Position numbers and translations under genes: made by a program. Source: Synergistes sp. (lineage in GTDB: Bacteria > Synergistota > Synergistia > Synergistales > Synergistaceae). From it: a stretch of DNA of 44,292 nt. The stretch covers positions 1-44,292 of the forward strand of contig JAFYJW010000001.1 of assembly GCA_017537925.1 (NCBI GenBank), in the 5' to 3' direction. The notes under the pieces are model-generated. The model was not told the DNA's origin, ran no database searches, and was given only the letters and a program-made list of their open reading frames with translations. Positions within the stretch are counted from its first letter, which is position 1. Each line of letters starts with the position of its first letter. Below, piece by piece: positions 1-44,292 of the stretch.

Positions 1-1
1 C

Positions 2-148
2 GGCGTGGTTATGCGCAGGCTGTCCCCTTATATCTGCAGAACTCTTGGAATGGCTGTTACTCAGTTATCGGAAATCTCACCTATATTGGAAGCTTTTATA
101 GAATGTGCAAAAAAAGTCTTTAACAGAGAAAGGGGACGCAAAGAATAA
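2..148 (+). CDS. C-terminal fragment of a probable LysR-family transcriptional regulator (cut by window edge)
   Basis: A reading frame is open from the first base to a TAA at 146-148 (48 codons). The visible tail has the feel of a LysR effector-domain C-terminus: an R-x-L-S-P-Y-I-x-R-T-L-G-like strand followed by a helix with SPILEAFIECAKKVF, which resembles the usual last helix (SPAARAFIE-type). No helix-turn-helix is visible because the N-terminus lies outside the window. It is convergent with arcB and followed by an intrinsic terminator at 220-252. The family call rests on style only, without a database comparison; the coding frame itself is fairly likely. Confidence 0.45.
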   Translation, partial: GVVMRRLSPYICRTLGMAVTQLSEISPILEAFIECAKKVFNRERGRKE

Positions 149-158
149 ACTAAAATAT

Positions 159-204
159 CCGGCATAATATCATGACCGAAACGGTCATTGAAAATTATAT
201 CCGG
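159..204. repeat. Nested inverted repeat downstream of the LysR fragment
   Basis: A perfect 7-bp dyad (ATGACCG, 172-178, against CGGTCAT, 182-188, loop AAA) sits inside a looser outer dyad (CCGG-n-ATAAT, 159-168, against ATTAT-nn-CCGG, 194-204). No U-run follows, so it is not a classical terminator. It could be an mRNA 3' stabilising structure or an operator-like palindrome. Confidence 0.45.
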
Positions 205-219
205 GAATCTGTCTTTCAG

Positions 220-252
220 GCGCGGTTTTTAACAACCCCGCCGCGCTTTTTT
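220..252 (+). terminator. Intrinsic terminator of the LysR fragment
   Basis: GCGCGG (220-225) pairs with CCGCGC (241-246), and six T residues follow directly at 247-252. The loop is 15 nt. This matches a Rho-independent terminator for the plus-strand gene that ends at 148. Confidence 0.55.
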
Positions 253-265
253 GCCGCTTTTGTAT

Positions 266-300
266 AAAGAAAACTCCGGGCTTAGCCTGGAGTTTTCTTT
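266..300 (-). terminator. Bidirectional intrinsic terminator downstream of arcB
   Basis: GAAAACTCCGGGC (269-281) and GCCTGGAGTTTTC (285-297) form a 13-bp stem with one G-U pair and a TTA loop, flanked by A-runs and T-runs on both sides. It closes the arcA-arcB transcript on the minus strand and also lies downstream of the convergent plus-strand gene. Confidence 0.85.
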
Positions 301-368
301 TAAAGTATTCACAGATATAAGCAGTGGAAAGCCTTTGAACTCCCCACTGTTATATTTAAACTGTTTAA

Positions 369-1322
369 TTAGAGATTTCCTATGCTTGCCACCATAACGG
401 CCTTGATCGTGTGCATGCGGTTCTCGGCTTCGTCGAACTGTCTTGCATAGCGTGATTCAAAAACTTCTTCCGTCACTTCATTGCCTTTTACGGCTGGGAG
501 GCAGTGCAGGAAGATGACGTTGTCGTTGCCCGTCGCTTTGATAAGCTTCATGTTGACCTGATAGGGCTTGAGAAGTTTTTTGCGCTCTTCCGCCTTTGCC
601 TCTTCGCCCATCGACGCCCAAACATCCGTGTAGATGACGTCGGCGCCCTTGACGGCAGCTTTCGGGTCATCGGTTATTTCAATAGTGGCGCCTGACTCGC
701 ACTCTTCCGCTATCTTTTTGCACTCGGCCACAAGTTCCTTTGATGGGAAGAGTTCTTTGGGCGCACAGGTGACGAAATGCATTCCCATTTTTGCCGCGCC
801 TATCATAAGCGAGTTGGCAACGTTATTGCGTCCGTCGCCGATAAAAACAAATTTTATCCCCTTGAGGTGACCGAAGTTCTCACGAACGGTCATGAAATCG
901 GCAAGGACCTGCGTGGGGTGATAGTCATCAGTCAGGCCGTTCCATACGGGGACTCCGGCGTATTTTGCGAGATCCTCAACGACTTTCTGGCTGAAGCCGC
1001 GGAATTCTATGCCGTCGAACATGCGCCCTAAAACGCGGGCTGTGTCTGCGACGTCTTCCTTATGGCCGAGTTGGATGTCGTTCTTGCCGAGATATTCGGG
1101 ATGTCCGCCTTCGTCGATGGCAGCCACGGTGAATGCACAGCGCGTGCGTGTCGACGGTTTTTCAAATATAAGGGCGACGTTCTTGCGGTCAAGAAGATTT
1201 CCTTTTATACCGGCGCGTTTTTTGTTCTTAAGATCCGTGGCCAGGTTGATCAAATACATGATCTCTTCCGGAGTGTGGTGCTTAAGAGATATCAGGTTGC
1301 GGTTGCGAAGATTTACTGCCAT
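369..1322 (-). CDS. arcB: Ornithine carbamoyltransferase (probably catabolic, arginine deiminase pathway)
   Basis: This 317-aa protein converts citrulline plus phosphate to ornithine and carbamoyl phosphate, or runs the reverse anabolic reaction. The carbamoyl-phosphate loop [12 protein letters not shown] is at about residues 53-64, HPTQ follows near 136, and the ornithine/catalytic motif FLHCLP lies near 273. Length is normal. The ATG at 1322 is preceded by an AAAGGGGAT ribosome-binding site. It lies 90 bp downstream of arcA on the same strand and is followed by the terminator at 266-300, so the two form an ADI operon; this is why arcB is preferred over the sequence-identical family name argF. 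Carbamate kinase (arcC), the ATP-yielding last step, is not in the window. Confidence 0.93.
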
Positions 1323-1412
1323 GACTGAAAAGATCCCCTTTCTGTTTTTTGCTTTCTTTATAGAAAGTATTTTATTGTTTTTGATTCTTTTGTAAATAGC
1401 CGCCGGCTTGCG

Positions 1413-2651
1413 CTACACCGGCATCCTGTTGAGCGGCATCGACATGCAGCGCGGGCCGCCGCGGCCCCTTCCGAGTTCCGGGGCTTCCAGTTCAAGGACT
1501 TCTATGCCGTTGTCCCGCAGAATCTTTGACGCGTTGGTATTGCGGTTATATGTCATCACCCGGCCCGGGGCCACGGCCAGCGTATTGCAGCCGTCGTGCC
1601 ACTGTTCACGTGCCATATCGGCTTTATCGGCGCCCTGCATCTTTATCAGGCGCATCTTATCAAAGCCGAGGTCTGCTGCAATGTCATGCTCCCAATCCGT
1701 GCTCTGCACGACTGACTGAATTATCCCGCCGTCGTCGTAATCCAGCTTCCAGACTCTTAAATAATCAAGCAGCGGCGGGTATATGCAGAAAGCGTCTCTG
1801 TCTACCATCGTAAATACGGTGTCAAGATGCATGCAGTAACGTTTTTTGGGAATCTCAAAGGCATATATGCGCTTGATCGATGTGCGCGTGGAAAGGTTCC
1901 TGCCGATGCGCTGGACAGTCGCGGGCGACGTGCGCTGCGAAACGCCTATTGCGACTGCTTTGTCCGAAAGAACCAGCACGTCTCCTCCTTCGACCTTTTG
2001 CGGCCATACTTCGTCCTGCGCATCGCCGAAGAGGATATGCATCCCGCTGAACCTCGGGTGATAGTTAGTGATATATTTCCAGTAAAGCGGCTCGATGCGG
2101 CGTGCCTCAAAGGTCATCTGACCTATGATTATGCCGCTTGCGACCGTGATGGCGGGGTCTCTTTGGAAGTACAGGTTAGGTATCGGGTGGATTATGAACT
2201 CGCTTCCGTTATCAACGCAGGAAATGAGGCTGAGATTGGCGCAGTTGCAGATATCCCTGACTTCTTTGCGAGTATAGCCGGCTATCAGATGGTCAGCTAA
2301 TTCTATCGCCGGAATATTCATAAGTTCGGTGATAAAGGCTTCGCTGAGTCTGCGGTCGAGACATTCGAACCTGAAAAGATCCTTTATCAGTTTTTCACGA
2401 ACAGGGAGCTGCTCCATAACCTGTGCAAGGCATTCGTTGAAATACAGGACTTCGGTCCCTTCGTTCCTGAGCATCTCGGCGAACTTATCGTGCTCTTCCC
2501 TTGCGCGCTCAAGCCACAGAAGGTCGTCGAAGAGCAGTTCGTCCATGTTTTCTATCGTTAGCCTGTCGATCTCCATGCCGGGCTTGTGCAGCATTACCTG
2601 CTTGAGTTTGCCCGTCTCTGATAGTACACTGAAATTGCATGTCTGGTTCAT
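1413..2651 (-). CDS. arcA: Arginine deiminase
   Basis: This 412-aa protein hydrolyses arginine to citrulline and ammonia, the first step of fermentative arginine use. Guanidino-modifying-enzyme motifs are present in order: LFDDLLWLE near 38-46, NLYFQRDP (usually FTRD) near 165, EGGDVL near 220, HLDTVFT near 280, and the C-terminal GGPRCMSMPL with the catalytic Cys at about 402. The start is well supported by AGGAGGTG eight bases upstream of the ATG. A near-consensus promoter lies about 95 bp upstream. Arginine deiminase is typical of fermentative anaerobes; with arcB it would supply carbamoyl phosphate, ornithine and ammonia. Confidence 0.96.
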   Translation of the reverse strand: MNQTCNFSVLSETGKLKQVMLHKPGMEIDRLTIENMDELLFDDLLWLERAREEHDKFAEMLRNEGTEVLYFNECLAQVMEQLPVREKLIKDLFRFECLDRRLSEAFITELMNIPAIELADHLIAGYTRKEVRDICNCANLSLISCVDNGSEFIIHPIPNLYFQRDPAITVASGIIIGQMTFEARRIEPLYWKYITNYHPRFSGMHILFGDAQDEVWPQKVEGGDVLVLSDKAVAIGVSQRTSPATVQRIGRNLSTRTSIKRIYAFEIPKKRYCMHLDTVFTMVDRDAFCIYPPLLDYLRVWKLDYDDGGIIQSVVQSTDWEHDIAADLGFDKMRLIKMQGADKADMAREQWHDGCNTLAVAPGRVMTYNRNTNASKILRDNGIEVLELEAPELGRGRGGPRCMSMPLNRMPV

Positions 2652-2743
2652 TTTTACACCTCCTGAAAGTTAAATAGCCTTGTTAAAACAACAGCATGTT
2701 TAGAGGATAAAAAAGATTAAACAGCAATGCTAAGCTGTATATT

Positions 2744-2772
2744 ATATTATATTCAAACAGCTCTGCAGTCAA
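2744..2772 (-). promoter_or_regulatory. Sigma-70-type promoter of arcA-arcB
   Basis: On the minus strand TTGACT (2767-2772), a 17-bp spacer and TAATAT (2744-2749) form a near-consensus promoter. The predicted leader is about 85 nt. A 5-bp dyad (ACAGC at 2721-2725, GCTGT at 2734-2738) overlaps the start point, and the spacer contains TTTGAATA, which resembles half of an ArgR box; an ArgR role is only a guess. No intrinsic terminator separates ispG from this promoter. Confidence 0.75.
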
Positions 2773-2799
2773 TATATATAATATACTTGTCTAAACTAA

Positions 2800-3858
2800 T
2801 TAAATGTTATGGTTTACACGGAGAATCTCACGGCGGACAGTTTCTTCAAATGTATCCATAGTTCCGCGGCATACAAAGGAGCCCTTTCTGAAGAAAATAA
2901 ATCCGCCGGGACTTCCTGCAATTCCGAAGTCTGCGTGCGCGGCTTCCTTAGGGCCGTTCACTTCGCACCCCATTACCGCTATCGTAAGGCCTGTGCAGGC
3001 CTCCGGGGGGACTATGCCGCGAAGTTTATCGACAAGTTCGGCTACTTCTATTCTCCTTCTTCCGCATCCCGGACAGCTGACAAGCTGCCAGCCGCGGTGA
3101 CGGAGCATCAGAGCGGACAGTATGCTGTATCCGGTCTTTACTTCTTCTGCTGCGCTGCCTGTAAGGCTTACACGCAGAGTGTCGCCTATGCCCTGTGAAA
3201 GCATGAGCGCTATGCCTGCCGCGCCTTTTACTATGCCGGAGTTTCCGCACCCGGCTTCGGTTATGCCGATATGTACGGGAAACGGATATCTCTCCGAAAG
3301 CAGTGCGTTTGCACGGAGCGTCTCGGCTATCGATGAGGATTTTGCCGAGATGATGATATTCTCAAAGCCGTTCTTAAGCAGCAGAGCGAGCTGCTCTTCA
3401 ACCGCGGATGCAAGCGCAGCACCGCGGTCTCCGTTAGCCGAGGCAAGCTGCGCGTTGTTTAACGAGCCTCCGTTTGCGCCTATGCGTATTACCGCGCCTT
3501 TTTCTTTTGCAGCGGATATGACTTCCGCAAGAGCCGCGGAACCGCTCATGTTGCCGGGATTTATCCTTATAGCAGGCACGCCTGCGGAGAGCGCCGCAAG
3601 CGCTGTCCGGTGATTGAAATGGATATCGGCCATCAGCGGGAGGTCTGTGCTCTTTACAAGCTCGGCAAGCGCCGGCGCAAGGGATGCGTCAGGAAGCGCG
3701 ACTCTTGCAAGTTCGCATCCTGCTTTTAAAAGCAGCCCGCATTCGGAAACGCAGCCGCTGATATCCTCCAGCCGTGTCTTAAGCATGCTTTCAACACGTA
3801 CAGGTGCTCCGCCGCCTATCTCAAGCCCTTTTATGCGGACGCTTTTGATGCTTGCCAT
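2800..3858 (-). CDS. ispG: 4-hydroxy-3-methylbut-2-en-1-yl diphosphate synthase (IspG/GcpE)
   Basis: IspG is a [4Fe-4S] enzyme that reductively opens methylerythritol cyclodiphosphate, the penultimate MEP-pathway step. The 352-aa protein shows the N-terminal TIM-barrel start (VRVESM near 21-26) and the C-terminal cluster-binding region with SCPGCGRR (two Cys near 260) and MGCEVNGPKEA (third Cys near 294). Length matches the short bacterial form. It starts with ATG after TAAGGAG and lies 9 bp downstream of rseP, so it is co-transcribed with rseP and dxr, which catalyses an earlier step of the same pathway. The residues after VESM (LKTRLED) differ from the usual TNTDTRD. Confidence 0.95.
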   Translation of the reverse strand: MASIKSVRIKGLEIGGGAPVRVESMLKTRLEDISGCVSECGLLLKAGCELARVALPDASLAPALAELVKSTDLPLMADIHFNHRTALAALSAGVPAIRINPGNMSGSAALAEVISAAKEKGAVIRIGANGGSLNNAQLASANGDRGAALASAVEEQLALLLKNGFENIIISAKSSSIAETLRANALLSERYPFPVHIGITEAGCGNSGIVKGAAGIALMLSQGIGDTLRVSLTGSAAEEVKTGYSILSALMLRHRGWQLVSCPGCGRRRIEVAELVDKLRGIVPPEACTGLTIAVMGCEVNGPKEAAHADFGIAGSPGGFIFFRKGSFVCRGTMDTFEETVRREILRVNHNI

Positions 3859-3867
3859 GACCGCTCC

Positions 3868-4908
3868 TTAATGCATCAGCCGGTATATATCCTTACCGGT
3901 GACAAGGGCTATAAGTGCAAGAAGAATTATATAGCCCGCATAATGTATCATTGTTTCTATCCTTTCGGGGACCTTGCGGTGCGTGACAACTTCGATAAGG
4001 ATAAATATCAGGCGCCCGCCGTCAAGCGCGGGGAACGGCAGAAGATTCAGGAGTCCGAGGTTGAGATTGACTACACCCAAAAATGCTATAAATGCCCAGA
4101 AGCCTTCGCGGAAAGCGTTTCCCGCCATAGACGCGATTCCTACAGGCCCCGTGACGTCGGCTTTGATTCTGCCGGTTATAGTCAAATAAAGACTGCGCAG
4201 TATCTCTATGCTCATATCCCATGAATACCGGAAGGATTTTGAAAGAGCTTTGAGCGGCGGGAATTTTTCAAGCACAGGCTGTATGCCTAAGAGCCGCGCG
4301 CCACTCTCGGCATTTTCCGGTATGGTTATCGAGTAGGTCGTTTCGTGCCCGCCGCGTTCTATAACAATTTCAAACAGGTCGTTTTTCTTGTTTTCATTCA
4401 GGATGTTTTTTCTTATATCCGACCAGCTTTTAAGCTCATTGCCGTCAATGCTTTTTATTATGTCGCCGCTTTTCAGTCCGGCGGCGTATGCCGGAGAATC
4501 ATCCATAACTTTCCCGATCGTCGCAGTTTCCAAATTAAATACACCGCATCCGGCAAGATAAAAAGCTGTGATAAGCCATGCAAGCAGTATATTTACCGAC
4601 GCTCCGGCGGCAATTATGAAAGCCCTCTCCCACGGCCTTTTGTGAAGCAGCGAGCGCGCAGGATCCACGTGCGTCTCTTCAGTTTCATCATCTGCATCTT
4701 CGCCTTCAAGTTTGACAAAGCCGCCTATCGGGAATGCCCTTATCGAATACTGCGTTTCTCCCCTCTTCGTGCTTAAGAGTTCGGGGCCCATGCCGAACGA
4801 GAATTCATGCACCAGAACATTTCTGAGCTTTGCCGCAAGAAAATGTCCGCCCTCATGTGAGATCACGCATATGCCTATTACTATCAGAAATGAAACGATA
4901 CTGAGCAA
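3868..4908 (-). CDS. rseP: RseP-type intramembrane site-2 zinc metalloprotease with PDZ domain
   Basis: This 346-aa membrane protease cleaves transmembrane substrates such as anti-sigma factors or signal-peptide remnants. The first transmembrane helix carries the zinc motif HEGGH (18-22; a variant of the usual HEFGH), a PDZ domain follows (AGLKSGDIIKSIDG near 145), and the second catalytic segment NLLPFPALDGGRL lies near 290. The start is TTG, supported by GGAGG nine bases upstream and by the abutting dxr stop codon. The order dxr-rseP-ispG (with cdsA and uppS upstream) is widely conserved in bacteria and couples envelope stress proteolysis with isoprenoid and phospholipid synthesis. Confidence 0.94.
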   Translation of the reverse strand: MLSIVSFLIVIGICVISHEGGHFLAAKLRNVLVHEFSFGMGPELLSTKRGETQYSIRAFPIGGFVKLEGEDADDETEETHVDPARSLLHKRPWERAFIIAAGASVNILLAWLITAFYLAGCGVFNLETATIGKVMDDSPAYAAGLKSGDIIKSIDGNELKSWSDIRKNILNENKKNDLFEIVIERGGHETTYSITIPENAESGARLLGIQPVLEKFPPLKALSKSFRYSWDMSIEILRSLYLTITGRIKADVTGPVGIASMAGNAFREGFWAFIAFLGVVNLNLGLLNLLPFPALDGGRLIFILIEVVTHRKVPERIETMIHYAGYIILLALIALVTGKDIYRLMH

Positions 4909-6066
4909 CTATATTTTCCTCCGTTTTTTGCATAGCTCGTCAGCGGCTCTTTCTCCCTCGGATGTGAGTGCTGCGGCGTCTTCGAGCGTTTTGGGGGCGG
5001 GACCGGAATACCCCTCCAGAACATCCGTGATCACGCCTGCTATGTCGGTAAATTTTATCTCATGATTCAGGAAATGTCTGACCGCGCTCTCGTCGGCGCC
5101 CACAAGCAGCGCAGGCATTGCACCGCCTGATCTGCCGGCAATGCGTGCGGCTGAATAGCAGGGGAAACGCGTTTCGTCTATCTCGCGGAATTCCAGCTTC
5201 CACTCGTTCGGCTCAAGCGGGGAAAGCACTCTTTCCGCGGCAGGGAGCCGATGCGGCCATGCAAGCGCCGCTGCGGCGGGCAGCCGCATATCCGCCCGGG
5301 AAAGAAGCATCCGTACCGTGCCGTCAATAAATTCCGCCATCCCGTGGACATGCGAACTCGGATGGATCAGGGCGCCGACTTTTTCGTCAGGCAGGCCGAA
5401 GAGCTGCATAGCTTCGATGCATTCAATGCCCTTGTTCATAAGAGTTGCGCTGTCTATAGTTATTTTTGCGCCCATTTTCCACACAGGATGCTTCAGCGCA
5501 GCTTCGGGGGAAATATCCTTCATTTGCTCCAGGGTAAGATCTTTGAACGGGCCTCCGGATGCTGTGAGCCATATGCGCGAGACTTCTTCTTCGGGCACAT
5601 CGCGCAGACACTGCCAGACCGCGCTGTGTTCGCTGTCTATCGGGCGGAGCTGGTCTTTCCTGCGTACAAGAGGCATGACCCACGGTCCCGCAACGACGAT
5701 ACTCTCTTTATTTGCGAGAGAAACGTCTATGCCGCGCGAAAGAGCTTTTTGAAGAGCGGGAATCGCAGCCACGCCTGAAGATGCAAATACCGCATGGTCG
5801 ATGCTTTCATCCGACACTATTTCGGAAAGCGCACGCAGACCTGTAAGGCATCTGAAGCCTTCTTCTTTCCAGCAGCCGCTCTCAGGTTCGGTCAGACAGA
5901 GTATCTCCGCATTGAATCTTCTTCCGAGTTCAGTTAATTTTTTTGCGCTGCTCCCTGCGGCAAGAGCCCTCACCGAAAAAATTTCCGGAAAGCGGGCGCA
6001 TATATCAAGAACAGCCCCGCCTACGCATCCGGTAGCGCCTATGACCGCAAGATTTATCTTTTTCAT
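4909..6066 (-). CDS. dxr: 1-deoxy-D-xylulose 5-phosphate reductoisomerase
   Basis: This 385-aa NADPH-dependent enzyme converts DXP to 2-C-methylerythritol 4-phosphate, the committed MEP step. Visible motifs are the N-terminal Rossmann fold IGATGCVGGAVLD (8-20), ANKESIVVAG near 118 with the catalytic lysine, DSEHSAVWQCL near 145 with metal ligands, TASGGPF near 170, and ATLMNKGIECIEA near 207. Length and order are standard. The stop codon abuts the rseP start and cdsA ends one base upstream, so translation is probably coupled. Confidence 0.97.
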   Translation of the reverse strand: MKKINLAVIGATGCVGGAVLDICARFPEIFSVRALAAGSSAKKLTELGRRFNAEILCLTEPESGCWKEEGFRCLTGLRALSEIVSDESIDHAVFASSGVAAIPALQKALSRGIDVSLANKESIVVAGPWVMPLVRRKDQLRPIDSEHSAVWQCLRDVPEEEVSRIWLTASGGPFKDLTLEQMKDISPEAALKHPVWKMGAKITIDSATLMNKGIECIEAMQLFGLPDEKVGALIHPSSHVHGMAEFIDGTVRMLLSRADMRLPAAAALAWPHRLPAAERVLSPLEPNEWKLEFREIDETRFPCYSAARIAGRSGGAMPALLVGADESAVRHFLNHEIKFTDIAGVITDVLEGYSGPAPKTLEDAAALTSEGERAADELCKKRRKI

Positions 6067-6067
6067 G

Positions 6068-6901
6068 CTATCCTACAAGTTCAAATATAACAAAAGCGAT
6101 CGTGCCGTTTACGAGAATGCTGTCAAATCTGTCCAGAAGGCCGCCGTGTCCCGGAATGAGAGCGCCGGTATCCTTAACTCCGGCCTCGCGCTTCATGACC
6201 GATTCGCCTAAATCGCCCAACTGCCCAGCTATGCCGCAGATAAGGCCCATCAAAAGGAGCGGTATCGGGGGAAAAGAGAAGATCAGAGCCATAAGCCCGC
6301 CGCACATAAGGCTCGCCGCCGCGCCGCCGAAGAAGCCTTCCCATGTCTTGTGCGGGCTCACCCGGCTGCAGAGAAGATTCTTTCCGAGGTGACTGCCTAC
6401 AAAATAAGCCGCCACGTCGCAGCTCCATGTGCAGAGGAAAAGAGTTGTCAGAAACATCGCGCCAAGTTCCCTGGAGCGGATCAGAATCATAAATGACCAC
6501 GGCAGAACGACATAGGCAATCCCCGCAACGGTCGTACCCATCGAAGCGACCGCGTCGCTCTCGCCGGACACCTGATGCTTGAGTACCTCAAGGAAGAGCG
6601 CGATAAACGCAACTGCGGATATCGAACAGAGCATCACAGATACGTTCATAAAACCAAGCGCCGTGCCGAGCAGCAGAAAAAGGCCTGAAAGAAGCATAAG
6701 CGTCTGTGACGTCCTCACACGCTCCGCCTGCAGCTTGTAAAACTCATGCAGCGACATCATAGCTATCAGAATGACTATCGCGCTCCAGTAAATACCGCCC
6801 AGGATGATGCCGCCGATAACTATAAGAACGATAAAAATACTGCTGAGAGCCCTTATCTTCAGGTCAGGACTCGATGTAAAAAACTGCTTAAGCTTTTCCA
6901 T
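6068..6901 (-). CDS. cdsA: Phosphatidate cytidylyltransferase
   Basis: This polytopic inner-membrane enzyme makes CDP-diacylglycerol from phosphatidic acid and CTP. It has about eight hydrophobic segments and the family signature in the last third: SPHKTWEGFFGG, then a long segment containing LGDLGESVMKRE, KDTG and PGHGGLLDRFDS. I choose the ATG at 6901 (277 aa) because GAGGGAG lies eight bases upstream and the overlap with uppS is only 14 bp. The frame stays open to an ATG at 6943, which would add 14 residues and a 56-bp overlap. It sits in the uppS-cdsA-dxr-rseP run. Confidence 0.95.
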   Translation of the reverse strand: MEKLKQFFTSSPDLKIRALSSIFIVLIVIGGIILGGIYWSAIVILIAMMSLHEFYKLQAERVRTSQTLMLLSGLFLLLGTALGFMNVSVMLCSISAVAFIALFLEVLKHQVSGESDAVASMGTTVAGIAYVVLPWSFMILIRSRELGAMFLTTLFLCTWSCDVAAYFVGSHLGKNLLCSRVSPHKTWEGFFGGAAASLMCGGLMALIFSFPPIPLLLMGLICGIAGQLGDLGESVMKREAGVKDTGALIPGHGGLLDRFDSILVNGTIAFVIFELVG

Positions 6902-7577
6902 ACCGACGCTCCCTCTCATAATAATTGCGAACAGCTTCTTCAAGGCTGTTTTTATCGAAGTCCGGCCAGTACTGCCGCGTAAAATAATATTCGCTGTAGG
7001 AGCTTTGCCAGAGCCAGAAATTGCTGAGACGCATCTCTCCGCTCGTACGTATTATAAGATCGGGATCAGGTACGTCAGGAAGGTAAAGGCTGCGCCTGAA
7101 TACTTCTGCCGTTACAGGCGTTTTTGTTCCCTGTGAGATTATCCTGTTGACGGCGTCAAGTATCTCCTGGCGTCCTCCGTAATTGAAGCAAATGATAAGA
7201 TTGCGCTCGCTGTATATCTTGGTCGTTTCTTCGACCTCACGCAGAATCCCGGCTATGTCCTCCGGCAGCGCAGCGATGTTTCCGGCAAAGCGCACACGGC
7301 ATTTTTCCTTGCAGAGTTCGGAGAGTTTTGCGCGCATATAATAGCGGAAGAGTCCCATCAGACCCTTGACTTCGCTCTGTGCCCGCTTCCAGTTCTCAGT
7401 GGAAAAAGCGTAAAGAGAGATATATGGAATATCAAGGTCTTTTGCGGCGCGCATCACTCTCTCGACAGCGCGCACCCCCGCATGGTGCCCCATTACGCGC
7501 GGCAGATGCTTTTCCCTGGCCCACCGCCCGTTACCGTCCATGATTATCGCAACGTGTTTGATCTTGTCAGCCGGCAT
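6888..7577 (-). CDS. uppS: (2Z,6E)-undecaprenyl diphosphate synthase
   Basis: This 229-aa cis-prenyltransferase makes undecaprenyl diphosphate, the lipid carrier used by the WecA-type enzyme upstream and by peptidoglycan synthesis. The N-terminus shows HVAIIMDGNGRWA (catalytic Asp14), GHHAGVRAVERV follows, then SLYAFSTENWKR near 68-79, and the C-terminal DPDLIIRTSGEMRLSNFWLWQSSYSE block. All are hallmarks of the family. The start overlaps the upstream stop as TAATG, with GGAGGG upstream. It overlaps the cdsA start, so the operon is tightly coupled. Confidence 0.97.
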   Translation of the reverse strand: MPADKIKHVAIIMDGNGRWAREKHLPRVMGHHAGVRAVERVMRAAKDLDIPYISLYAFSTENWKRAQSEVKGLMGLFRYYMRAKLSELCKEKCRVRFAGNIAALPEDIAGILREVEETTKIYSERNLIICFNYGGRQEILDAVNRIISQGTKTPVTAEVFRRSLYLPDVPDPDLIIRTSGEMRLSNFWLWQSSYSEYYFTRQYWPDFDKNSLEEAVRNYYERERRYGKA

Positions 7578-8251
7578 TATTGCCCTCCTGCTCCGAATAT
7601 GTCATCTGCGAGGCGTCCTGTCGCCTTTACCTCGTCCCAGCGGCGCTTTACTTCCTGTATATCCATCCATGTAAGATCTTTCGGGCTTCCTTTTGTCCTG
7701 CTCTGATTGCGCAGCAGATAACTCGGGTGGAACATCGGCATGACAGCCATCCCCCGCCATTCGAACCAACGGCCGCGCAGCTTGGTTATCCCCTCGTTCG
7801 TCTGGAGTATCCAGCGCATCGGAGTGTTGCCGAGCAGCACGATAAGCAGAGGGTCTATCAGCATTATCTGAGTCTGAAGATGTTTGTCGCAGAGGACCGT
7901 CTCCTGCGGGGCCGGAACTCTGTTCTCCGGCGGACGGCATTTCACTATATTCGTTATATAGACCTCGCTCCGGTTTATGCCTGCAGCAGAAAGTATCTGA
8001 GTCAGAAGCTGGCCTGCTCTTCCTACAAAAGGCAGCCCCTGGGCGTCTTCATCAGCGCCGGGGCCTTCTCCTATAAAAAGCAGCTTTGAGTTCGGATCCC
8101 CGTCTCCGAAAACGACCTTCGTGCGCGTGGAAGCAAGCGGACACGCGCGGCATTCCATCGCCTCTGCGCGCGCTTTTTCCCACAGTACTTTTCTGCAGGC
8201 CGCTCTTTCTTCATCGGAGAGTTTTAACAGCAGCTTTCTTTCGTCGCTCAT
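7577..8251 (-). CDS. Type-4 (iron-sulfur) uracil-DNA glycosylase
   Basis: This 224-aa protein removes uracil from DNA. Four cysteines suited to a [4Fe-4S] cluster are visible (C34, C37, C105, C121). Motif 1 is GEGPGADEDAQG near 61-72, followed by LPFVGRAGQLL, and the C-terminal motif MFHPSYLLRN supplies the other active-site residues. These features place it in the type-4/5 family rather than with Ung. The N-terminal 30 residues are a helical extension. Its stop overlaps the uppS start by one base and its start overlaps the upstream P-loop gene by 4 bp, so a repair enzyme is embedded in an envelope operon. This arrangement may simply reflect cotranscription. Confidence 0.92.
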   Translation of the reverse strand: MSDERKLLLKLSDEERAACRKVLWEKARAEAMECRACPLASTRTKVVFGDGDPNSKLLFIGEGPGADEDAQGLPFVGRAGQLLTQILSAAGINRSEVYITNIVKCRPPENRVPAPQETVLCDKHLQTQIMLIDPLLIVLLGNTPMRWILQTNEGITKLRGRWFEWRGMAVMPMFHPSYLLRNQSRTKGSPKDLTWMDIQEVKRRWDEVKATGRLADDIFGAGGQ

Positions 8252-9081
8252 ACCTTTACCTCCGAAATAATCACATCAACGCCCCTGACGTCCAGTCCCG
8301 TAAAATAACGCAGGCTTGTTGCTATGCGGTTTTTCAGGAGAGAAGCCACGTCTATAAGCTTCTTATCCCCGAGCATCGCCACGATCTTCACTTCTATATG
8401 CAGCGCGTCTTCATCCGGGGTCACGCTTACCTCGTTCACTTTGGCTATCTGTACCGTTCTTCCGGATATAAAAGATACAAGCTCTTCTATTGCCTCCGGC
8501 TCGATATGGACGTTGCCGTAAAAGCTGAAGGGCGGGCGCACAATCGTCTTTTCTCCCTCGCGTTTGTCTTTTGATTTCCAAAAGACTCTGAGCTGCCCTA
8601 CGAGCTTGCCTGCGAAGTTTTTCCGCACAAGGACATGTGACACGGGTATGACATGCTGTCCCTTGTTGAAGCGTTCGTTGCGCGCTTTAAGTATCTCTTC
8701 GGGCGTGGCTACGTCTTCGATATGGACGATCTGGGACGGGGAAGGCATCCCGAGCCGCCTTAAAATCTTCAGCGCCATATCGTCTGACGTGGCAATGACC
8801 ATTACACGCGCCGGAGCCGCAGTCCTGAAATAAGATATAACCTCACGGCGGTGGTCTTCAAACTCAAAAAGGGCCCTTCTGATGGCGCTTACCTGATTTC
8901 TCTCGGATTTCGCGCTTTTGCCGCATACTATGCTGCCCTTATAAATAACAAGGCCGTCGTCGATTATATAATCCGCGTCAAGCAGCGACGCGACAAGCTG
9001 AGCGCGCTGGCTCTTGCCTGTGCCGGCCGCGCCTACGAATGCCGATGTCGTGATGCTGCTGTTAACGTTTGATTCCTTCAT
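8248..9081 (-). CDS. P-loop NTPase with C-terminal Asp23/Gls24-like domain, function unknown
   Basis: I do not recognise a named gene. The 277-aa protein begins with a Walker A loop GAAGTGKS (17-24) in a compact nucleotide-binding domain, with the hydrophobic strand RVMVIATSDD near 92-101. A middle segment (125-185) is basic. Residues about 190-277 look like an Asp23/DUF322 domain: a helix EPEAIEELVSFISG, alternating strands, and the typical ending TGLDVRGVDVIISEVKV. No signal peptide or membrane segment is seen. It lies 9 bp downstream of murA and overlaps the glycosylase gene (ATGA), so it is co-translated with envelope genes. Asp23 proteins are associated with cell-envelope homeostasis; linking this one to envelope work is inference. 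Confidence 0.8.
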   Translation of the reverse strand: MKESNVNSSITTSAFVGAAGTGKSQRAQLVASLLDADYIIDDGLVIYKGSIVCGKSAKSERNQVSAIRRALFEFEDHRREVISYFRTAAPARVMVIATSDDMALKILRRLGMPSPSQIVHIEDVATPEEILKARNERFNKGQHVIPVSHVLVRKNFAGKLVGQLRVFWKSKDKREGEKTIVRPPFSFYGNVHIEPEAIEELVSFISGRTVQIAKVNEVSVTPDEDALHIEVKIVAMLGDKKLIDVASLLKNRIATSLRYFTGLDVRGVDVIISEVKV

Positions 9082-9090
9082 GCCCGCTTT

Positions 9091-10362
9091 TTACCGTTGA
9101 TCGGTATATGATATCTCCGCGCCGAGAGAGCGAAGCTTCTCAATAAGTTCTTCATATCCGCGCCATACATGATGCAGGCCGCTTACAGTGCTTTCTCCGG
9201 CGGCGGCAAGTGCAAGAAGTATCAGCGCGGCTCCGGCGCGCAGGTTCGAAGAGCAGACCTCGGCTCCTGAAAGCGCCGGGACGCCAGTAATTATTGCCAC
9301 ATTATCCTGCACTTCGATCTTCGCGCCCATCTTCTTGAATTCGTTTATATGCATAAGACGGGAATCGAAGACGCTTTCATGTATGACGCTCGTTCCTGAG
9401 GCAAGCGTAAGCGCCGCCATCATCTGCGGCTGGACGTCCGTCGGGAAACCGGGATAAGGCATGGTCTTGACAGTAATGCCTTTGAGAGGCCCGTCCGCTT
9501 TTGCTGTTATCTCGTCACCGAAAACATCTATCGCCGCGCCCGCTTCTTCAAGTTTGTTCAATATCGCTTCCATAAAGCCGGAAGAAATGCCCTTCACGGT
9601 GACGGCTCCTTTTGTGATGACGCCTGCTATGAGGTAAGTCGCAGCCTCGATGCGGTCAGGTATTATCTCGCCTGTCGCTGAATGCAGCGAAGCGGCTCCG
9701 TTTATGCGTATCGTCTCCGTACCGTCGCCTCTTACGGGAGAGCCCATCAGGCGCAGTATCTCGGCAAGGTTTACTATTTCCGGCTCTTTCGCAGCGTTTT
9801 CTATAAAGGTCGTTCCTTCGGCAAGCGCCGCTGCCATCATAAGATTTTCGGTAGCGCCGACCGACGGATAATCAAGCGTTATCGTGGTTCCCTTAAGACG
9901 CCCCGCGGCAGCTTCGACCGCACCTGACTTAAGTTCTATGTCGGCTCCCATTTTTGCGAGTCCTTTAAGATGGAAATCAAGCGGTCTGCTTCCCAGCACG
10001 CATCCGCCGGGCAGCGGCAGATGAGCGCGGCCGCAGCGTGCGACCAGAGGACCAAGCACAAGAGAGGATGCCCTCATCTTTCGTACAAGTTCGACAGGCG
10101 TTTCGGTCTTGAGTTTCTCAGGCACGTCGATCTTCATGCTGTGGCCGCTGAAAGTTACGGACGCGCCAAGATCGGAAAGAAGGTCGCACATCGTGCGTAT
10201 ATCATGCAGATCCGGCACTCCTTCAAGAGAGAGCGTGCCGTCTTTCAGAAGTATGGAGGCGGCCATTACAGGCAGAGCGGCATTCTTCGACCCCTGTACG
10301 TCCACGGTGCCGTGCAGTTTAGCGCCTCCCTTTATTTTCATTGTTTCAGGCATTATATTCAT
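9091..10362 (-). CDS. murA: UDP-N-acetylglucosamine 1-carboxyvinyltransferase
   Basis: This enzyme transfers enolpyruvate from PEP to UDP-GlcNAc, the first committed step of peptidoglycan synthesis in the cytoplasm. The 423-aa frame has the GSKNAALPVMAA active-site strand (Lys27) and the catalytic loop LPGGCVLGSRPLD with Cys121, so it should be fosfomycin-sensitive in principle. I choose the ATG at 10362, which has GAAGGAAA upstream; the frame is open to a TTG at 10395 inside the end of wecB. It lies between wecB and the P-loop/Asp23 gene. Confidence 0.96.
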   Translation of the reverse strand: MNIMPETMKIKGGAKLHGTVDVQGSKNAALPVMAASILLKDGTLSLEGVPDLHDIRTMCDLLSDLGASVTFSGHSMKIDVPEKLKTETPVELVRKMRASSLVLGPLVARCGRAHLPLPGGCVLGSRPLDFHLKGLAKMGADIELKSGAVEAAAGRLKGTTITLDYPSVGATENLMMAAALAEGTTFIENAAKEPEIVNLAEILRLMGSPVRGDGTETIRINGAASLHSATGEIIPDRIEAATYLIAGVITKGAVTVKGISSGFMEAILNKLEEAGAAIDVFGDEITAKADGPLKGITVKTMPYPGFPTDVQPQMMAALTLASGTSVIHESVFDSRLMHINEFKKMGAKIEVQDNVAIITGVPALSGAEVCSSNLRAGAALILLALAAAGESTVSGLHHVWRGYEELIEKLRSLGAEISYTDQR

Positions 10363-10384
10363 CGTGCAGTTTTCCTTCGTCTGG

Positions 10385-11512
10385 TTATCGATCAAGAAGG
10401 CTTTCTTTCAGTGTTTTGACTATCCTGACGGAAGCGGCGCCGTCTCCGAACGGCTGTGCCTCGCACTTCTTCTTTACGGCTTCTATTGCCTCAGGACTGC
10501 CGAGCAGTCTGAGCGCGGCGGAAAGAATCCTTTCCCTGTCCACGCCGACCAGGATGCCGCTCCCATGTTCAACGGCCTCAGGCCTTTCCGTGACGTCACG
10601 GAGTATCAGAACGGGCTTCTTTATCGCGGAGGCTTCTTCCTGTACTCCGCCGCTGTCGCTCAGTATAAATTCCGAAGCGTTCATTGCCCATATAAAATCC
10701 GGGTAGTCAAGAGGATCGCATAGGACGACCCGCGGGTGTCCCTGAAGATGCTTTCTGATGATCTCTCTGACAGCCGGATTTTTGTGCATCGGGATTACCA
10801 TCCATATATCGGGGTGTGCGTTCAGTATTTCAGTGAGCGCCTCGCATATCCCTTCAAGCGGCTTTCCCCATGACTCGCGGCGGTGCGCAGTGACCAGAAG
10901 GAAGCGTGCGTTCTTCGGCAGTGCTGAAAGATCCCTGCATTCCGGAACGGTGCGTTTTGATATCGTATAGAAGAGCGCGTCTATCACGGTATTGCCGGTA
11001 ACAGTGACGGCACTTTCCGGAATACCGTCCTTTATGAGATTTTCGGCTGCAAGCTTTGTAGGCGCAAACCCCCATGTTATTATCTTGTCCACAAGTACCC
11101 GGTTCATCTCTTCCGGAAAAGGCAGACGCATATTGCCGCTGCGGAGCCCGGCTTCGACATGCCCCACCGGGATGCCGCGGTAAAAGGCCGCAAGCCCTGC
11201 GGCAAACGTCGTGGAAGTGTCTCCGTGCACAAGGACAGCCGCAGGCTGAGTGTCGTCAAAATACTGTCCGGCCCCAGTGAGTACGGAAGATGTTATATGA
11301 TCCAGCGACTGGCGCTCTTTCATTATATTGAGATTTCTGTCGGCAGAAAGGCCGAAGAAATCGAGAACCTGATCAAGCATTGCCGCATGCTGACCGGTAG
11401 CAAGTATGCGCACGTCAAAAGAAGCGTCGTCTGCGAGAGCTTTGACCACCGGGGCCATCTTGATCGCTTCCGGCCTTGTCCCTACGACACAAATGACTCT
11501 TTTCTTCTCCAT
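10385..11512 (-). CDS. wecB: UDP-N-acetylglucosamine 2-epimerase (non-hydrolysing)
   Basis: This 375-aa enzyme interconverts UDP-GlcNAc and UDP-ManNAc for surface polysaccharide synthesis. The N-terminal strand VVGTRPEAIKMAPVV is diagnostic, HGDTSTTFAAGLAAFYRGIPVGHVEAGLRS lies in the middle (Asp and Glu catalytic pair), and LSDSGGVQEEASAIKKPVLILRDVTERPEAV completes the nucleotide-binding half. The ATG at 11512 is chosen because TGGAGGAAG precedes it; the longer frame to 11590 would add a hydrophobic 26-residue head inside wecA. Clustering with the WecA-type transferase points to a teichoic-acid-like or enterobacterial-common-antigen-like pathway. Confidence 0.95.
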   Translation of the reverse strand: MEKKRVICVVGTRPEAIKMAPVVKALADDASFDVRILATGQHAAMLDQVLDFFGLSADRNLNIMKERQSLDHITSSVLTGAGQYFDDTQPAAVLVHGDTSTTFAAGLAAFYRGIPVGHVEAGLRSGNMRLPFPEEMNRVLVDKIITWGFAPTKLAAENLIKDGIPESAVTVTGNTVIDALFYTISKRTVPECRDLSALPKNARFLLVTAHRRESWGKPLEGICEALTEILNAHPDIWMVIPMHKNPAVREIIRKHLQGHPRVVLCDPLDYPDFIWAMNASEFILSDSGGVQEEASAIKKPVLILRDVTERPEAVEHGSGILVGVDRERILSAALRLLGSPEAIEAVKKKCEAQPFGDGAASVRIVKTLKESLLDR

Positions 11513-11528
11513 CGCGGCTTCCTCCAGA

Positions 11529-12419
11529 TCAGAAAATGTTAAAAAAAGGCAGGCCGAGCAGACGAACGCCGGCCGCAAGAATAAGCGCATGTGCCGCGCC
11601 CATTATTGCAAGCGCAGCTGATTTTGGCAGTCCGAAATCCTGCAGTTTATGGTGCAGATGCCCTCTGTCGGGCTCAAAAGGAGATTTCCCGTTAAGGATG
11701 CGTCTTGTCATAGCGACAAGGGTGTCTATTACAGGAATCCCGCCGAAGAGCAGCAGCAGTACCGCAAGATATACGGGATTTTTCCCGAATATATGCGGGA
11801 AAATGCTCCATGCAAGCTGTGACGAACAGATATATCCCAAAAGAGTGCTGCCTCCGTCACCAAGAAATGTCCTGGGCTGCGGAAAGTTCCAGAGAAGCAC
11901 TCCGAAGACCAGCCCGCTCAGCGGAAGCCACGCCGGCGCTCCGCCGACCGCGAGCGCGCAGAGCGACGTTATAAGCGTCATAGTAAGGCAAAGTCCGTCC
12001 ATGCCGTCAATGAGGTTATACGCGTTTGTGGCGCCTGTGACCCACAGTATGAAAAGACCTCTTTGCCACAGCGGCACCGGAAGCGGGAATATGACCCACA
12101 TAGCCGCCATGAAATGAAACGCAAGGCGGATAAGAGGCGGCAGCGGATGCATATCATCCATATAGCCGACGATAAAAATAAGAGAAGCTCCGGTAGCTAT
12201 ATAAGGCACCTCAACCCCGGGGTTCCCGGTAAAGAGGGCCCATATCAGATATCCGCTCCACAGCACGAGTCCTGCGCCGCGCGGCATTATGCTCTTATGT
12301 TTCTTTCTTCCCCCCGGTTTGTCAAGCAGCCTGAATTTCTGAGCAAGCGCGATGGCCACAGGCGTACCGACAAGTCCCCATATAAATGTTAAAAGGGTAA
12401 AAAGGTAAATTGAGAGCAA
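11529..12419 (-). CDS. wecA: Undecaprenyl-phosphate GlcNAc-1-phosphate transferase (WecA/TagO/MraY superfamily)
   Basis: This 296-aa polytopic membrane protein transfers GlcNAc-1-P from UDP-GlcNAc to undecaprenyl phosphate, starting polysaccharide chains. Visible family motifs are KPGGRKKHKSIMPRGAGL near 34-51, the DD pair GYMDDMHPLPP near 86-96, NAYNLIDGMDGLC near 130, GDGGSTLLGYI near 187, and the histidine motif FEPDRGHLHHKL near 250. The start is TTG with AAGAGG about ten bases upstream. The UppS product in the same operon is the source of its lipid acceptor. Confidence 0.92.
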   Translation of the reverse strand: MLSIYLFTLLTFIWGLVGTPVAIALAQKFRLLDKPGGRKKHKSIMPRGAGLVLWSGYLIWALFTGNPGVEVPYIATGASLIFIVGYMDDMHPLPPLIRLAFHFMAAMWVIFPLPVPLWQRGLFILWVTGATNAYNLIDGMDGLCLTMTLITSLCALAVGGAPAWLPLSGLVFGVLLWNFPQPRTFLGDGGSTLLGYICSSQLAWSIFPHIFGKNPVYLAVLLLLFGGIPVIDTLVAMTRRILNGKSPFEPDRGHLHHKLQDFGLPKSAALAIMGAAHALILAAGVRLLGLPFFNIF

Positions 12420-12440
12420 TTCAAAAATTCCTCTTAAAAG

Positions 12441-13541
12441 CTATTTTGTTCCGAACAGTCTGTCACCCGCATCCCCAAGACCAGGGACTATGTAGCCGTG
12501 GTCATTCAGATGGCTGTCTACAGCGGCGACGAATATATCGATATTCGGATGTGCCTCATGGAACGCCGCTATGCCTTCCGGCGCTGCGATAAGGGATACC
12601 AGCGATACTTTTCTGCCGCCTCTCTCCATGATATGGCTGACCGCGGCCGCGGCCGACCCTCCGGTCGCAAGCATGGGATCAACGACGAATATCTCTCTTT
12701 CGGAAATATCGGAGGGCAGCTTGCAGTAGTAATCCACAGGTTTAAGCGTCTTGGGATCCCTGTAAAGCCCTATGTGGCCGACCTTGGCGTTGGGTATCAG
12801 CTTCAAAATGCCTTCGACCATCCCGAGTCCCGCGCGGAGCACGGGAACAATGGCGAGCTTCTTGCCTGAAAGTGTAAAAACGTTTGTTTTTTCTATCGGC
12901 GTTTCGATCTCGATCTCTTCAAGCGGCAGATGGCGGGTAACTTCATAGACCATGAGTCCTGCCACTTCCTGAACGAGGTCGCGGAAATCCTTGGAGGAGG
13001 TGTTTCTGTTTCTCATAAGCCCTAATTTGTGTCTTACGAGCGGATGATCGATCACGACAGTGCGCCCGCCGCCTGAAGAAGCCTCGGGCTTTTTGCTGTT
13101 TTCATTCTCGTAGGCCGTTATCTTATCCAGACGGAAAGCGTGGCGTCCGCCCTCAAAGGGTTCGTCCAGCCATGCGGCTGTGATATCACGCGCAACATCG
13201 GCGCCTGTGACGCGCGCGCCGAGAACGAGCACGTTCGCGTCGTTGTGTCTGCGGCTCATAACGGCCGTAAAATGATCATGGCAGAGAGCAGCGCGGACGC
13301 CGTGTACTTTATTCGCCGATATGCTCATGCCTATGCCCGTGCCGCATACCAGTACGGCGCGCTCGGCCTTATGCGTAGCCACCGCTTCGGCCGCCTTGAA
13401 ACCCCAGTCCGGGTAGTCGACCTTCACTTCGGCAGAAGAAGTCCCGAAGTCAATTACCTCACAGCCTCTTTCAGCAAGGTATTTTTTAATCTCTTCCTTA
13501 AGTACATATCCGGCGTGATCGGCAGCTACTGCGACTTTCAT
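12441..13541 (-). CDS. Fusion protein: ribose-5-phosphate isomerase B + uracil phosphoribosyltransferase
   Basis: One uninterrupted 366-aa frame contains two complete enzymes. Residues 1-148 are RpiB: AADHAGY at the start, [14 protein letters not shown] with catalytic Cys66, and SRRHNDAN near 97-103. After a short Ser/Gly-rich linker (about 150-160), residues 161-366 are a full [18 protein letters not shown], the PRPP loop [13 protein letters not shown] at 287-299, and the uracil-binding tail [17 protein letters not shown]. The start is set at the second ATG, eight bases after CGGAGG; an ATG two codons earlier abuts the RBS. RpiB links pentose phosphates to ribose 5-phosphate, the precursor of PRPP used by UPRT. 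rpiB and upp are neighbours in some Firmicutes, so a gene fusion is plausible. Confidence 0.94.
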
Positions 13542-13564
13542 AATCATTCCTCCGTATTGATATT

Positions 13565-14500
13565 TTATTTTAAAATTTTCTGCAAAATTTCTCCGGAGAG
13601 CGTGTACGGATCGTGTTTTCTGGCGGACAGTCCCTCCATAAGCTCATCGGTGCGGCGCTCTTTCCATACTTTTTCGGCGATCGAGGATATCTCGCCGCGC
13701 AGCACGGCTTCAACTTCCATTTCAAGCTGCGACCAGCGGCGGCGTTTGCCCTCCTCGCTGTGAGACAGATATTCCGAATGTCCGTTTATCTTTTCAACGA
13801 CTTCCTCAACGCCCGTATTCTTCTGCGATGATACCAGCAGTACAGGCGGAATCCATTCCCTTTCCGCAAGCATCTTCAGCATTACCTGGACGTCTGCGGC
13901 TACTTTGTCGGCGCCCTCCCTGTCTGCTTTGTTGACAACGAAGATGTCGGCTATTTCCATGATTCCGGCTTTCATTATCTGAACGTCGTCGCCCATTCCC
14001 GGGGTAAGCACAAGACATACAGTGTCAGCGATCTTTACTATATCCACCTCGGACTGTCCTACGCCGACCGTTTCTATAATAACTACGTCGTAGCCGCATG
14101 CGTCCAGTATCAGCGCGCCTTCATGCGTGCTTCTGCTCACGCCGCCCAGGTTGCCCCTGGAGCCCATGCTGCGTATGAAGACACCCTCTTCAACTGCGTG
14201 ATCCTGCATACGCAGGCGGTCTCCGAGGATGGCGCCGCCCGTGAAAGGGCTTGACGGGTCGATCGCTATGACGCCGACCTTCTTGCCTTCGGAACGGAAG
14301 CGGGCTATCAGTCTGTTTACGAAGCTGCTTTTGCCGGCCCCCGGACTGCCGGTTATGCCTATCACATGCGCCCTGCCTGTCATCGGGTACACGGACTTCA
14401 TGATATCTTTTGTATCAGAGCTTTCAGCTTCCACAAGGGTTATCAGGCGTCCTACCGCCCTTACGTCACCCGCCGCGGCACGTTCAAGCAGACTATTCAT
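13565..14500 (-). CDS. meaB: MeaB/ArgK-family P-loop GTPase (methylmalonyl-CoA mutase chaperone type)
   Basis: This 311-aa G3E-family GTPase is of the type that protects and reloads B12-dependent acyl-CoA mutases. Walker A is GSPGAGKS (51-58), followed by [32 protein letters not shown], the switch region [14 protein letters not shown] and the guanine motif VVNKADREG. The ATG has GGGGAGAG upstream. It is the first gene of the run that continues into the rpiB-upp fusion. No mutase gene is nearby in the window, so the partner must be encoded elsewhere. Confidence 0.93.
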
Positions 14501-14554
14501 GAATTAAACTCTCCCCGTTCATCGATTTCAAAATTAAAAAACGTGTTTTAAAAT

Positions 14555-14806
14555 TTATCCTTTTTTAAACAGGATATCGATTCCGGCAAAACTGTAAAAG
14601 CCAAGACCTATCGACGCAGCAAAAGTAAAGCCAAGGACGATTCGCAGATATGTCACCCACATCTCATTGCCGGGCCATTTCCCGGACTGGATATTGACTA
14701 TCATCCTGGCAAGAAAAAGCGAAACGCCGAAGAGCAGCAGTGCTACGAAAGCCTGAATATTAACAGATGGTATATTTTTAAAAAGATCCGCCAAGCTGCA
14801 AATCAC
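14555..14806 (-). CDS. Small two-helix membrane protein, function unknown
   Basis: This frame of 83 codons encodes two clear hydrophobic helices: residues about 17-37 (FVALLLFGVSLFLARMIV) and about 53-75 (LRIVLGFTFAASIGLGFYSF), with a short charged loop between and a KK tail. I recognise no family. The start is uncertain: the GTG at 14806 abuts GGAAGG, whereas a TTG at 14794 lies seven bases after a GGTGAT element and would give 79 aa. It lies 54 bp upstream of meaB on the same strand and just downstream of the oxidoreductase terminator. Confidence 0.6.
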   Translation of the reverse strand: MICSLADLFKNIPSVNIQAFVALLLFGVSLFLARMIVNIQSGKWPGNEMWVTYLRIVLGFTFAASIGLGFYSFAGIDILFKKG

Positions 14807-14824
14807 CCTTCCGGCGCTGAATGC

Positions 14825-14858
14825 ACAAAAAAGAGAGGGATTATTTCCCTCTCTTAAT
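14825..14858 (-). terminator. Intrinsic terminator after the Gfo/Idh oxidoreductase gene
   Basis: On the minus strand AGAGAGGGA and TCCCTCTCT form a 9-bp stem with a short AT loop, followed by a run of six T residues (plus-strand A-run from 14827). It ends only about 20 bp before the start of the small membrane protein gene, so that gene depends on read-through or on a promoter overlapping this hairpin. Confidence 0.85.
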
Positions 14859-14899
14859 AATAACTCTTAAATCAACAACTGTCATTGATTTTTTTGCTT

Positions 14900-15871
14900 T
14901 TACATGGCTGAAAGAAGAACCGGATTCTGAGATTTCTCTTCGTGTATCTGCCGCAGCGCGGCGACGCATATCTCAAGGGCGCGCTTGCCGTCCTTTATGC
15001 CGACCTTTGGCTGCAGGCCGTCGCGCACGCATGATATGAAATGCTGCAGCTCCATCTTTAGAGGCTCGGTTTTCGGGAATACAGGATGCTCCAAGATCTC
15101 GACTATGCTTCCGTCGCTTTCTCTTACGCATCTCTGAACGGTTATGTCCTGCGTCGCAAAGTCTACCGTGACGACTCTCTCCGGTTCTGTTATCTCCATC
15201 TGCCGCTGACGTTTTTCGCTTACGCGGCTCACGAGTATCTGGGCCATCGCGCCGTTGGCGAAGCAGAGCTGTACCGAGGCGATATCCTCATGGTCTGTGC
15301 GTATGCATCGCCCTATCGCGGATATCGATATCAGGTCGGAGTTGATCATGGAGAGTATTATGTCGACGTCATGAATCATAAGATCAAGGACGACTCCGAC
15401 GTCGCTTATGCGTGGAGAAAACGGGCCGATTCTGCGTGTCTGTATGAAATACGGATCTTTAATGAATTCGCGTGCATGCTCCACCGCGCTGTTGAAGCGT
15501 TCTATATGCCCTACCTGGAGGATGACTTTCTTATCGAGTGCAAGGTTCAGCAGCTTTTCGGCTTCGTCAACGCTCGTCGTTACGGGTTTTTCGACAAGCA
15601 CGTGCACGCCCCGCTCCATCGCGGCCTTTGCGGTCTCATAATGCCTGCTTGTCGGGACAACGATGCTTACGGCGTCGGGACGCGCCTTGTCAAGAAAAGC
15701 CTCGATGCTGCCGTATGCGGGCACGCCGAGCGGCTCGGCTATAGTCTGTGCGCGTTCCTCGTTTACGTCCACAACGCCGACCAGCTGTGCGCCCAATATC
15801 TCTGTATATACTCTTGCGTGATGCATGCCGAGATGTCCTACCCCGACGACTCCCACACGTATATTTTCCAT
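14900..15871 (-). CDS. Gfo/Idh/MocA-family NAD(P)-dependent oxidoreductase
   Basis: This 323-aa protein has an N-terminal Rossmann fold (VGVVGVGHLGMHHARVY, 6-22; acidic residue after the second strand in VVDVNEE), the family EKPV motif near residue 93, and the GHIERFN and MIHDVDI segments of the C-terminal dehydrogenase domain near 120 and 165. Such enzymes oxidise sugar or sugar-nucleotide hydroxyls. Members with HIERFNPAV-like motifs often occur in lipopolysaccharide or nucleotide-sugar clusters, but the substrate cannot be read from sequence. The ATG has GAGAGGTGA upstream. It is followed by its own terminator and preceded by the pgeF-like gene. Confidence 0.88.
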   Translation of the reverse strand: MENIRVGVVGVGHLGMHHARVYTEILGAQLVGVVDVNEERAQTIAEPLGVPAYGSIEAFLDKARPDAVSIVVPTSRHYETAKAAMERGVHVLVEKPVTTSVDEAEKLLNLALDKKVILQVGHIERFNSAVEHAREFIKDPYFIQTRRIGPFSPRISDVGVVLDLMIHDVDIILSMINSDLISISAIGRCIRTDHEDIASVQLCFANGAMAQILVSRVSEKRQRQMEITEPERVVTVDFATQDITVQRCVRESDGSIVEILEHPVFPKTEPLKMELQHFISCVRDGLQPKVGIKDGKRALEICVAALRQIHEEKSQNPVLLSAM

Positions 15872-15922
15872 ATCGCTTCACCTCTCGGCCGTCATATGTT
15901 CACATCAGGCCTTATAAAATTT

Positions 15923-16702
15923 TCACATTAAATTCAGGTTTTTTGGCATTCCGGCAAGAAGAAAAATTCTTTTTTCGGCGTCTCCCGCGCGGTATGAATA
16001 AAAAAGATCGCGGCAGCATGAAGTGCAGCAGTCAAATGTATAAATATTTTCTGCCGGAACGCCAAAAGCCAAGATCTGAGAAGCTATCTCCTTTTTCAGG
16101 TCAAACCTGAAATATTCTTCTTCCTCGAATACGCTCTCCGCTGAAAAAAGCTTCGACGCTTTTACGGCGGAAGGATCGTCTTTTCTGCGCGAATAGCACT
16201 CCGCCCCGATTCCCGGGCATATCCATGCCCATATCCTGTTTTTATCAAAATGACCGAATCTTTGCCGAGCGTTTGACAGAGCGGCTGCCGCTATATTCTG
16301 CAGAGTTCCCTTAAAGCCGGAATGCAGCAGATAAAGCCACGGCTCTTCGGCAATTCCGGCCGTCACAACCGGAACACAGTCGGCAAAGCGCAGGCTCGCA
16401 AATGCCGAAGAAAGCTCTGCCAGCAGAACGCCGTCAGCCTCAGGACGCAGCGGAAGTGAGTTGTTTTTATCCGCTGTTATGATATTCGTCCCGTGTACCT
16501 GAAGAGGGGCGACAAGAGGGACATTACCGTATTCTTCTGCGAGGACGCGCCATACCTTTTCCGGGTCGCCTGCCGCTTCGTCGTTCATCTTTCCTTTTGC
16601 GTAAAGCCTGGCAAAAAAGTATCTGCGAAGCTGCTGCGGCATTTCAAGATCTATGACGACGCCGCGGTCTTCATGTGTGACTTTAAAGCCCGGAAAGTTC
16701 AT
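15923..16702 (-). CDS. pgeF: PgeF/YfiH-family multicopper-oxidase-like (purine nucleoside phosphorylase / peptidoglycan editing) protein
   Basis: This 259-aa member of the YfiH/YlmD/DUF152 family has the core motifs LQVHGTN near 73, ADCVPVV near 111, LHSGFKGTLQNIA near 130 (a variant of the common HAGWRG) and DCCTSCCRDLFYSYR near 225. The His/Cys residues expected to bind zinc are therefore present. Family members act on purine nucleosides and one has been linked to peptidoglycan editing. Its start overlaps the folC end by 20 bp, so the genes are translationally coupled. The unusually Cys-rich CCTSCC segment is notable. Confidence 0.88.
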   Translation of the reverse strand: MNFPGFKVTHEDRGVVIDLEMPQQLRRYFFARLYAKGKMNDEAAGDPEKVWRVLAEEYGNVPLVAPLQVHGTNIITADKNNSLPLRPEADGVLLAELSSAFASLRFADCVPVVTAGIAEEPWLYLLHSGFKGTLQNIAAAALSNARQRFGHFDKNRIWAWICPGIGAECYSRRKDDPSAVKASKLFSAESVFEEEEYFRFDLKKEIASQILAFGVPAENIYTFDCCTSCCRDLFYSYRAGDAEKRIFLLAGMPKNLNLM

Positions 16703-17996
16703 TGAGATGCTCCTTTACATATCCGACAAGAAAGAGGCTGCCGCAGCATAAAAGCGGCAGGTCATCAGCAAGAGCCGCGTTTATCGCGTCAACGGGGTCG
16801 TTAAAACTGCCCATTGCTTCAAGACCTTCTTTTTTTGCCATATTCAGCATTTCACCGGCTTTTAATGACCGCGCGCAGCCGGGCACTTCCGTGCAGTACA
16901 TCACGGCCCCCGTGCCGCTCAGATATGAGAGCGCCCTGCCTGTTTCCTTATCTCTCATCATAGCGATAACGACGTTTACGCGTTTTCCGGGAAGCAGTTC
17001 TCTGATCGTCTGAGCTATTCTTCGCATAGCGTGAGGATTATGTCCCCCGTCTATCAAAAAGGGCTGCTTCTGCGATATCACTTCCATGCGTCCCGGCCAT
17101 CTGACGGACGAAATGCCGTCACGTACCGTTTCCTGAGTTATCTTCGGAAAATCCTTTTTCAGTATATTTGCCGCGGCCGCGGCAAGGGAAACGTTTTCAG
17201 GCTGGAAAGTCCCGACAAGAGGCGTATGGTATCTGTTTTCGGGCAAGTCGGGCCCTTTCAGCGTAAAATCAGAGCCCGAGAGCGAATATGAAACGCCTGT
17301 TATACTGTAATCAATCGAAAGTATCTGCGGCAGCGCGCCGCTTTTGCGGACCGCCGCAAGAAAACGTTCGTTCAGTTTGCTGTCTCCCGCAAAGAGCGCG
17401 GGCTTCCCCTTTCGCATTATCGCAAATTTTTCGTCGGCAATCTTTTCGATGCTGTCTCCCAGATACTCCGTGTGATCCATGCCGATAGGAGTTATAACGC
17501 TGAGTCTTACGTCTTTCAGTATATTTGTCGCGTCAAGGCGTCCTCCCATGCCGGTCTCAAATATCGCGGCGTCAGGCTTTTCTTCCGAAAGAATCATAAT
17601 TGCAGCTGCCGTCGCAAGCTCAAAATATGTCGGCAGATTCCCGTTTTTAAAATAGTCCGTGCTATTTAAGATATTTTCTATTTTACCGATCGCTTTATGC
17701 CATTTGGCTGCCGGCACCGTTTGTACGCCATCCATGAGCCGTTCGGAGAAATCCACAAGATGCGGACTCGTGTAAAGAAAGGCTCTGTATCCGGAAGAAA
17801 GCAATATCGAGTGCAGGGACGCAGCGACGGAGCCCTTTCCGTTCGTCCCCGCAATATGAACGGCAGGGATCCCGCATTGCGGCATCCCTGCTTCGTAAAG
17901 TAGTCTTGCAAGACGGGCAAGCCCTGGACGTATGCCGGGGCTTGCCATGTTCTGCAGTCTTCTTTCTATTTCGGCAAACTCTTCCTTTTCGTTCAT
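16683..17996 (-). CDS. folC: Bifunctional dihydrofolate synthase / folylpolyglutamate synthase
   Basis: This 437-aa Mur-ligase-type enzyme adds glutamate to dihydropteroate and folates using ATP. It shows the P-loop AGTNGKGSVAASL near 49, the omega-loop region LYTSPHLVDFSERL near 75, the FETGMGGRLDATN segment near 145, and DGGHNPHA near 317. Length is standard. The start ATG at 17996 has only a weak ribosome-binding site, and it follows valS by 8 bp, so coupling to valS is likely. The order valS-folC is common in Gram-positive-like lineages. Confidence 0.95.
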   Translation of the reverse strand: MNEKEEFAEIERRLQNMASPGIRPGLARLARLLYEAGMPQCGIPAVHIAGTNGKGSVAASLHSILLSSGYRAFLYTSPHLVDFSERLMDGVQTVPAAKWHKAIGKIENILNSTDYFKNGNLPTYFELATAAAIMILSEEKPDAAIFETGMGGRLDATNILKDVRLSVITPIGMDHTEYLGDSIEKIADEKFAIMRKGKPALFAGDSKLNERFLAAVRKSGALPQILSIDYSITGVSYSLSGSDFTLKGPDLPENRYHTPLVGTFQPENVSLAAAAANILKKDFPKITQETVRDGISSVRWPGRMEVISQKQPFLIDGGHNPHAMRRIAQTIRELLPGKRVNVVIAMMRDKETGRALSYLSGTGAVMYCTEVPGCARSLKAGEMLNMAKKEGLEAMGSFNDPVDAINAALADDLPLLCCGSLFLVGYVKEHLNELSGL

Positions 17997-18004
17997 ATAC
18001 CGTT

Positions 18005-20671
18005 TCAGTTCGCAAGGCTGCTGAGGTTTTCCTTCATCCTGCGCGCTTTTGTCTCGTTGTCGGCAAGGGTGTTCTTTTCCTTCTCTATAACATCCTCGGG
18101 AGCGCGCTCGATGAAGTTCTTATTCGCAAGTTTCGCTTTGCTCTTTTCAATATCCTTTTCAAGCTTCGCGATATCGCTCTTAAGACGCTGTACCTCTTTA
18201 TCCACGTCAAGCAGGTCGCCTACCGGCAGATAGATCTGCACGCCGTCAAGAACCGAAGTAAGGCTCTTATCGGGTTTTGCCTGGCTTCCTTCCGTAAAGG
18301 TGATCTTTTTCACCTTGGTCATAAGCGCTGTCTGCTCTTCCGCTGCGCGCAGCAGGCCGAGTTTTGCGCCGTCATGCACATTGACGGTTACCCCGCCTAT
18401 TACCTGCTGCGGCGCTATGCGTGCTTCCGCGCGGAGATTTCTTATCGAACGGACGACGTCCTGCACGAAGGCCATGTCCGAAATGATCTTCTCGTCCACA
18501 GCGGCAACGCGCGGTTTCGGCCATCCGCAGCGCTCTATAAGGTCTGTTCCGAACGGGAATGCGTGCCAGAGCTCTTCGGTAACGAACGGGATTATCGGGT
18601 GCAGCAGCTTCAGCACGTCTTCAAAAACCGCAAGCAGGACAGCCTGGGTCGTTTTGCGGCGCGCTTCTCCCTCATCGCCGCGCAGAGCAGGCTTGGAGAG
18701 TTCCAGATACCAGTCGCAGAGCTCGCCCCATGTAAAGTCATACATAAGGCGCGCTGCTTCGCCGAAGAAATATCCGTCGAGCAGGCGTGTCATCTCGGCC
18801 GATATCTGAGATATCCTGTTCAGTATCCATCTGTCCTGAAGCTTGAGCTCTTTTTCATCAACAGACGGCATCTCTTCCGCAGCGTCAATGTTCATAAGAG
18901 CAAAACGGCTGGCGTTCCAGAGCTTGTTCATGAAGAGACGGTATGTGGATATGCGCTCTGTCGAAAGGAAGATATCGCGCCCCTGCACCGTGAGAGCCGC
19001 AAGAGTAAGGCGCATCGCGTCGGCGCCGTAATCCTTGACTATCGTCAGAGGATCTATGACGTTTCCGCGGGACTTGCTCATTTTCTGTCCTTTTTCATCG
19101 CGCACAAGGGCATGGATATAGACGTCTCTGAAGGGAACCTCTCCTTTCATTCCCTCAAGTCCGAACATTATCATGCGCGCGACCCAGAAGAATATGATGT
19201 CAAAACCGGTAACGAGGACAGATGTCGGATAGAATTTCTTCAAAGTCTGCGTATCATCCGGCCACCCCATCGTGGAGAACGGCCACAGACCGCTCGAGAA
19301 CCACGTATCCAGGACATCTTCATCCTGATGCAGGTTTTTGCCGCCGCACTTTGGACAGAGGGCGGGCGCCTCTTCAGCGACGATCACCTCGCCGCAGTCG
19401 TCACAGTACCATGCCGGGATGCGGTGTCCCCACCAGAGCTGACGTGAGATGCACCAGTCGCGGATATTGTCCATCCACTGGTAGTAAACGTTAGTCCACT
19501 GCTCAGGAACAAATCTGATCTTGCCGGCTTTGACTGCAGCAACTCCAGCGTCGGCAAGGGGACGCGTTTTGACGAACCACTGCTTCGAAAGATAGGGTTC
19601 TATTATCGTGTGGCACCTGTAGCAGTGTCCGACGGAATGCTTAAGGTCTGTAACGGAAAGGAGGACTCCTTCTTTTTTAAGGTCCTCGGCTATAACTTCG
19701 CGCGCTGCAAACCTGTCCATGCCCTGATATTTGCCGGCGTTTTCATTCATCAGGCCGCAGCCGTCTATGACCTGTATCTGTTCCAGGTTGTGGCGCTGGC
19801 CGACAAGGAAGTCGTTCGGATCGTGCGCCGGTGTGATCTTGACGCAGCCCGTACCGAATTCAGGATCGACCATATTGTCTTCTATGACCGGGATAACGCG
19901 CCCGACAAGCGGCACAATGACTTTTCTGCCTATCAGGCTGCGGTTCTTCTCATCGCGCGGGTGTACCGCTATCGCGGTATCCCCGAGAATCGTCTCGGGG
20001 CGCGTCGTCATTACTATCACAGAGCCTTCGCCGCCGTCGGCAAATTTGTACGCTACTTCGTAGAATTTGCCGTCCTCTTCCTCGTGCTCGACTTCAAGAT
20101 CCGAAAGCGCCGTCTGGCAGCGCGGGCACCAGTTGATAAGATACTTGCCGCGATATATGAGCCCTTTCTTGTGCAGATCGACAAATATCCTGCGCACAGC
20201 GCGCGAGAGTCCTTCGTCCATCGTAAAGCGCTCTCTGTCCCAGTCGCAGGATGCGCCTAATTTTTTAAGCTGGTTTATGATCGTGCTGCCGTATTTCTCT
20301 TTCCATTCCCATACCCTGCGGACAAACTCTTCGCGTCCGAGGTCATGGCGCGAGATGCCTTCTTTGGCAAGAGAACGTTCAACGACATTCTGCGTCGCGA
20401 TGCCGGCATGGTCGGTGCCGGGCAGCCACAGCACCTCATACCCCTGCATCCTTTTCGTCCTGCAGAGGATATCCTGCAGCGTATTGTCAAGGGCATGGCC
20501 TACATGCAGTGAGCCGGTAACGTTCGGCGGAGGGATAACGATGGAGAACTGCGGCTTCGCCGACGTCTCGTCTGCTTTGAATAACCCGCTTTTGATCCAT
20601 TCCGCATACCATTTGTCTTCGATAGGCTGAGGATCGTAACCCTTGCTCAACTGTGTCTTCTCTGGATCCAT
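18005..20671 (-). CDS. valS: Valyl-tRNA synthetase
   Basis: This 888-aa class I synthetase charges tRNA-Val. It contains PPPNVTGSLHVGHALDN with the HIGH-type HVGH near 57, a CP1 editing domain (TTRPETILGDTAIAVHP near 225), a zinc-like CDDCGEV...CPKCGG pair, the KMSKSRGN loop near 530, the anticodon-binding domain, and a C-terminal coiled coil (about 815-885). The start has GAGGAGG directly upstream. The 103-bp gap to ysxC is GC-rich with a 6-bp hairpin around 20690-20715, but it lacks a U-run and the conserved T-box sequence, so I do not call a T-box leader. Confidence 0.98.
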   Translation of the reverse strand: MDPEKTQLSKGYDPQPIEDKWYAEWIKSGLFKADETSAKPQFSIVIPPPNVTGSLHVGHALDNTLQDILCRTKRMQGYEVLWLPGTDHAGIATQNVVERSLAKEGISRHDLGREEFVRRVWEWKEKYGSTIINQLKKLGASCDWDRERFTMDEGLSRAVRRIFVDLHKKGLIYRGKYLINWCPRCQTALSDLEVEHEEEDGKFYEVAYKFADGGEGSVIVMTTRPETILGDTAIAVHPRDEKNRSLIGRKVIVPLVGRVIPVIEDNMVDPEFGTGCVKITPAHDPNDFLVGQRHNLEQIQVIDGCGLMNENAGKYQGMDRFAAREVIAEDLKKEGVLLSVTDLKHSVGHCYRCHTIIEPYLSKQWFVKTRPLADAGVAAVKAGKIRFVPEQWTNVYYQWMDNIRDWCISRQLWWGHRIPAWYCDDCGEVIVAEEAPALCPKCGGKNLHQDEDVLDTWFSSGLWPFSTMGWPDDTQTLKKFYPTSVLVTGFDIIFFWVARMIMFGLEGMKGEVPFRDVYIHALVRDEKGQKMSKSRGNVIDPLTIVKDYGADAMRLTLAALTVQGRDIFLSTERISTYRLFMNKLWNASRFALMNIDAAEEMPSVDEKELKLQDRWILNRISQISAEMTRLLDGYFFGEAARLMYDFTWGELCDWYLELSKPALRGDEGEARRKTTQAVLLAVFEDVLKLLHPIIPFVTEELWHAFPFGTDLIERCGWPKPRVAAVDEKIISDMAFVQDVVRSIRNLRAEARIAPQQVIGGVTVNVHDGAKLGLLRAAEEQTALMTKVKKITFTEGSQAKPDKSLTSVLDGVQIYLPVGDLLDVDKEVQRLKSDIAKLEKDIEKSKAKLANKNFIERAPEDVIEKEKNTLADNETKARRMKENLSSLAN

Positions 20672-20774
20672 TTAATATTTCCTCCTCAATGGACCGGCCT
20701 GGTGGCCCGGCCCTTCTATTCCCGCTTCCGGCAGTGCGGCCGTCCCGACATACCGGTCCCGGGTAAATTTCGGC

Positions 20775-21395
20775 TTAATGCGTTTCCGCTTCGTCAAGCC
20801 TTGTCATTTCCTGTATTACCCGAATTATCCCGTCCCGCAGCTTCTGCATTGAAATATCATTGACGCCGCAGGTCATAAAAGGCGGCAGAACGGAATCGAT
20901 TCCTGTGCGGACAAACGCATTGTACTGAGCTTTGCGTTTCCCCGGAGATATTTTATCCGCTTTTGTGAATACTACAAGGCGCGCCATCTCTCTGCTGTCG
21001 AGCCATTTCGTAAGCTCGGCATCGTTTGCAAGAGGGCCGTGCCTGAAATCGACAAGATGCACTGCAAAGGATATCTTCGTACGCATCGCAAAATAATCGT
21101 TTATAAGTCTCCACCAGCTGCGCCGTTCGTCGGCGCTGCGAGCGGCATAGCCGTAACCTGGAAGGTCGACAAGGTAAAAGCTGCAGCTGTCATCCGTTAC
21201 GCTGTAAAAATTTATGCTGCGCGTTTTTCCGGGTTTGGAACTTACCTTTGCCAGCCTTTTTGCAAGAAGCGCGTTTATCAGCGTAGACTTCCCCACGTTT
21301 GAACGGCCGAGGAATACTACCTCCGGCAGTGATTCCGGCGGGATCTGCTCTTTATTGAATGCTGTGCAGAAAAGCTCTGATTTCCATGCAGACAT
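20775..21395 (-). CDS. ysxC: Ribosome-biogenesis GTP-binding protein YsxC/EngB
   Basis: This 206-aa TRAFAC GTPase is needed for 50S subunit maturation in many bacteria. Walker A is GRSNVGKST (30-38), the switch region PGKTRSINFYSV follows, then G3 DLPGYGYA near 78-85, and G4 is FTKADKIS near 143. The ATG has AAAGGAGAA upstream. It lies 12 bp after lon on the same strand, as in many Firmicutes (lon-ysxC). Confidence 0.96.
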   Translation of the reverse strand: MSAWKSELFCTAFNKEQIPPESLPEVVFLGRSNVGKSTLINALLAKRLAKVSSKPGKTRSINFYSVTDDSCSFYLVDLPGYGYAARSADERRSWWRLINDYFAMRTKISFAVHLVDFRHGPLANDAELTKWLDSREMARLVVFTKADKISPGKRKAQYNAFVRTGIDSVLPPFMTCGVNDISMQKLRDGIIRVIQEMTRLDEAETH

Positions 21396-21407
21396 TTTTA
21401 TTCTCCT

Positions 21408-23744
21408 TTATTCCCCGAGTGCCAGCGCGAAAACTTCAGTGATGTCAGAGACAAAGTGCAGCCGGATTCCTTCAGGCACCCAGTCGCTGAGTTCAGAGAT
21501 GTCCGCTCTGTTTGTTTCGGGCAGTATTATGTCTTTGATGCCGTGACGTTTTGCCGCCAGGATCTTTTCTCTGACGCCGCCGATGGGCAAGACCTTCCCA
21601 TGAAGCGTCATCTCTCCTGTCATTGCGTATTTTGTGATCACTTTCCGTCCGCTCAGCGCCGAAACGAGAGAAAGCGCAAGCGTGATACCTGCTGACGGCC
21701 CGTCTTTCGGGACGGCGCCGGCAGGAACGTGTATATGGATATCCTTCTTGTTCCATTCAAAATCCGACAGCGAATATTCGGCGGCATGAGACCTGAGATA
21801 CGCAAGGGCGTTGAAAGCGGATTCCTGCATTATATCTCCAAGGTTTCCTGTATATGTGATCTTGCCGCTGCCCTCCATAACCGCGGATTCTATAAGCAGC
21901 ACGTCTCCGCCGGATTCTGTCCAGGCAAGGCCTACGGCTGCGCCTGCCGTGTCGCCTTTCGGGATATCGGTATCGTGAAGCTTCGGCGCGCCTATGATAT
22001 CCTTCAGCCTGCTTTTTGTAAGAGGCACAGGTTCCTTTCCTTCGGAGAGCTCAACAGCTCTTCTTCTTGCTATTTTAGAAAGCTCACGGTCCAGGCCTCT
22101 GACGCCTGCTTCAAGCGTATATGAGGAAATCACTTCTTTAAGCACAGCGTCGGATACTTTCATTTCGTTTTTTTCGAGCCCGTGTTCGGCACGGATCCTC
22201 GGCAGCAGGTGCCGTTTTGCAATGTTCAATTTTTCTTCCATCACATAGCCCGGAAGATGTATGACTTCCATCCTGTCAAGCAGCGGCTTCGGTATCGTAG
22301 CGGTGTTGTTTGCCGTTGTGATGAACATTACTTTGCTAAGATCAAACGGAACTTCAAGGAAATTGTCGACAAAGTGCCAGTTCTGCTCAGGATCAAGCGC
22401 CTCGAGCAACGCGGATGATGGGTCTCCTCTGAAATCGGAACCCAGCTTGTCTATCTCGTCCATAAGTATCAGCGGGTTGTTCACCCCGCACTGCTTGATC
22501 TTCTGAATCAAGCGTCCCGGCAGCGCCCCGACATAGGTCCTTCTGTGCCCTCTTATTTCAGCTTCGTCCCTCATGCCGCCAAGCGAAATGTTTATGAATT
22601 TGCGCCCCATCGCGCGCGCTATCGAGCGTCCGAGAGAGGTCTTGCCGACGCCCGGCGGTCCGGCGAAGCATATTACCTGAGCTCTTGTCTTTGAGCCGGC
22701 GCGGCTTTTTACGGCAAGATATTCAAGTATGCGCTTCTTGACGTCTTCAAGTCCGTAATGATCTTCTTCAAGTACTTTCCTTGCGTTGCCGATATCGAGA
22801 CAGTCTTCGGTAGACCTGTTCCACGGCAGTTCATTCAGCGTTTCTATGTAGGAGCGCGCGACGACCGCTTCGGGAGAAAATGTCTGCAGCTTGGCAAAAC
22901 GTGTGATCTCCTTATTAACTCTTTCGAGGACGGCTTCCGGCATGCCGGACGCAGCGGCCGCTTTTCTCATTTCATCCGCTTCGTTTTCTGTGCTTTCGTC
23001 GCCAAGCTCCCTGTTTATCACCTTGAGCTTCTCGCGCAGGTAATAATTGTGCTGATCTTTTTCAAGTTCCGAACGTACTTTTTCTTCTATGCTTCGCTCA
23101 AGGCCCAAAAGCTCGTTCTCCGTCACAAGCATCCTCAGAAGAATCTCAAGACGCTCTTTTGCATCGGGAGTCTCAAGCAGCTTCTGTTTCTTTTCCGTAT
23201 CAAAGCGGCAGTGGGAAGCTACGACGTCGCTCAGGACGGAAGCCTCTCTTATATCTCTGACAGAGTTATATATCTCGTCAGGCAGCTTGGGATCAAGAGT
23301 CACGTTGATCTCGAACTCGCGCAGCACAGCGCGCATAAGAGCTTTGACGGAAGGCGAAAAGTCGGCGGAGGTCGTTTTGCCGTGATAATCGAGAGGCATA
23401 AGCGACGCCATGATATATGGACCTTCTTCGGAGAACTTCACGCTCTTTGCTCTGCAGACGCCTTCGGCAACGACCTTGAGCATACCGTCCGGAAGGCGGA
23501 TATTCTGAAGCATTTTGCAGACCGTGCCGACTGAATAGAGGTTTCCGGGTGTAAGAGTATCGGAATAGGGGCTTTTTTCAGCGACGATAAAGATCATGCG
23601 GTCACGTTCAGCCGCTTCTTCGACAGCATGAACGGATCTCGGCCTGCTGACGAAAAGAGGCGAGACTATCCCCGGATAAACGATCAGATCCCTGACGGGG
23701 ACGACAGGTGCTGCGATAATATCTTCGCTATTCTGCGGCAGCAC
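21408..23744 (-). CDS. lon: ATP-dependent protease La (Lon)
   Basis: This serine-lysine protease of about 778 aa degrades misfolded and regulatory proteins. It has the N-terminal substrate-binding domain ([11 protein letters not shown]), a coiled-coil region, the AAA+ module with [15 protein letters not shown] near 365 and LMDEIDKLG, and the protease domain with [14 protein letters not shown] (catalytic Ser) and [14 protein letters not shown] (catalytic Lys). The start is uncertain: GTG at 23753 abuts its GGAG, so I prefer the in-frame GTG at 23744, ten bases downstream of that RBS. Either start overlaps the clpX end. Confidence 0.96.
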
Positions 23745-25056
23745 CGGGGACACTCTCCATCACAGGTTTTTCGGTTCCTTCAACGGCTTCTTTCGTAACG
23801 GTAAGAGACTTTATCGAAGGCGACTTGTTCGGTATCTCGTACTGGAGATCAAGCATCAGCTTCTCGAGAATCGTGCGCAGTCCGCGAGCTCCGGTATTGA
23901 GCTTTACGGCTTTTTGCGCTATCGTCTCCACGGCTTCGTCGGTAAATTCAAGCTCTATACCTTCAAGAGAGAAGAGCTTCTTGTACTGCTTGAGCGGAGC
24001 GTTCCTTGGCTCCCTGAGTATGCGGACAAGGTCCTCGCCGGAGAGCGGATCAAGCGATACAAGAACCGGAAGACGTCCGATGAATTCAGGTATGAAGCCA
24101 AACATCCTGAGATCGTCCGGTTCAAGCTTTTTAAGCAGCTCTCCGCTGTTGTCAGCGTCTTTTTTTGATTTTATCTCGGATCCGAAGCCAAGCTGCTTCT
24201 CGCTCGTGCGGTGGGCTATTATCTTGTCGAGCCCGTCAAATGAGCCGCCGCATATAAACAGGATATTCTGCGTATTCATCGGAATCGTTTCCTGCGCGGG
24301 ATGTTTGCGCCCGCCCTTTGGAGGGATATTCGCGACAGTTCCTTCGATTATCTTAAGCAGCGCCTGCTGCACTCCTTCTCCGGATACGTCGCGCGTTATC
24401 GACGTGGATTCCGACTTGCGGGCGATTTTGTCTATCTCGTCTATATATATAATGCCGCGCTCCGCGGCCTGTATATCAAAATCAGCAGCCTGAAGAAGCC
24501 GCAGAAGTATATTTTCAACGTCTTCGCCGACGTAGCCCGCCTCTGTAAGAGTTGTGGCGTCCGTCATTGCGAAAGGAACGCTCAGACGCTTTGCAAGAGT
24601 CTGGGCAAGGAGAGTCTTGCCGCTTCCCGTAGGACCTACAAGCAGTACGTTGCACTTAGGCAGTTCTACGTCGTCGTTTTCATCCGCCGGGTTCAGAATC
24701 CTCTTGTAATGGTTGTATACGGCCACGGACAGGACTTTCTTTGCCTGATTCTGACCTATCACGTACTGATCGAGGTATTCTTTTATCTCATGGGGTTTGG
24801 GAAGCTTTTCAAGCGACGGAAGAGACAAAGCGGACGCGCCGCGGCGTGACATGTTTTCGTACGTCTGCGGCTCGCTGTCTCTTATCATCATGCTGCATAT
24901 ATGCACACAGTCGGAACAGATGTATATATTCCCCTGCGGTGCGGCAAAAAGCCTCGGCACTTCATCCTGGGACTTGCCGCAGAATGAGCAGCGGCTTCTC
25001 CTGCCTCTGCCCTTTTCGTTTGAAGGGTCTTTACTGCCGTTTTTTTCCATACTCAT
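23728..25056 (-). CDS. clpX: ATP-dependent Clp protease ATP-binding subunit ClpX
   Basis: This 442-aa AAA+ unfoldase feeds substrates to ClpP. An N-terminal C4 zinc domain (CSFCG near 23-27 and CSDCVHIC near 48-55) is followed by [15 protein letters not shown] (Walker A near 141), [11 protein letters not shown] (Walker B), the ClpP-docking IGF-like loop (KQLGFG near 286) and the sensor region. The ATG at 25056 is six bases after GAGAGG. It lies downstream of clpP with a hairpin in between and overlaps lon. Confidence 0.98.
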
Positions 25057-25076
25057 AAAGCACCTCTCGCAGAAAT

Positions 25077-25103
25077 GAGGAGATTCCGAACAGGAATCCC
25101 CTC
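25077..25103 (-). terminator. clpP-clpX intercistronic hairpin (attenuator or processing site)
   Basis: GAGGAGATTCC (25077-25087) and GGAATCCCCTC (25093-25103) form an 11-bp stem with one G-U pair and a 5-nt loop. The bases that follow on the minus strand (ATTTCTG) are a poor U-run, so partial termination or mRNA stabilisation is more likely than full termination. Confidence 0.5.
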
Positions 25104-25122
25104 GTAAGGTGTGTGCGCGTCT

Positions 25123-25707
25123 TTATCTTTTTTCTATTATCTTATCGACAAGCCCGTAGGCGAGAGCTTCTTCGGAAGTCATGTAATAGTCCCTGTCCGT
25201 GTCAGCGGCTATCTTTTCGGGCGGCTGTCCGGTATGCTTCGTCAGTATACCGTTAAGAAGCTCTCTCGTTTTTAATATCTCTTTTGCATGTATCTCAATA
25301 TCGGAGGCCTGTCCCTGCATGCCGCCCATCGGCTGATGTATCATTATCTTCGCGTTCGGCAGAGCGTAGCGTTTGCCTGCGGCGCCTGCGGTGAGCAGCA
25401 CGGCTCCCATGCTCGCGGCCATGCCGAGGCATATCGTAGAGACATTCGGACGTATATACTGCATCGTATCGTAAATGGCGAGTCCTGCGGATACCATGCC
25501 GCCGGGGCTGTTTATATAAAGAGATATGTCTTTGTCCGGGTCTTCGCTTTCAAGAAAGAGAAGCTGAGCCACGACAACATTGGCCACAGCGTCGTCTATC
25601 TCAGTGCCCAGAAAGACTATTCTGTCCTTAAGCAGGCGGCTGTATATATCGTAGGAGCGTTCGCCGCGGCCCGACTGCTCAACTACAAACGGGACGTAAT
25701 AGCTCAT
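25123..25707 (-). CDS. clpP: ATP-dependent Clp protease proteolytic subunit
   Basis: This 194-aa serine protease forms the tetradecameric chamber used by ClpX. The catalytic triad is visible: Ser99 in LGMAASMGA, His124 in IMIHQPMGG and Asp173 in TDRDYYM. The processing site region and hydrophobic-pocket residues at the N-terminus are normal. The start is 3 bp after the tig stop codon; its ribosome-binding site lies in the tig end, so translation is probably coupled. Confidence 0.98.
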
Positions 25708-25710
25708 AGG

Positions 25711-27069
25711 TTAATCGGCCTTTTTTTCTTCGGCTTCATCCGGTTCTTCCGCGGCTTTCTCGGTGACCTTCATTGTCGCGACGAGGTAATCGAGCGTCTT
25801 GCGGCGGCGTACCTTGTTTGCCATATCATAGAGACGGTTTGTGTCTCCGTAGATATACTCCTGGAATTTCTTCTCATCGACTCCGGCTCTTTTGGCAACA
25901 GCCGATATCTCGCGGGTAAGATCGTCAGGGCCGCACTCGATGTTGTTTTCGTCCGCGACCGCTTCAAGGACAAGAGCCTGCTTCACTATATTTTTTGCAG
26001 CGGCGTCAAGTTCTGCCTCGTAAATATTCTTGTCCATTCCGCTCTTCTCGATAAACTCATCGATAGTAAGCTTGTTTTCCCTCTTCAGGCGCTCTTCCTG
26101 CTGTTTTTTCATGGAAGCTTTCTGGCGGTCTATGAGCCGCTGCGGAAGTTCTACTTCGATCTTATCGCAGAGCGTAAAGACAGCGTTGTCTTCCATCGCT
26201 TCAACGCTGCGTGCTTCGTTTGCTTCCTTCATGCGTCTTTCAACGTCTGCTTTGAATTCATCGACTGTCTTGAGACGGCCGCCTGAGATCTCGGTGATCT
26301 TTTCATCGGTAAGTTCAGCGGCGTTCTTTTTCATTATGCCGAGAATCTCAAACTCATAGCGGCTCTTGACGGCATGATCTTTTTCAGCTTCGGGTCCGGA
26401 AAGCGGAAGCTCGACGGATAACTTTTCTCCCGGCGCCTTGCCTATCAATGCTTCGACTATCTCCGGCCTTGCGTTCGGAGCGGCAAGGTAAAGCTCGGTC
26501 TTCTGGCTTTCTTCGGCCTTAGTCTCGCTGCCGTCCTCGTGGCATACGATCGTATCGAACTTCACAGAAACATAGTCGTCTTTCGTGAGAGGACGCTCTT
26601 CGTATGTCGGGACTATCTCGCCGTACATATCCATCACGCTGTCTATCTGGGCCTGCAGCATCTGATCGGTGATCTTGAATATCGGCTTTTCTATCTCTAT
26701 CGAAGCTATATCCGGAAGCTCTATCTCCGGCGTCACTTCGAACTTGACCGAGAATTCATAATCCTTGCCTTCCTCTATCTTTTCGGGTTTGAGCTCGGGC
26801 TCGCAGATAAGCTTAAGCTCAAACTCCTCTACCATCTTATCGACGGCGTCAGGAACTATCTTTTCGAGCGTTTCCGCAAGTACGGCTTCCCTGGGGAAAT
26901 AGAGCTCTATCGCCCTGCGCGGCACCTTGCCCTTGCGAAAACCCTTTATATTGGCTTCTTTGGATATTTTGTTGTAAGTCTCGTTAACGGCGCTCGCGAT
27001 CTCTTCGGCGGTAAAGTGCGCCTTAGCTTCGACTATGTTTTTTTCCTGAGATATTATTTCTGTCTTCAA
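25711..27069 (-). CDS. tig: Trigger factor (ribosome-associated chaperone / peptidyl-prolyl isomerase)
   Basis: This 452-aa protein binds nascent chains at the ribosome exit. The ribosome-binding tail signature is GFRKGKVPRRAIE near 42-54 (family GFRxGKxP), followed by the FKBP-like PPIase domain (KDDYVSVKFDT near 164) and a long helical C-terminal chaperone domain ending in an acidic tail. The start is TTG with GGGGAAA about six bases upstream and is supported by the conserved N-terminal spacing. It is the first gene of the tig-clpP-clpX-lon-ysxC-valS run. Confidence 0.95.
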   Translation of the reverse strand: MKTEIISQEKNIVEAKAHFTAEEIASAVNETYNKISKEANIKGFRKGKVPRRAIELYFPREAVLAETLEKIVPDAVDKMVEEFELKLICEPELKPEKIEEGKDYEFSVKFEVTPEIELPDIASIEIEKPIFKITDQMLQAQIDSVMDMYGEIVPTYEERPLTKDDYVSVKFDTIVCHEDGSETKAEESQKTELYLAAPNARPEIVEALIGKAPGEKLSVELPLSGPEAEKDHAVKSRYEFEILGIMKKNAAELTDEKITEISGGRLKTVDEFKADVERRMKEANEARSVEAMEDNAVFTLCDKIEVELPQRLIDRQKASMKKQQEERLKRENKLTIDEFIEKSGMDKNIYEAELDAAAKNIVKQALVLEAVADENNIECGPDDLTREISAVAKRAGVDEKKFQEYIYGDTNRLYDMANKVRRRKTLDYLVATMKVTEKAAEEPDEAEEKKAD

Positions 27070-27116
27070 CTTATTTTCCCCTTTCAGTATTGCAACGCCC
27101 TATACTCAATCATAGC

Positions 27117-27125
27117 ATTATAACA
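27117..27125 (-). promoter_or_regulatory. Extended -10 promoter of the tig operon
   Basis: The minus strand reads TGTTATAAT, a perfect extended -10 element, placing the start about 40 nt before the tig TTG. No good -35 hexamer is visible at 17-18 bp, which is usual for extended -10 promoters. Confidence 0.6.
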
Positions 27126-27204
27126 GAAGCTGAGCCATTTCACACATAAACGGCGAAAAATTCGGAAGTTATTTATGATCAAAAGCCGCGAAGAAGGATA
27201 AACA

Positions 27205-27245
27205 AAAGAAAAAGAGCCGCGGCAGATCGCTGCAGGCACGGCTCT
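27205..27245 (-). terminator. Intrinsic terminator downstream of the HPt gene
   Basis: AGAGCCG (27213-27219) pairs with CGGCTCT (27239-27245), with a GCAG/CTGC inner helix in the loop, and the minus strand continues into TTTTTC. It separates the HPt gene from the tig promoter. Confidence 0.8.
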
Positions 27246-27352
27246 CATCAAATACTTTATGCTCCGGAAAGCAGCGCCGCATAAGACGCCCGAAAGATGA
27301 ATCAGAAAAGAGAGCGTATTAACGGCGTATGAGAAATGTTTCGCCTTTGTCT

Positions 27353-27697
27353 TTATTCGTTGAGCAGAGCTTCAAGTTTTTCCTTTTTATCGAGGATAGC
27401 GCGCAGCATCGCGTCATAATCCGCATCTGCGCCGCCGCGCAGCAGTTCGGTCATTTCGGAGACCGTACTGTAGAGCGGCTTCAGCGAGAGATTACCGAGC
27501 ACGCCCTTCAAAGCGTGAGCCGCTTCGAAAGCTGCGGTCTTGTCTTTGCGGGCTACCGCATCGGCCAAAGCGTTAAAATTCTTGTCTGAAACGGCCATGC
27601 GGACGAGCTTCATATAGAAATCTTTGTTGTTCATGCAGCGGGCAAGTCCCTCGTTCACATCGGCGCCAAATTCCTGAAGGGCATCGATATCAGCCAT
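27353..27697 (-). CDS. Stand-alone HPt (histidine phosphotransfer) domain protein
   Basis: This 114-aa, all-helical protein has the HPt signature AHALKGVLGNLSL with the phospho-acceptor His61. The whole protein is one HPt domain with no kinase or receiver attached. It would shuttle phosphate between a hybrid histidine kinase and a response regulator encoded elsewhere; no two-component genes lie nearby. The ATG has GGGGAGGAT upstream. It is monocistronic, bounded by a terminator and a 416-bp gene-free stretch. Confidence 0.88.
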   Translation of the reverse strand: MADIDALQEFGADVNEGLARCMNNKDFYMKLVRMAVSDKNFNALADAVARKDKTAAFEAAHALKGVLGNLSLKPLYSTVSEMTELLRGGADADYDAMLRAILDKKEKLEALLNE

Positions 27698-28113
27698 AAA
27701 AAGATCCTCCCCAAAAATATTTTCGGCACAACGGAAAGCAAGACAGACTCTTCGGTATTTATCCTTATCTCCAAGTTCTGCACCGCGATCTTTCGATTCC
27801 GCGTTCCTGTGTCCTTAAATAAATAACCTGTCCGCAGTGTATGCATACTGCCGGACCTGCCGGCAAAAAACCGCGAAAGATTAAGCACTGTTTAATTGTA
27901 TCACTCTTCGGATATTCTTTTACCGGAGCATTCCGATCCTGCCGGCTTCGGCGGTCGGATAACGCGGATGTACAGCAGTTTCAAGTCTGTTTAAAATTTA
28001 TTTTTATTAAAATGATTCCCGATTTACAGCCGCGAAACGTTTAGACCTGAAACAGCTCCTTCTGTCGATTCTTCGCCGCCGCACAGCCGTTTCAAATACT
28101 TTAAAAGGCAGCT
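27698..28113. other. 416-bp gene-free stretch upstream of the HPt gene
   Basis: No convincing coding frame is present. Two hairpins can be drawn: GTCCG-CAGTGT with ATACTG-c-CGGAC at 27830-27856 (11 bp with one bulge), and a weaker CCGA...GCCG/CGGC...TCGG at about 27932-27957. A short AT-rich tract (27988-28018) lies between. None matches a riboswitch or structured RNA I know; it presumably holds the HPt promoter and the 3' end of the DUF5714-like transcript. Confidence 0.4.
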
Positions 28114-28806
28114 TCAGGCTCCTTCCTTAAAAAACGGACAGCGCTTCCTTAGGCACTGATTATTCCGCGAATGATAAGTGCATATGACTTCCCCTTTTTC
28201 CATTTTAACGCCGAAATTCTCTTCAACAAAGTCCACGGCGGCCAGTATCGACAGGAAAGAGTCTCTTTTGCAGCATCTCGGACCGCCGATCTCGCCTATT
28301 TCCGCAAGCGACTTTGAGGTCATTTTATGAGCCAGCCCGAAAGAATTTTTTGCAAGAGGAGTAGAGTTTGAGATGATCGCTGCGAACATGCCGCTGCTTA
28401 TCCCCGCGCCGCATGCTCCCCAGAATCCGCAGGCGCCTCCGGGAACCTTCCTGCCGCGGCTTATCATTTCGGCAAGCGCTTTTTCCAGATCAATATCGCC
28501 GCCCGCGTTTTTATAAGCCGTGAGCAGTGCGGCTCCCACCATAACATGATGTTCGGGGCCGTGCATATGGCAGAATGGCTGATTCATCATCTTTTCGATT
28601 ATTTGAACCGGGTTTTTGGACTCTTCATCGATACAGATCCCGACAATGCTGCCGAGCCCGGCCATGTGGCACTCATCGCAGACATAGTGACCGTTTACGC
28701 ATTCGGTCCTGCTCATCTCTTTTTTACCGCATATGGAGCATTCCATAAGAACGCCTGTTTCAAGGTATCTGAGCGGCGCTTTGCATATAAGACATTCTTC
28801 GTTCAT
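28114..28806 (-). CDS. Cysteine-rich zinc-ribbon protein, DUF5714-like, function unknown
   Basis: This 230-aa protein carries an N-terminal metal-binding module (CxxC at 5-8 and 23-26, C36, CxxC at 43-46), then a His-rich motif FCHMHGPEHH (C79, H80, H82, H86, H87), a glycine/cysteine loop GGACGFWGACGAG near 121-133, GGPRCCKR near 177, and a Cys-rich tail (CTYH...CLRKRCPFF). It resembles DUF5714 proteins as I recall them from anaerobes and methanogens. The density of Cys/His suggests an Fe-S or zinc protein. No transmembrane segment or signal peptide is clear. It follows a MATE transporter gene with a 67-bp gap on the same strand. Function is not assigned. Confidence 0.7.
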   Translation of the reverse strand: MNEECLICKAPLRYLETGVLMECSICGKKEMSRTECVNGHYVCDECHMAGLGSIVGICIDEESKNPVQIIEKMMNQPFCHMHGPEHHVMVGAALLTAYKNAGGDIDLEKALAEMISRGRKVPGGACGFWGACGAGISSGMFAAIISNSTPLAKNSFGLAHKMTSKSLAEIGEIGGPRCCKRDSFLSILAAVDFVEENFGVKMEKGEVICTYHSRNNQCLRKRCPFFKEGA

Positions 28807-28873
28807 GATTCATTCTCCCTGCATTCTATTCTTTGAAAACTTTTTGAAGATACATCTGTGCATCAAAAGCATG

Positions 28874-30271
28874 TCAGGCTTTGCCCGGAGCTGAAGCGCC
28901 TTTCAGCTTCAGACCGCGAAGCAGCCTGAAGAGCATGATGAGTGAGACTAAAAGCGCGAAAGCCTCCGATATCGGAGAAGTCCAGATGACATAGAAATGA
29001 TCGAAGTTCGCTTTGATTATAAAAAGCATGATATTGTCGACCGTCCCCCTGTGGAGCGCCGAGAGCATAAAAGGCACGAGGCTCTTCCCCACCGCCTGAA
29101 ATACCGCGATAACCACAAAAGTTACCGAGTAGCACGGGATAGCAAGGCAGACGACACGCAGGAAGGAAGAGCCGTAAAATATAGTATCAGGGTCATTTAT
29201 AAAAAACGCCAGCAGCTCTTTCGAACAGGTATAAGAGACAGTCGAACTCATTATGGAAAACGCAACCGTACAAAAGGCGGAAAATATGATCACGCGCTTC
29301 ATGCGTTCATGCAGACCCGAGGAGAAGCAGTAGCCCACCAGCGGCAGCATGCCCTGCGTGACCCCCTGATTGACGGAGAAAGCAAGGGAATCTATCTTGC
29401 GGACTATACCCAGCCCCGCGATCGCGGCCCCTCCGCCAAAACCTGCTATAGTCGCGTTGAGCAGAGAGTGAGAGAGCATCGTGAACGCGATCATCGTGAA
29501 GCTCGGCAGGCCGCATTTTAATATTTCGCCCAGAAGCTGCGGGATATGCGAACCGAAATTCGGTCTTACCGACATTACACTCTCTTCGTCTCCGCCTCTG
29601 AAGATATACAAGAGAAAATATGCCAGAGATATGATATTCGACGCAGCAGTCGCAAGCGCGGCTCCGACTACTTCATTGCCCGGAGGAAGAAGCACGAACA
29701 TAAACAGAGGATCAAAAGCGATATTGAGAACAGCTCCCAATGTCAGGCCCATGGAAGCTTTTCCGCTGTTCCCGGTGGAGCGCACGACGTGAGCAAGGAC
29801 AGCCGCAAGCACGGTCGGCACGCCGCCCGCTACTACGGTGACCATGTTGTAGCGCACCGCATAGTCTATATAGCCGCCTTCGCCTCCGACAAGCGTAAGA
29901 AAAGAGCGGCCGAAGAAAAAGAGCAGAATGCCGTAAATTCCCGCAGCGGCTGCTGACGCCCATACGGACAGGCGGAAAGCGTATCTTGCGCCGCTGTGAT
30001 CTCCGCGCCCTAAAGAGCGGGAGATAACGCTTGCGGCTCCTATCCCGAAGAGATTGGAGATAGCGGTAAGCACATTGAAAATTATCATGCAGAGACTGAC
30101 TGCGGCAACGGCGTCAGGGTTGCCGGTCAGGCCGACGAACCATGTGTCCGAAATATTATAAATGACATGTACTATCTGGTTGGCTATAGCAGGAAGCACC
30201 ATCAGTGCAACCGCTTTAGGGACCGGCATCGAAGCAAAGAGTTCTTCATTTATCGTGCTGCTTCGCATCAT
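28874..30271 (-). CDS. MATE-family efflux transporter
   Basis: This 465-aa protein has about 12 hydrophobic helices in two homologous halves. The N-terminal half shows PAIANQIVHVIYNISDTWFVG and GIGAASVISRSLGRGD, typical of the Na+- or H+-driven DinF/NorM superfamily; the second half repeats the pattern (GFGGGAAIAGLGIVRKID, NQGVTQGMLPLVGY). The substrate is unknown. The start ATG at 30271 has GGTGATC just upstream, overlapping the end of the BASS gene, and a second ATG follows directly. It is probably cotranscribed with the BASS transporter and the cyclase-family hydrolase upstream. Confidence 0.92.
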   Translation of the reverse strand: MMRSSTINEELFASMPVPKAVALMVLPAIANQIVHVIYNISDTWFVGLTGNPDAVAAVSLCMIIFNVLTAISNLFGIGAASVISRSLGRGDHSGARYAFRLSVWASAAAAGIYGILLFFFGRSFLTLVGGEGGYIDYAVRYNMVTVVAGGVPTVLAAVLAHVVRSTGNSGKASMGLTLGAVLNIAFDPLFMFVLLPPGNEVVGAALATAASNIISLAYFLLYIFRGGDEESVMSVRPNFGSHIPQLLGEILKCGLPSFTMIAFTMLSHSLLNATIAGFGGGAAIAGLGIVRKIDSLAFSVNQGVTQGMLPLVGYCFSSGLHERMKRVIIFSAFCTVAFSIMSSTVSYTCSKELLAFFINDPDTIFYGSSFLRVVCLAIPCYSVTFVVIAVFQAVGKSLVPFMLSALHRGTVDNIMLFIIKANFDHFYVIWTSPISEAFALLVSLIMLFRLLRGLKLKGASAPGKA

Positions 30272-30276
30272 TTAGA

Positions 30277-31266
30277 TCACCGTTTCCCATGCCGGTCTTC
30301 ATGCACTTGAGACCGACATGGCAGTCCGCCCTGTTTTTCGTCCATCTTTATAAAAATATTCGCTAATATTGCACCCGATATATTATGCCAAACCGAAAAA
30401 ACAGCTCCCGGTACCGTTGCTGCCGCAAGGCTCCGGAAAGCGGTCCCTGCAAGTGATGTGGCAAGGCCTGAATTCTGCATCCCGACCTCTATCGACAGAG
30501 CTTTCTTTTTGCCCGGAGGCAGTTTTAGGAAAGCGCCCAGCAGCCAGCCGCTGGCATAACCCAGCAGATTATGAAGGATCACAACGATAAAGACCACTGC
30601 ACCGGTCTCTAAAATCCTTCCGGCATTATGTGATACGACAGCCGCCACGATCAATGTGATGGCCGCAACAGATATCAGCGGCAGACAGTCCTGGACCTTA
30701 CTTGTATATTTTCCCCACAGCCTGTTGATGACGAACCCCAAAGCAATAGGCACTATTACGACTTTGATTATGGATATGAACATGCTCACTACGTCAACGC
30801 TTACTGATGTGCGCAGAAGCAAATAGGTGATAAGAGGAGTCAAAAATGGAGCAAGAAGCGTATTGACGCTGGTCATGCCGACGGAAAGCGCAACATCTCC
30901 TCTGCTGAGATAAGTAATGACATTGCTCGACGTTCCTCCCGGGCAGGCGCCGACCAGTATCAGCCCTGCAAACATACCGGTATCAAGGCCGAATATCTTT
31001 CCCAGCAAATAAGCCAGAAGCGGCATGACAGTAAACTGGGCCGCGCAGCCGATAAAAATATCCAGGGGCCGTTTAAATACCGGCAGAAAATCTTCTGCTC
31101 TCAGCGTCAGCCCCATTCCGAACATAACTATCATCAAAAGATAATTCACCCATGAAAGCTGTATCCAAAGACACGAGTCGGGCGCGGCAAGAGCCAGCGC
31201 CGCAGCTGCCAGTACCACGACAGCCATATATTTTCCTATTATTGCACTTATACTTTTTAAAACCAT
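30277..31266 (-). CDS. Bile acid:sodium symporter (BASS) family transporter
   Basis: This 329-aa protein has nine to ten hydrophobic segments and the BASS signatures FGMGLTLRAEDF near 49-60 and ILVGACPGGTSSNVITYLSRGDVALSV near 103-129, which holds the sodium-binding crossover region. The family moves organic anions, including bile acids, pantoate and keto acids; the cargo here is unknown. It ends 5 bp before the MATE gene. Upstream at about 31301-31328 is a GC-rich hairpin (GCCCGCCG against CGGCGGGGC, one bulge) without a U-run. Confidence 0.9.
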   Translation of the reverse strand: MVLKSISAIIGKYMAVVVLAAAALALAAPDSCLWIQLSWVNYLLMIVMFGMGLTLRAEDFLPVFKRPLDIFIGCAAQFTVMPLLAYLLGKIFGLDTGMFAGLILVGACPGGTSSNVITYLSRGDVALSVGMTSVNTLLAPFLTPLITYLLLRTSVSVDVVSMFISIIKVVIVPIALGFVINRLWGKYTSKVQDCLPLISVAAITLIVAAVVSHNAGRILETGAVVFIVVILHNLLGYASGWLLGAFLKLPPGKKKALSIEVGMQNSGLATSLAGTAFRSLAAATVPGAVFSVWHNISGAILANIFIKMDEKQGGLPCRSQVHEDRHGKR

Positions 31267-31392
31267 GATACGTGATTTCCCTTAAACATAAATCTGCCCG
31301 CCGAATTCTGACCGGCGGGGCGGTTCACTTCTTCAGCATAATGTCCCTGCGCACTCTGATGCTCTGCACGGCGGAAAAAGTCACATATAACT

Positions 31393-32037
31393 TCACTCAA
31401 ACCACGCGACTGCGCGTACCGGCGCGCCGTCGCAGTTTTCGAGCTTCAGAGGAAAGCAGCCGAACCAGAAAAGCTCATTTCCGCACTGTTCAAGGTTGCA
31501 GAGATTTTCTATATTGAGTATGTCCTTATCTTTAAATAGCGCCCTATGTCTTGTCAGGCCTGCGTCCGCTATAGGATCCAGTCCTATAACGTCAAAGCCT
31601 ATGCCCTTATATGAACCCTTCAGGATATGGTCAAGAACCTCTTCGTCGATACATGGATAATCGTCAAAGTATGAGTCGCTGCCCCAGCGCTTGTCCCATC
31701 CCAGATTAAAGAGCAGAAAATCAGCTTTTTCCGTTCTATCTCCGTACTTTTTAAGCAGCTCCATCGTGATGGCTTCACCGTTCTTAAGCGACCGGCAGTC
31801 GATCACCAGGGCTTTTCCGATAAACTGCTCTGCAGAAAAAGACTCGAGCGTGGTCCTGCCTGCGTAAAGATGCGCGGGAGGGTCGACATGCGTGCCTGTA
31901 TGGGTGAACATCGTGACCTTTGTCTCTTTGAAGCCGTCGCGTTCGTAACTGTTGGCCTGCTCTAATTTTGGCGGCTCGGTTCCCGGGTAAACAGGCATGT
32001 TTTCCCTTATCGTATGCGTCAGATCTATTACCTTCAT
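31393..32037 (-). CDS. Cyclase-family metal-dependent hydrolase (kynurenine formamidase-like)
   Basis: This 214-aa protein carries the family metal motif HTGTHVDPPAH (HxGTHxDxPxH) near residues 46-56, an N-terminal IDLTHTIRENMPVYPG strand, and the GIDT-like segment IGFDVIGLDPIAD near 155. The family includes bacterial kynurenine formamidase, isatin hydrolase and other amidohydrolases; the substrate cannot be decided here. I choose the ATG at 32037 (matching the family N-terminus, GGAG upstream); an upstream frame to 32112 would add 25 basic residues that look non-coding. Neighbouring transporters suggest a small uptake/export and detoxification unit. Confidence 0.87.
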   Translation of the reverse strand: MKVIDLTHTIRENMPVYPGTEPPKLEQANSYERDGFKETKVTMFTHTGTHVDPPAHLYAGRTTLESFSAEQFIGKALVIDCRSLKNGEAITMELLKKYGDRTEKADFLLFNLGWDKRWGSDSYFDDYPCIDEEVLDHILKGSYKGIGFDVIGLDPIADAGLTRHRALFKDKDILNIENLCNLEQCGNELFWFGCFPLKLENCDGAPVRAVAWFE

Positions 32038-32130
32038 TACTCTCACACTCCGTAAAAGACATAAAAAACTGCCTCGGCGGAAAAGTTTTCTTCCGTCAGG
32101 GCATATTCGCAATGAGTGGTCATATGCTAT

Positions 32131-32559
32131 TTACCTGAAGTTAATGAAGACAAGGCCTATCAGGCATATCACGACGCCTGCTATCTTATTCCACGTCAAT
32201 GACTCATGATAAAGCAGAAAACCCAGTATCAGCAAACAAACCGCAAGAAATGCACTTTGCACTATGAAACCAGTACTGACCTGCCATCCTGCTTTATAGG
32301 CATAGATCCAGCCGGCCTCAAGTCCCACTATCACGATACCGAGAACGAAAGGAGCCCAGTTGACCCTGCTGTATTCATGGATCAGACTCCCATTTTTGCC
32401 CAGGACAAAAAACAGAACTGCAGACGCGGCCGCAGCGGCAAGATATGTTATCGTCAGGGCCGCAAAAGGGTTCATCCCTTCAGGCACGGATTTTGCACAT
32501 ACCTGATAAACTATGTTCGATAAAATGACCAATGCGATAGGCCACACGTAAGAAAACAA
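32131..32559 (-). CDS. EamA/DMT-superfamily small membrane transporter (half-size)
   Basis: This 142-aa protein has five hydrophobic helices (starting at YVWPIALVILSNIVYQV and ending at IAGVVICLIGLVFINFR), the size of a single EamA unit that must dimerise. The LGFLLYHESLTWNKIAG segment is the typical last-helix signature. The start is TTG at 32559, seven bases after the strong SD GGAGGGAG; an open frame continues to a GTG at 32622 without an RBS. It has its own extended -10 promoter and a roughly 140-nt structured leader. Cargo unknown. Confidence 0.85.
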   Translation of the reverse strand: MFSYVWPIALVILSNIVYQVCAKSVPEGMNPFAALTITYLAAAAASAVLFFVLGKNGSLIHEYSRVNWAPFVLGIVIVGLEAGWIYAYKAGWQVSTGFIVQSAFLAVCLLILGFLLYHESLTWNKIAGVVICLIGLVFINFR

Positions 32560-32711
32560 CTTACTCCCTCCATTTTTTTGACGTTGGCCTGTTTTAGCGG
32601 TAGGGTCCCAGCCGCAATGCACTGATATTTTGCTTTTACAGCGGAAAAACAGAGTTGGTTATAGTTCATGAGCTGTTCTTTCCGCGTGAAAACAGTCAGT
32701 CAAGTATAACA
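32560..32711 (-). promoter_or_regulatory. Extended -10 promoter and structured leader of the EamA transporter gene
   Basis: TGTTATACT on the minus strand (32703-32711) is an extended -10 element. The leader contains a 12-bp hairpin with a single bulged G (GCGGAAAAACAG at 32641-32652 against its partner at 32673-32685, 20-nt loop) and a smaller GCGG/CCGC hairpin at 32597-32615 shortly before the SD. An ATG in the big loop (32669) opens a 52-codon frame overlapping the transporter start. I match it to no riboswitch class. Confidence 0.5.
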
Positions 32712-32733
32712 CTATTTTTTATTCTGTAATTAC

Positions 32734-32793
32734 AAAAAAACGCGGGCTGCAGATTCGAGAAGTCATTTTCAGCATTCTCTGACGCAGCCAGCG
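32734..32793 (-). terminator. Intrinsic terminator downstream of hydE
   Basis: CGCGGGCTGC (32741-32750) pairs with GCAGCCAGCG (32784-32793) with a single mismatch; the loop holds a second 5-bp helix (GAGAA/TTCTC). Seven T residues follow on the minus strand. Confidence 0.85.
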
Positions 32794-32833
32794 TTTATAT
32801 GTCCATATAACAGACAATGTCCGCAGCGGTCTC

Positions 32834-33913
32834 CTATTCGGTCCGTTTAAAGCGGACATGGTCCCCGCGGCTGACTATGAGCTGATATCCTGTTTTTGAA
32901 ACACGGGCAGACATGCATCCGATGCACGCCGCAGCGTCGTCTCCGATGCAGATCTTATTGTCATAAAGCAAGTATTTTTTACGGACTTCCCTCGGGGAAA
33001 GATTCGGCATCACAACATTTGCTCCTGCCAGGATCCCCTTTTCTCTGCCAAAGGCATCCACGCTTCCGAGGGCCGTTGTGGCCGGAAGAAGCACATCGGG
33101 CAGCATAAGCCTGATCACGGAGAGCAGACGTGTCGTCAGTTCTGCCGAACCGGCCCGGCATCCTGCGAATATCGTGTCATGATGAGGAATAAATGGTCCG
33201 ATCCCGACCATCTCCGGTCTTATCTTCTGCAGAAAGCGCAGATCTTTAACAAGATTCATGGTATCCTGCCCCGGAGAGCCTACCATCATCCCGCAGCCTA
33301 CCTGGTATCCTATTTCCTTTAAGTCCTCAAGGCACTGTATACGGTTTTTATAACTCATCGTTTCAGGATGAAGCATCTCATAATGTTTGGCGTCTGCGGT
33401 TTCATGACGCAGAAGATAGCGGTCCGCGCCTGCCTCAAACAATTTACGGTAACTTTCTTTTTCACGTTCACCGATCGATAAGGTTACAGCACAGTCCGGA
33501 TGGCGTTTTTTTATCTCCCGGATGAGCTGGACCATCACCGCATCCGTGTAGTACGGATCCTCTCCCCCCTGAAGGACAAAAGTCCGAAAACCCAGCTCAT
33601 AGCCGCGCCTGCAGCAGGATAAGATCTCTTCTTCACTTAAGCGGTAACGCTCGATATTTTTGTTGCTCTTCCTTATTCCGCAGTAATAGCAGTTATTCCT
33701 GCAATAATTGGTAAATTCGATCAGACCGCGCAGATATACGTCTTTGCCGTAATATTTTTCGCGAACGTTCCTGGCCTTCCCTGACAGATATTCATCGAAT
33801 TCAGGGTCATCGCACAGCAGGACAGACGCAAACTCGCTGTCGCTCAAATCGTTTGTTTCCTCAAGCTTATCTGCCAGTTGCCGAAGCTCTATCTTTTCTC
33901 CGCTGTTTATCAT
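32834..33913 (-). CDS. hydE: Radical SAM protein HydE ([FeFe]-hydrogenase H-cluster maturation)
   Basis: This 359-aa radical SAM enzyme has the AdoMet cluster motif CxxxCxxC (C71, C75, C78, in NYCRNNCYYCGIR), the BioB-like context RGLIEFTNYC, FVLQGGEDPYYT near 110, and SPGQDT near 214. At the C-terminus C322-x7-C330-x2-C333 reproduces the auxiliary cluster site seen in HydE. HydE makes part of the dithiomethylamine/Fe(CO)2(CN)2 subcluster together with HydF and HydG, which are not in the window. The ATG has GGAGGT about 12 bases upstream. It is followed by a strong terminator and lies 72 bp after the XdhC-family gene. Confidence 0.9.
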   Translation of the reverse strand: MINSGEKIELRQLADKLEETNDLSDSEFASVLLCDDPEFDEYLSGKARNVREKYYGKDVYLRGLIEFTNYCRNNCYYCGIRKSNKNIERYRLSEEEILSCCRRGYELGFRTFVLQGGEDPYYTDAVMVQLIREIKKRHPDCAVTLSIGEREKESYRKLFEAGADRYLLRHETADAKHYEMLHPETMSYKNRIQCLEDLKEIGYQVGCGMMVGSPGQDTMNLVKDLRFLQKIRPEMVGIGPFIPHHDTIFAGCRAGSAELTTRLLSVIRLMLPDVLLPATTALGSVDAFGREKGILAGANVVMPNLSPREVRKKYLLYDNKICIGDDAAACIGCMSARVSKTGYQLIVSRGDHVRFKRTE

Positions 33914-33985
33914 TATTTGAAATTTACCTCCGAAACAGATATCTCAACGTATATCAGCCGTTCATACGTTTTTTGGAGTACTCTG

Positions 33986-34906
33986 TCATTCAGCGCTCAG
34001 ATCGGTGATCAAGACCTTCATTTTACCGCCGCAGACCATCGCTTCTTCTTCGGCAATATCACTGCTCATATCGAGCGTCACGCTGATCTGCTCCCCGGTG
34101 CCTATCAAATGAAAGGCTTTTCTCTGCAGCTCGCCTTCGCCGCATCCGCCGCCGATCGTTCCGACTGTGCGGTTAAATTTATCCACCGCCATCATGGCGC
34201 CAGTTTTCACCGGCGTAGAGCCGATAGTCTCATACACCGTCAGCAGCGCTTTCGGCGTTTCGCCGCAGGCAACGAATTCAAGCAGGCGCAGATCCGCGTC
34301 CTCCTCTGCCAGTTTTGTCCCTTTAAAATAAGAGCTGATATCCTCCCTGCGGCACTTTATCAGCTCGGCAAGGATCGAAACTGCAATTTCCTTTACTGTA
34401 AGGGCGTTTATATCAACGCCGATCGGGGCATGGATACGCTCAAGATCTTTTCTGGCAAAGCCTTCGTTCTCCAGCAGATCCTTCAGCATTATCACTCTGC
34501 GCTTTGACCCGAGCATTCCGAGATAACGCGGGAACGTACCCGGAAGAATCGCCCTCAGGCAATCCGCATCATAGCGATGTCCGCGCGTGATCACCGCGAC
34601 ATAATCATGTTCGCTGATACACAACTGAGCAATCGCATTCTGAAAGCTGTCGCATATTATCTTTCTGGCATTCGGAAACAATGTGCTGTTAGCGAAGACT
34701 GGTCTGTCGTCGACCACTGTAACGGCAAAGCCCAGGTCATCTGCATATCTGCAGAGAGGCTGCGCGATATTGCCGCATCCAAGCAGAATAAAGCGCTCCT
34801 GCCGGCAGAAATTGCGGATAAATGTCTTCCCGTCAGCCTCAAACGACAGAGAAGCTGACCCGCCGGCAGAAATGGACCGATATATTCTTTTAAGGTCAGA
34901 GAGCAT
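33986..34906 (-). CDS. XdhC/CoxI-family molybdenum-hydroxylase accessory protein with reversed domain order
   Basis: This 306-aa protein carries both XdhC signature parts. A Rossmann-type XdhC_C domain comes first: FILLGCGNIAQPLCRYADD (39-57), VVDDRP, YVAVITRGH, YLGMLGSKRR, and RIHAPIGVDINALTVKEIAVSILAE to about 185. The XdhC_CoxI motif is at the end: PVKTGAMMAVDKF (233-245) and GTIGGGCGEGEL, closing with MVCGGKMKVLI. In typical XdhC the CoxI segment is N-terminal. Known XdhC binds molybdenum cofactor and inserts or sulfurates it in xanthine-dehydrogenase-like enzymes; none is encoded nearby. The ATG has GGAGG eight bases upstream. Confidence 0.85.
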   Translation of the reverse strand: MLSDLKRIYRSISAGGSASLSFEADGKTFIRNFCRQERFILLGCGNIAQPLCRYADDLGFAVTVVDDRPVFANSTLFPNARKIICDSFQNAIAQLCISEHDYVAVITRGHRYDADCLRAILPGTFPRYLGMLGSKRRVIMLKDLLENEGFARKDLERIHAPIGVDINALTVKEIAVSILAELIKCRREDISSYFKGTKLAEEDADLRLLEFVACGETPKALLTVYETIGSTPVKTGAMMAVDKFNRTVGTIGGGCGEGELQRKAFHLIGTGEQISVTLDMSSDIAEEEAMVCGGKMKVLITDLSAE

Positions 34907-34942
34907 TGTTGCAACCTCCAGCGTCTGTAAATATTTATAAAG

Positions 34943-34973
34943 AAAACCACTGTGAGAAGGCAGTGGTTTTTCT
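34943..34973. terminator. Bidirectional hairpin just upstream of the XdhC-family gene
   Basis: AAAACCACTG (34943-34952) and CAGTGGTTTT (34961-34970) form a perfect 10-bp stem with an 8-nt loop, U-rich on both strands. On the minus strand it lies only 37 bp before the XdhC start codon, so it may attenuate that gene; it could also be a second stop for transcripts from cysK. Confidence 0.75.
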
Positions 34974-35082
34974 TCTTTATTCCATACCTGTTAACGATGC
35001 AGGCACAGTTTTAAAATCGCCCCGTCAGCATATGTATTTCGCAGCATCGTCGTACAAATGTCCGGTGAAAGGCTATGCCAAT

Positions 35083-35123
35083 AAAAACAGGTTCCCGAAA
35101 AGACGTCTGCCTTCCGGGAACCT
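35083..35123 (-). terminator. Intrinsic terminator of the met17-cysK operon
   Basis: AGGTTCCCG (35089-35097) pairs with CGGGAACCT (35115-35123), followed on the minus strand by GTTTTT. It starts 16 bp after the cysK stop codon. Confidence 0.85.
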
Positions 35124-35138
35124 GCGCCGTTATATCTG

Positions 35139-36071
35139 CTAATCTGTGAAGAGCGGGGTCGAATAGTATCTGTCTCCGCTGTCGGGAAGCAGCGCTACGA
35201 TGACCTTTCCCTTGTTTTCCGGGCGTTTGGCAAGCTCGATCGCCGCGTGCAGCGCAGCGCCAGAGGATATGCCGACAGATATGCCCTCTTTTTTCGCAAG
35301 CAGCTTCGCCGCCGCGAAAGCGTCTTCTCCTGCGGCCTTGAATATTTCGTCGTAAACTTTAGTATTCAGCACTGCAGGCACAAATCCCGCTCCTATGCCC
35401 TGAATCTTATGGCTTCCTGCTCTGCCTTCCGAGAGGACCGGTGAATCGGCCGGTTCAAGCGCTACGATTTTGACTTTCGGATTCTGTTCTTTCAGATATT
35501 CGCCTACGCCTGTCAGCGTGCCGCCGGTCCCGACTCCGGCTACAAAGAGGTCAACTTTGCCGTCTGTGTCTTCCCAGATCTCCGGTCCTGTCGTGGCTTT
35601 ATGAACGGCCGGATTTGCCGGGTTCACGAACTGACCGGGGATAAATCCGCCGGGAATCTCTTTTGCCAGTTCCTCAGCCTTTGCGATGGCGCCTTTCATT
35701 CCCTTTGCGCCTTCGGTAAGCACTATCTCCGCGCCATAGGCCTTAAGTATATTCCTGCGCTCCACGCTCATCGTTTCGGGCATCGTGAGTATTATGCGAT
35801 AACCCTTTGCCGCCGCGATCGAAGCAAGCCCGATGCCGGTGTTTCCGCTGGTCGGTTCGATAATGACAGAGCCTTTTTTCAGAAGCCCCTTCTGCTCCGC
35901 GTCCTCGATCATCGCTTTGGCGATACGGTCCTTGACGCTTCCTGCCGGATTGAAGTATTCCAGCTTAACAAGTACCGTAGCTTCAAGCCCGAGTTCCTTT
36001 TCGATGTTTACGACCTCGACGAGCGGGGTCTTGCCGATAAGTCCCAATGTTCCCTTGTAGATTCTTGACAT
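35139..36071 (-). CDS. cysK: Cysteine synthase A (O-acetylserine sulfhydrylase)
   Basis: This 310-aa PLP enzyme makes cysteine from O-acetylserine and sulfide. The PLP lysine is K47 in [11 protein letters not shown], the substrate loop is [12 protein letters not shown] near 72-83, the phosphate-binding loop is [12 protein letters not shown] near 175, and SSGAALHAA lies near 269. Length is normal for CysK. The ATG has GAGGGT upstream. It is second in the operon met17-cysK and is followed by its terminator. It should share the leader control of met17. Confidence 0.97.
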
Positions 36072-36104
36072 GATTTGTTACCCTCTTTCTTTTTATATTA
36101 ATTT

Positions 36105-37388
36105 TTATTTTATTGCGGAGAAACCATTCTCCAGGTCTGCTATTATGTCGTCAATATGCTCGGTCCCGATCGACAGGCGAATAGTGTTGCGCTTTATTCC
36201 CTGATCCAGAAGCTCTTCGTCGGTAAGCTGCGAGTGGGTCGTGGACGCCGGATGTATCACAAGGCTCTTTACATCCGCGACATTTGCCAGCAGCGAGAAG
36301 AGCTTAAGATTATCAGTAAATTTCCATGCTTCCTCCTGACCGCCTTTGATATCGAACGTAAATATCGACGCACCGCCTTTCGGGAAGTATTTCTTATAGA
36401 GCTCATGATCCGGATGTTCAGGCAGAGACGGATGGTTGACCTTTTCCACCTGCGGATGACGGCTTAAGTATTCTACTACTTTTTTCGTATTTTCGGCATG
36501 TCTGTCAAGACGCAGCGACAGCGTTTCGACGCCCTGCAGAAGCAGGAACGCATTGAATGGCGAAATAGCGGCGCCGGTATCACGAAGGAGTATCGCCCTT
36601 ACATATGTTACAAACGCAGCCGGACCTGCCGCCTCGTAGAATGATACGCCGTGGTAGCTCGGGTTCGGATCTGCGATATTCGGATATTTGCCGCCTGTCC
36701 TCCAGTCAAAAGTGCCGCCGTCAACTATTATGCCGCCAAGAGTCGTGCCGTGCCCACCGATAAATTTTGTCGCGGAATGCACTACTATATCCGCGCCGTG
36801 TTCGATAGGTCTTATCAGATACGGCGTACCGAAGGTATTGTCGATCACAAGCGGGAGTCCGTGTCTGTGTGCGATCTCCGCTATCTTATCAATGTCCGGG
36901 ATGTCGCTGTTGGGATTACCGAGAGTCTCCAGGTAAATCGCTTTGGTGTTTTCCTTTATCGCGCCTTCTACTTCAGAAAGGTCATGGGCATTTACAAAAG
37001 TCGTTTCGATACCGTACTGCGGAAGTGTATTTCCCAGCAGGTTGTAAGTGCCGCCGTAGATCGTCTTCTGAGCAACGATATGGCCTCCGCCTGCGGCAAG
37101 CGCCTGTATCGTGTAGGCTACGGCCGCCGCGCCGGACGCAAGGGCAAGCGCCGCGCTTCCGCCCTCAAGAGCTGCAATTCTTTTCTCAAGTACGTCCTGA
37201 GTGGAATTCGTCAGTCTTCCGTAAATATTACCCGCATCCTTCAGGCCGAAACGGTCAGCAGCATGCTGACTGTTGTGAAAAACATAAGAAGTAGTCTGAT
37301 AGATCGGAACCGCGCGTGCGTCAGTTGCCGGGTCTGCCTGTTCCTGTCCCACATGAAGCTGTAATGTCTCAAATCTATATGCGCTCAT
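36105..37388 (-). CDS. O-acetylhomoserine sulfhydrylase (homocysteine synthase, Met17/MetY type)
   Basis: This 427-aa Cys/Met-metabolism PLP enzyme forms homocysteine from O-acetylhomoserine and sulfide. It begins with RFETLQLHVGQEQADPATDARAVPIYQT, has the substrate-site Tyr in IYGRLTNST near 56-64, and the PLP lysine K208 in VVHSATKFIGGHGTT. Its length (about 430) and the insert near 220-260 separate it from cystathionine gamma-synthase/lyase (about 380). The ATG is preceded by AAGGAGAT. A long leader with promoter, operator-like dyad, leader ORF and terminator lies upstream, and cysK follows. Confidence 0.94.
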   Translation of the reverse strand: MSAYRFETLQLHVGQEQADPATDARAVPIYQTTSYVFHNSQHAADRFGLKDAGNIYGRLTNSTQDVLEKRIAALEGGSAALALASGAAAVAYTIQALAAGGGHIVAQKTIYGGTYNLLGNTLPQYGIETTFVNAHDLSEVEGAIKENTKAIYLETLGNPNSDIPDIDKIAEIAHRHGLPLVIDNTFGTPYLIRPIEHGADIVVHSATKFIGGHGTTLGGIIVDGGTFDWRTGGKYPNIADPNPSYHGVSFYEAAGPAAFVTYVRAILLRDTGAAISPFNAFLLLQGVETLSLRLDRHAENTKKVVEYLSRHPQVEKVNHPSLPEHPDHELYKKYFPKGGASIFTFDIKGGQEEAWKFTDNLKLFSLLANVADVKSLVIHPASTTHSQLTDEELLDQGIKRNTIRLSIGTEHIDDIIADLENGFSAIK

Positions 37389-37454
37389 ATCTATATCTCC
37401 TTTTTATTTTTCAGATCCAATATGCCGTTCCCGTTTTTCTCGCAAATTATTCGC

Positions 37455-37493
37455 AAAGAGAAAGCCCGGAGGCTTTCATCAAAGCTCCCGGGC
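37455..37493 (-). terminator. Leader terminator (attenuator) of met17-cysK
   Basis: GCCCGGAGGCTTT (37464-37476) and AAAGCTCCCGGGC (37481-37493) form a 13-position stem with one mismatch and one G-U pair, a CATC loop, then TTTCTCTTT on the minus strand. It lies between the promoter and the met17 start, so it must be bypassed for expression. Confidence 0.8.
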
Positions 37494-37655
37494 AGATGGC
37501 ATACAGTACGTCAGATTTATTATTATCGTACTTTTTCGAGGCGTGCGAATGATGTGTCAAACGCCCCGGCCATACTGCCTGCCCGGGTACAGAGCATTCG
37601 CCAACATATACCGTAACCCTGCTTCTCTGTCACTGATCCGATCATCATCCACGCC
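37487..37655 (-). promoter_or_regulatory. Antiterminator and folded leader domain of met17-cysK
   Basis: On the minus strand CCCGGGCAG (37579-37587) is the exact complement of CTGCCCGGG (37487-37495), which forms the 5' arm of the terminator; pairing of the two is mutually exclusive with the terminator. A second set of helices can form instead: GGCGTG-n-ATGATG (37643-37655) with CATCAT-nnn-CACGCC (37540-37554), which encloses the leader ORF start codons, and AGTACG/CGTACT (37505-37532). This layout is that of a transcription attenuator. Confidence 0.65.
37523..37648 (-). CDS. 41-codon leader ORF upstream of met17-cysK
   Basis: An ATG at 37648 is preceded by GGAGGAGG (37654-37661) at a spacing of 5 nt, better than the site of many full genes here. 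The frame runs 41 codons and ends in three successive TAA codons (37517-37525). The peptide starts MMIGSV and ends FARLEKVR; it has Cys at positions 15 and 20 and Met at 1, 2, 18 and 26. The antiterminator segment starts at the second base of codon 21, right after Cys20. No known domain. A cis-acting attenuator peptide is the best reading, although a functional small protein is not excluded. Confidence 0.6.
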   Translation of the reverse strand: MMIGSVTEKQGYGICWRMLCTRAGSMAGAFDTSFARLEKVR

Positions 37656-37686
37656 TCCTCCGTACCATAAATTTCAAACAACGCGT

Positions 37687-37715
37687 ATTATATTTCCATT
37701 TACCTATCATGTCAA
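37687..37715 (-). promoter_or_regulatory. Consensus promoter of met17-cysK
   Basis: TTGACA (37710-37715), a 17-bp spacer and TATAAT (37687-37692) on the minus strand match the sigma-70/A consensus exactly. Such a strong promoter needs control, which the overlapping dyad and leader could supply. The transcript leader is about 290 nt. Confidence 0.85.
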
Positions 37716-37721
37716 TAGGTA
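37701..37721. promoter_or_regulatory. Operator-like dyad over the met17 -35 element (probable Rrf2 site)
   Basis: TACCTAT (37701-37707) and ATAGGTA (37715-37721) are perfect inverted repeats separated by 7 bp and cover the -35 hexamer, the right place for a repressor. Rrf2-family regulators bind AT-rich dyads of similar size, and an Rrf2 gene starts 80 bp away. Confidence 0.6.
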
Positions 37722-37751
37722 TTTTTAAATTATTTTTTTTATCCTCTGCGA

Positions 37752-37786
37752 TATAATATATAAAAGTTCGAACAAAACTGTTCGAA
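37752..37786 (+). promoter_or_regulatory. Promoter -10 and palindromic operator of the Rrf2 regulator gene
   Basis: TATAAT (37752-37757) gives a start near 37764; the -35 region is weak and T-rich. Immediately downstream TTCGAAC (37767-37773) and GTTCGAA (37780-37786) form a perfect 7-bp inverted repeat with a 6-nt spacer, placed at about +3 to +23. Autorepression by the Rrf2 protein or control by another factor would fit. Confidence 0.55.
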
Positions 37787-37800
37787 AGGCGGCTGAACAA

Positions 37801-38211
37801 ATGATATCAACAAGAGGACGCTATGCTGTGCGAGTAATGATAGATCTGGCTGAAAACGAAAACGGCAGATATATCCCGCTGAAAGATATCGCCGCAAGAC
37901 AGGAGATATCAAAAAAGTACCTTGAGATCATCGTAAAAGACCTTGTTGCAGGAGGGCTCATCACAGGCGCGAGCGGAAAAGGCGGCGGGTACAGGCTCAG
38001 CAGAAAGCCTGAAGAATATACCGTGGGCGAGATTCTTGAGCTGACAGAGGGAAGAATTTCTTCCGTAGCCTGTCTTTCCGGCGAAAAGAACATCTGTCCG
38101 CGGAAAGATAAATGCAGGACTCTGCCGATGTGGACCGAATACAACAACATGGTCCATGATTTCTTTTTCGGTAAGAAACTGAGCGACCTCCTGCAAAAGC
38201 ATGATAATTAA
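37801..38211 (+). CDS. Rrf2-family transcriptional regulator (CymR/IscR-like)
   Basis: This 136-aa winged-helix regulator has the Rrf2 start STRGRYAVRVMIDLA (3-17), the recognition region ISKKYLEIIVKDLVAGGLI (36-54), the wing GKGGGYRLSR and the C-terminal cysteine set C91-x7-C99-x5-C105, which could hold an Fe-S cluster as in IscR-like members; CymR-type members usually lack it. It is divergent from met17-cysK and followed 64 bp later by a PLP enzyme, so it probably controls sulfur amino-acid synthesis. ATG start with AAAGGCGG upstream. Confidence 0.9.
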   Translation: MISTRGRYAVRVMIDLAENENGRYIPLKDIAARQEISKKYLEIIVKDLVAGGLITGASGKGGGYRLSRKPEEYTVGEILELTEGRISSVACLSGEKNICPRKDKCRTLPMWTEYNNMVHDFFFGKKLSDLLQKHDN

Positions 38212-38275
38212 GGCAGCAGCTTAACCGATACAGGAAGAATTAATGTCTTCTCAAAAAAATTATGAGGTGAAAAGA

Positions 38276-39544
38276 ATGTATACCGGAAGATCCAAATGTC
38301 TGAAATGCGGTCATATATTTGAAGAAGAGAATATTTTCGAAGGCTGCCCGTACTGCAGGACCGACAGATTCGTTTCAAACATCACGCCGCTCTACGATCT
38401 GCCGGTACACGTTTCAAACGGAAGCAGGGAAAAATTCCGCGAACTCTTTCCGAAAGACGACCTTGAAACGTACAGGGAACTCCTTCCCTTTAAGGAAAAG
38501 CTGCCCTTTGTCGACCTCGGAGTCGGCAACACTCCCGTAACGAAGCTCCCGCGTCTTGGAGAAGAACTGGGGCTTGACCTCTATATCAAGGATGAGACGA
38601 GAAACCCCACATGGGGGCATAAGGACAGGCTGAACGCAGTACTGGTCAACAAAGCCATAGAGCTGCACGCTCCCGGCGTCGTCTATGCCTCTACCGGCAA
38701 CAACGGAGCTTCTGGAGCCGCGCTTGCGGCAAAAGCAGGACTTCCCTGCATCATTCTTACCGTAAAGGGAGTCAACCCGACGCTTGAGAAATTCATGCAG
38801 ATCTACGGAGCATGCGTGATAGGGGCAAAGTCGACGGAGGCGCGCTGGAATGCCGAAAAGAGCCTTGTCGATAACTACGGCTGGTACCCTGCGACAAATT
38901 ATGTCGTTCCGATCGTAGGAAGCAACCCGTGGGCTATAGACGGATACAAGCTGATAGCCTACGAACTTTATAAACAGATGGATCCTCTGCCTGAAAGAAT
39001 CGTAGTGCCTATCTGCTACGGAGACGCGCTCTTCGGCATCATGAAGGGCTTCACCGAGCTGCGGGAGATGGGCTTCATCGACAGGATACCGCAGATGGTA
39101 TCCGTCGAAGATTACGGCCCCGTCGCAAAGGCTTACAACGAAGGCGCAGATATCATCGAGCCGGTGGAAGGATGGGGCAGCGTCGCATCCTCGATGTCGA
39201 CTCTGTGGGGGACATATCATTCGCTTTATGCTCTCAGGCAGTCGAACGGCCTTGCAGTGTCCCTTGACGACAACGGACAGATTCAGTCGGCGCAGAGAGA
39301 GCTTGCTTCCAAAGAAGGCGTCTACTGTGAATCCGCTTCCGCGTCGACGCTTGCGGGACTTCGCAAGCTGCTTGCGCAGGGAAAGATAAAAAAAGGCGAA
39401 AAAGTAGTGCTGCTTATCACCGCAAGCGGCGTGAAAGACACCAAAGTCGTTTCATCATATCTTGAAGAGGTGCCGGAGTGCGAAGATGATATGGCCTCTG
39501 TCAGAAAGACTCTCGAAGACGTTTACGGCCTTCATCTCAGATAA
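38276..39544 (+). CDS. Threonine-synthase-like fold type II PLP enzyme with N-terminal zinc ribbon
   Basis: This 422-aa protein starts with a CxxC-CxxC zinc ribbon (C8, C11, C24, C27), followed by a PLP domain with the Schiff-base Lys116 in NPTWGHKDRLN, the substrate loop ASTGNNGASGAALAAKAG and a Ser/Gly PLP-pocket ending (ITASGVKD). The threonine synthase family also includes cysteate synthase. Its place after the Rrf2 regulator and opposite met17-cysK raises the possibility of a sulfur-related substrate, but true threonine synthase is equally open. I choose the ATG at 38276, five bases after GAGGTGA; an ATG at 38243 with AGGAAG upstream would add 11 residues. Confidence 0.82.
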   Translation: MYTGRSKCLKCGHIFEEENIFEGCPYCRTDRFVSNITPLYDLPVHVSNGSREKFRELFPKDDLETYRELLPFKEKLPFVDLGVGNTPVTKLPRLGEELGLDLYIKDETRNPTWGHKDRLNAVLVNKAIELHAPGVVYASTGNNGASGAALAAKAGLPCIILTVKGVNPTLEKFMQIYGACVIGAKSTEARWNAEKSLVDNYGWYPATNYVVPIVGSNPWAIDGYKLIAYELYKQMDPLPERIVVPICYGDALFGIMKGFTELREMGFIDRIPQMVSVEDYGPVAKAYNEGADIIEPVEGWGSVASSMSTLWGTYHSLYALRQSNGLAVSLDDNGQIQSAQRELASKEGVYCESASASTLAGLRKLLAQGKIKKGEKVVLLITASGVKDTKVVSSYLEEVPECEDDMASVRKTLEDVYGLHLR

Positions 39545-39639
39545 TTACAGAAAAAAACTTTACGGCGTATCTCAAAAAGAATAACTGTCAAAAACAGATA
39601 GCTGCGCGTTTTATCCGGACAGACTGGAGACAGTAAAGC

Positions 39640-39738
39640 ATGTATTCAACATTCACCGTGATCCTGGAACTGGCGGGGACTGTTGCCTTTGCGATTGCAG
39701 GGGCTCTTACCGCGGTCAGAAGAAGAATGGATTCTTTT
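39640..39738 (+). pseudogene. 5' remnant of a TRIC/UPF0126-family membrane protein gene
   Basis: The first 33 codons encode the typical N-terminus of TRIC (UPF0126/YicG-type) channel proteins: a first helix with ELAGTVAFAIAGALTAVRRR followed by MDSF, where the family continues with FG and a second helix. Instead the frame runs into unrelated residues and stops at 39837. A GGAG site precedes the ATG. The matching 3' end of the gene is found at 40442-40522 on the same strand, so the gene has lost its middle to the TA module between them. Confidence 0.75.
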
Positions 39739-39769
39739 CGCCCCGGCCTTAAGGAGACTCGTTTTTTTA

Positions 39770-40036
39770 TCAAAATATTTCTGAATAGCTCCCTACCGCA
39801 GCCAATCGCAGAAAGTTCCCTGTTTTTTTGTAGATGAGCAAGAGATCCGGCGATATATGCAGCTCGCGGTATCCCATCCAATTGCCTATAAGCATATGAT
39901 CTTTATACATCTCGGGGATAGGCTCATCATTTAAAAGAAGTGTCATAATCTTATCCAGTTCGGCAAGCGGCCTGCGCTGCCTTGAAAGCCGCTTGAGATC
40001 CTTTTTAAACCGTGTTGATAATACTGCTTGTCTCAT
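39770..40036 (-). CDS. YafQ-type RelE-superfamily toxin (mRNA interferase), possibly weakened
   Basis: This 88-aa protein aligns by eye with YafQ: FKKDLKRLSRQ near the N-terminus, YKDHMLIGNWMGYRELHISPD (44-64, given as motifs KDH47, GYREL, H60, D64), LLLIYKK and a GS-x-SEIF ending. In E. coli YafQ a catalytic His (H87) sits in the final motif; here that position is Tyr84, while H47, H60 and D64 are kept. The ATG overlaps the antitoxin stop (ATGA). It ends within the disrupted TRIC gene. Confidence 0.88.
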   Translation of the reverse strand: MRQAVLSTRFKKDLKRLSRQRRPLAELDKIMTLLLNDEPIPEMYKDHMLIGNWMGYRELHISPDLLLIYKKTGNFLRLAAVGSYSEIF

Positions 40037-40305
40037 CTCTGTACGCCGGCCGCTTTGTATATTTCTTCAATGGAAGAACAGACAGTCCCGCCTCCCTCTT
40101 CAAGCTCCTGTATCGCCTCCTGCACTTCTTTTTTAGGCACAGGGGCTACAAGTTCAAAGGGGACTTTGCCCTCCCATGCAAGGCGGGTCACAAAGGCGTT
40201 TATCAGGGTTGAAAGCGGTATGCCAATACCGGCGGCGACTTCCGTTGCTGCGGCCTTTATCTCGGGATCTATGCGTACCTGTATAACAGGATTGACTGAT
40301 GGCAT
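40033..40305 (-). CDS. RelB/DinJ-family antitoxin
   Basis: This 90-aa protein has the ribbon-helix-helix start VNPVIQVRIDPEIKAAATEVAAGIG (in two motifs: VIQVRID and IKAAATEVAAGIG), then PLSTLINAFVTRLAWEGKVPF, typical for DinJ, and an acidic toxin-wrapping tail. I choose the ATG at 40305, which has AAAGGAG seven bases upstream; the frame is open to an ATG at 40329. It precedes and overlaps the YafQ-type toxin, and its promoter overlaps an AT-rich palindrome that is a likely autoregulatory site. Confidence 0.9.
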   Translation of the reverse strand: MPSVNPVIQVRIDPEIKAAATEVAAGIGIPLSTLINAFVTRLAWEGKVPFELVAPVPKKEVQEAIQELEEGGGTVCSSIEEIYKAAGVQR

Positions 40306-40331
40306 ATTATACTGCTCCTTTCTATGCATTG

Positions 40332-40367
40332 TATATTCAATATATAGTAAATTACATATTTGGTCAA
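40332..40367 (-). promoter_or_regulatory. TA-module promoter with palindromic operator
   Basis: TTGACC (40362-40367), a 17-bp spacer and TATATT (40339-40344) lie on the minus strand. A 13-bp palindrome, TATATT-C-AATATA (40332-40344), covers the -10, the usual place for RelB-type autorepression. Confidence 0.7.
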
Positions 40368-40441
40368 GATTATTTTACACGTTCAGCCGTTCTTTAAGCA
40401 CTGTTTGCAACACAAAGGAAAAATTAATTTTCTCTTTTTCT

Positions 40442-40522
40442 GCAAGGTCGTTGAGCCAGACCGTAATGCGCAGTATTATCTTTGCGGCGCATTACAGATG
40501 GAATCTTCCGAGAGTCAGTTAA
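40442..40522 (+). pseudogene. 3' remnant of the TRIC/UPF0126-family gene
   Basis: The last 26 codons before TAA at 40520-40522 read as a TRIC C-terminus: a helix with LSQTVMRSIIFAAHY followed by RWNLPRVS, matching the family ending R-x-x-A-x-x-Y-x-W-x-LP. It has no start or RBS of its own. Together with 39640-39738 it frames the toxin-antitoxin module; about 140 codons of the middle of the gene are missing. Confidence 0.6.
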
Positions 40523-40523
40523 G

Positions 40524-40742
40524 TTATCTTTTTTTCTCCCAATCAAATTCATAGAATTTCGAATCAAGAGGATACCACTCGTCATCATTTATAAATTCCG
40601 TATATACCGTATTTAATTTGTCTTCTTCATTCACTCCGGTCTCAATTGATACCAATGCTTTTACAAATGAAGAATAATCTTCTTCCTGTAATTCCAACAA
40701 TTTATTTTTCATATCTTCTGTTTTACTAATGCTCATTACCAT
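40524..40742 (-). CDS. Small acidic hypothetical protein (72 aa)
   Basis: The product is soluble and acidic, with a helical N-terminal part (MKNKLLELQEEDYSSFVKAL) and an aromatic/acidic C-terminal part (NDDEWYPLDSKFYEFDWEKKR in pieces: DDEWYP, KFYEFDW). I recognise no family. AAAGGAG precedes the start. The gene is distinctly more AT-rich than its neighbours (codons such as AAT, TTA, ATA), which suggests it arrived by transfer, possibly together with the adjacent TA module. Size and acidity would suit an immunity or antitoxin-like protein, but nothing shows this. Confidence 0.65.
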   Translation of the reverse strand: MVMSISKTEDMKNKLLELQEEDYSSFVKALVSIETGVNEEDKLNTVYTEFINDDEWYPLDSKFYEFDWEKKR

Positions 40743-40763
40743 TTTTCTCCTTTATGGGGCTTT

Positions 40764-43262
40764 TTATAAATACCGTCCGGTAATGCTCAGAACAGATTCT
40801 TTTATCTCTTCCGGAGTGCCGCGGGCGATAATGCGGCCGCCCTGCTCTCCCCCGCCAGGCCCCATGTCTATGATGTAATCTGCGTTTGCTATAACGTCAA
40901 GGTCATGCTCGATCACGATGACAGTCGCTCCTTTATCAACCAGGCGGTCAAAAACAGCAAGAAGCACCTGAACGTCAAGCGGATGCAGTCCTATCGTCGG
41001 CTCATCGAATACAAAAACGGAATCCTGCTGTGTGCGCCCCATCTCACTTGCGAGCTTGAGCCTCTGCGCTTCCCCGCCGGAAAGCGCCGGCGTGTCTTCG
41101 CCTAAATTGAGATACCCGAGACCCAGGTCATGCAGCACCGTAAGCTTTTCATATATTTTTGCGTTGTCTTTGAGAAGCTGCATGGCGTCATCTACCGTCA
41201 TCGACATCAGTTCAGGCAGTGAACAGGCGCGTTCGCTGTGTTTCGGTTTCCATTGGATTCTTTCTGCGCCCGCGCTGTAGCGCTTGCCTGCGCAGTCCGG
41301 ACATTTTATCGTCACATCAGGCAGGAACTGTACGTCCAGCGATATCTGTCCGGTGCCGTCACAGGTCGGGCAGCGGAGCGAGCCGGTATTGTATGAAAAA
41401 TCACCGGCATTGAGTTTTTCAGCCTTCGCAGCTTTCGTGCCCGCATAGAGCCGGCGCAGATCGTCAAGTATCCCGCTGTAGGTCGCCACTGTCGAACGGA
41501 TATTTATGCCTATCGGCGACGCATCTATAAGATTCACCCTGCGGATGCCTTTTGCTTCTATCTCTTTTACAGGATAGGGCAGTTTTTCTCCATTGCAATA
41601 CGCAGATAGACCGGGAATAAGGCTTTCAAGGACCATCGTCGTCTTGCCTGATCCTGAGACACCGGTTACAGCGGTAAGCCTTCCTTTGGGTATCTCGACA
41701 GTCAGCGGATGCACTGTGTGCACCGCCCCGGTCTCCATGCGTATCCTGCCGAGGCTGAATATCTCCGCGGCCTCCGCGCGTTTTCTTACCTTCATATTGC
41801 CATTGTCAGCCAGGAACGGCGCTATCTTTGAAGCATCGGAAGCTGTGATATCAGCTATCGTGCCCTGTGCTATGACCGTGCCGCCGCCGCTTCCCGCAAG
41901 CGGCCCCATCTCTATCATGTAGTCTGCGCGCTTAAGGACGCGGACGTCATGGTCCACAAGTATTACCGAATTGCCCTCTGCTTTCAGGCTCTCCATCACA
42001 TCCATAAGGCCGTCGATATTGAATGGATGAAGCCCGATGCTCGGCTCATCAAGCACATAAAGGACGCCGGTAGCTTCGCTTCGCACCGCGCGCGCAAGCT
42101 GGACGCGCTGGCGTTCTCCGGTAGACAGAGTGCTGCTGGCTCTGTCAAGCGAGAGATAGCCGAGCCCGAGATCATTTAATCTTTTAGCGTTTTCAAGAAA
42201 TGACTGTACGATGCTTTCCGCCATCGGACGCATCTCTTCCGGAAGAGTGCCCGGTACGGCTTTTACCCAGGGAATAAGCCCGGAGAGCGTCATCGCTGTG
42301 GCCTGTGCAAGATTTTTGCCGGCAAGCAGCGATGAACGCACCTTAGCGGAAAGCCTCGTGCCTCCGCATTCGGGACATGCCGCTTCGTGCAGGAATTTCG
42401 CAACGCGCTTCATGCCCTTCTCGTCTTTTACTTTTGAAAGTGCGTTTTCCACGGTATAAACGGCATTGTAATAGGTTAAGTCCATTTCTCCGGCCGTATT
42501 GGTTTTCTCATTGATATAGAGGATATGCCGCTTTTCGGCGGGGCCGTGAAAGACGATCTCCTTTTCTTTTGCGGTAAGGTCACGGAAAGGCACGTCCGTC
42601 CGCACGCCCATGTCGCGGGCGATATCCTTCATAAGCGACCACATAAGGCTTTGCCACGGGGCGACTGCGCCCTCATCTATCGTAAGAGAATCGTCAGGCA
42701 CAAGTGTGGATTCATCGACTGTGCGCACTACCCCTGTTCCGGAACAGGAAGGACATGCGCCTTCGGAATTGAACGCCATGGCTTCAGCGCCTGGGCCGCT
42801 GAATAGGGCGCCGCAGACGGGGCATCTGGTCGGCAGCATCAGCGCAACGTCCATGGAAGACGGACAGAGATGCCCGTTCGGGCAGCAGTGGCTCGCAAGA
42901 CGTGAAAACATAAGCCGCAGGCTGTTCAGCAGTTCGGTCGACGTGCCGAATGTACTTCGTACTCCGGGGATACCGGGCCTCTGATGCAGCGCAAGCGCCG
43001 CAGGGATGTGCCGGATCTCGTCGACGTCGGCTTTGCCTGCCTGCGTGATGCGGCGGCGCGTATAGGCCGACAGCGCGTCAAGATAGCGGCGCGAGCCTTC
43101 CGCGTACAGCGTTCCAAGCGCAAGCGACGACTTCCCCGAACCGGAAACGCCGGCGATCGCGACCAGCTTACCGAGAGGGATGTTCACATCAACATTTTTA
43201 AGGTTATGCAGCCTTGCTCCGCGTACGATTATCTTATCCGGAGCGGTTCTTTCCTTACCCAT
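40764..43262 (-). CDS. UvrA-like ABC ATPase, short (class II / UvrA2 type)
   Basis: This 832-aa protein has two ABC modules: GVSGSGKSS near 38-46 with signature [15 protein letters not shown], and GVSGSGKTT near 520 with [15 protein letters not shown]; each is followed by [10 protein letters not shown] or [10 protein letters not shown]. Zinc modules are present ([28 protein letters not shown]). It is about 100 residues shorter than housekeeping UvrA (about 940), as in UvrA2 proteins that lack the UvrB-binding domain and are linked to damage tolerance or antibiotic resistance. The RBS is weak. uvrB and uvrC are absent nearby. Confidence 0.88.
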
Positions 43263-43344
43263 ATAAGCTTATCTCTTCTTTAAGATTCTCATGTGACCGA
43301 TACAGCAGGCAGGTCTGTCGGCCCGCTGCCAGACGCCGGCTGAT

Positions 43345-43674
43345 TTAAAAGACTCTGTCTCCGTTTTTTACCGGCTCGGAGGGTCTCAGCAGCACAACGC
43401 CCTGCTCAGAATCCGTTCCTAATATGCGCACTTCGCTCTTCACGGAGCCGATGTGTATCGGGGCCAGATTCACGCAGCATATCACCTGAGTGCCGATAAG
43501 ATCCTCCGGCTTGTACAACGCGGTGATCTGAGCGGAAGATTTTTTGACTCCGAGCTCCCCGCCGAAATCTATCGAAAGCACATAGGCAGGATTCCGGGAT
43601 TTTTTGTTCTCCTTGACCTCAAGAACGGTGCCGGCCCTCATTTCTACCTTGTCAAATTCCTCTATTCCTATCAT
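43345..43674 (-). CDS. csaA: CsaA-like tRNA-binding-domain protein
   Basis: This 109-aa protein is a single OB-fold tRNA-binding domain: FDKVEMRAGTVLEV at the start, SRNPAYVLSIDFG, KKSSAQITALY and IGTQVICCVNLAPIHIGSVKSEVRILG. This is the CsaA/YgjH type and resembles the C-terminal extension of MetRS. CsaA has chaperone-like activity in Bacillus; RNA binding is the sequence-based expectation. GGTGAGGAT precedes the ATG. It stands between uvrA2 and the flavodoxin on the same strand. Confidence 0.92.
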   Translation of the reverse strand: MIGIEEFDKVEMRAGTVLEVKENKKSRNPAYVLSIDFGGELGVKKSSAQITALYKPEDLIGTQVICCVNLAPIHIGSVKSEVRILGTDSEQGVVLLRPSEPVKNGDRVF

Positions 43675-43736
43675 ATCCTCACCTCTCTGCGACTGCAGTC
43701 AACATTACAAGATCTTCTTCTCCGCCGTTATACGGC

Positions 43737-44195
43737 TTACAGCTTTATCCCTTTTATCCATGCGTCAGGGTCGGCGGGTTCTCTGTTGCTCGTAAAGAAA
43801 TAGTCTGTTATCTCAGAATCAGGCAGCAGTTTTTTCAGCGTTTTCAGCGAACCTTCCTTTCCGTTTGCTCCGGCCGTGGCAAAGGGTATCACGCGCTTTC
43901 CGGCAATACCTGCGTTTTTGACATATTCCTGCAGAAAATCCGGCAGAGTGCCGTACCATACGGGAAAGCCGATAAAAACGACGTCATAGGAAGAGAAGTC
44001 CGCTGCGGCTGTCTTAAGCGCTGCCGGTTTGCCCGCTAACTTTTCCAAACCTGCGCGGACAACGGCGGAAAGGTAGCTTCCGTAAGGCTTCTCAGGCTCA
44101 ACGGAATAAACATCCGCGTCAAACGCCGCCTTTACTTTTTCTGCGATCTTTTTTGTGACCCCTGATTTTGAATAATATATTACAGCGCACTTCAT
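43737..44195 (-). CDS. Flavodoxin-family protein
   Basis: This 152-aa FMN-binding electron carrier or quinone-type oxidoreductase has the phosphate-binding loop YYSKSGVTKKIA (8-19), the isoalloxazine loop GFPVWYGTLPDFLQEYV near 76, and ATAGANGKEGSLKTLKKL near 106, which is typical of the flavodoxin-like fold seen in Flavodoxin_4-type proteins. I choose the ATG at 44195 because AAAGG lies nine bases upstream; an ATG at 44204 abuts the RBS. The 97 bp to the window edge show no feature I can support. Confidence 0.9.
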   Translation of the reverse strand: MKCAVIYYSKSGVTKKIAEKVKAAFDADVYSVEPEKPYGSYLSAVVRAGLEKLAGKPAALKTAAADFSSYDVVFIGFPVWYGTLPDFLQEYVKNAGIAGKRVIPFATAGANGKEGSLKTLKKLLPDSEITDYFFTSNREPADPDAWIKGIKL

Positions 44196-44292
44196 TTCGT
44201 TCATCCTTTCCCAAACCGCCGCGCCGATACTGAGAACAGCGTCCGCTGCATGGCGGCAGATATGTCACGAAGCAAATCATTTCTTTTAACGC

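Follow-up and report, generated by a model that had tools for sequence, protein, structure and literature searches.

A conserved cysteine- and histidine-rich DUF5714 protein shared among gut anaerobes, a candidate accessory protein for redox or metal(loid) handling

The window, here meaning the whole 44,292-nucleotide stretch of Synergistes sp. DNA that was analysed, carries a DUF5714 gene at 28114..28806 on the minus strand. It is read from 28806 to 28114 with an ATG start and a TGA stop and encodes 230 aa; the plus strand of 28114-28806 is interrupted by stops in frame 1. The protein (P0001) contains 16 Cys and 8 His, so the Cys/His-rich ORF called here by the sequence-only reading is real. 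Its Cys fraction of 7.0% compares with 0-3.6% in the 18 other window genes measured and is the highest among 36 non-overlapping window ORFs of at least 150 aa. The description of the protein as DUF5714-like also holds. Pfam PF18978 matches residues 54-226 at 240.4 bits against a gathering cut-off of 26.2 (E 1e-71) and is covered over the whole model (positions 1-173 of 173), which makes the protein a DUF5714 member. Both GC (0.502) and GC3 (0.558) of the gene resemble those of neighbour genes, hence composition shows no sign of recent foreign origin. Close relatives (the best 80 of 582) end in TGA (49), TAA (27), or TAG (4), in 79 of 80 cases within 21 codons of the match end. Given these mixed stops, the TGA of the window gene is an ordinary end.

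The Cys and His residues are distributed over five segments, all encoded on the minus strand. An N-terminal zinc-ribbon-like segment (residues 5-47, 28666..28794) comprises C5, C8, C23, C26, C36, H40, C43, C46, and H47, and thus holds the seven or more N-terminal Cys noted earlier together with two His. It is invariant in the close clade and gives a weak match to the ClpX C4 zinc finger PF06689 (15.9 bits, below the cut-off of 27). The dense FCHMHGPEHH motif that had been singled out is present at residues 78-87 (28546..28575) and contributes the His cluster H82, H86, and H87. Downstream of it, GACGFWGACGAG (residues 124-135, 28402..28437) carries C126 and C132, GGPRCCKR (residues 174-181, 28264..28287) carries the C178-C179 pair, and a C-terminal Cys loop (residues 209-223, 28138..28182) carries C209, C218, and C223; these are the Cys-rich loops said to continue to the end of the protein. 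AlphaFold predicts two strands in residues 11-36 followed by helices for the whole window protein (pLDDT 84.8, pTM 0.81), and an all-helical structure for the core alone (pLDDT 88.1, pTM 0.88). The Cys and His ligands would be expected to cluster in space, with C178-C179 as the putative reactive pair.

Conservation was assessed at two depths. The close set consists of the best 80 of 582 relatives from a genome-contig scan, at 70-80% identity, giving 81 rows with the window protein. All 16 Cys are kept in 81/81 rows and six of the eight His are invariant, a retention which, judged from this alignment, is far beyond chance. Alignments A1 and A5 covered 69 and 49 of the 80 close loci, respectively. 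The diverse set comprises 36 members hand-picked for spread, 28-72% identical to the window protein, which is itself included. Here the seven core Cys (C126, C132, C178, C179, C209, C218, C223) are kept in 36/36. The family alignment that had been proposed as a check therefore finds invariant Cys at both depths. The His cluster is less strictly maintained, with H87 in 34/36, H86 in 31/36, and H82 in 30/36, and E85 is found in 24/36; some members have no H82 or H86 yet keep all seven core Cys. As C79 and H80 occur in only 3/36 and 6/36, FCHMHGPEHH is mainly a feature of the close clade. The N-terminal ribbon divides the family into 23 long members with it and 13 short members without. The earlier suggestion of more than one metal site thus survives as a structural idea only, in that the ribbon (missing in 13/36) and the core (36/36) are separable Cys/His sets that could each bind a metal. 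The same-genus genome G047 (loci L005 and L098) carries a ribbon-less DUF5714 and not the long form of the window. Taken as a whole, the window protein is an ordinary, well-conserved member, and the interest resides in the DUF5714 family.

Upstream of the gene in reading direction lie XdhC-like, HydE, EamA, cyclase, BASS, and MATE genes, and downstream lies a gene for an Hpt protein. MATE (28874-30271), BASS (30277-31266, PanS-like but below cut-off), and the cyclase (31393-32112) share the minus strand with DUF5714, which begins 67 bp past the MATE stop; its position downstream of these three genes had been described correctly. At 32834-34906, also on the minus strand, HydE (574.9 vs. a cut-off of 254.6) lies directly downstream of the XdhC-family gene in reading order, and the latter resembles an aldehyde-oxidoreductase maturation factor (233.4 vs. 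a cut-off of 350). No ArsR, ArsM, ArsC, or ACR3 was found among the eight window neighbours scanned, and the window BASS scores 25.1 against the acr3 cut-off of 282.8.

This layout had been taken to fit an enzyme whose product is exported, an idea that did not survive comparison with close relatives. Neighbour homologues were sought by blastp (E<=1e-6) around the best 80 of 582 relatives, where many contigs are short and the counts are lower bounds. Homologues of the window BASS, cyclase, EamA, HydE, and XdhC were found at 0/80 loci and of MATE at 5/80. The sole true MATE orthologue of the five, 84% identical, lies directly upstream of DUF5714 in a same-genus genome (L015). The remaining four are only 23-25% identical; one of these (24%, in L080) adjoins DUF5714 on its other side and three are further off. 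A further 66 loci yielded MATE in three, one being the same-genus contig again, BASS in one, and the cyclase in none. Clustering placed MATE-type proteins in 6/80 loci (best 80 of 582), four of them at most three genes away. Taken as raw counts, these figures could still hide a weak tendency of MATE genes to lie beside DUF5714. Neighbour families were counted for 88 of 89 listed neighbours, leaving aside 14 Bacteroidales loci and proteins below 150 aa and covering the first 25 of 100 Pfam and of 57 PHROG families. The commonest Pfam family among these 88 adjacent proteins, a generic methyltransferase domain, has five members, and the neighbourhood of the close clade is without a strongly recurring family. 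Of the two things that would have spoken against the earlier reading together, variable Cys/His residues were not seen, while a neighbourhood that is not conserved was (BASS 0/80, cyclase 0/80). Layout was rejected as functional evidence, and the transporter neighbours look incidental.

One recurrent arrangement was found in the close clade, for which the marker set comprised 85 loci after 7 of 92 proved to be without a called target. A CrcB homologue occupies the position immediately upstream (-1) of DUF5714 in 12/85 loci, all from one Bacteroidota lineage (L022, L024, L032, L034, L035, L036, L041, L043, L054, L057, L073, L086; profile-confirmed for L032 only). The spacing is 6-12 bp in 11 of these, and the genes overlap in one; clustering had yielded 11 such loci. 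A ZIP transporter lies near DUF5714 in eight loci, and in the CrcB loci the downstream region often holds, on the opposite strand, genes for a ZIP transporter and a methyltransferase. A link to fluoride was considered and rejected, CrcB being confined to one Bacteroidota lineage and six CrcB-DUF5714 loci containing no riboswitch at gathering score.

Counting matches at E<=0.001, with the known-positive centre genome included in each sample and some genomes present in more than one, DUF5714 was found in 30/146 genomes of the window's phylum, 29/293 of the class of Acetatifactor, 23/200 of the class of Succiniclasticum, 45/247 of the order of G413, 4/247 of the phylum of a Muribaculaceae genome, and 2/349 of the phylum of Ruminobacter. 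Control genomes gave 0/14. Among the best 80 of 582 relatives, the 230-aa form occurs in records named Synergistota, Clostridia, Negativicutes, and Bacteroidales, and also in the gammaproteobacteria Ruminobacter amylophilus DSM 1361 and Succinimonas amylolytica DSM 2873.

Identity to the window protein was compared with that of ClpX. A same-genus copy is 80.2% identical (ClpX 93%), two copies from the same family 68.0 and 69.2% (ClpX 57 and 71%), and one from the same order 72.7% (ClpX 61%). Corresponding values are 75.6 and 73.3% for Bacteroidota (ClpX 52 and 54%), 71.8% for Ruminobacter (ClpX 55%), and 72.2% for Acetatifactor (ClpX 59%). Overall, copies in Bacteroidota, Gammaproteobacteria, and Bacillota are 71-76% identical where their ClpX is 52-60%. 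Measured in this way, DUF5714 identity does not track kinship. The DUF5714 tree is weak in its inner branches, and its bootstrap is unsettled. The Synergistota rows require three changes of label on it, of which well-supported branches impose just one, and the starred branches allow a single origin of these rows. The tree alone hence proves nothing on transfer.

Mobile carriers of the gene were found. The Selenomonas ruminantium plasmid pSRC1 carries a copy that is 69.8% identical. Prophage copies are present in Ruminobacter (L060:6479-7276) and Succinimonas (L071:9905-10702), reversed between the terminase large subunit (phrog_9) and portal (phrog_12) genes, beyond which lie those for protease, major head, and tail. 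The two prophages share 8.86 kb at 92% identity, and their DUF5714 is moron-like cargo in one phage lineage. No head or tail homologues of this prophage were found near the other DUF5714 loci searched, five of which match only two other prophage proteins, and 50,697 phage records contained no DUF5714 match. Scans of IMG/VR with two close queries matched one contig, the same as L060. Together, the identity pattern and the carriers appear to fit horizontal transfer of DUF5714 between phyla.

In the literature searched, no experimental function for DUF5714 was found; the only entry, in one review (PMC13188914), is a table row for MbdU, listed with motif CU and two Sec. The reference list of the same review gives Haft and Tolstoy 2025 as the MbdU source paper. 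MbdU (NF045648, 'metal-binding double selenoprotein') is the only strong NCBIfam match of the window protein, at 142.3 bits against a cut-off of 600. PF18978 covers the full-length core of the window protein and begins after the ribbon; MbdU aligns with residues 3-228 (model 39-268), ribbon included, and the model is matched by all 36 diverse members at E<=0.01. MbdU differs in length, with 468 model positions against 230 aa, and in its two selenocysteines, as the window gene has no in-frame TGA before its stop and codons 178 and 179 are both TGC. The Sec of MbdU would sit at the position of C179. At ~9869-10090 (minus) of L335, a 5'-truncated DUF5714 copy reads GGSRC-stop-KRN, with a TGA exactly at the C179 position. 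This is a possible selenocysteine remnant and a weak lead, given that the copy is broken and chance could have placed the TGA there. Two other candidate selenoprotein copies were dismissed, L182 as a degraded copy and L241 as a false match.

A more distant likeness points to PF09719 (C_GCAxxG_C_C), named 'putative redox-active protein' in Pfam. It is the most frequent second family among the 36 diverse members, matching nine at E<=0.1 (best 1.2e-4), and the related search with TIGR01909 matched two at E<=0.01. Over 69 columns, hhalign aligns DUF5714 with C_GCAxxG_C_C (E 2.5e-4, probability 43%) in such a way that the CGA and CC motifs are matched up, GACGFWGACGAG being the part that aligns with CGA. 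A genome search with PF09719 also reached three DUF5714 genes (E 7.2e-5 to 8.5e-4, below cut-off). The window protein itself has no PF09719 match at E<=0.1 (gathering cut-off 27 bits). Both families have a CGA and a CC motif, in matching order, whereas DUF5714 has extra Cys/His ligands and the ribbon. From these profile comparisons, DUF5714 is probably a distant relative of C_GCAxxG_C_C redox proteins, a kinship that is unproven.

The C_GCAxxG_C_C profile has a sole PDB match at E<=0.1, the split-Soret cytochrome c 1h21 (E 3.5e-4); the phrase 'a novel iron centre' is used of it in a title cited by PMC5701242. This protein is reached only via C_GCAxxG_C_C and is not matched by the DUF5714 profile. 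Fold searches gave no match at E<=0.001 in the PDB (whole or core model) or in BFVD (core). Split-Soret and C_GCAxxG_C_C structures are absent from the fold-match lists, an absence that excludes nothing. The top VIA rows were IRG1/cis-aconitate decarboxylases (Z 4.0, rmsd 4.3 A, 139 aligned; Z 4.6, rmsd 5.4 A, 148 aligned), a likeness that was set aside as a common helical arrangement.

Neighbours of more distant relatives were studied in a discovery set of 33 loci and by a test written beforehand and applied to 32 newly fetched loci, 29 of which have a called target (L321, L327, and L335 do not). Left out of the discovery set were the degraded L181 and L182, the closer L183 and L184, and L224-L227, L238, and L239, which are without a called target. 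The marker queries were chosen because they had been seen near DUF5714, and the ArsM marker is loose. In the test loci an arsenic marker lies within 4 kb in seven and at 4-10 kb in three, with 22/29 having none within 4 kb; five of the seven positives (L304-L307, L309) are one lineage. The contig of L306 is as long as plasmid match H3, whose species is also that of discovery locus L166, and the test set is therefore not fully independent. Inner and outer densities in the test loci are 28.1 vs. 6.9 per Mb for ArsM and 23.4 vs. 3.5 per Mb for ArsR, and the discovery loci have an arsenic marker in nine inner vs. two outer cases.

Arsenic genes above curated cut-offs lie within 4 kb of DUF5714 in four lineages outside the window clade. 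In L306, ArsM, ACR3, and an ArsR-type regulator pass; in L323, ACR3 and an ArsR-type regulator pass. L232 has the order arsR-acr3-DUF5714 with ACR3 above its curated cut-off, and in L221 an arsenosugar-type ArsM (456.9 vs. a cut-off of 400) adjoins DUF5714. Other loci show arsR-DUF5714-LMW phosphatase (L167) or ArsM-like, radical SAM/SPASM-like, and Trx-TrxR genes (L171). The 'ArsM' marker of L228 is a DVU_1556-family methyltransferase (211.7 vs. a cut-off of 155) and that of L231 a 129-aa fragment. On the family tree the arsenic label needs 10 changes, and L221 and L222 come out closest to the window clade, a placement that is modestly supported. Within the window clade no arsenic genes were found beside DUF5714; 7/85 loci match the loose ArsM marker, all of one Bacteroidales locus type, and the one scanned (L024) has no NCBIfam family at E<=1e-25 and only generic Pfam methyltransferase domains. 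Neither TrsS nor ACR3 markers were seen within 10 kb in this clade. An arsenic role for the window clade, as far as its neighbours in these 85 loci could indicate one, was discarded.

Radical SAM enzymes form another set of neighbours. TrsS, a radical SAM (seleno)protein, lies within 4 kb of DUF5714 outside the window clade in L176 (542), L318 (547.6), L175 (545.9), L332 (504.9), and L314 (492.8), all above the cut-off of 490; L175 and L332 also have second copies, which score under this value. TrsS densities, inner vs. outer, are 18.7 vs. 3.5 per Mb in the test loci and 11.9 vs. 6.4 in the discovery loci. In two Pfam-confirmed cases, L169:8201-10576 (791 aa) and L319:6469-8604 (711 aa), a radical SAM domain is fused to the ribbon and DUF5714. 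An ArsM-like methyltransferase gene precedes each fusion and a thioredoxin-thioredoxin-reductase-like gene follows it; L319 groups with L169 on the family tree. Lipoyl-domain genes adjoin mostly ribbon-less DUF5714 (three inner and none outer in each set). DUF5714 is thus not an arsenic gene as such and instead resembles a module employed repeatedly next to radical, thiol, and methyl systems of several kinds.

The reading we favour, tentatively and at somewhat less than an even chance, is that DUF5714 is a cysteine-pair redox or metal(loid)-handling accessory protein and not an enzyme with an exported product. The sampled copies have in common the seven core Cys and, for the most part, the His cluster. 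Read most simply, a reactive Cys pair would be held close to other thiolates or to a metal and form a reductant or a metal(loid)-binding site for use by partners. In this small protein the seven invariant Cys and the His cluster belong to the predicted all-helical core, and the ribbon of the long form probably serves structure or partner binding. The C178-C179 pair would be the reactive centre, perhaps with selenocysteine in some relatives, and the remaining core Cys/His may hold it as a redox couple or as an Fe-S/Zn centre. The protein could then pass electrons to, or bind, a thiophilic metal(loid), methyl-transfer, or radical SAM partner. In the window lineage the gene would stand alone and be portable, passing between anaerobes of the gut and rumen and presumably helping them with stress or detoxification. 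Any redox chemistry or bound metal is putative, as is a role in detoxification.

A catalytic metalloenzyme (hydrolase, lyase, or methyl-transfer) would place the active site at H82/E85/H86/H87 and core Cys, with the CC pair as a ligand. We regard this as unlikely. In its favour, the His cluster is kept in 30-34/36 members, and corrinoid and methyltransferase genes lie nearby in some lineages; corrinoid markers in the discovery loci stand at 19.8 per Mb inner and 9.5 per Mb outer. However, the test loci gave corrinoid markers in 0 inner and 4 outer cases and MtaA at 18.7 vs. 17.4 per Mb, and the partial retention of E85 and the seven Cys of members lacking H82 or H86 also argue against it. A metallochaperone or a zinc/iron-sulphur sensor would bind a metal and deliver or report it via the ribbon, performing no chemistry of its own. 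The ribbon and core ligands, the ZIP and CrcB neighbours in Bacteroidota, and one HypA-family match in each of two 36-member scans (E 0.073 and E 0.007) are consistent with such a role. It nonetheless seems rather improbable, given that 13/36 members have no ribbon and that the TGA at the CC pair of L335, if selenocysteine, suggests reactivity over storage. A metalloenzyme of a biosynthetic or catabolic operon with the cyclase and the BASS and MATE exporters is very improbable. The shared strand, the 67 bp spacing, the adjacent orthologue in the same genus, and the few MATE homologues favour it, but the lack of BASS and cyclase in close relatives and the low identity of most of those MATE homologues largely refute it.

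A bolder extension of the accessory-protein reading, which we consider speculative and rather unlikely as a whole, would make DUF5714 a branch, so far unrecognised, of the C_GCAxxG_C_C thiol/selenol redox superfamily. It would serve radical SAM, metalloid, and methyl biochemistry in anaerobes. Its partners would be TrsS or SPASM radical SAM enzymes (some even fused to it) together with ArsM-like methyltransferases and a thioredoxin-reductase module, and CC or CU would be the reducing centre. The window clade would be its stand-alone version, carried by phages and plasmids and shielding gut anaerobes from a thiophilic toxicant. Copies of the window clade occur across several gut phyla and show no change in their Cys, and some relatives have arsenic genes or radical SAM enzymes. 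A known function would account for a trait that seems to be gained time and again by anaerobes of the rumen and gut, and the ligand map yields direct mutants for testing.

Some smaller features of the distant loci were also recorded. A small lipoyl-domain gene lies near DUF5714 in L177, L228, L317, L320, and L324, and a lipoate-protein-ligase-like gene in L229 and L325. In L179 and L180 a divergent DUF5714 lies beside NifH-like and nitrogenase alpha/NifE-like genes, which in L180, the one scanned, score below all cut-offs.

Follow-up and report, generated by a model that had tools for sequence, protein, structure and literature searches.

Leader and operon

The window, by which we mean the whole 44,292-nucleotide stretch of Synergistes DNA that was analysed, carries on its minus strand met17, for an O-acetylhomoserine/O-acetylserine sulfhydrylase (36105..37388; NCBIfam TIGR01326, 635 bits against a cut-off of 495), followed by cysK, for cysteine synthase A (35139..36071; NCBIfam TIGR01139, 452 bits, cut-off 351). 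A sigma-70-type promoter precedes them on the same strand (TTGACA-17-TATAAT, 37687..37715) and matches the full consensus at 12/12 positions, as the first-pass annotation had it. Next come a Shine-Dalgarno sequence, GGAGGAGG (37654..37661, minus strand), and a leader ORF of 41 codons plus stop (37523..37648, minus strand), whose ATG is at 37648, whose peptide reads MMIGSVTEKQGYGICWRMLCTRAGSMAGAFDTSFARLEKVR, and which is closed by a triple UAA stop (37525-37517). The two cysteine codons that had been described in this ORF are likewise present, and one of them is conserved: Cys15 (UGU, 37604..37606) is the putative stall codon, while Cys20 (37591-37589) lies outside the conserved core and is Ser in a sister species. 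Cys20 was considered as the stall codon and rejected on that ground, and also since a ribosome waiting there would sit on the antiterminator arm. An invariant CGA-AUG (Arg17-Met18, 37595..37600, minus strand) forms part of a spacer of one ribosome footprint.

The first-pass annotation had proposed an antiterminator whose exact complement lies inside the 5′ arm of a terminator. Both segments were found: CCCGGGCAG at 37587-37579, its first base one nucleotide past Cys20, and its complement CTGCCCGGG at 37495-37487, within the terminator hairpin. The true helix is longer than described, continuing past a 5-nt bulge with AUGGC:GCCAU to a total of 14 bp. Its 5′ arm (CCCGGGCAG, the bulge, then AUGGC) thus spans 37569..37587, and its 3′ arm, GCCAUCUGCCCGGG, spans 37487..37500 and overlaps the terminator 5′ arm (both minus strand). 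The minimum free energy fold of the window leader pairs these arms over 14 bp with the bulge and encloses two hairpins; one lies within the antiterminator loop (GGGGCGU/ACGCCUC, 37537..37568) and a small predicted one surrounds the leader stop codon (37505..37532). The complete leader folds better than chance (z = -3.4). The predicted intrinsic terminator (37455..37493, minus strand) consists of a hairpin at 37493-37464, scoring -22.1 kcal/mol over 64 nt (z = -3.0), and a U-tract at 37463-37455 that is weak in the window (UUUCUCUUU). Antiterminator and terminator share an arm and are therefore mutually exclusive.

Sister species and operon origin

A search of 41 relatives with a 301-base query gave one match besides the window, 84% identical, in a genome of the same genus (G002). 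Its leader ORF (MMSGTVTWKLNYGMCWRMLSSRAGSMTGAFGISFVRLDKVR) has the same length with zero indels and keeps Cys15, with Ser in place of Cys20; residues 3-11 and many past the core vary freely between the two. The antiterminator pairing AUGGC:GCCAU of the window is AUGAC:GUCAU in G002, a compensatory pair. Across 188 genomes of the phylum, taken to be Synergistota, met17 orthologues apart from these two (66–73% identity) have no such leader, and the other matches to the core pattern fall in coding sequence or lack Cys. The search output also shows one in-frame TAG in the sister species' met17 (G002:C105:1231-2511), which may be a sequencing error, an end effect or a genuine nonsense mutation.

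The closest relatives of Met17 are found elsewhere. The best 80 in named genomes are 80–90% identical and come mostly from Lachnospiraceae and Oscillospiraceae, with some from Treponema; the sources are largely rumen and gut metagenome assemblies. A maximum-likelihood tree places the window and G002 inside a Lachnospiraceae-type clade (98/99), away from their own phylum and adjoining L135 (96/88). Contamination of the contig was ruled out: one of its genes, 888 aa long, shares 97% identity with that of G002 and 89% with that of G001, both members of the genus. Because Met17 nests in the Lachnospiraceae-type clade while the contig belongs to the genus, the met17-cysK operon and its switch were very probably acquired from Bacillota.

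A leader family in Bacillota

About one third of the loci of these best 80 Met17 relatives have a window-type leader. The conservation expected by the first-pass annotation is limited to G002 in the own phylum, and it is the Bacillota leaders that keep the ORF, the Cys codons and the pairings. We compiled a family set of 52 leaders; five candidates were dropped as chance coding matches (L221, L234, L246, L266, L270), and two were excluded as doubtful although both carry Cys codons (L279, L226). The typical peptide is M-C-C-R-M-x-x-S-R-A, encoded by UGU-UGU-CGA-AUG-nnnnn-CUCCCGGGCA, and the downstream arm UGCCCGGGAG sits within the terminator.

In all 52 leaders a Cys codon lies at most three codons before the invariant CGA-AUG, which is followed by 5 nt and then by the arm CUCCCGGGCA; the chance of such a Cys is 2.4% per leader. 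The spacer Cys-CGAAUGnnnnn-CUCCCGGG is constant. Cys was also present in 10/10 leaders from a later pattern search that did not require it, making 62. The last four codons before CGA hold two Cys on average, and in most relatives the conserved Cys codons are the one or two that directly precede CGA-AUG, corresponding to Cys15 of the window. Number and order vary in the core (CC, CW, WC, MC, CCC, CMCMC). The window and G002 have a single core Cys, CW where relatives have CC, and their response may be weaker because only this one codon is kept. UGU accounts for 93 of 111 leader Cys codons, as against 38% in coding sequence, where it is the minority codon. CGA, only 5% of Arg codons, is the Arg codon in 29/29 leaders picked by gene. 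No clear pairing partner emerged for the invariant CGAAUG: downstream the best score was -6.3, a slight gain over the -5.2 of shuffled sequence, and upstream there was no gain. Pattern CGAATGNNNNNCTCCCGGG gave 28 matches against 1 for the reversed-pattern control in 397 Lachnospiraceae genomes; across the class (291 genomes) the counts were 12 and 2. Many Bacillota leader ORFs end in (E/I)-R-C-stop (CGA UGU stop), again with CGA beside Cys; the window leader has lost this C-terminal Cys.

The genes downstream of the leaders include met17, cysK, and NlpA/MetQ-type and cystine-type binding proteins, some of these fused in one gene; further targets are an O-acetylhomoserine (OAH)-sulfhydrylase-like gene, and a peptidase gene that has a binding-protein gene and then cysK behind it. 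The remaining downstream genes were named by eye, among them a YqjG-like gene (L253) that gave no Pfam or NCBIfam match. At L285, a gene that by eye resembles glutamate-cysteine ligase lies about 650 bases past the leader; if it is one, glutathione synthesis would come under the same switch. Each member has, by sequence, a Shine-Dalgarno-led short ORF with codons for the end product, and window-type leaders very probably control cysteine and methionine genes of many gut and rumen bacteria.

Methionine codons, alone or together with those for cysteine, might be what is sensed, since Met flanks Cys in the peptide and met17 also serves methionine synthesis. Most leaders have an AUG at -3 or -4, and MetQ-like transporters are among the downstream genes. 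Yet Cys is the sole amino acid with a codon before CGA in every leader, a ribosome stalled at the invariant AUG would block the antiterminator, the targets include cysK and cystine-type transporters, and the phylum's other sulfhydrylase gene, elsewhere, has a Met-rich MMMC leader of its own. We consider methionine sensing unlikely.

Covariation and folding

The outer antiterminator helix (10 pairs) is paired in 98.7% of cells across the 52 leaders, and shifting the register by 1–3 lowers pairing to 57% or less. In permutation tests that treat the leaders as unrelated and ignore kinship, its 11 double-compensatory cells, in 5/10 pairs, compare with a permuted mean of 1.4 and were reached in 0/2000 permutations, while the inner helix was matched by 3/20000. 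RNAalifold, applied to 28 whole leaders, found the outer helix and the loop hairpin unprompted, both with compensatory pairs. The first-pass annotation had also seen a long-range helix enclosing the leader start. A segment at 37538..37554 (minus strand) can indeed pair with the Shine-Dalgarno and start region (37643-37656), and this complementarity is real and family-wide: leaders paired with their own segment score -14.3, against -11.2 when permuted (0/5000, kinship again ignored). Covariation or complementarity across the family supports both helices that the first-pass annotation had singled out for such a test. Sequestration of the start by the second would be its likely consequence.

A metabolite-binding riboswitch with an incidental ORF might also account for a compact, multi-branch fold such as that of the antiterminator. 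The Rfam models, however, gave no match for the leader at gathering level and nothing credible at E<=10, which agrees with the first-pass view that no SAM, T-box or other known riboswitch is present; unpaired segments are not conserved in the 28-leader alignment as those of an aptamer would be, and every member retains the ORF, the Shine-Dalgarno sequence and Cys codons in frame. This explanation is highly improbable.

Ribosome positions were modelled by folding. When the RNA beyond the edge of a ribosome stalled at Cys was folded, the antiterminator was favoured in 45/52 leaders (0.86 against 0.00 in the window) and the terminator won in 7/52. With the ribosome placed at the stop codon, terminator probability exceeded 0.5 in 49/52 leaders (window 0.84). 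Left untranslated, the free leader often folds preferentially into the antiterminator (window 0.80), and for this reason the off state would need active translation and an untranslated leader would leave the switch on. By computation from spacing and edge folding, then, a Cys-stalled ribosome frees the antiterminator and a ribosome beyond it does not.

Proposed mechanism

A ribosome with a codon in its A site protects about 11 nt past that codon. The 11 nt past the last Cys codon of the leader are exactly CGAAUGnnnnn, and the antiterminator arm begins at the next base. We propose that the region before met17-cysK is a ribosome-mediated transcription attenuator responding to the supply of Cys-tRNA, and put the probability of this reading at about 0.8. 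RNA polymerase would make a leader containing the 41-codon ORF. With Cys-tRNA scarce, the leading ribosome would stall when the Cys codon that precedes CGA-AUG enters its A site, its front edge then lying immediately before the arm (CU)CCCGGGCA. This arm would stay free to pair with (C)UGCCCGGG(AG), the intervening hairpins bringing the two together. This pairing would consume the terminator 5′ arm, and met17-cysK would be transcribed. With ample Cys-tRNA, the ribosome would advance onto the antiterminator arm, covering it, and go on to the stop codon, where it would cover the hairpin closing the antiterminator loop, and the terminator would form. The additional helix could bury the leader's own Shine-Dalgarno sequence. 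The logic of a ribosome waiting at Cys15 was already put forward by the first-pass annotation, and it fits the spacing in 52 leaders, the covariation, the presence of Cys in 62/62 and the sulfur genes downstream.

The invariance of CGA-AUG is not accounted for by this simple model and counts against it. A rival explanation is nascent-peptide arrest, in which M-C-C-R-M would stall its own ribosome on a sulfur metabolite and so set the RNA fold, with no empty A site at Cys. The invariant Arg-Met beside Cys, the use of the rarest Arg codon, CGA, throughout the gene-chosen leaders, and another leader type with the same gene context that also keeps G-R-M would suit arrest. A ribosome stalled past Met would, however, cover the antiterminator arm, Cys codons that vary in number and order are more in keeping with a codon sensor than with an arrest motif, and the peptide outside the core changes freely between sister species. 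We hold arrest to be quite unlikely. An outside possibility is that the C-R-M core goes beyond codon counting within the attenuator: the rare CGA and Arg-Met might add a nascent-chain or programmed-pause step, and the helix might shut off the leader's translation start, in a self-contained cysteine sensor module that moves between phyla with its operon.

A possible second control layer

An inverted repeat, ACCTAT-N7-ATAGGT (37702..37720), overlies the -35 box and is a probable Rrf2/CymR-like operator. A divergent gene (37801..38211, plus strand) encodes an Rrf2-family regulator, CymR/IscR-like: it scores above the cut-off of NCBIfam TIGR00738, the Rrf2 superfamily, and below both equivalog cut-offs (85.8 bits with the CymR model, cut-off 195). 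CCTAT(T)-type motifs precede most Bacillota leaders and also cysK-met17 operons of the family. As a separate observation, a CCTAT-N7-ATAGG repeat recurs near cysK-met17 promoters beside an Rrf2 gene, in acquired and native operons alike (the window; L005-L016, upstream of cysK). The repeat at 37702-37720 suggests, from its sequence, a second layer of control by the Rrf2 regulator. CymR/Rrf2 control of Bacillota cysteine genes likewise involves a divergent Rrf2 gene and a promoter inverted repeat; it acts at initiation, and the attenuator of the window would be an additional layer. Could a repressor of this kind be the sole control, with chance hairpins and a spurious ORF? The operator-like repeat overlaps the -35 box, and elsewhere in the phylum the operator occurs at operons that lack a leader, but all the comparative evidence contradicts the idea and we find it scarcely credible.

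Other leader types

We also saw a second leader type. It has a terminator and a peptide core of M-M-M-C, in some cases MMMCGMMMC or MMIMC, and stands before the other O-acetylhomoserine sulfhydrylase gene (identity about 45–50%). It occurs at no fewer than 20 loci in several families of the window's phylum, the window's own genome included (G000:C61, L033, OAHS at 1172; L025, L093, L098, L101-L103, L106, L120-L131); at other loci a SAM riboswitch takes its place. These leaders are probably a separate Met/Cys-rich attenuator family. A third type stands before met17 in Treponema and Oscillospiraceae, with the peptide F-E-K-L-V-R-x-N-F-R-x-G-R-M and then Cys codons (L137, L168, L171, L180, L182, L188, L191, L208, L211); L161 and L172 resemble hybrids of this and the window type.

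Comparison with known systems

Amino-acid genes of Bacillota are thought to be under T-boxes and riboswitches. T-boxes and SAM riboswitches resemble the window leader in that they act in Bacillota on genes for sulfur amino acids and do so through transcription attenuation, but they sense tRNA or SAM directly, whereas the window leader would sense through the ribosome. It matches neither the T-box model (RF00230) nor the SAM riboswitch models (RF00162 and its clan); the sole T-box found (L025) is at another gene. For the abundant Lachnospiraceae of gut and rumen, a ribosome-mediated Cys attenuator that recurs across a whole sulfur regulon, ahead of both biosynthetic and uptake genes, would supply a sensor that has been missing. 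The window would also offer a clean example of an operon that kept its RNA switch on passing from one phylum to another. How such ribosome stalls are tuned is a sharply defined question raised by the invariant CGA-AUG block.

The trp, his and leu leaders of enterobacteria have a peptide with regulatory codons and mutually exclusive antiterminator and terminator folds, with ribosome position deciding between them. The window family shares the leader peptide, the exclusive folds and ribosome position as the proposed switch. It differs in its few regulatory codons (1–3 Cys), in an antiterminator arm that lies inside the leader ORF, in a helix able to hide the leader's own Shine-Dalgarno sequence, and in the use of a single leader type for many genes of a regulon. 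The first-pass suggestion of a new class of sulfur attenuator holds for the family, which is new and has no Rfam match, but not for the mechanism, which was already known.

In the literature on cysteine leaders and attenuation, with most subscription journals outside the scope of the search, no description of the family was found. The nearest system is the uORFC-8-2 motif, a predicted cysS attenuator of Rhodobacterales (RNA Biol 2021, PMC8632094), likewise ribosome-mediated; its short ORF has conserved Cys codons, usually at positions 14 and 15, and it too includes a terminator. It differs in phylum, in its target (cysS, for Cys-tRNA synthetase) and in having two simple stems, the first of which contains the Cys codons, and no fixed CGA-AUG/CUCCCGGGCA block is described for it (PMC8632094). 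No cysS is among the targets seen here, and the structure differs; the two are set apart by description.

In Actinobacteria, cys-operon leaders with Cys codons have been proposed as attenuators (PMC1262725), and mycobacterial polycysteine leaderless sORFs have been reported (Canestrari 2020, as cited in PMC9094748 and PMC13236596). As far as these citing accounts go, Cys codons of an upstream ORF report cysteine and control cysteine genes there too, but the sORFs are leaderless, with Cys runs near the stop and no terminator hairpin found, and are described as translational attenuation. Compared by sequence, neither uORFC-8-2 nor the actinobacterial attenuators appear to share sequence block, genes or hosts with the window family. 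Its members are Shine-Dalgarno-led, with 1–3 Cys codons, and would act on transcription through an antiterminator/terminator pair, and the best reading of the window leader is as one of a new family of Cys-codon ribosome-mediated transcription attenuators.
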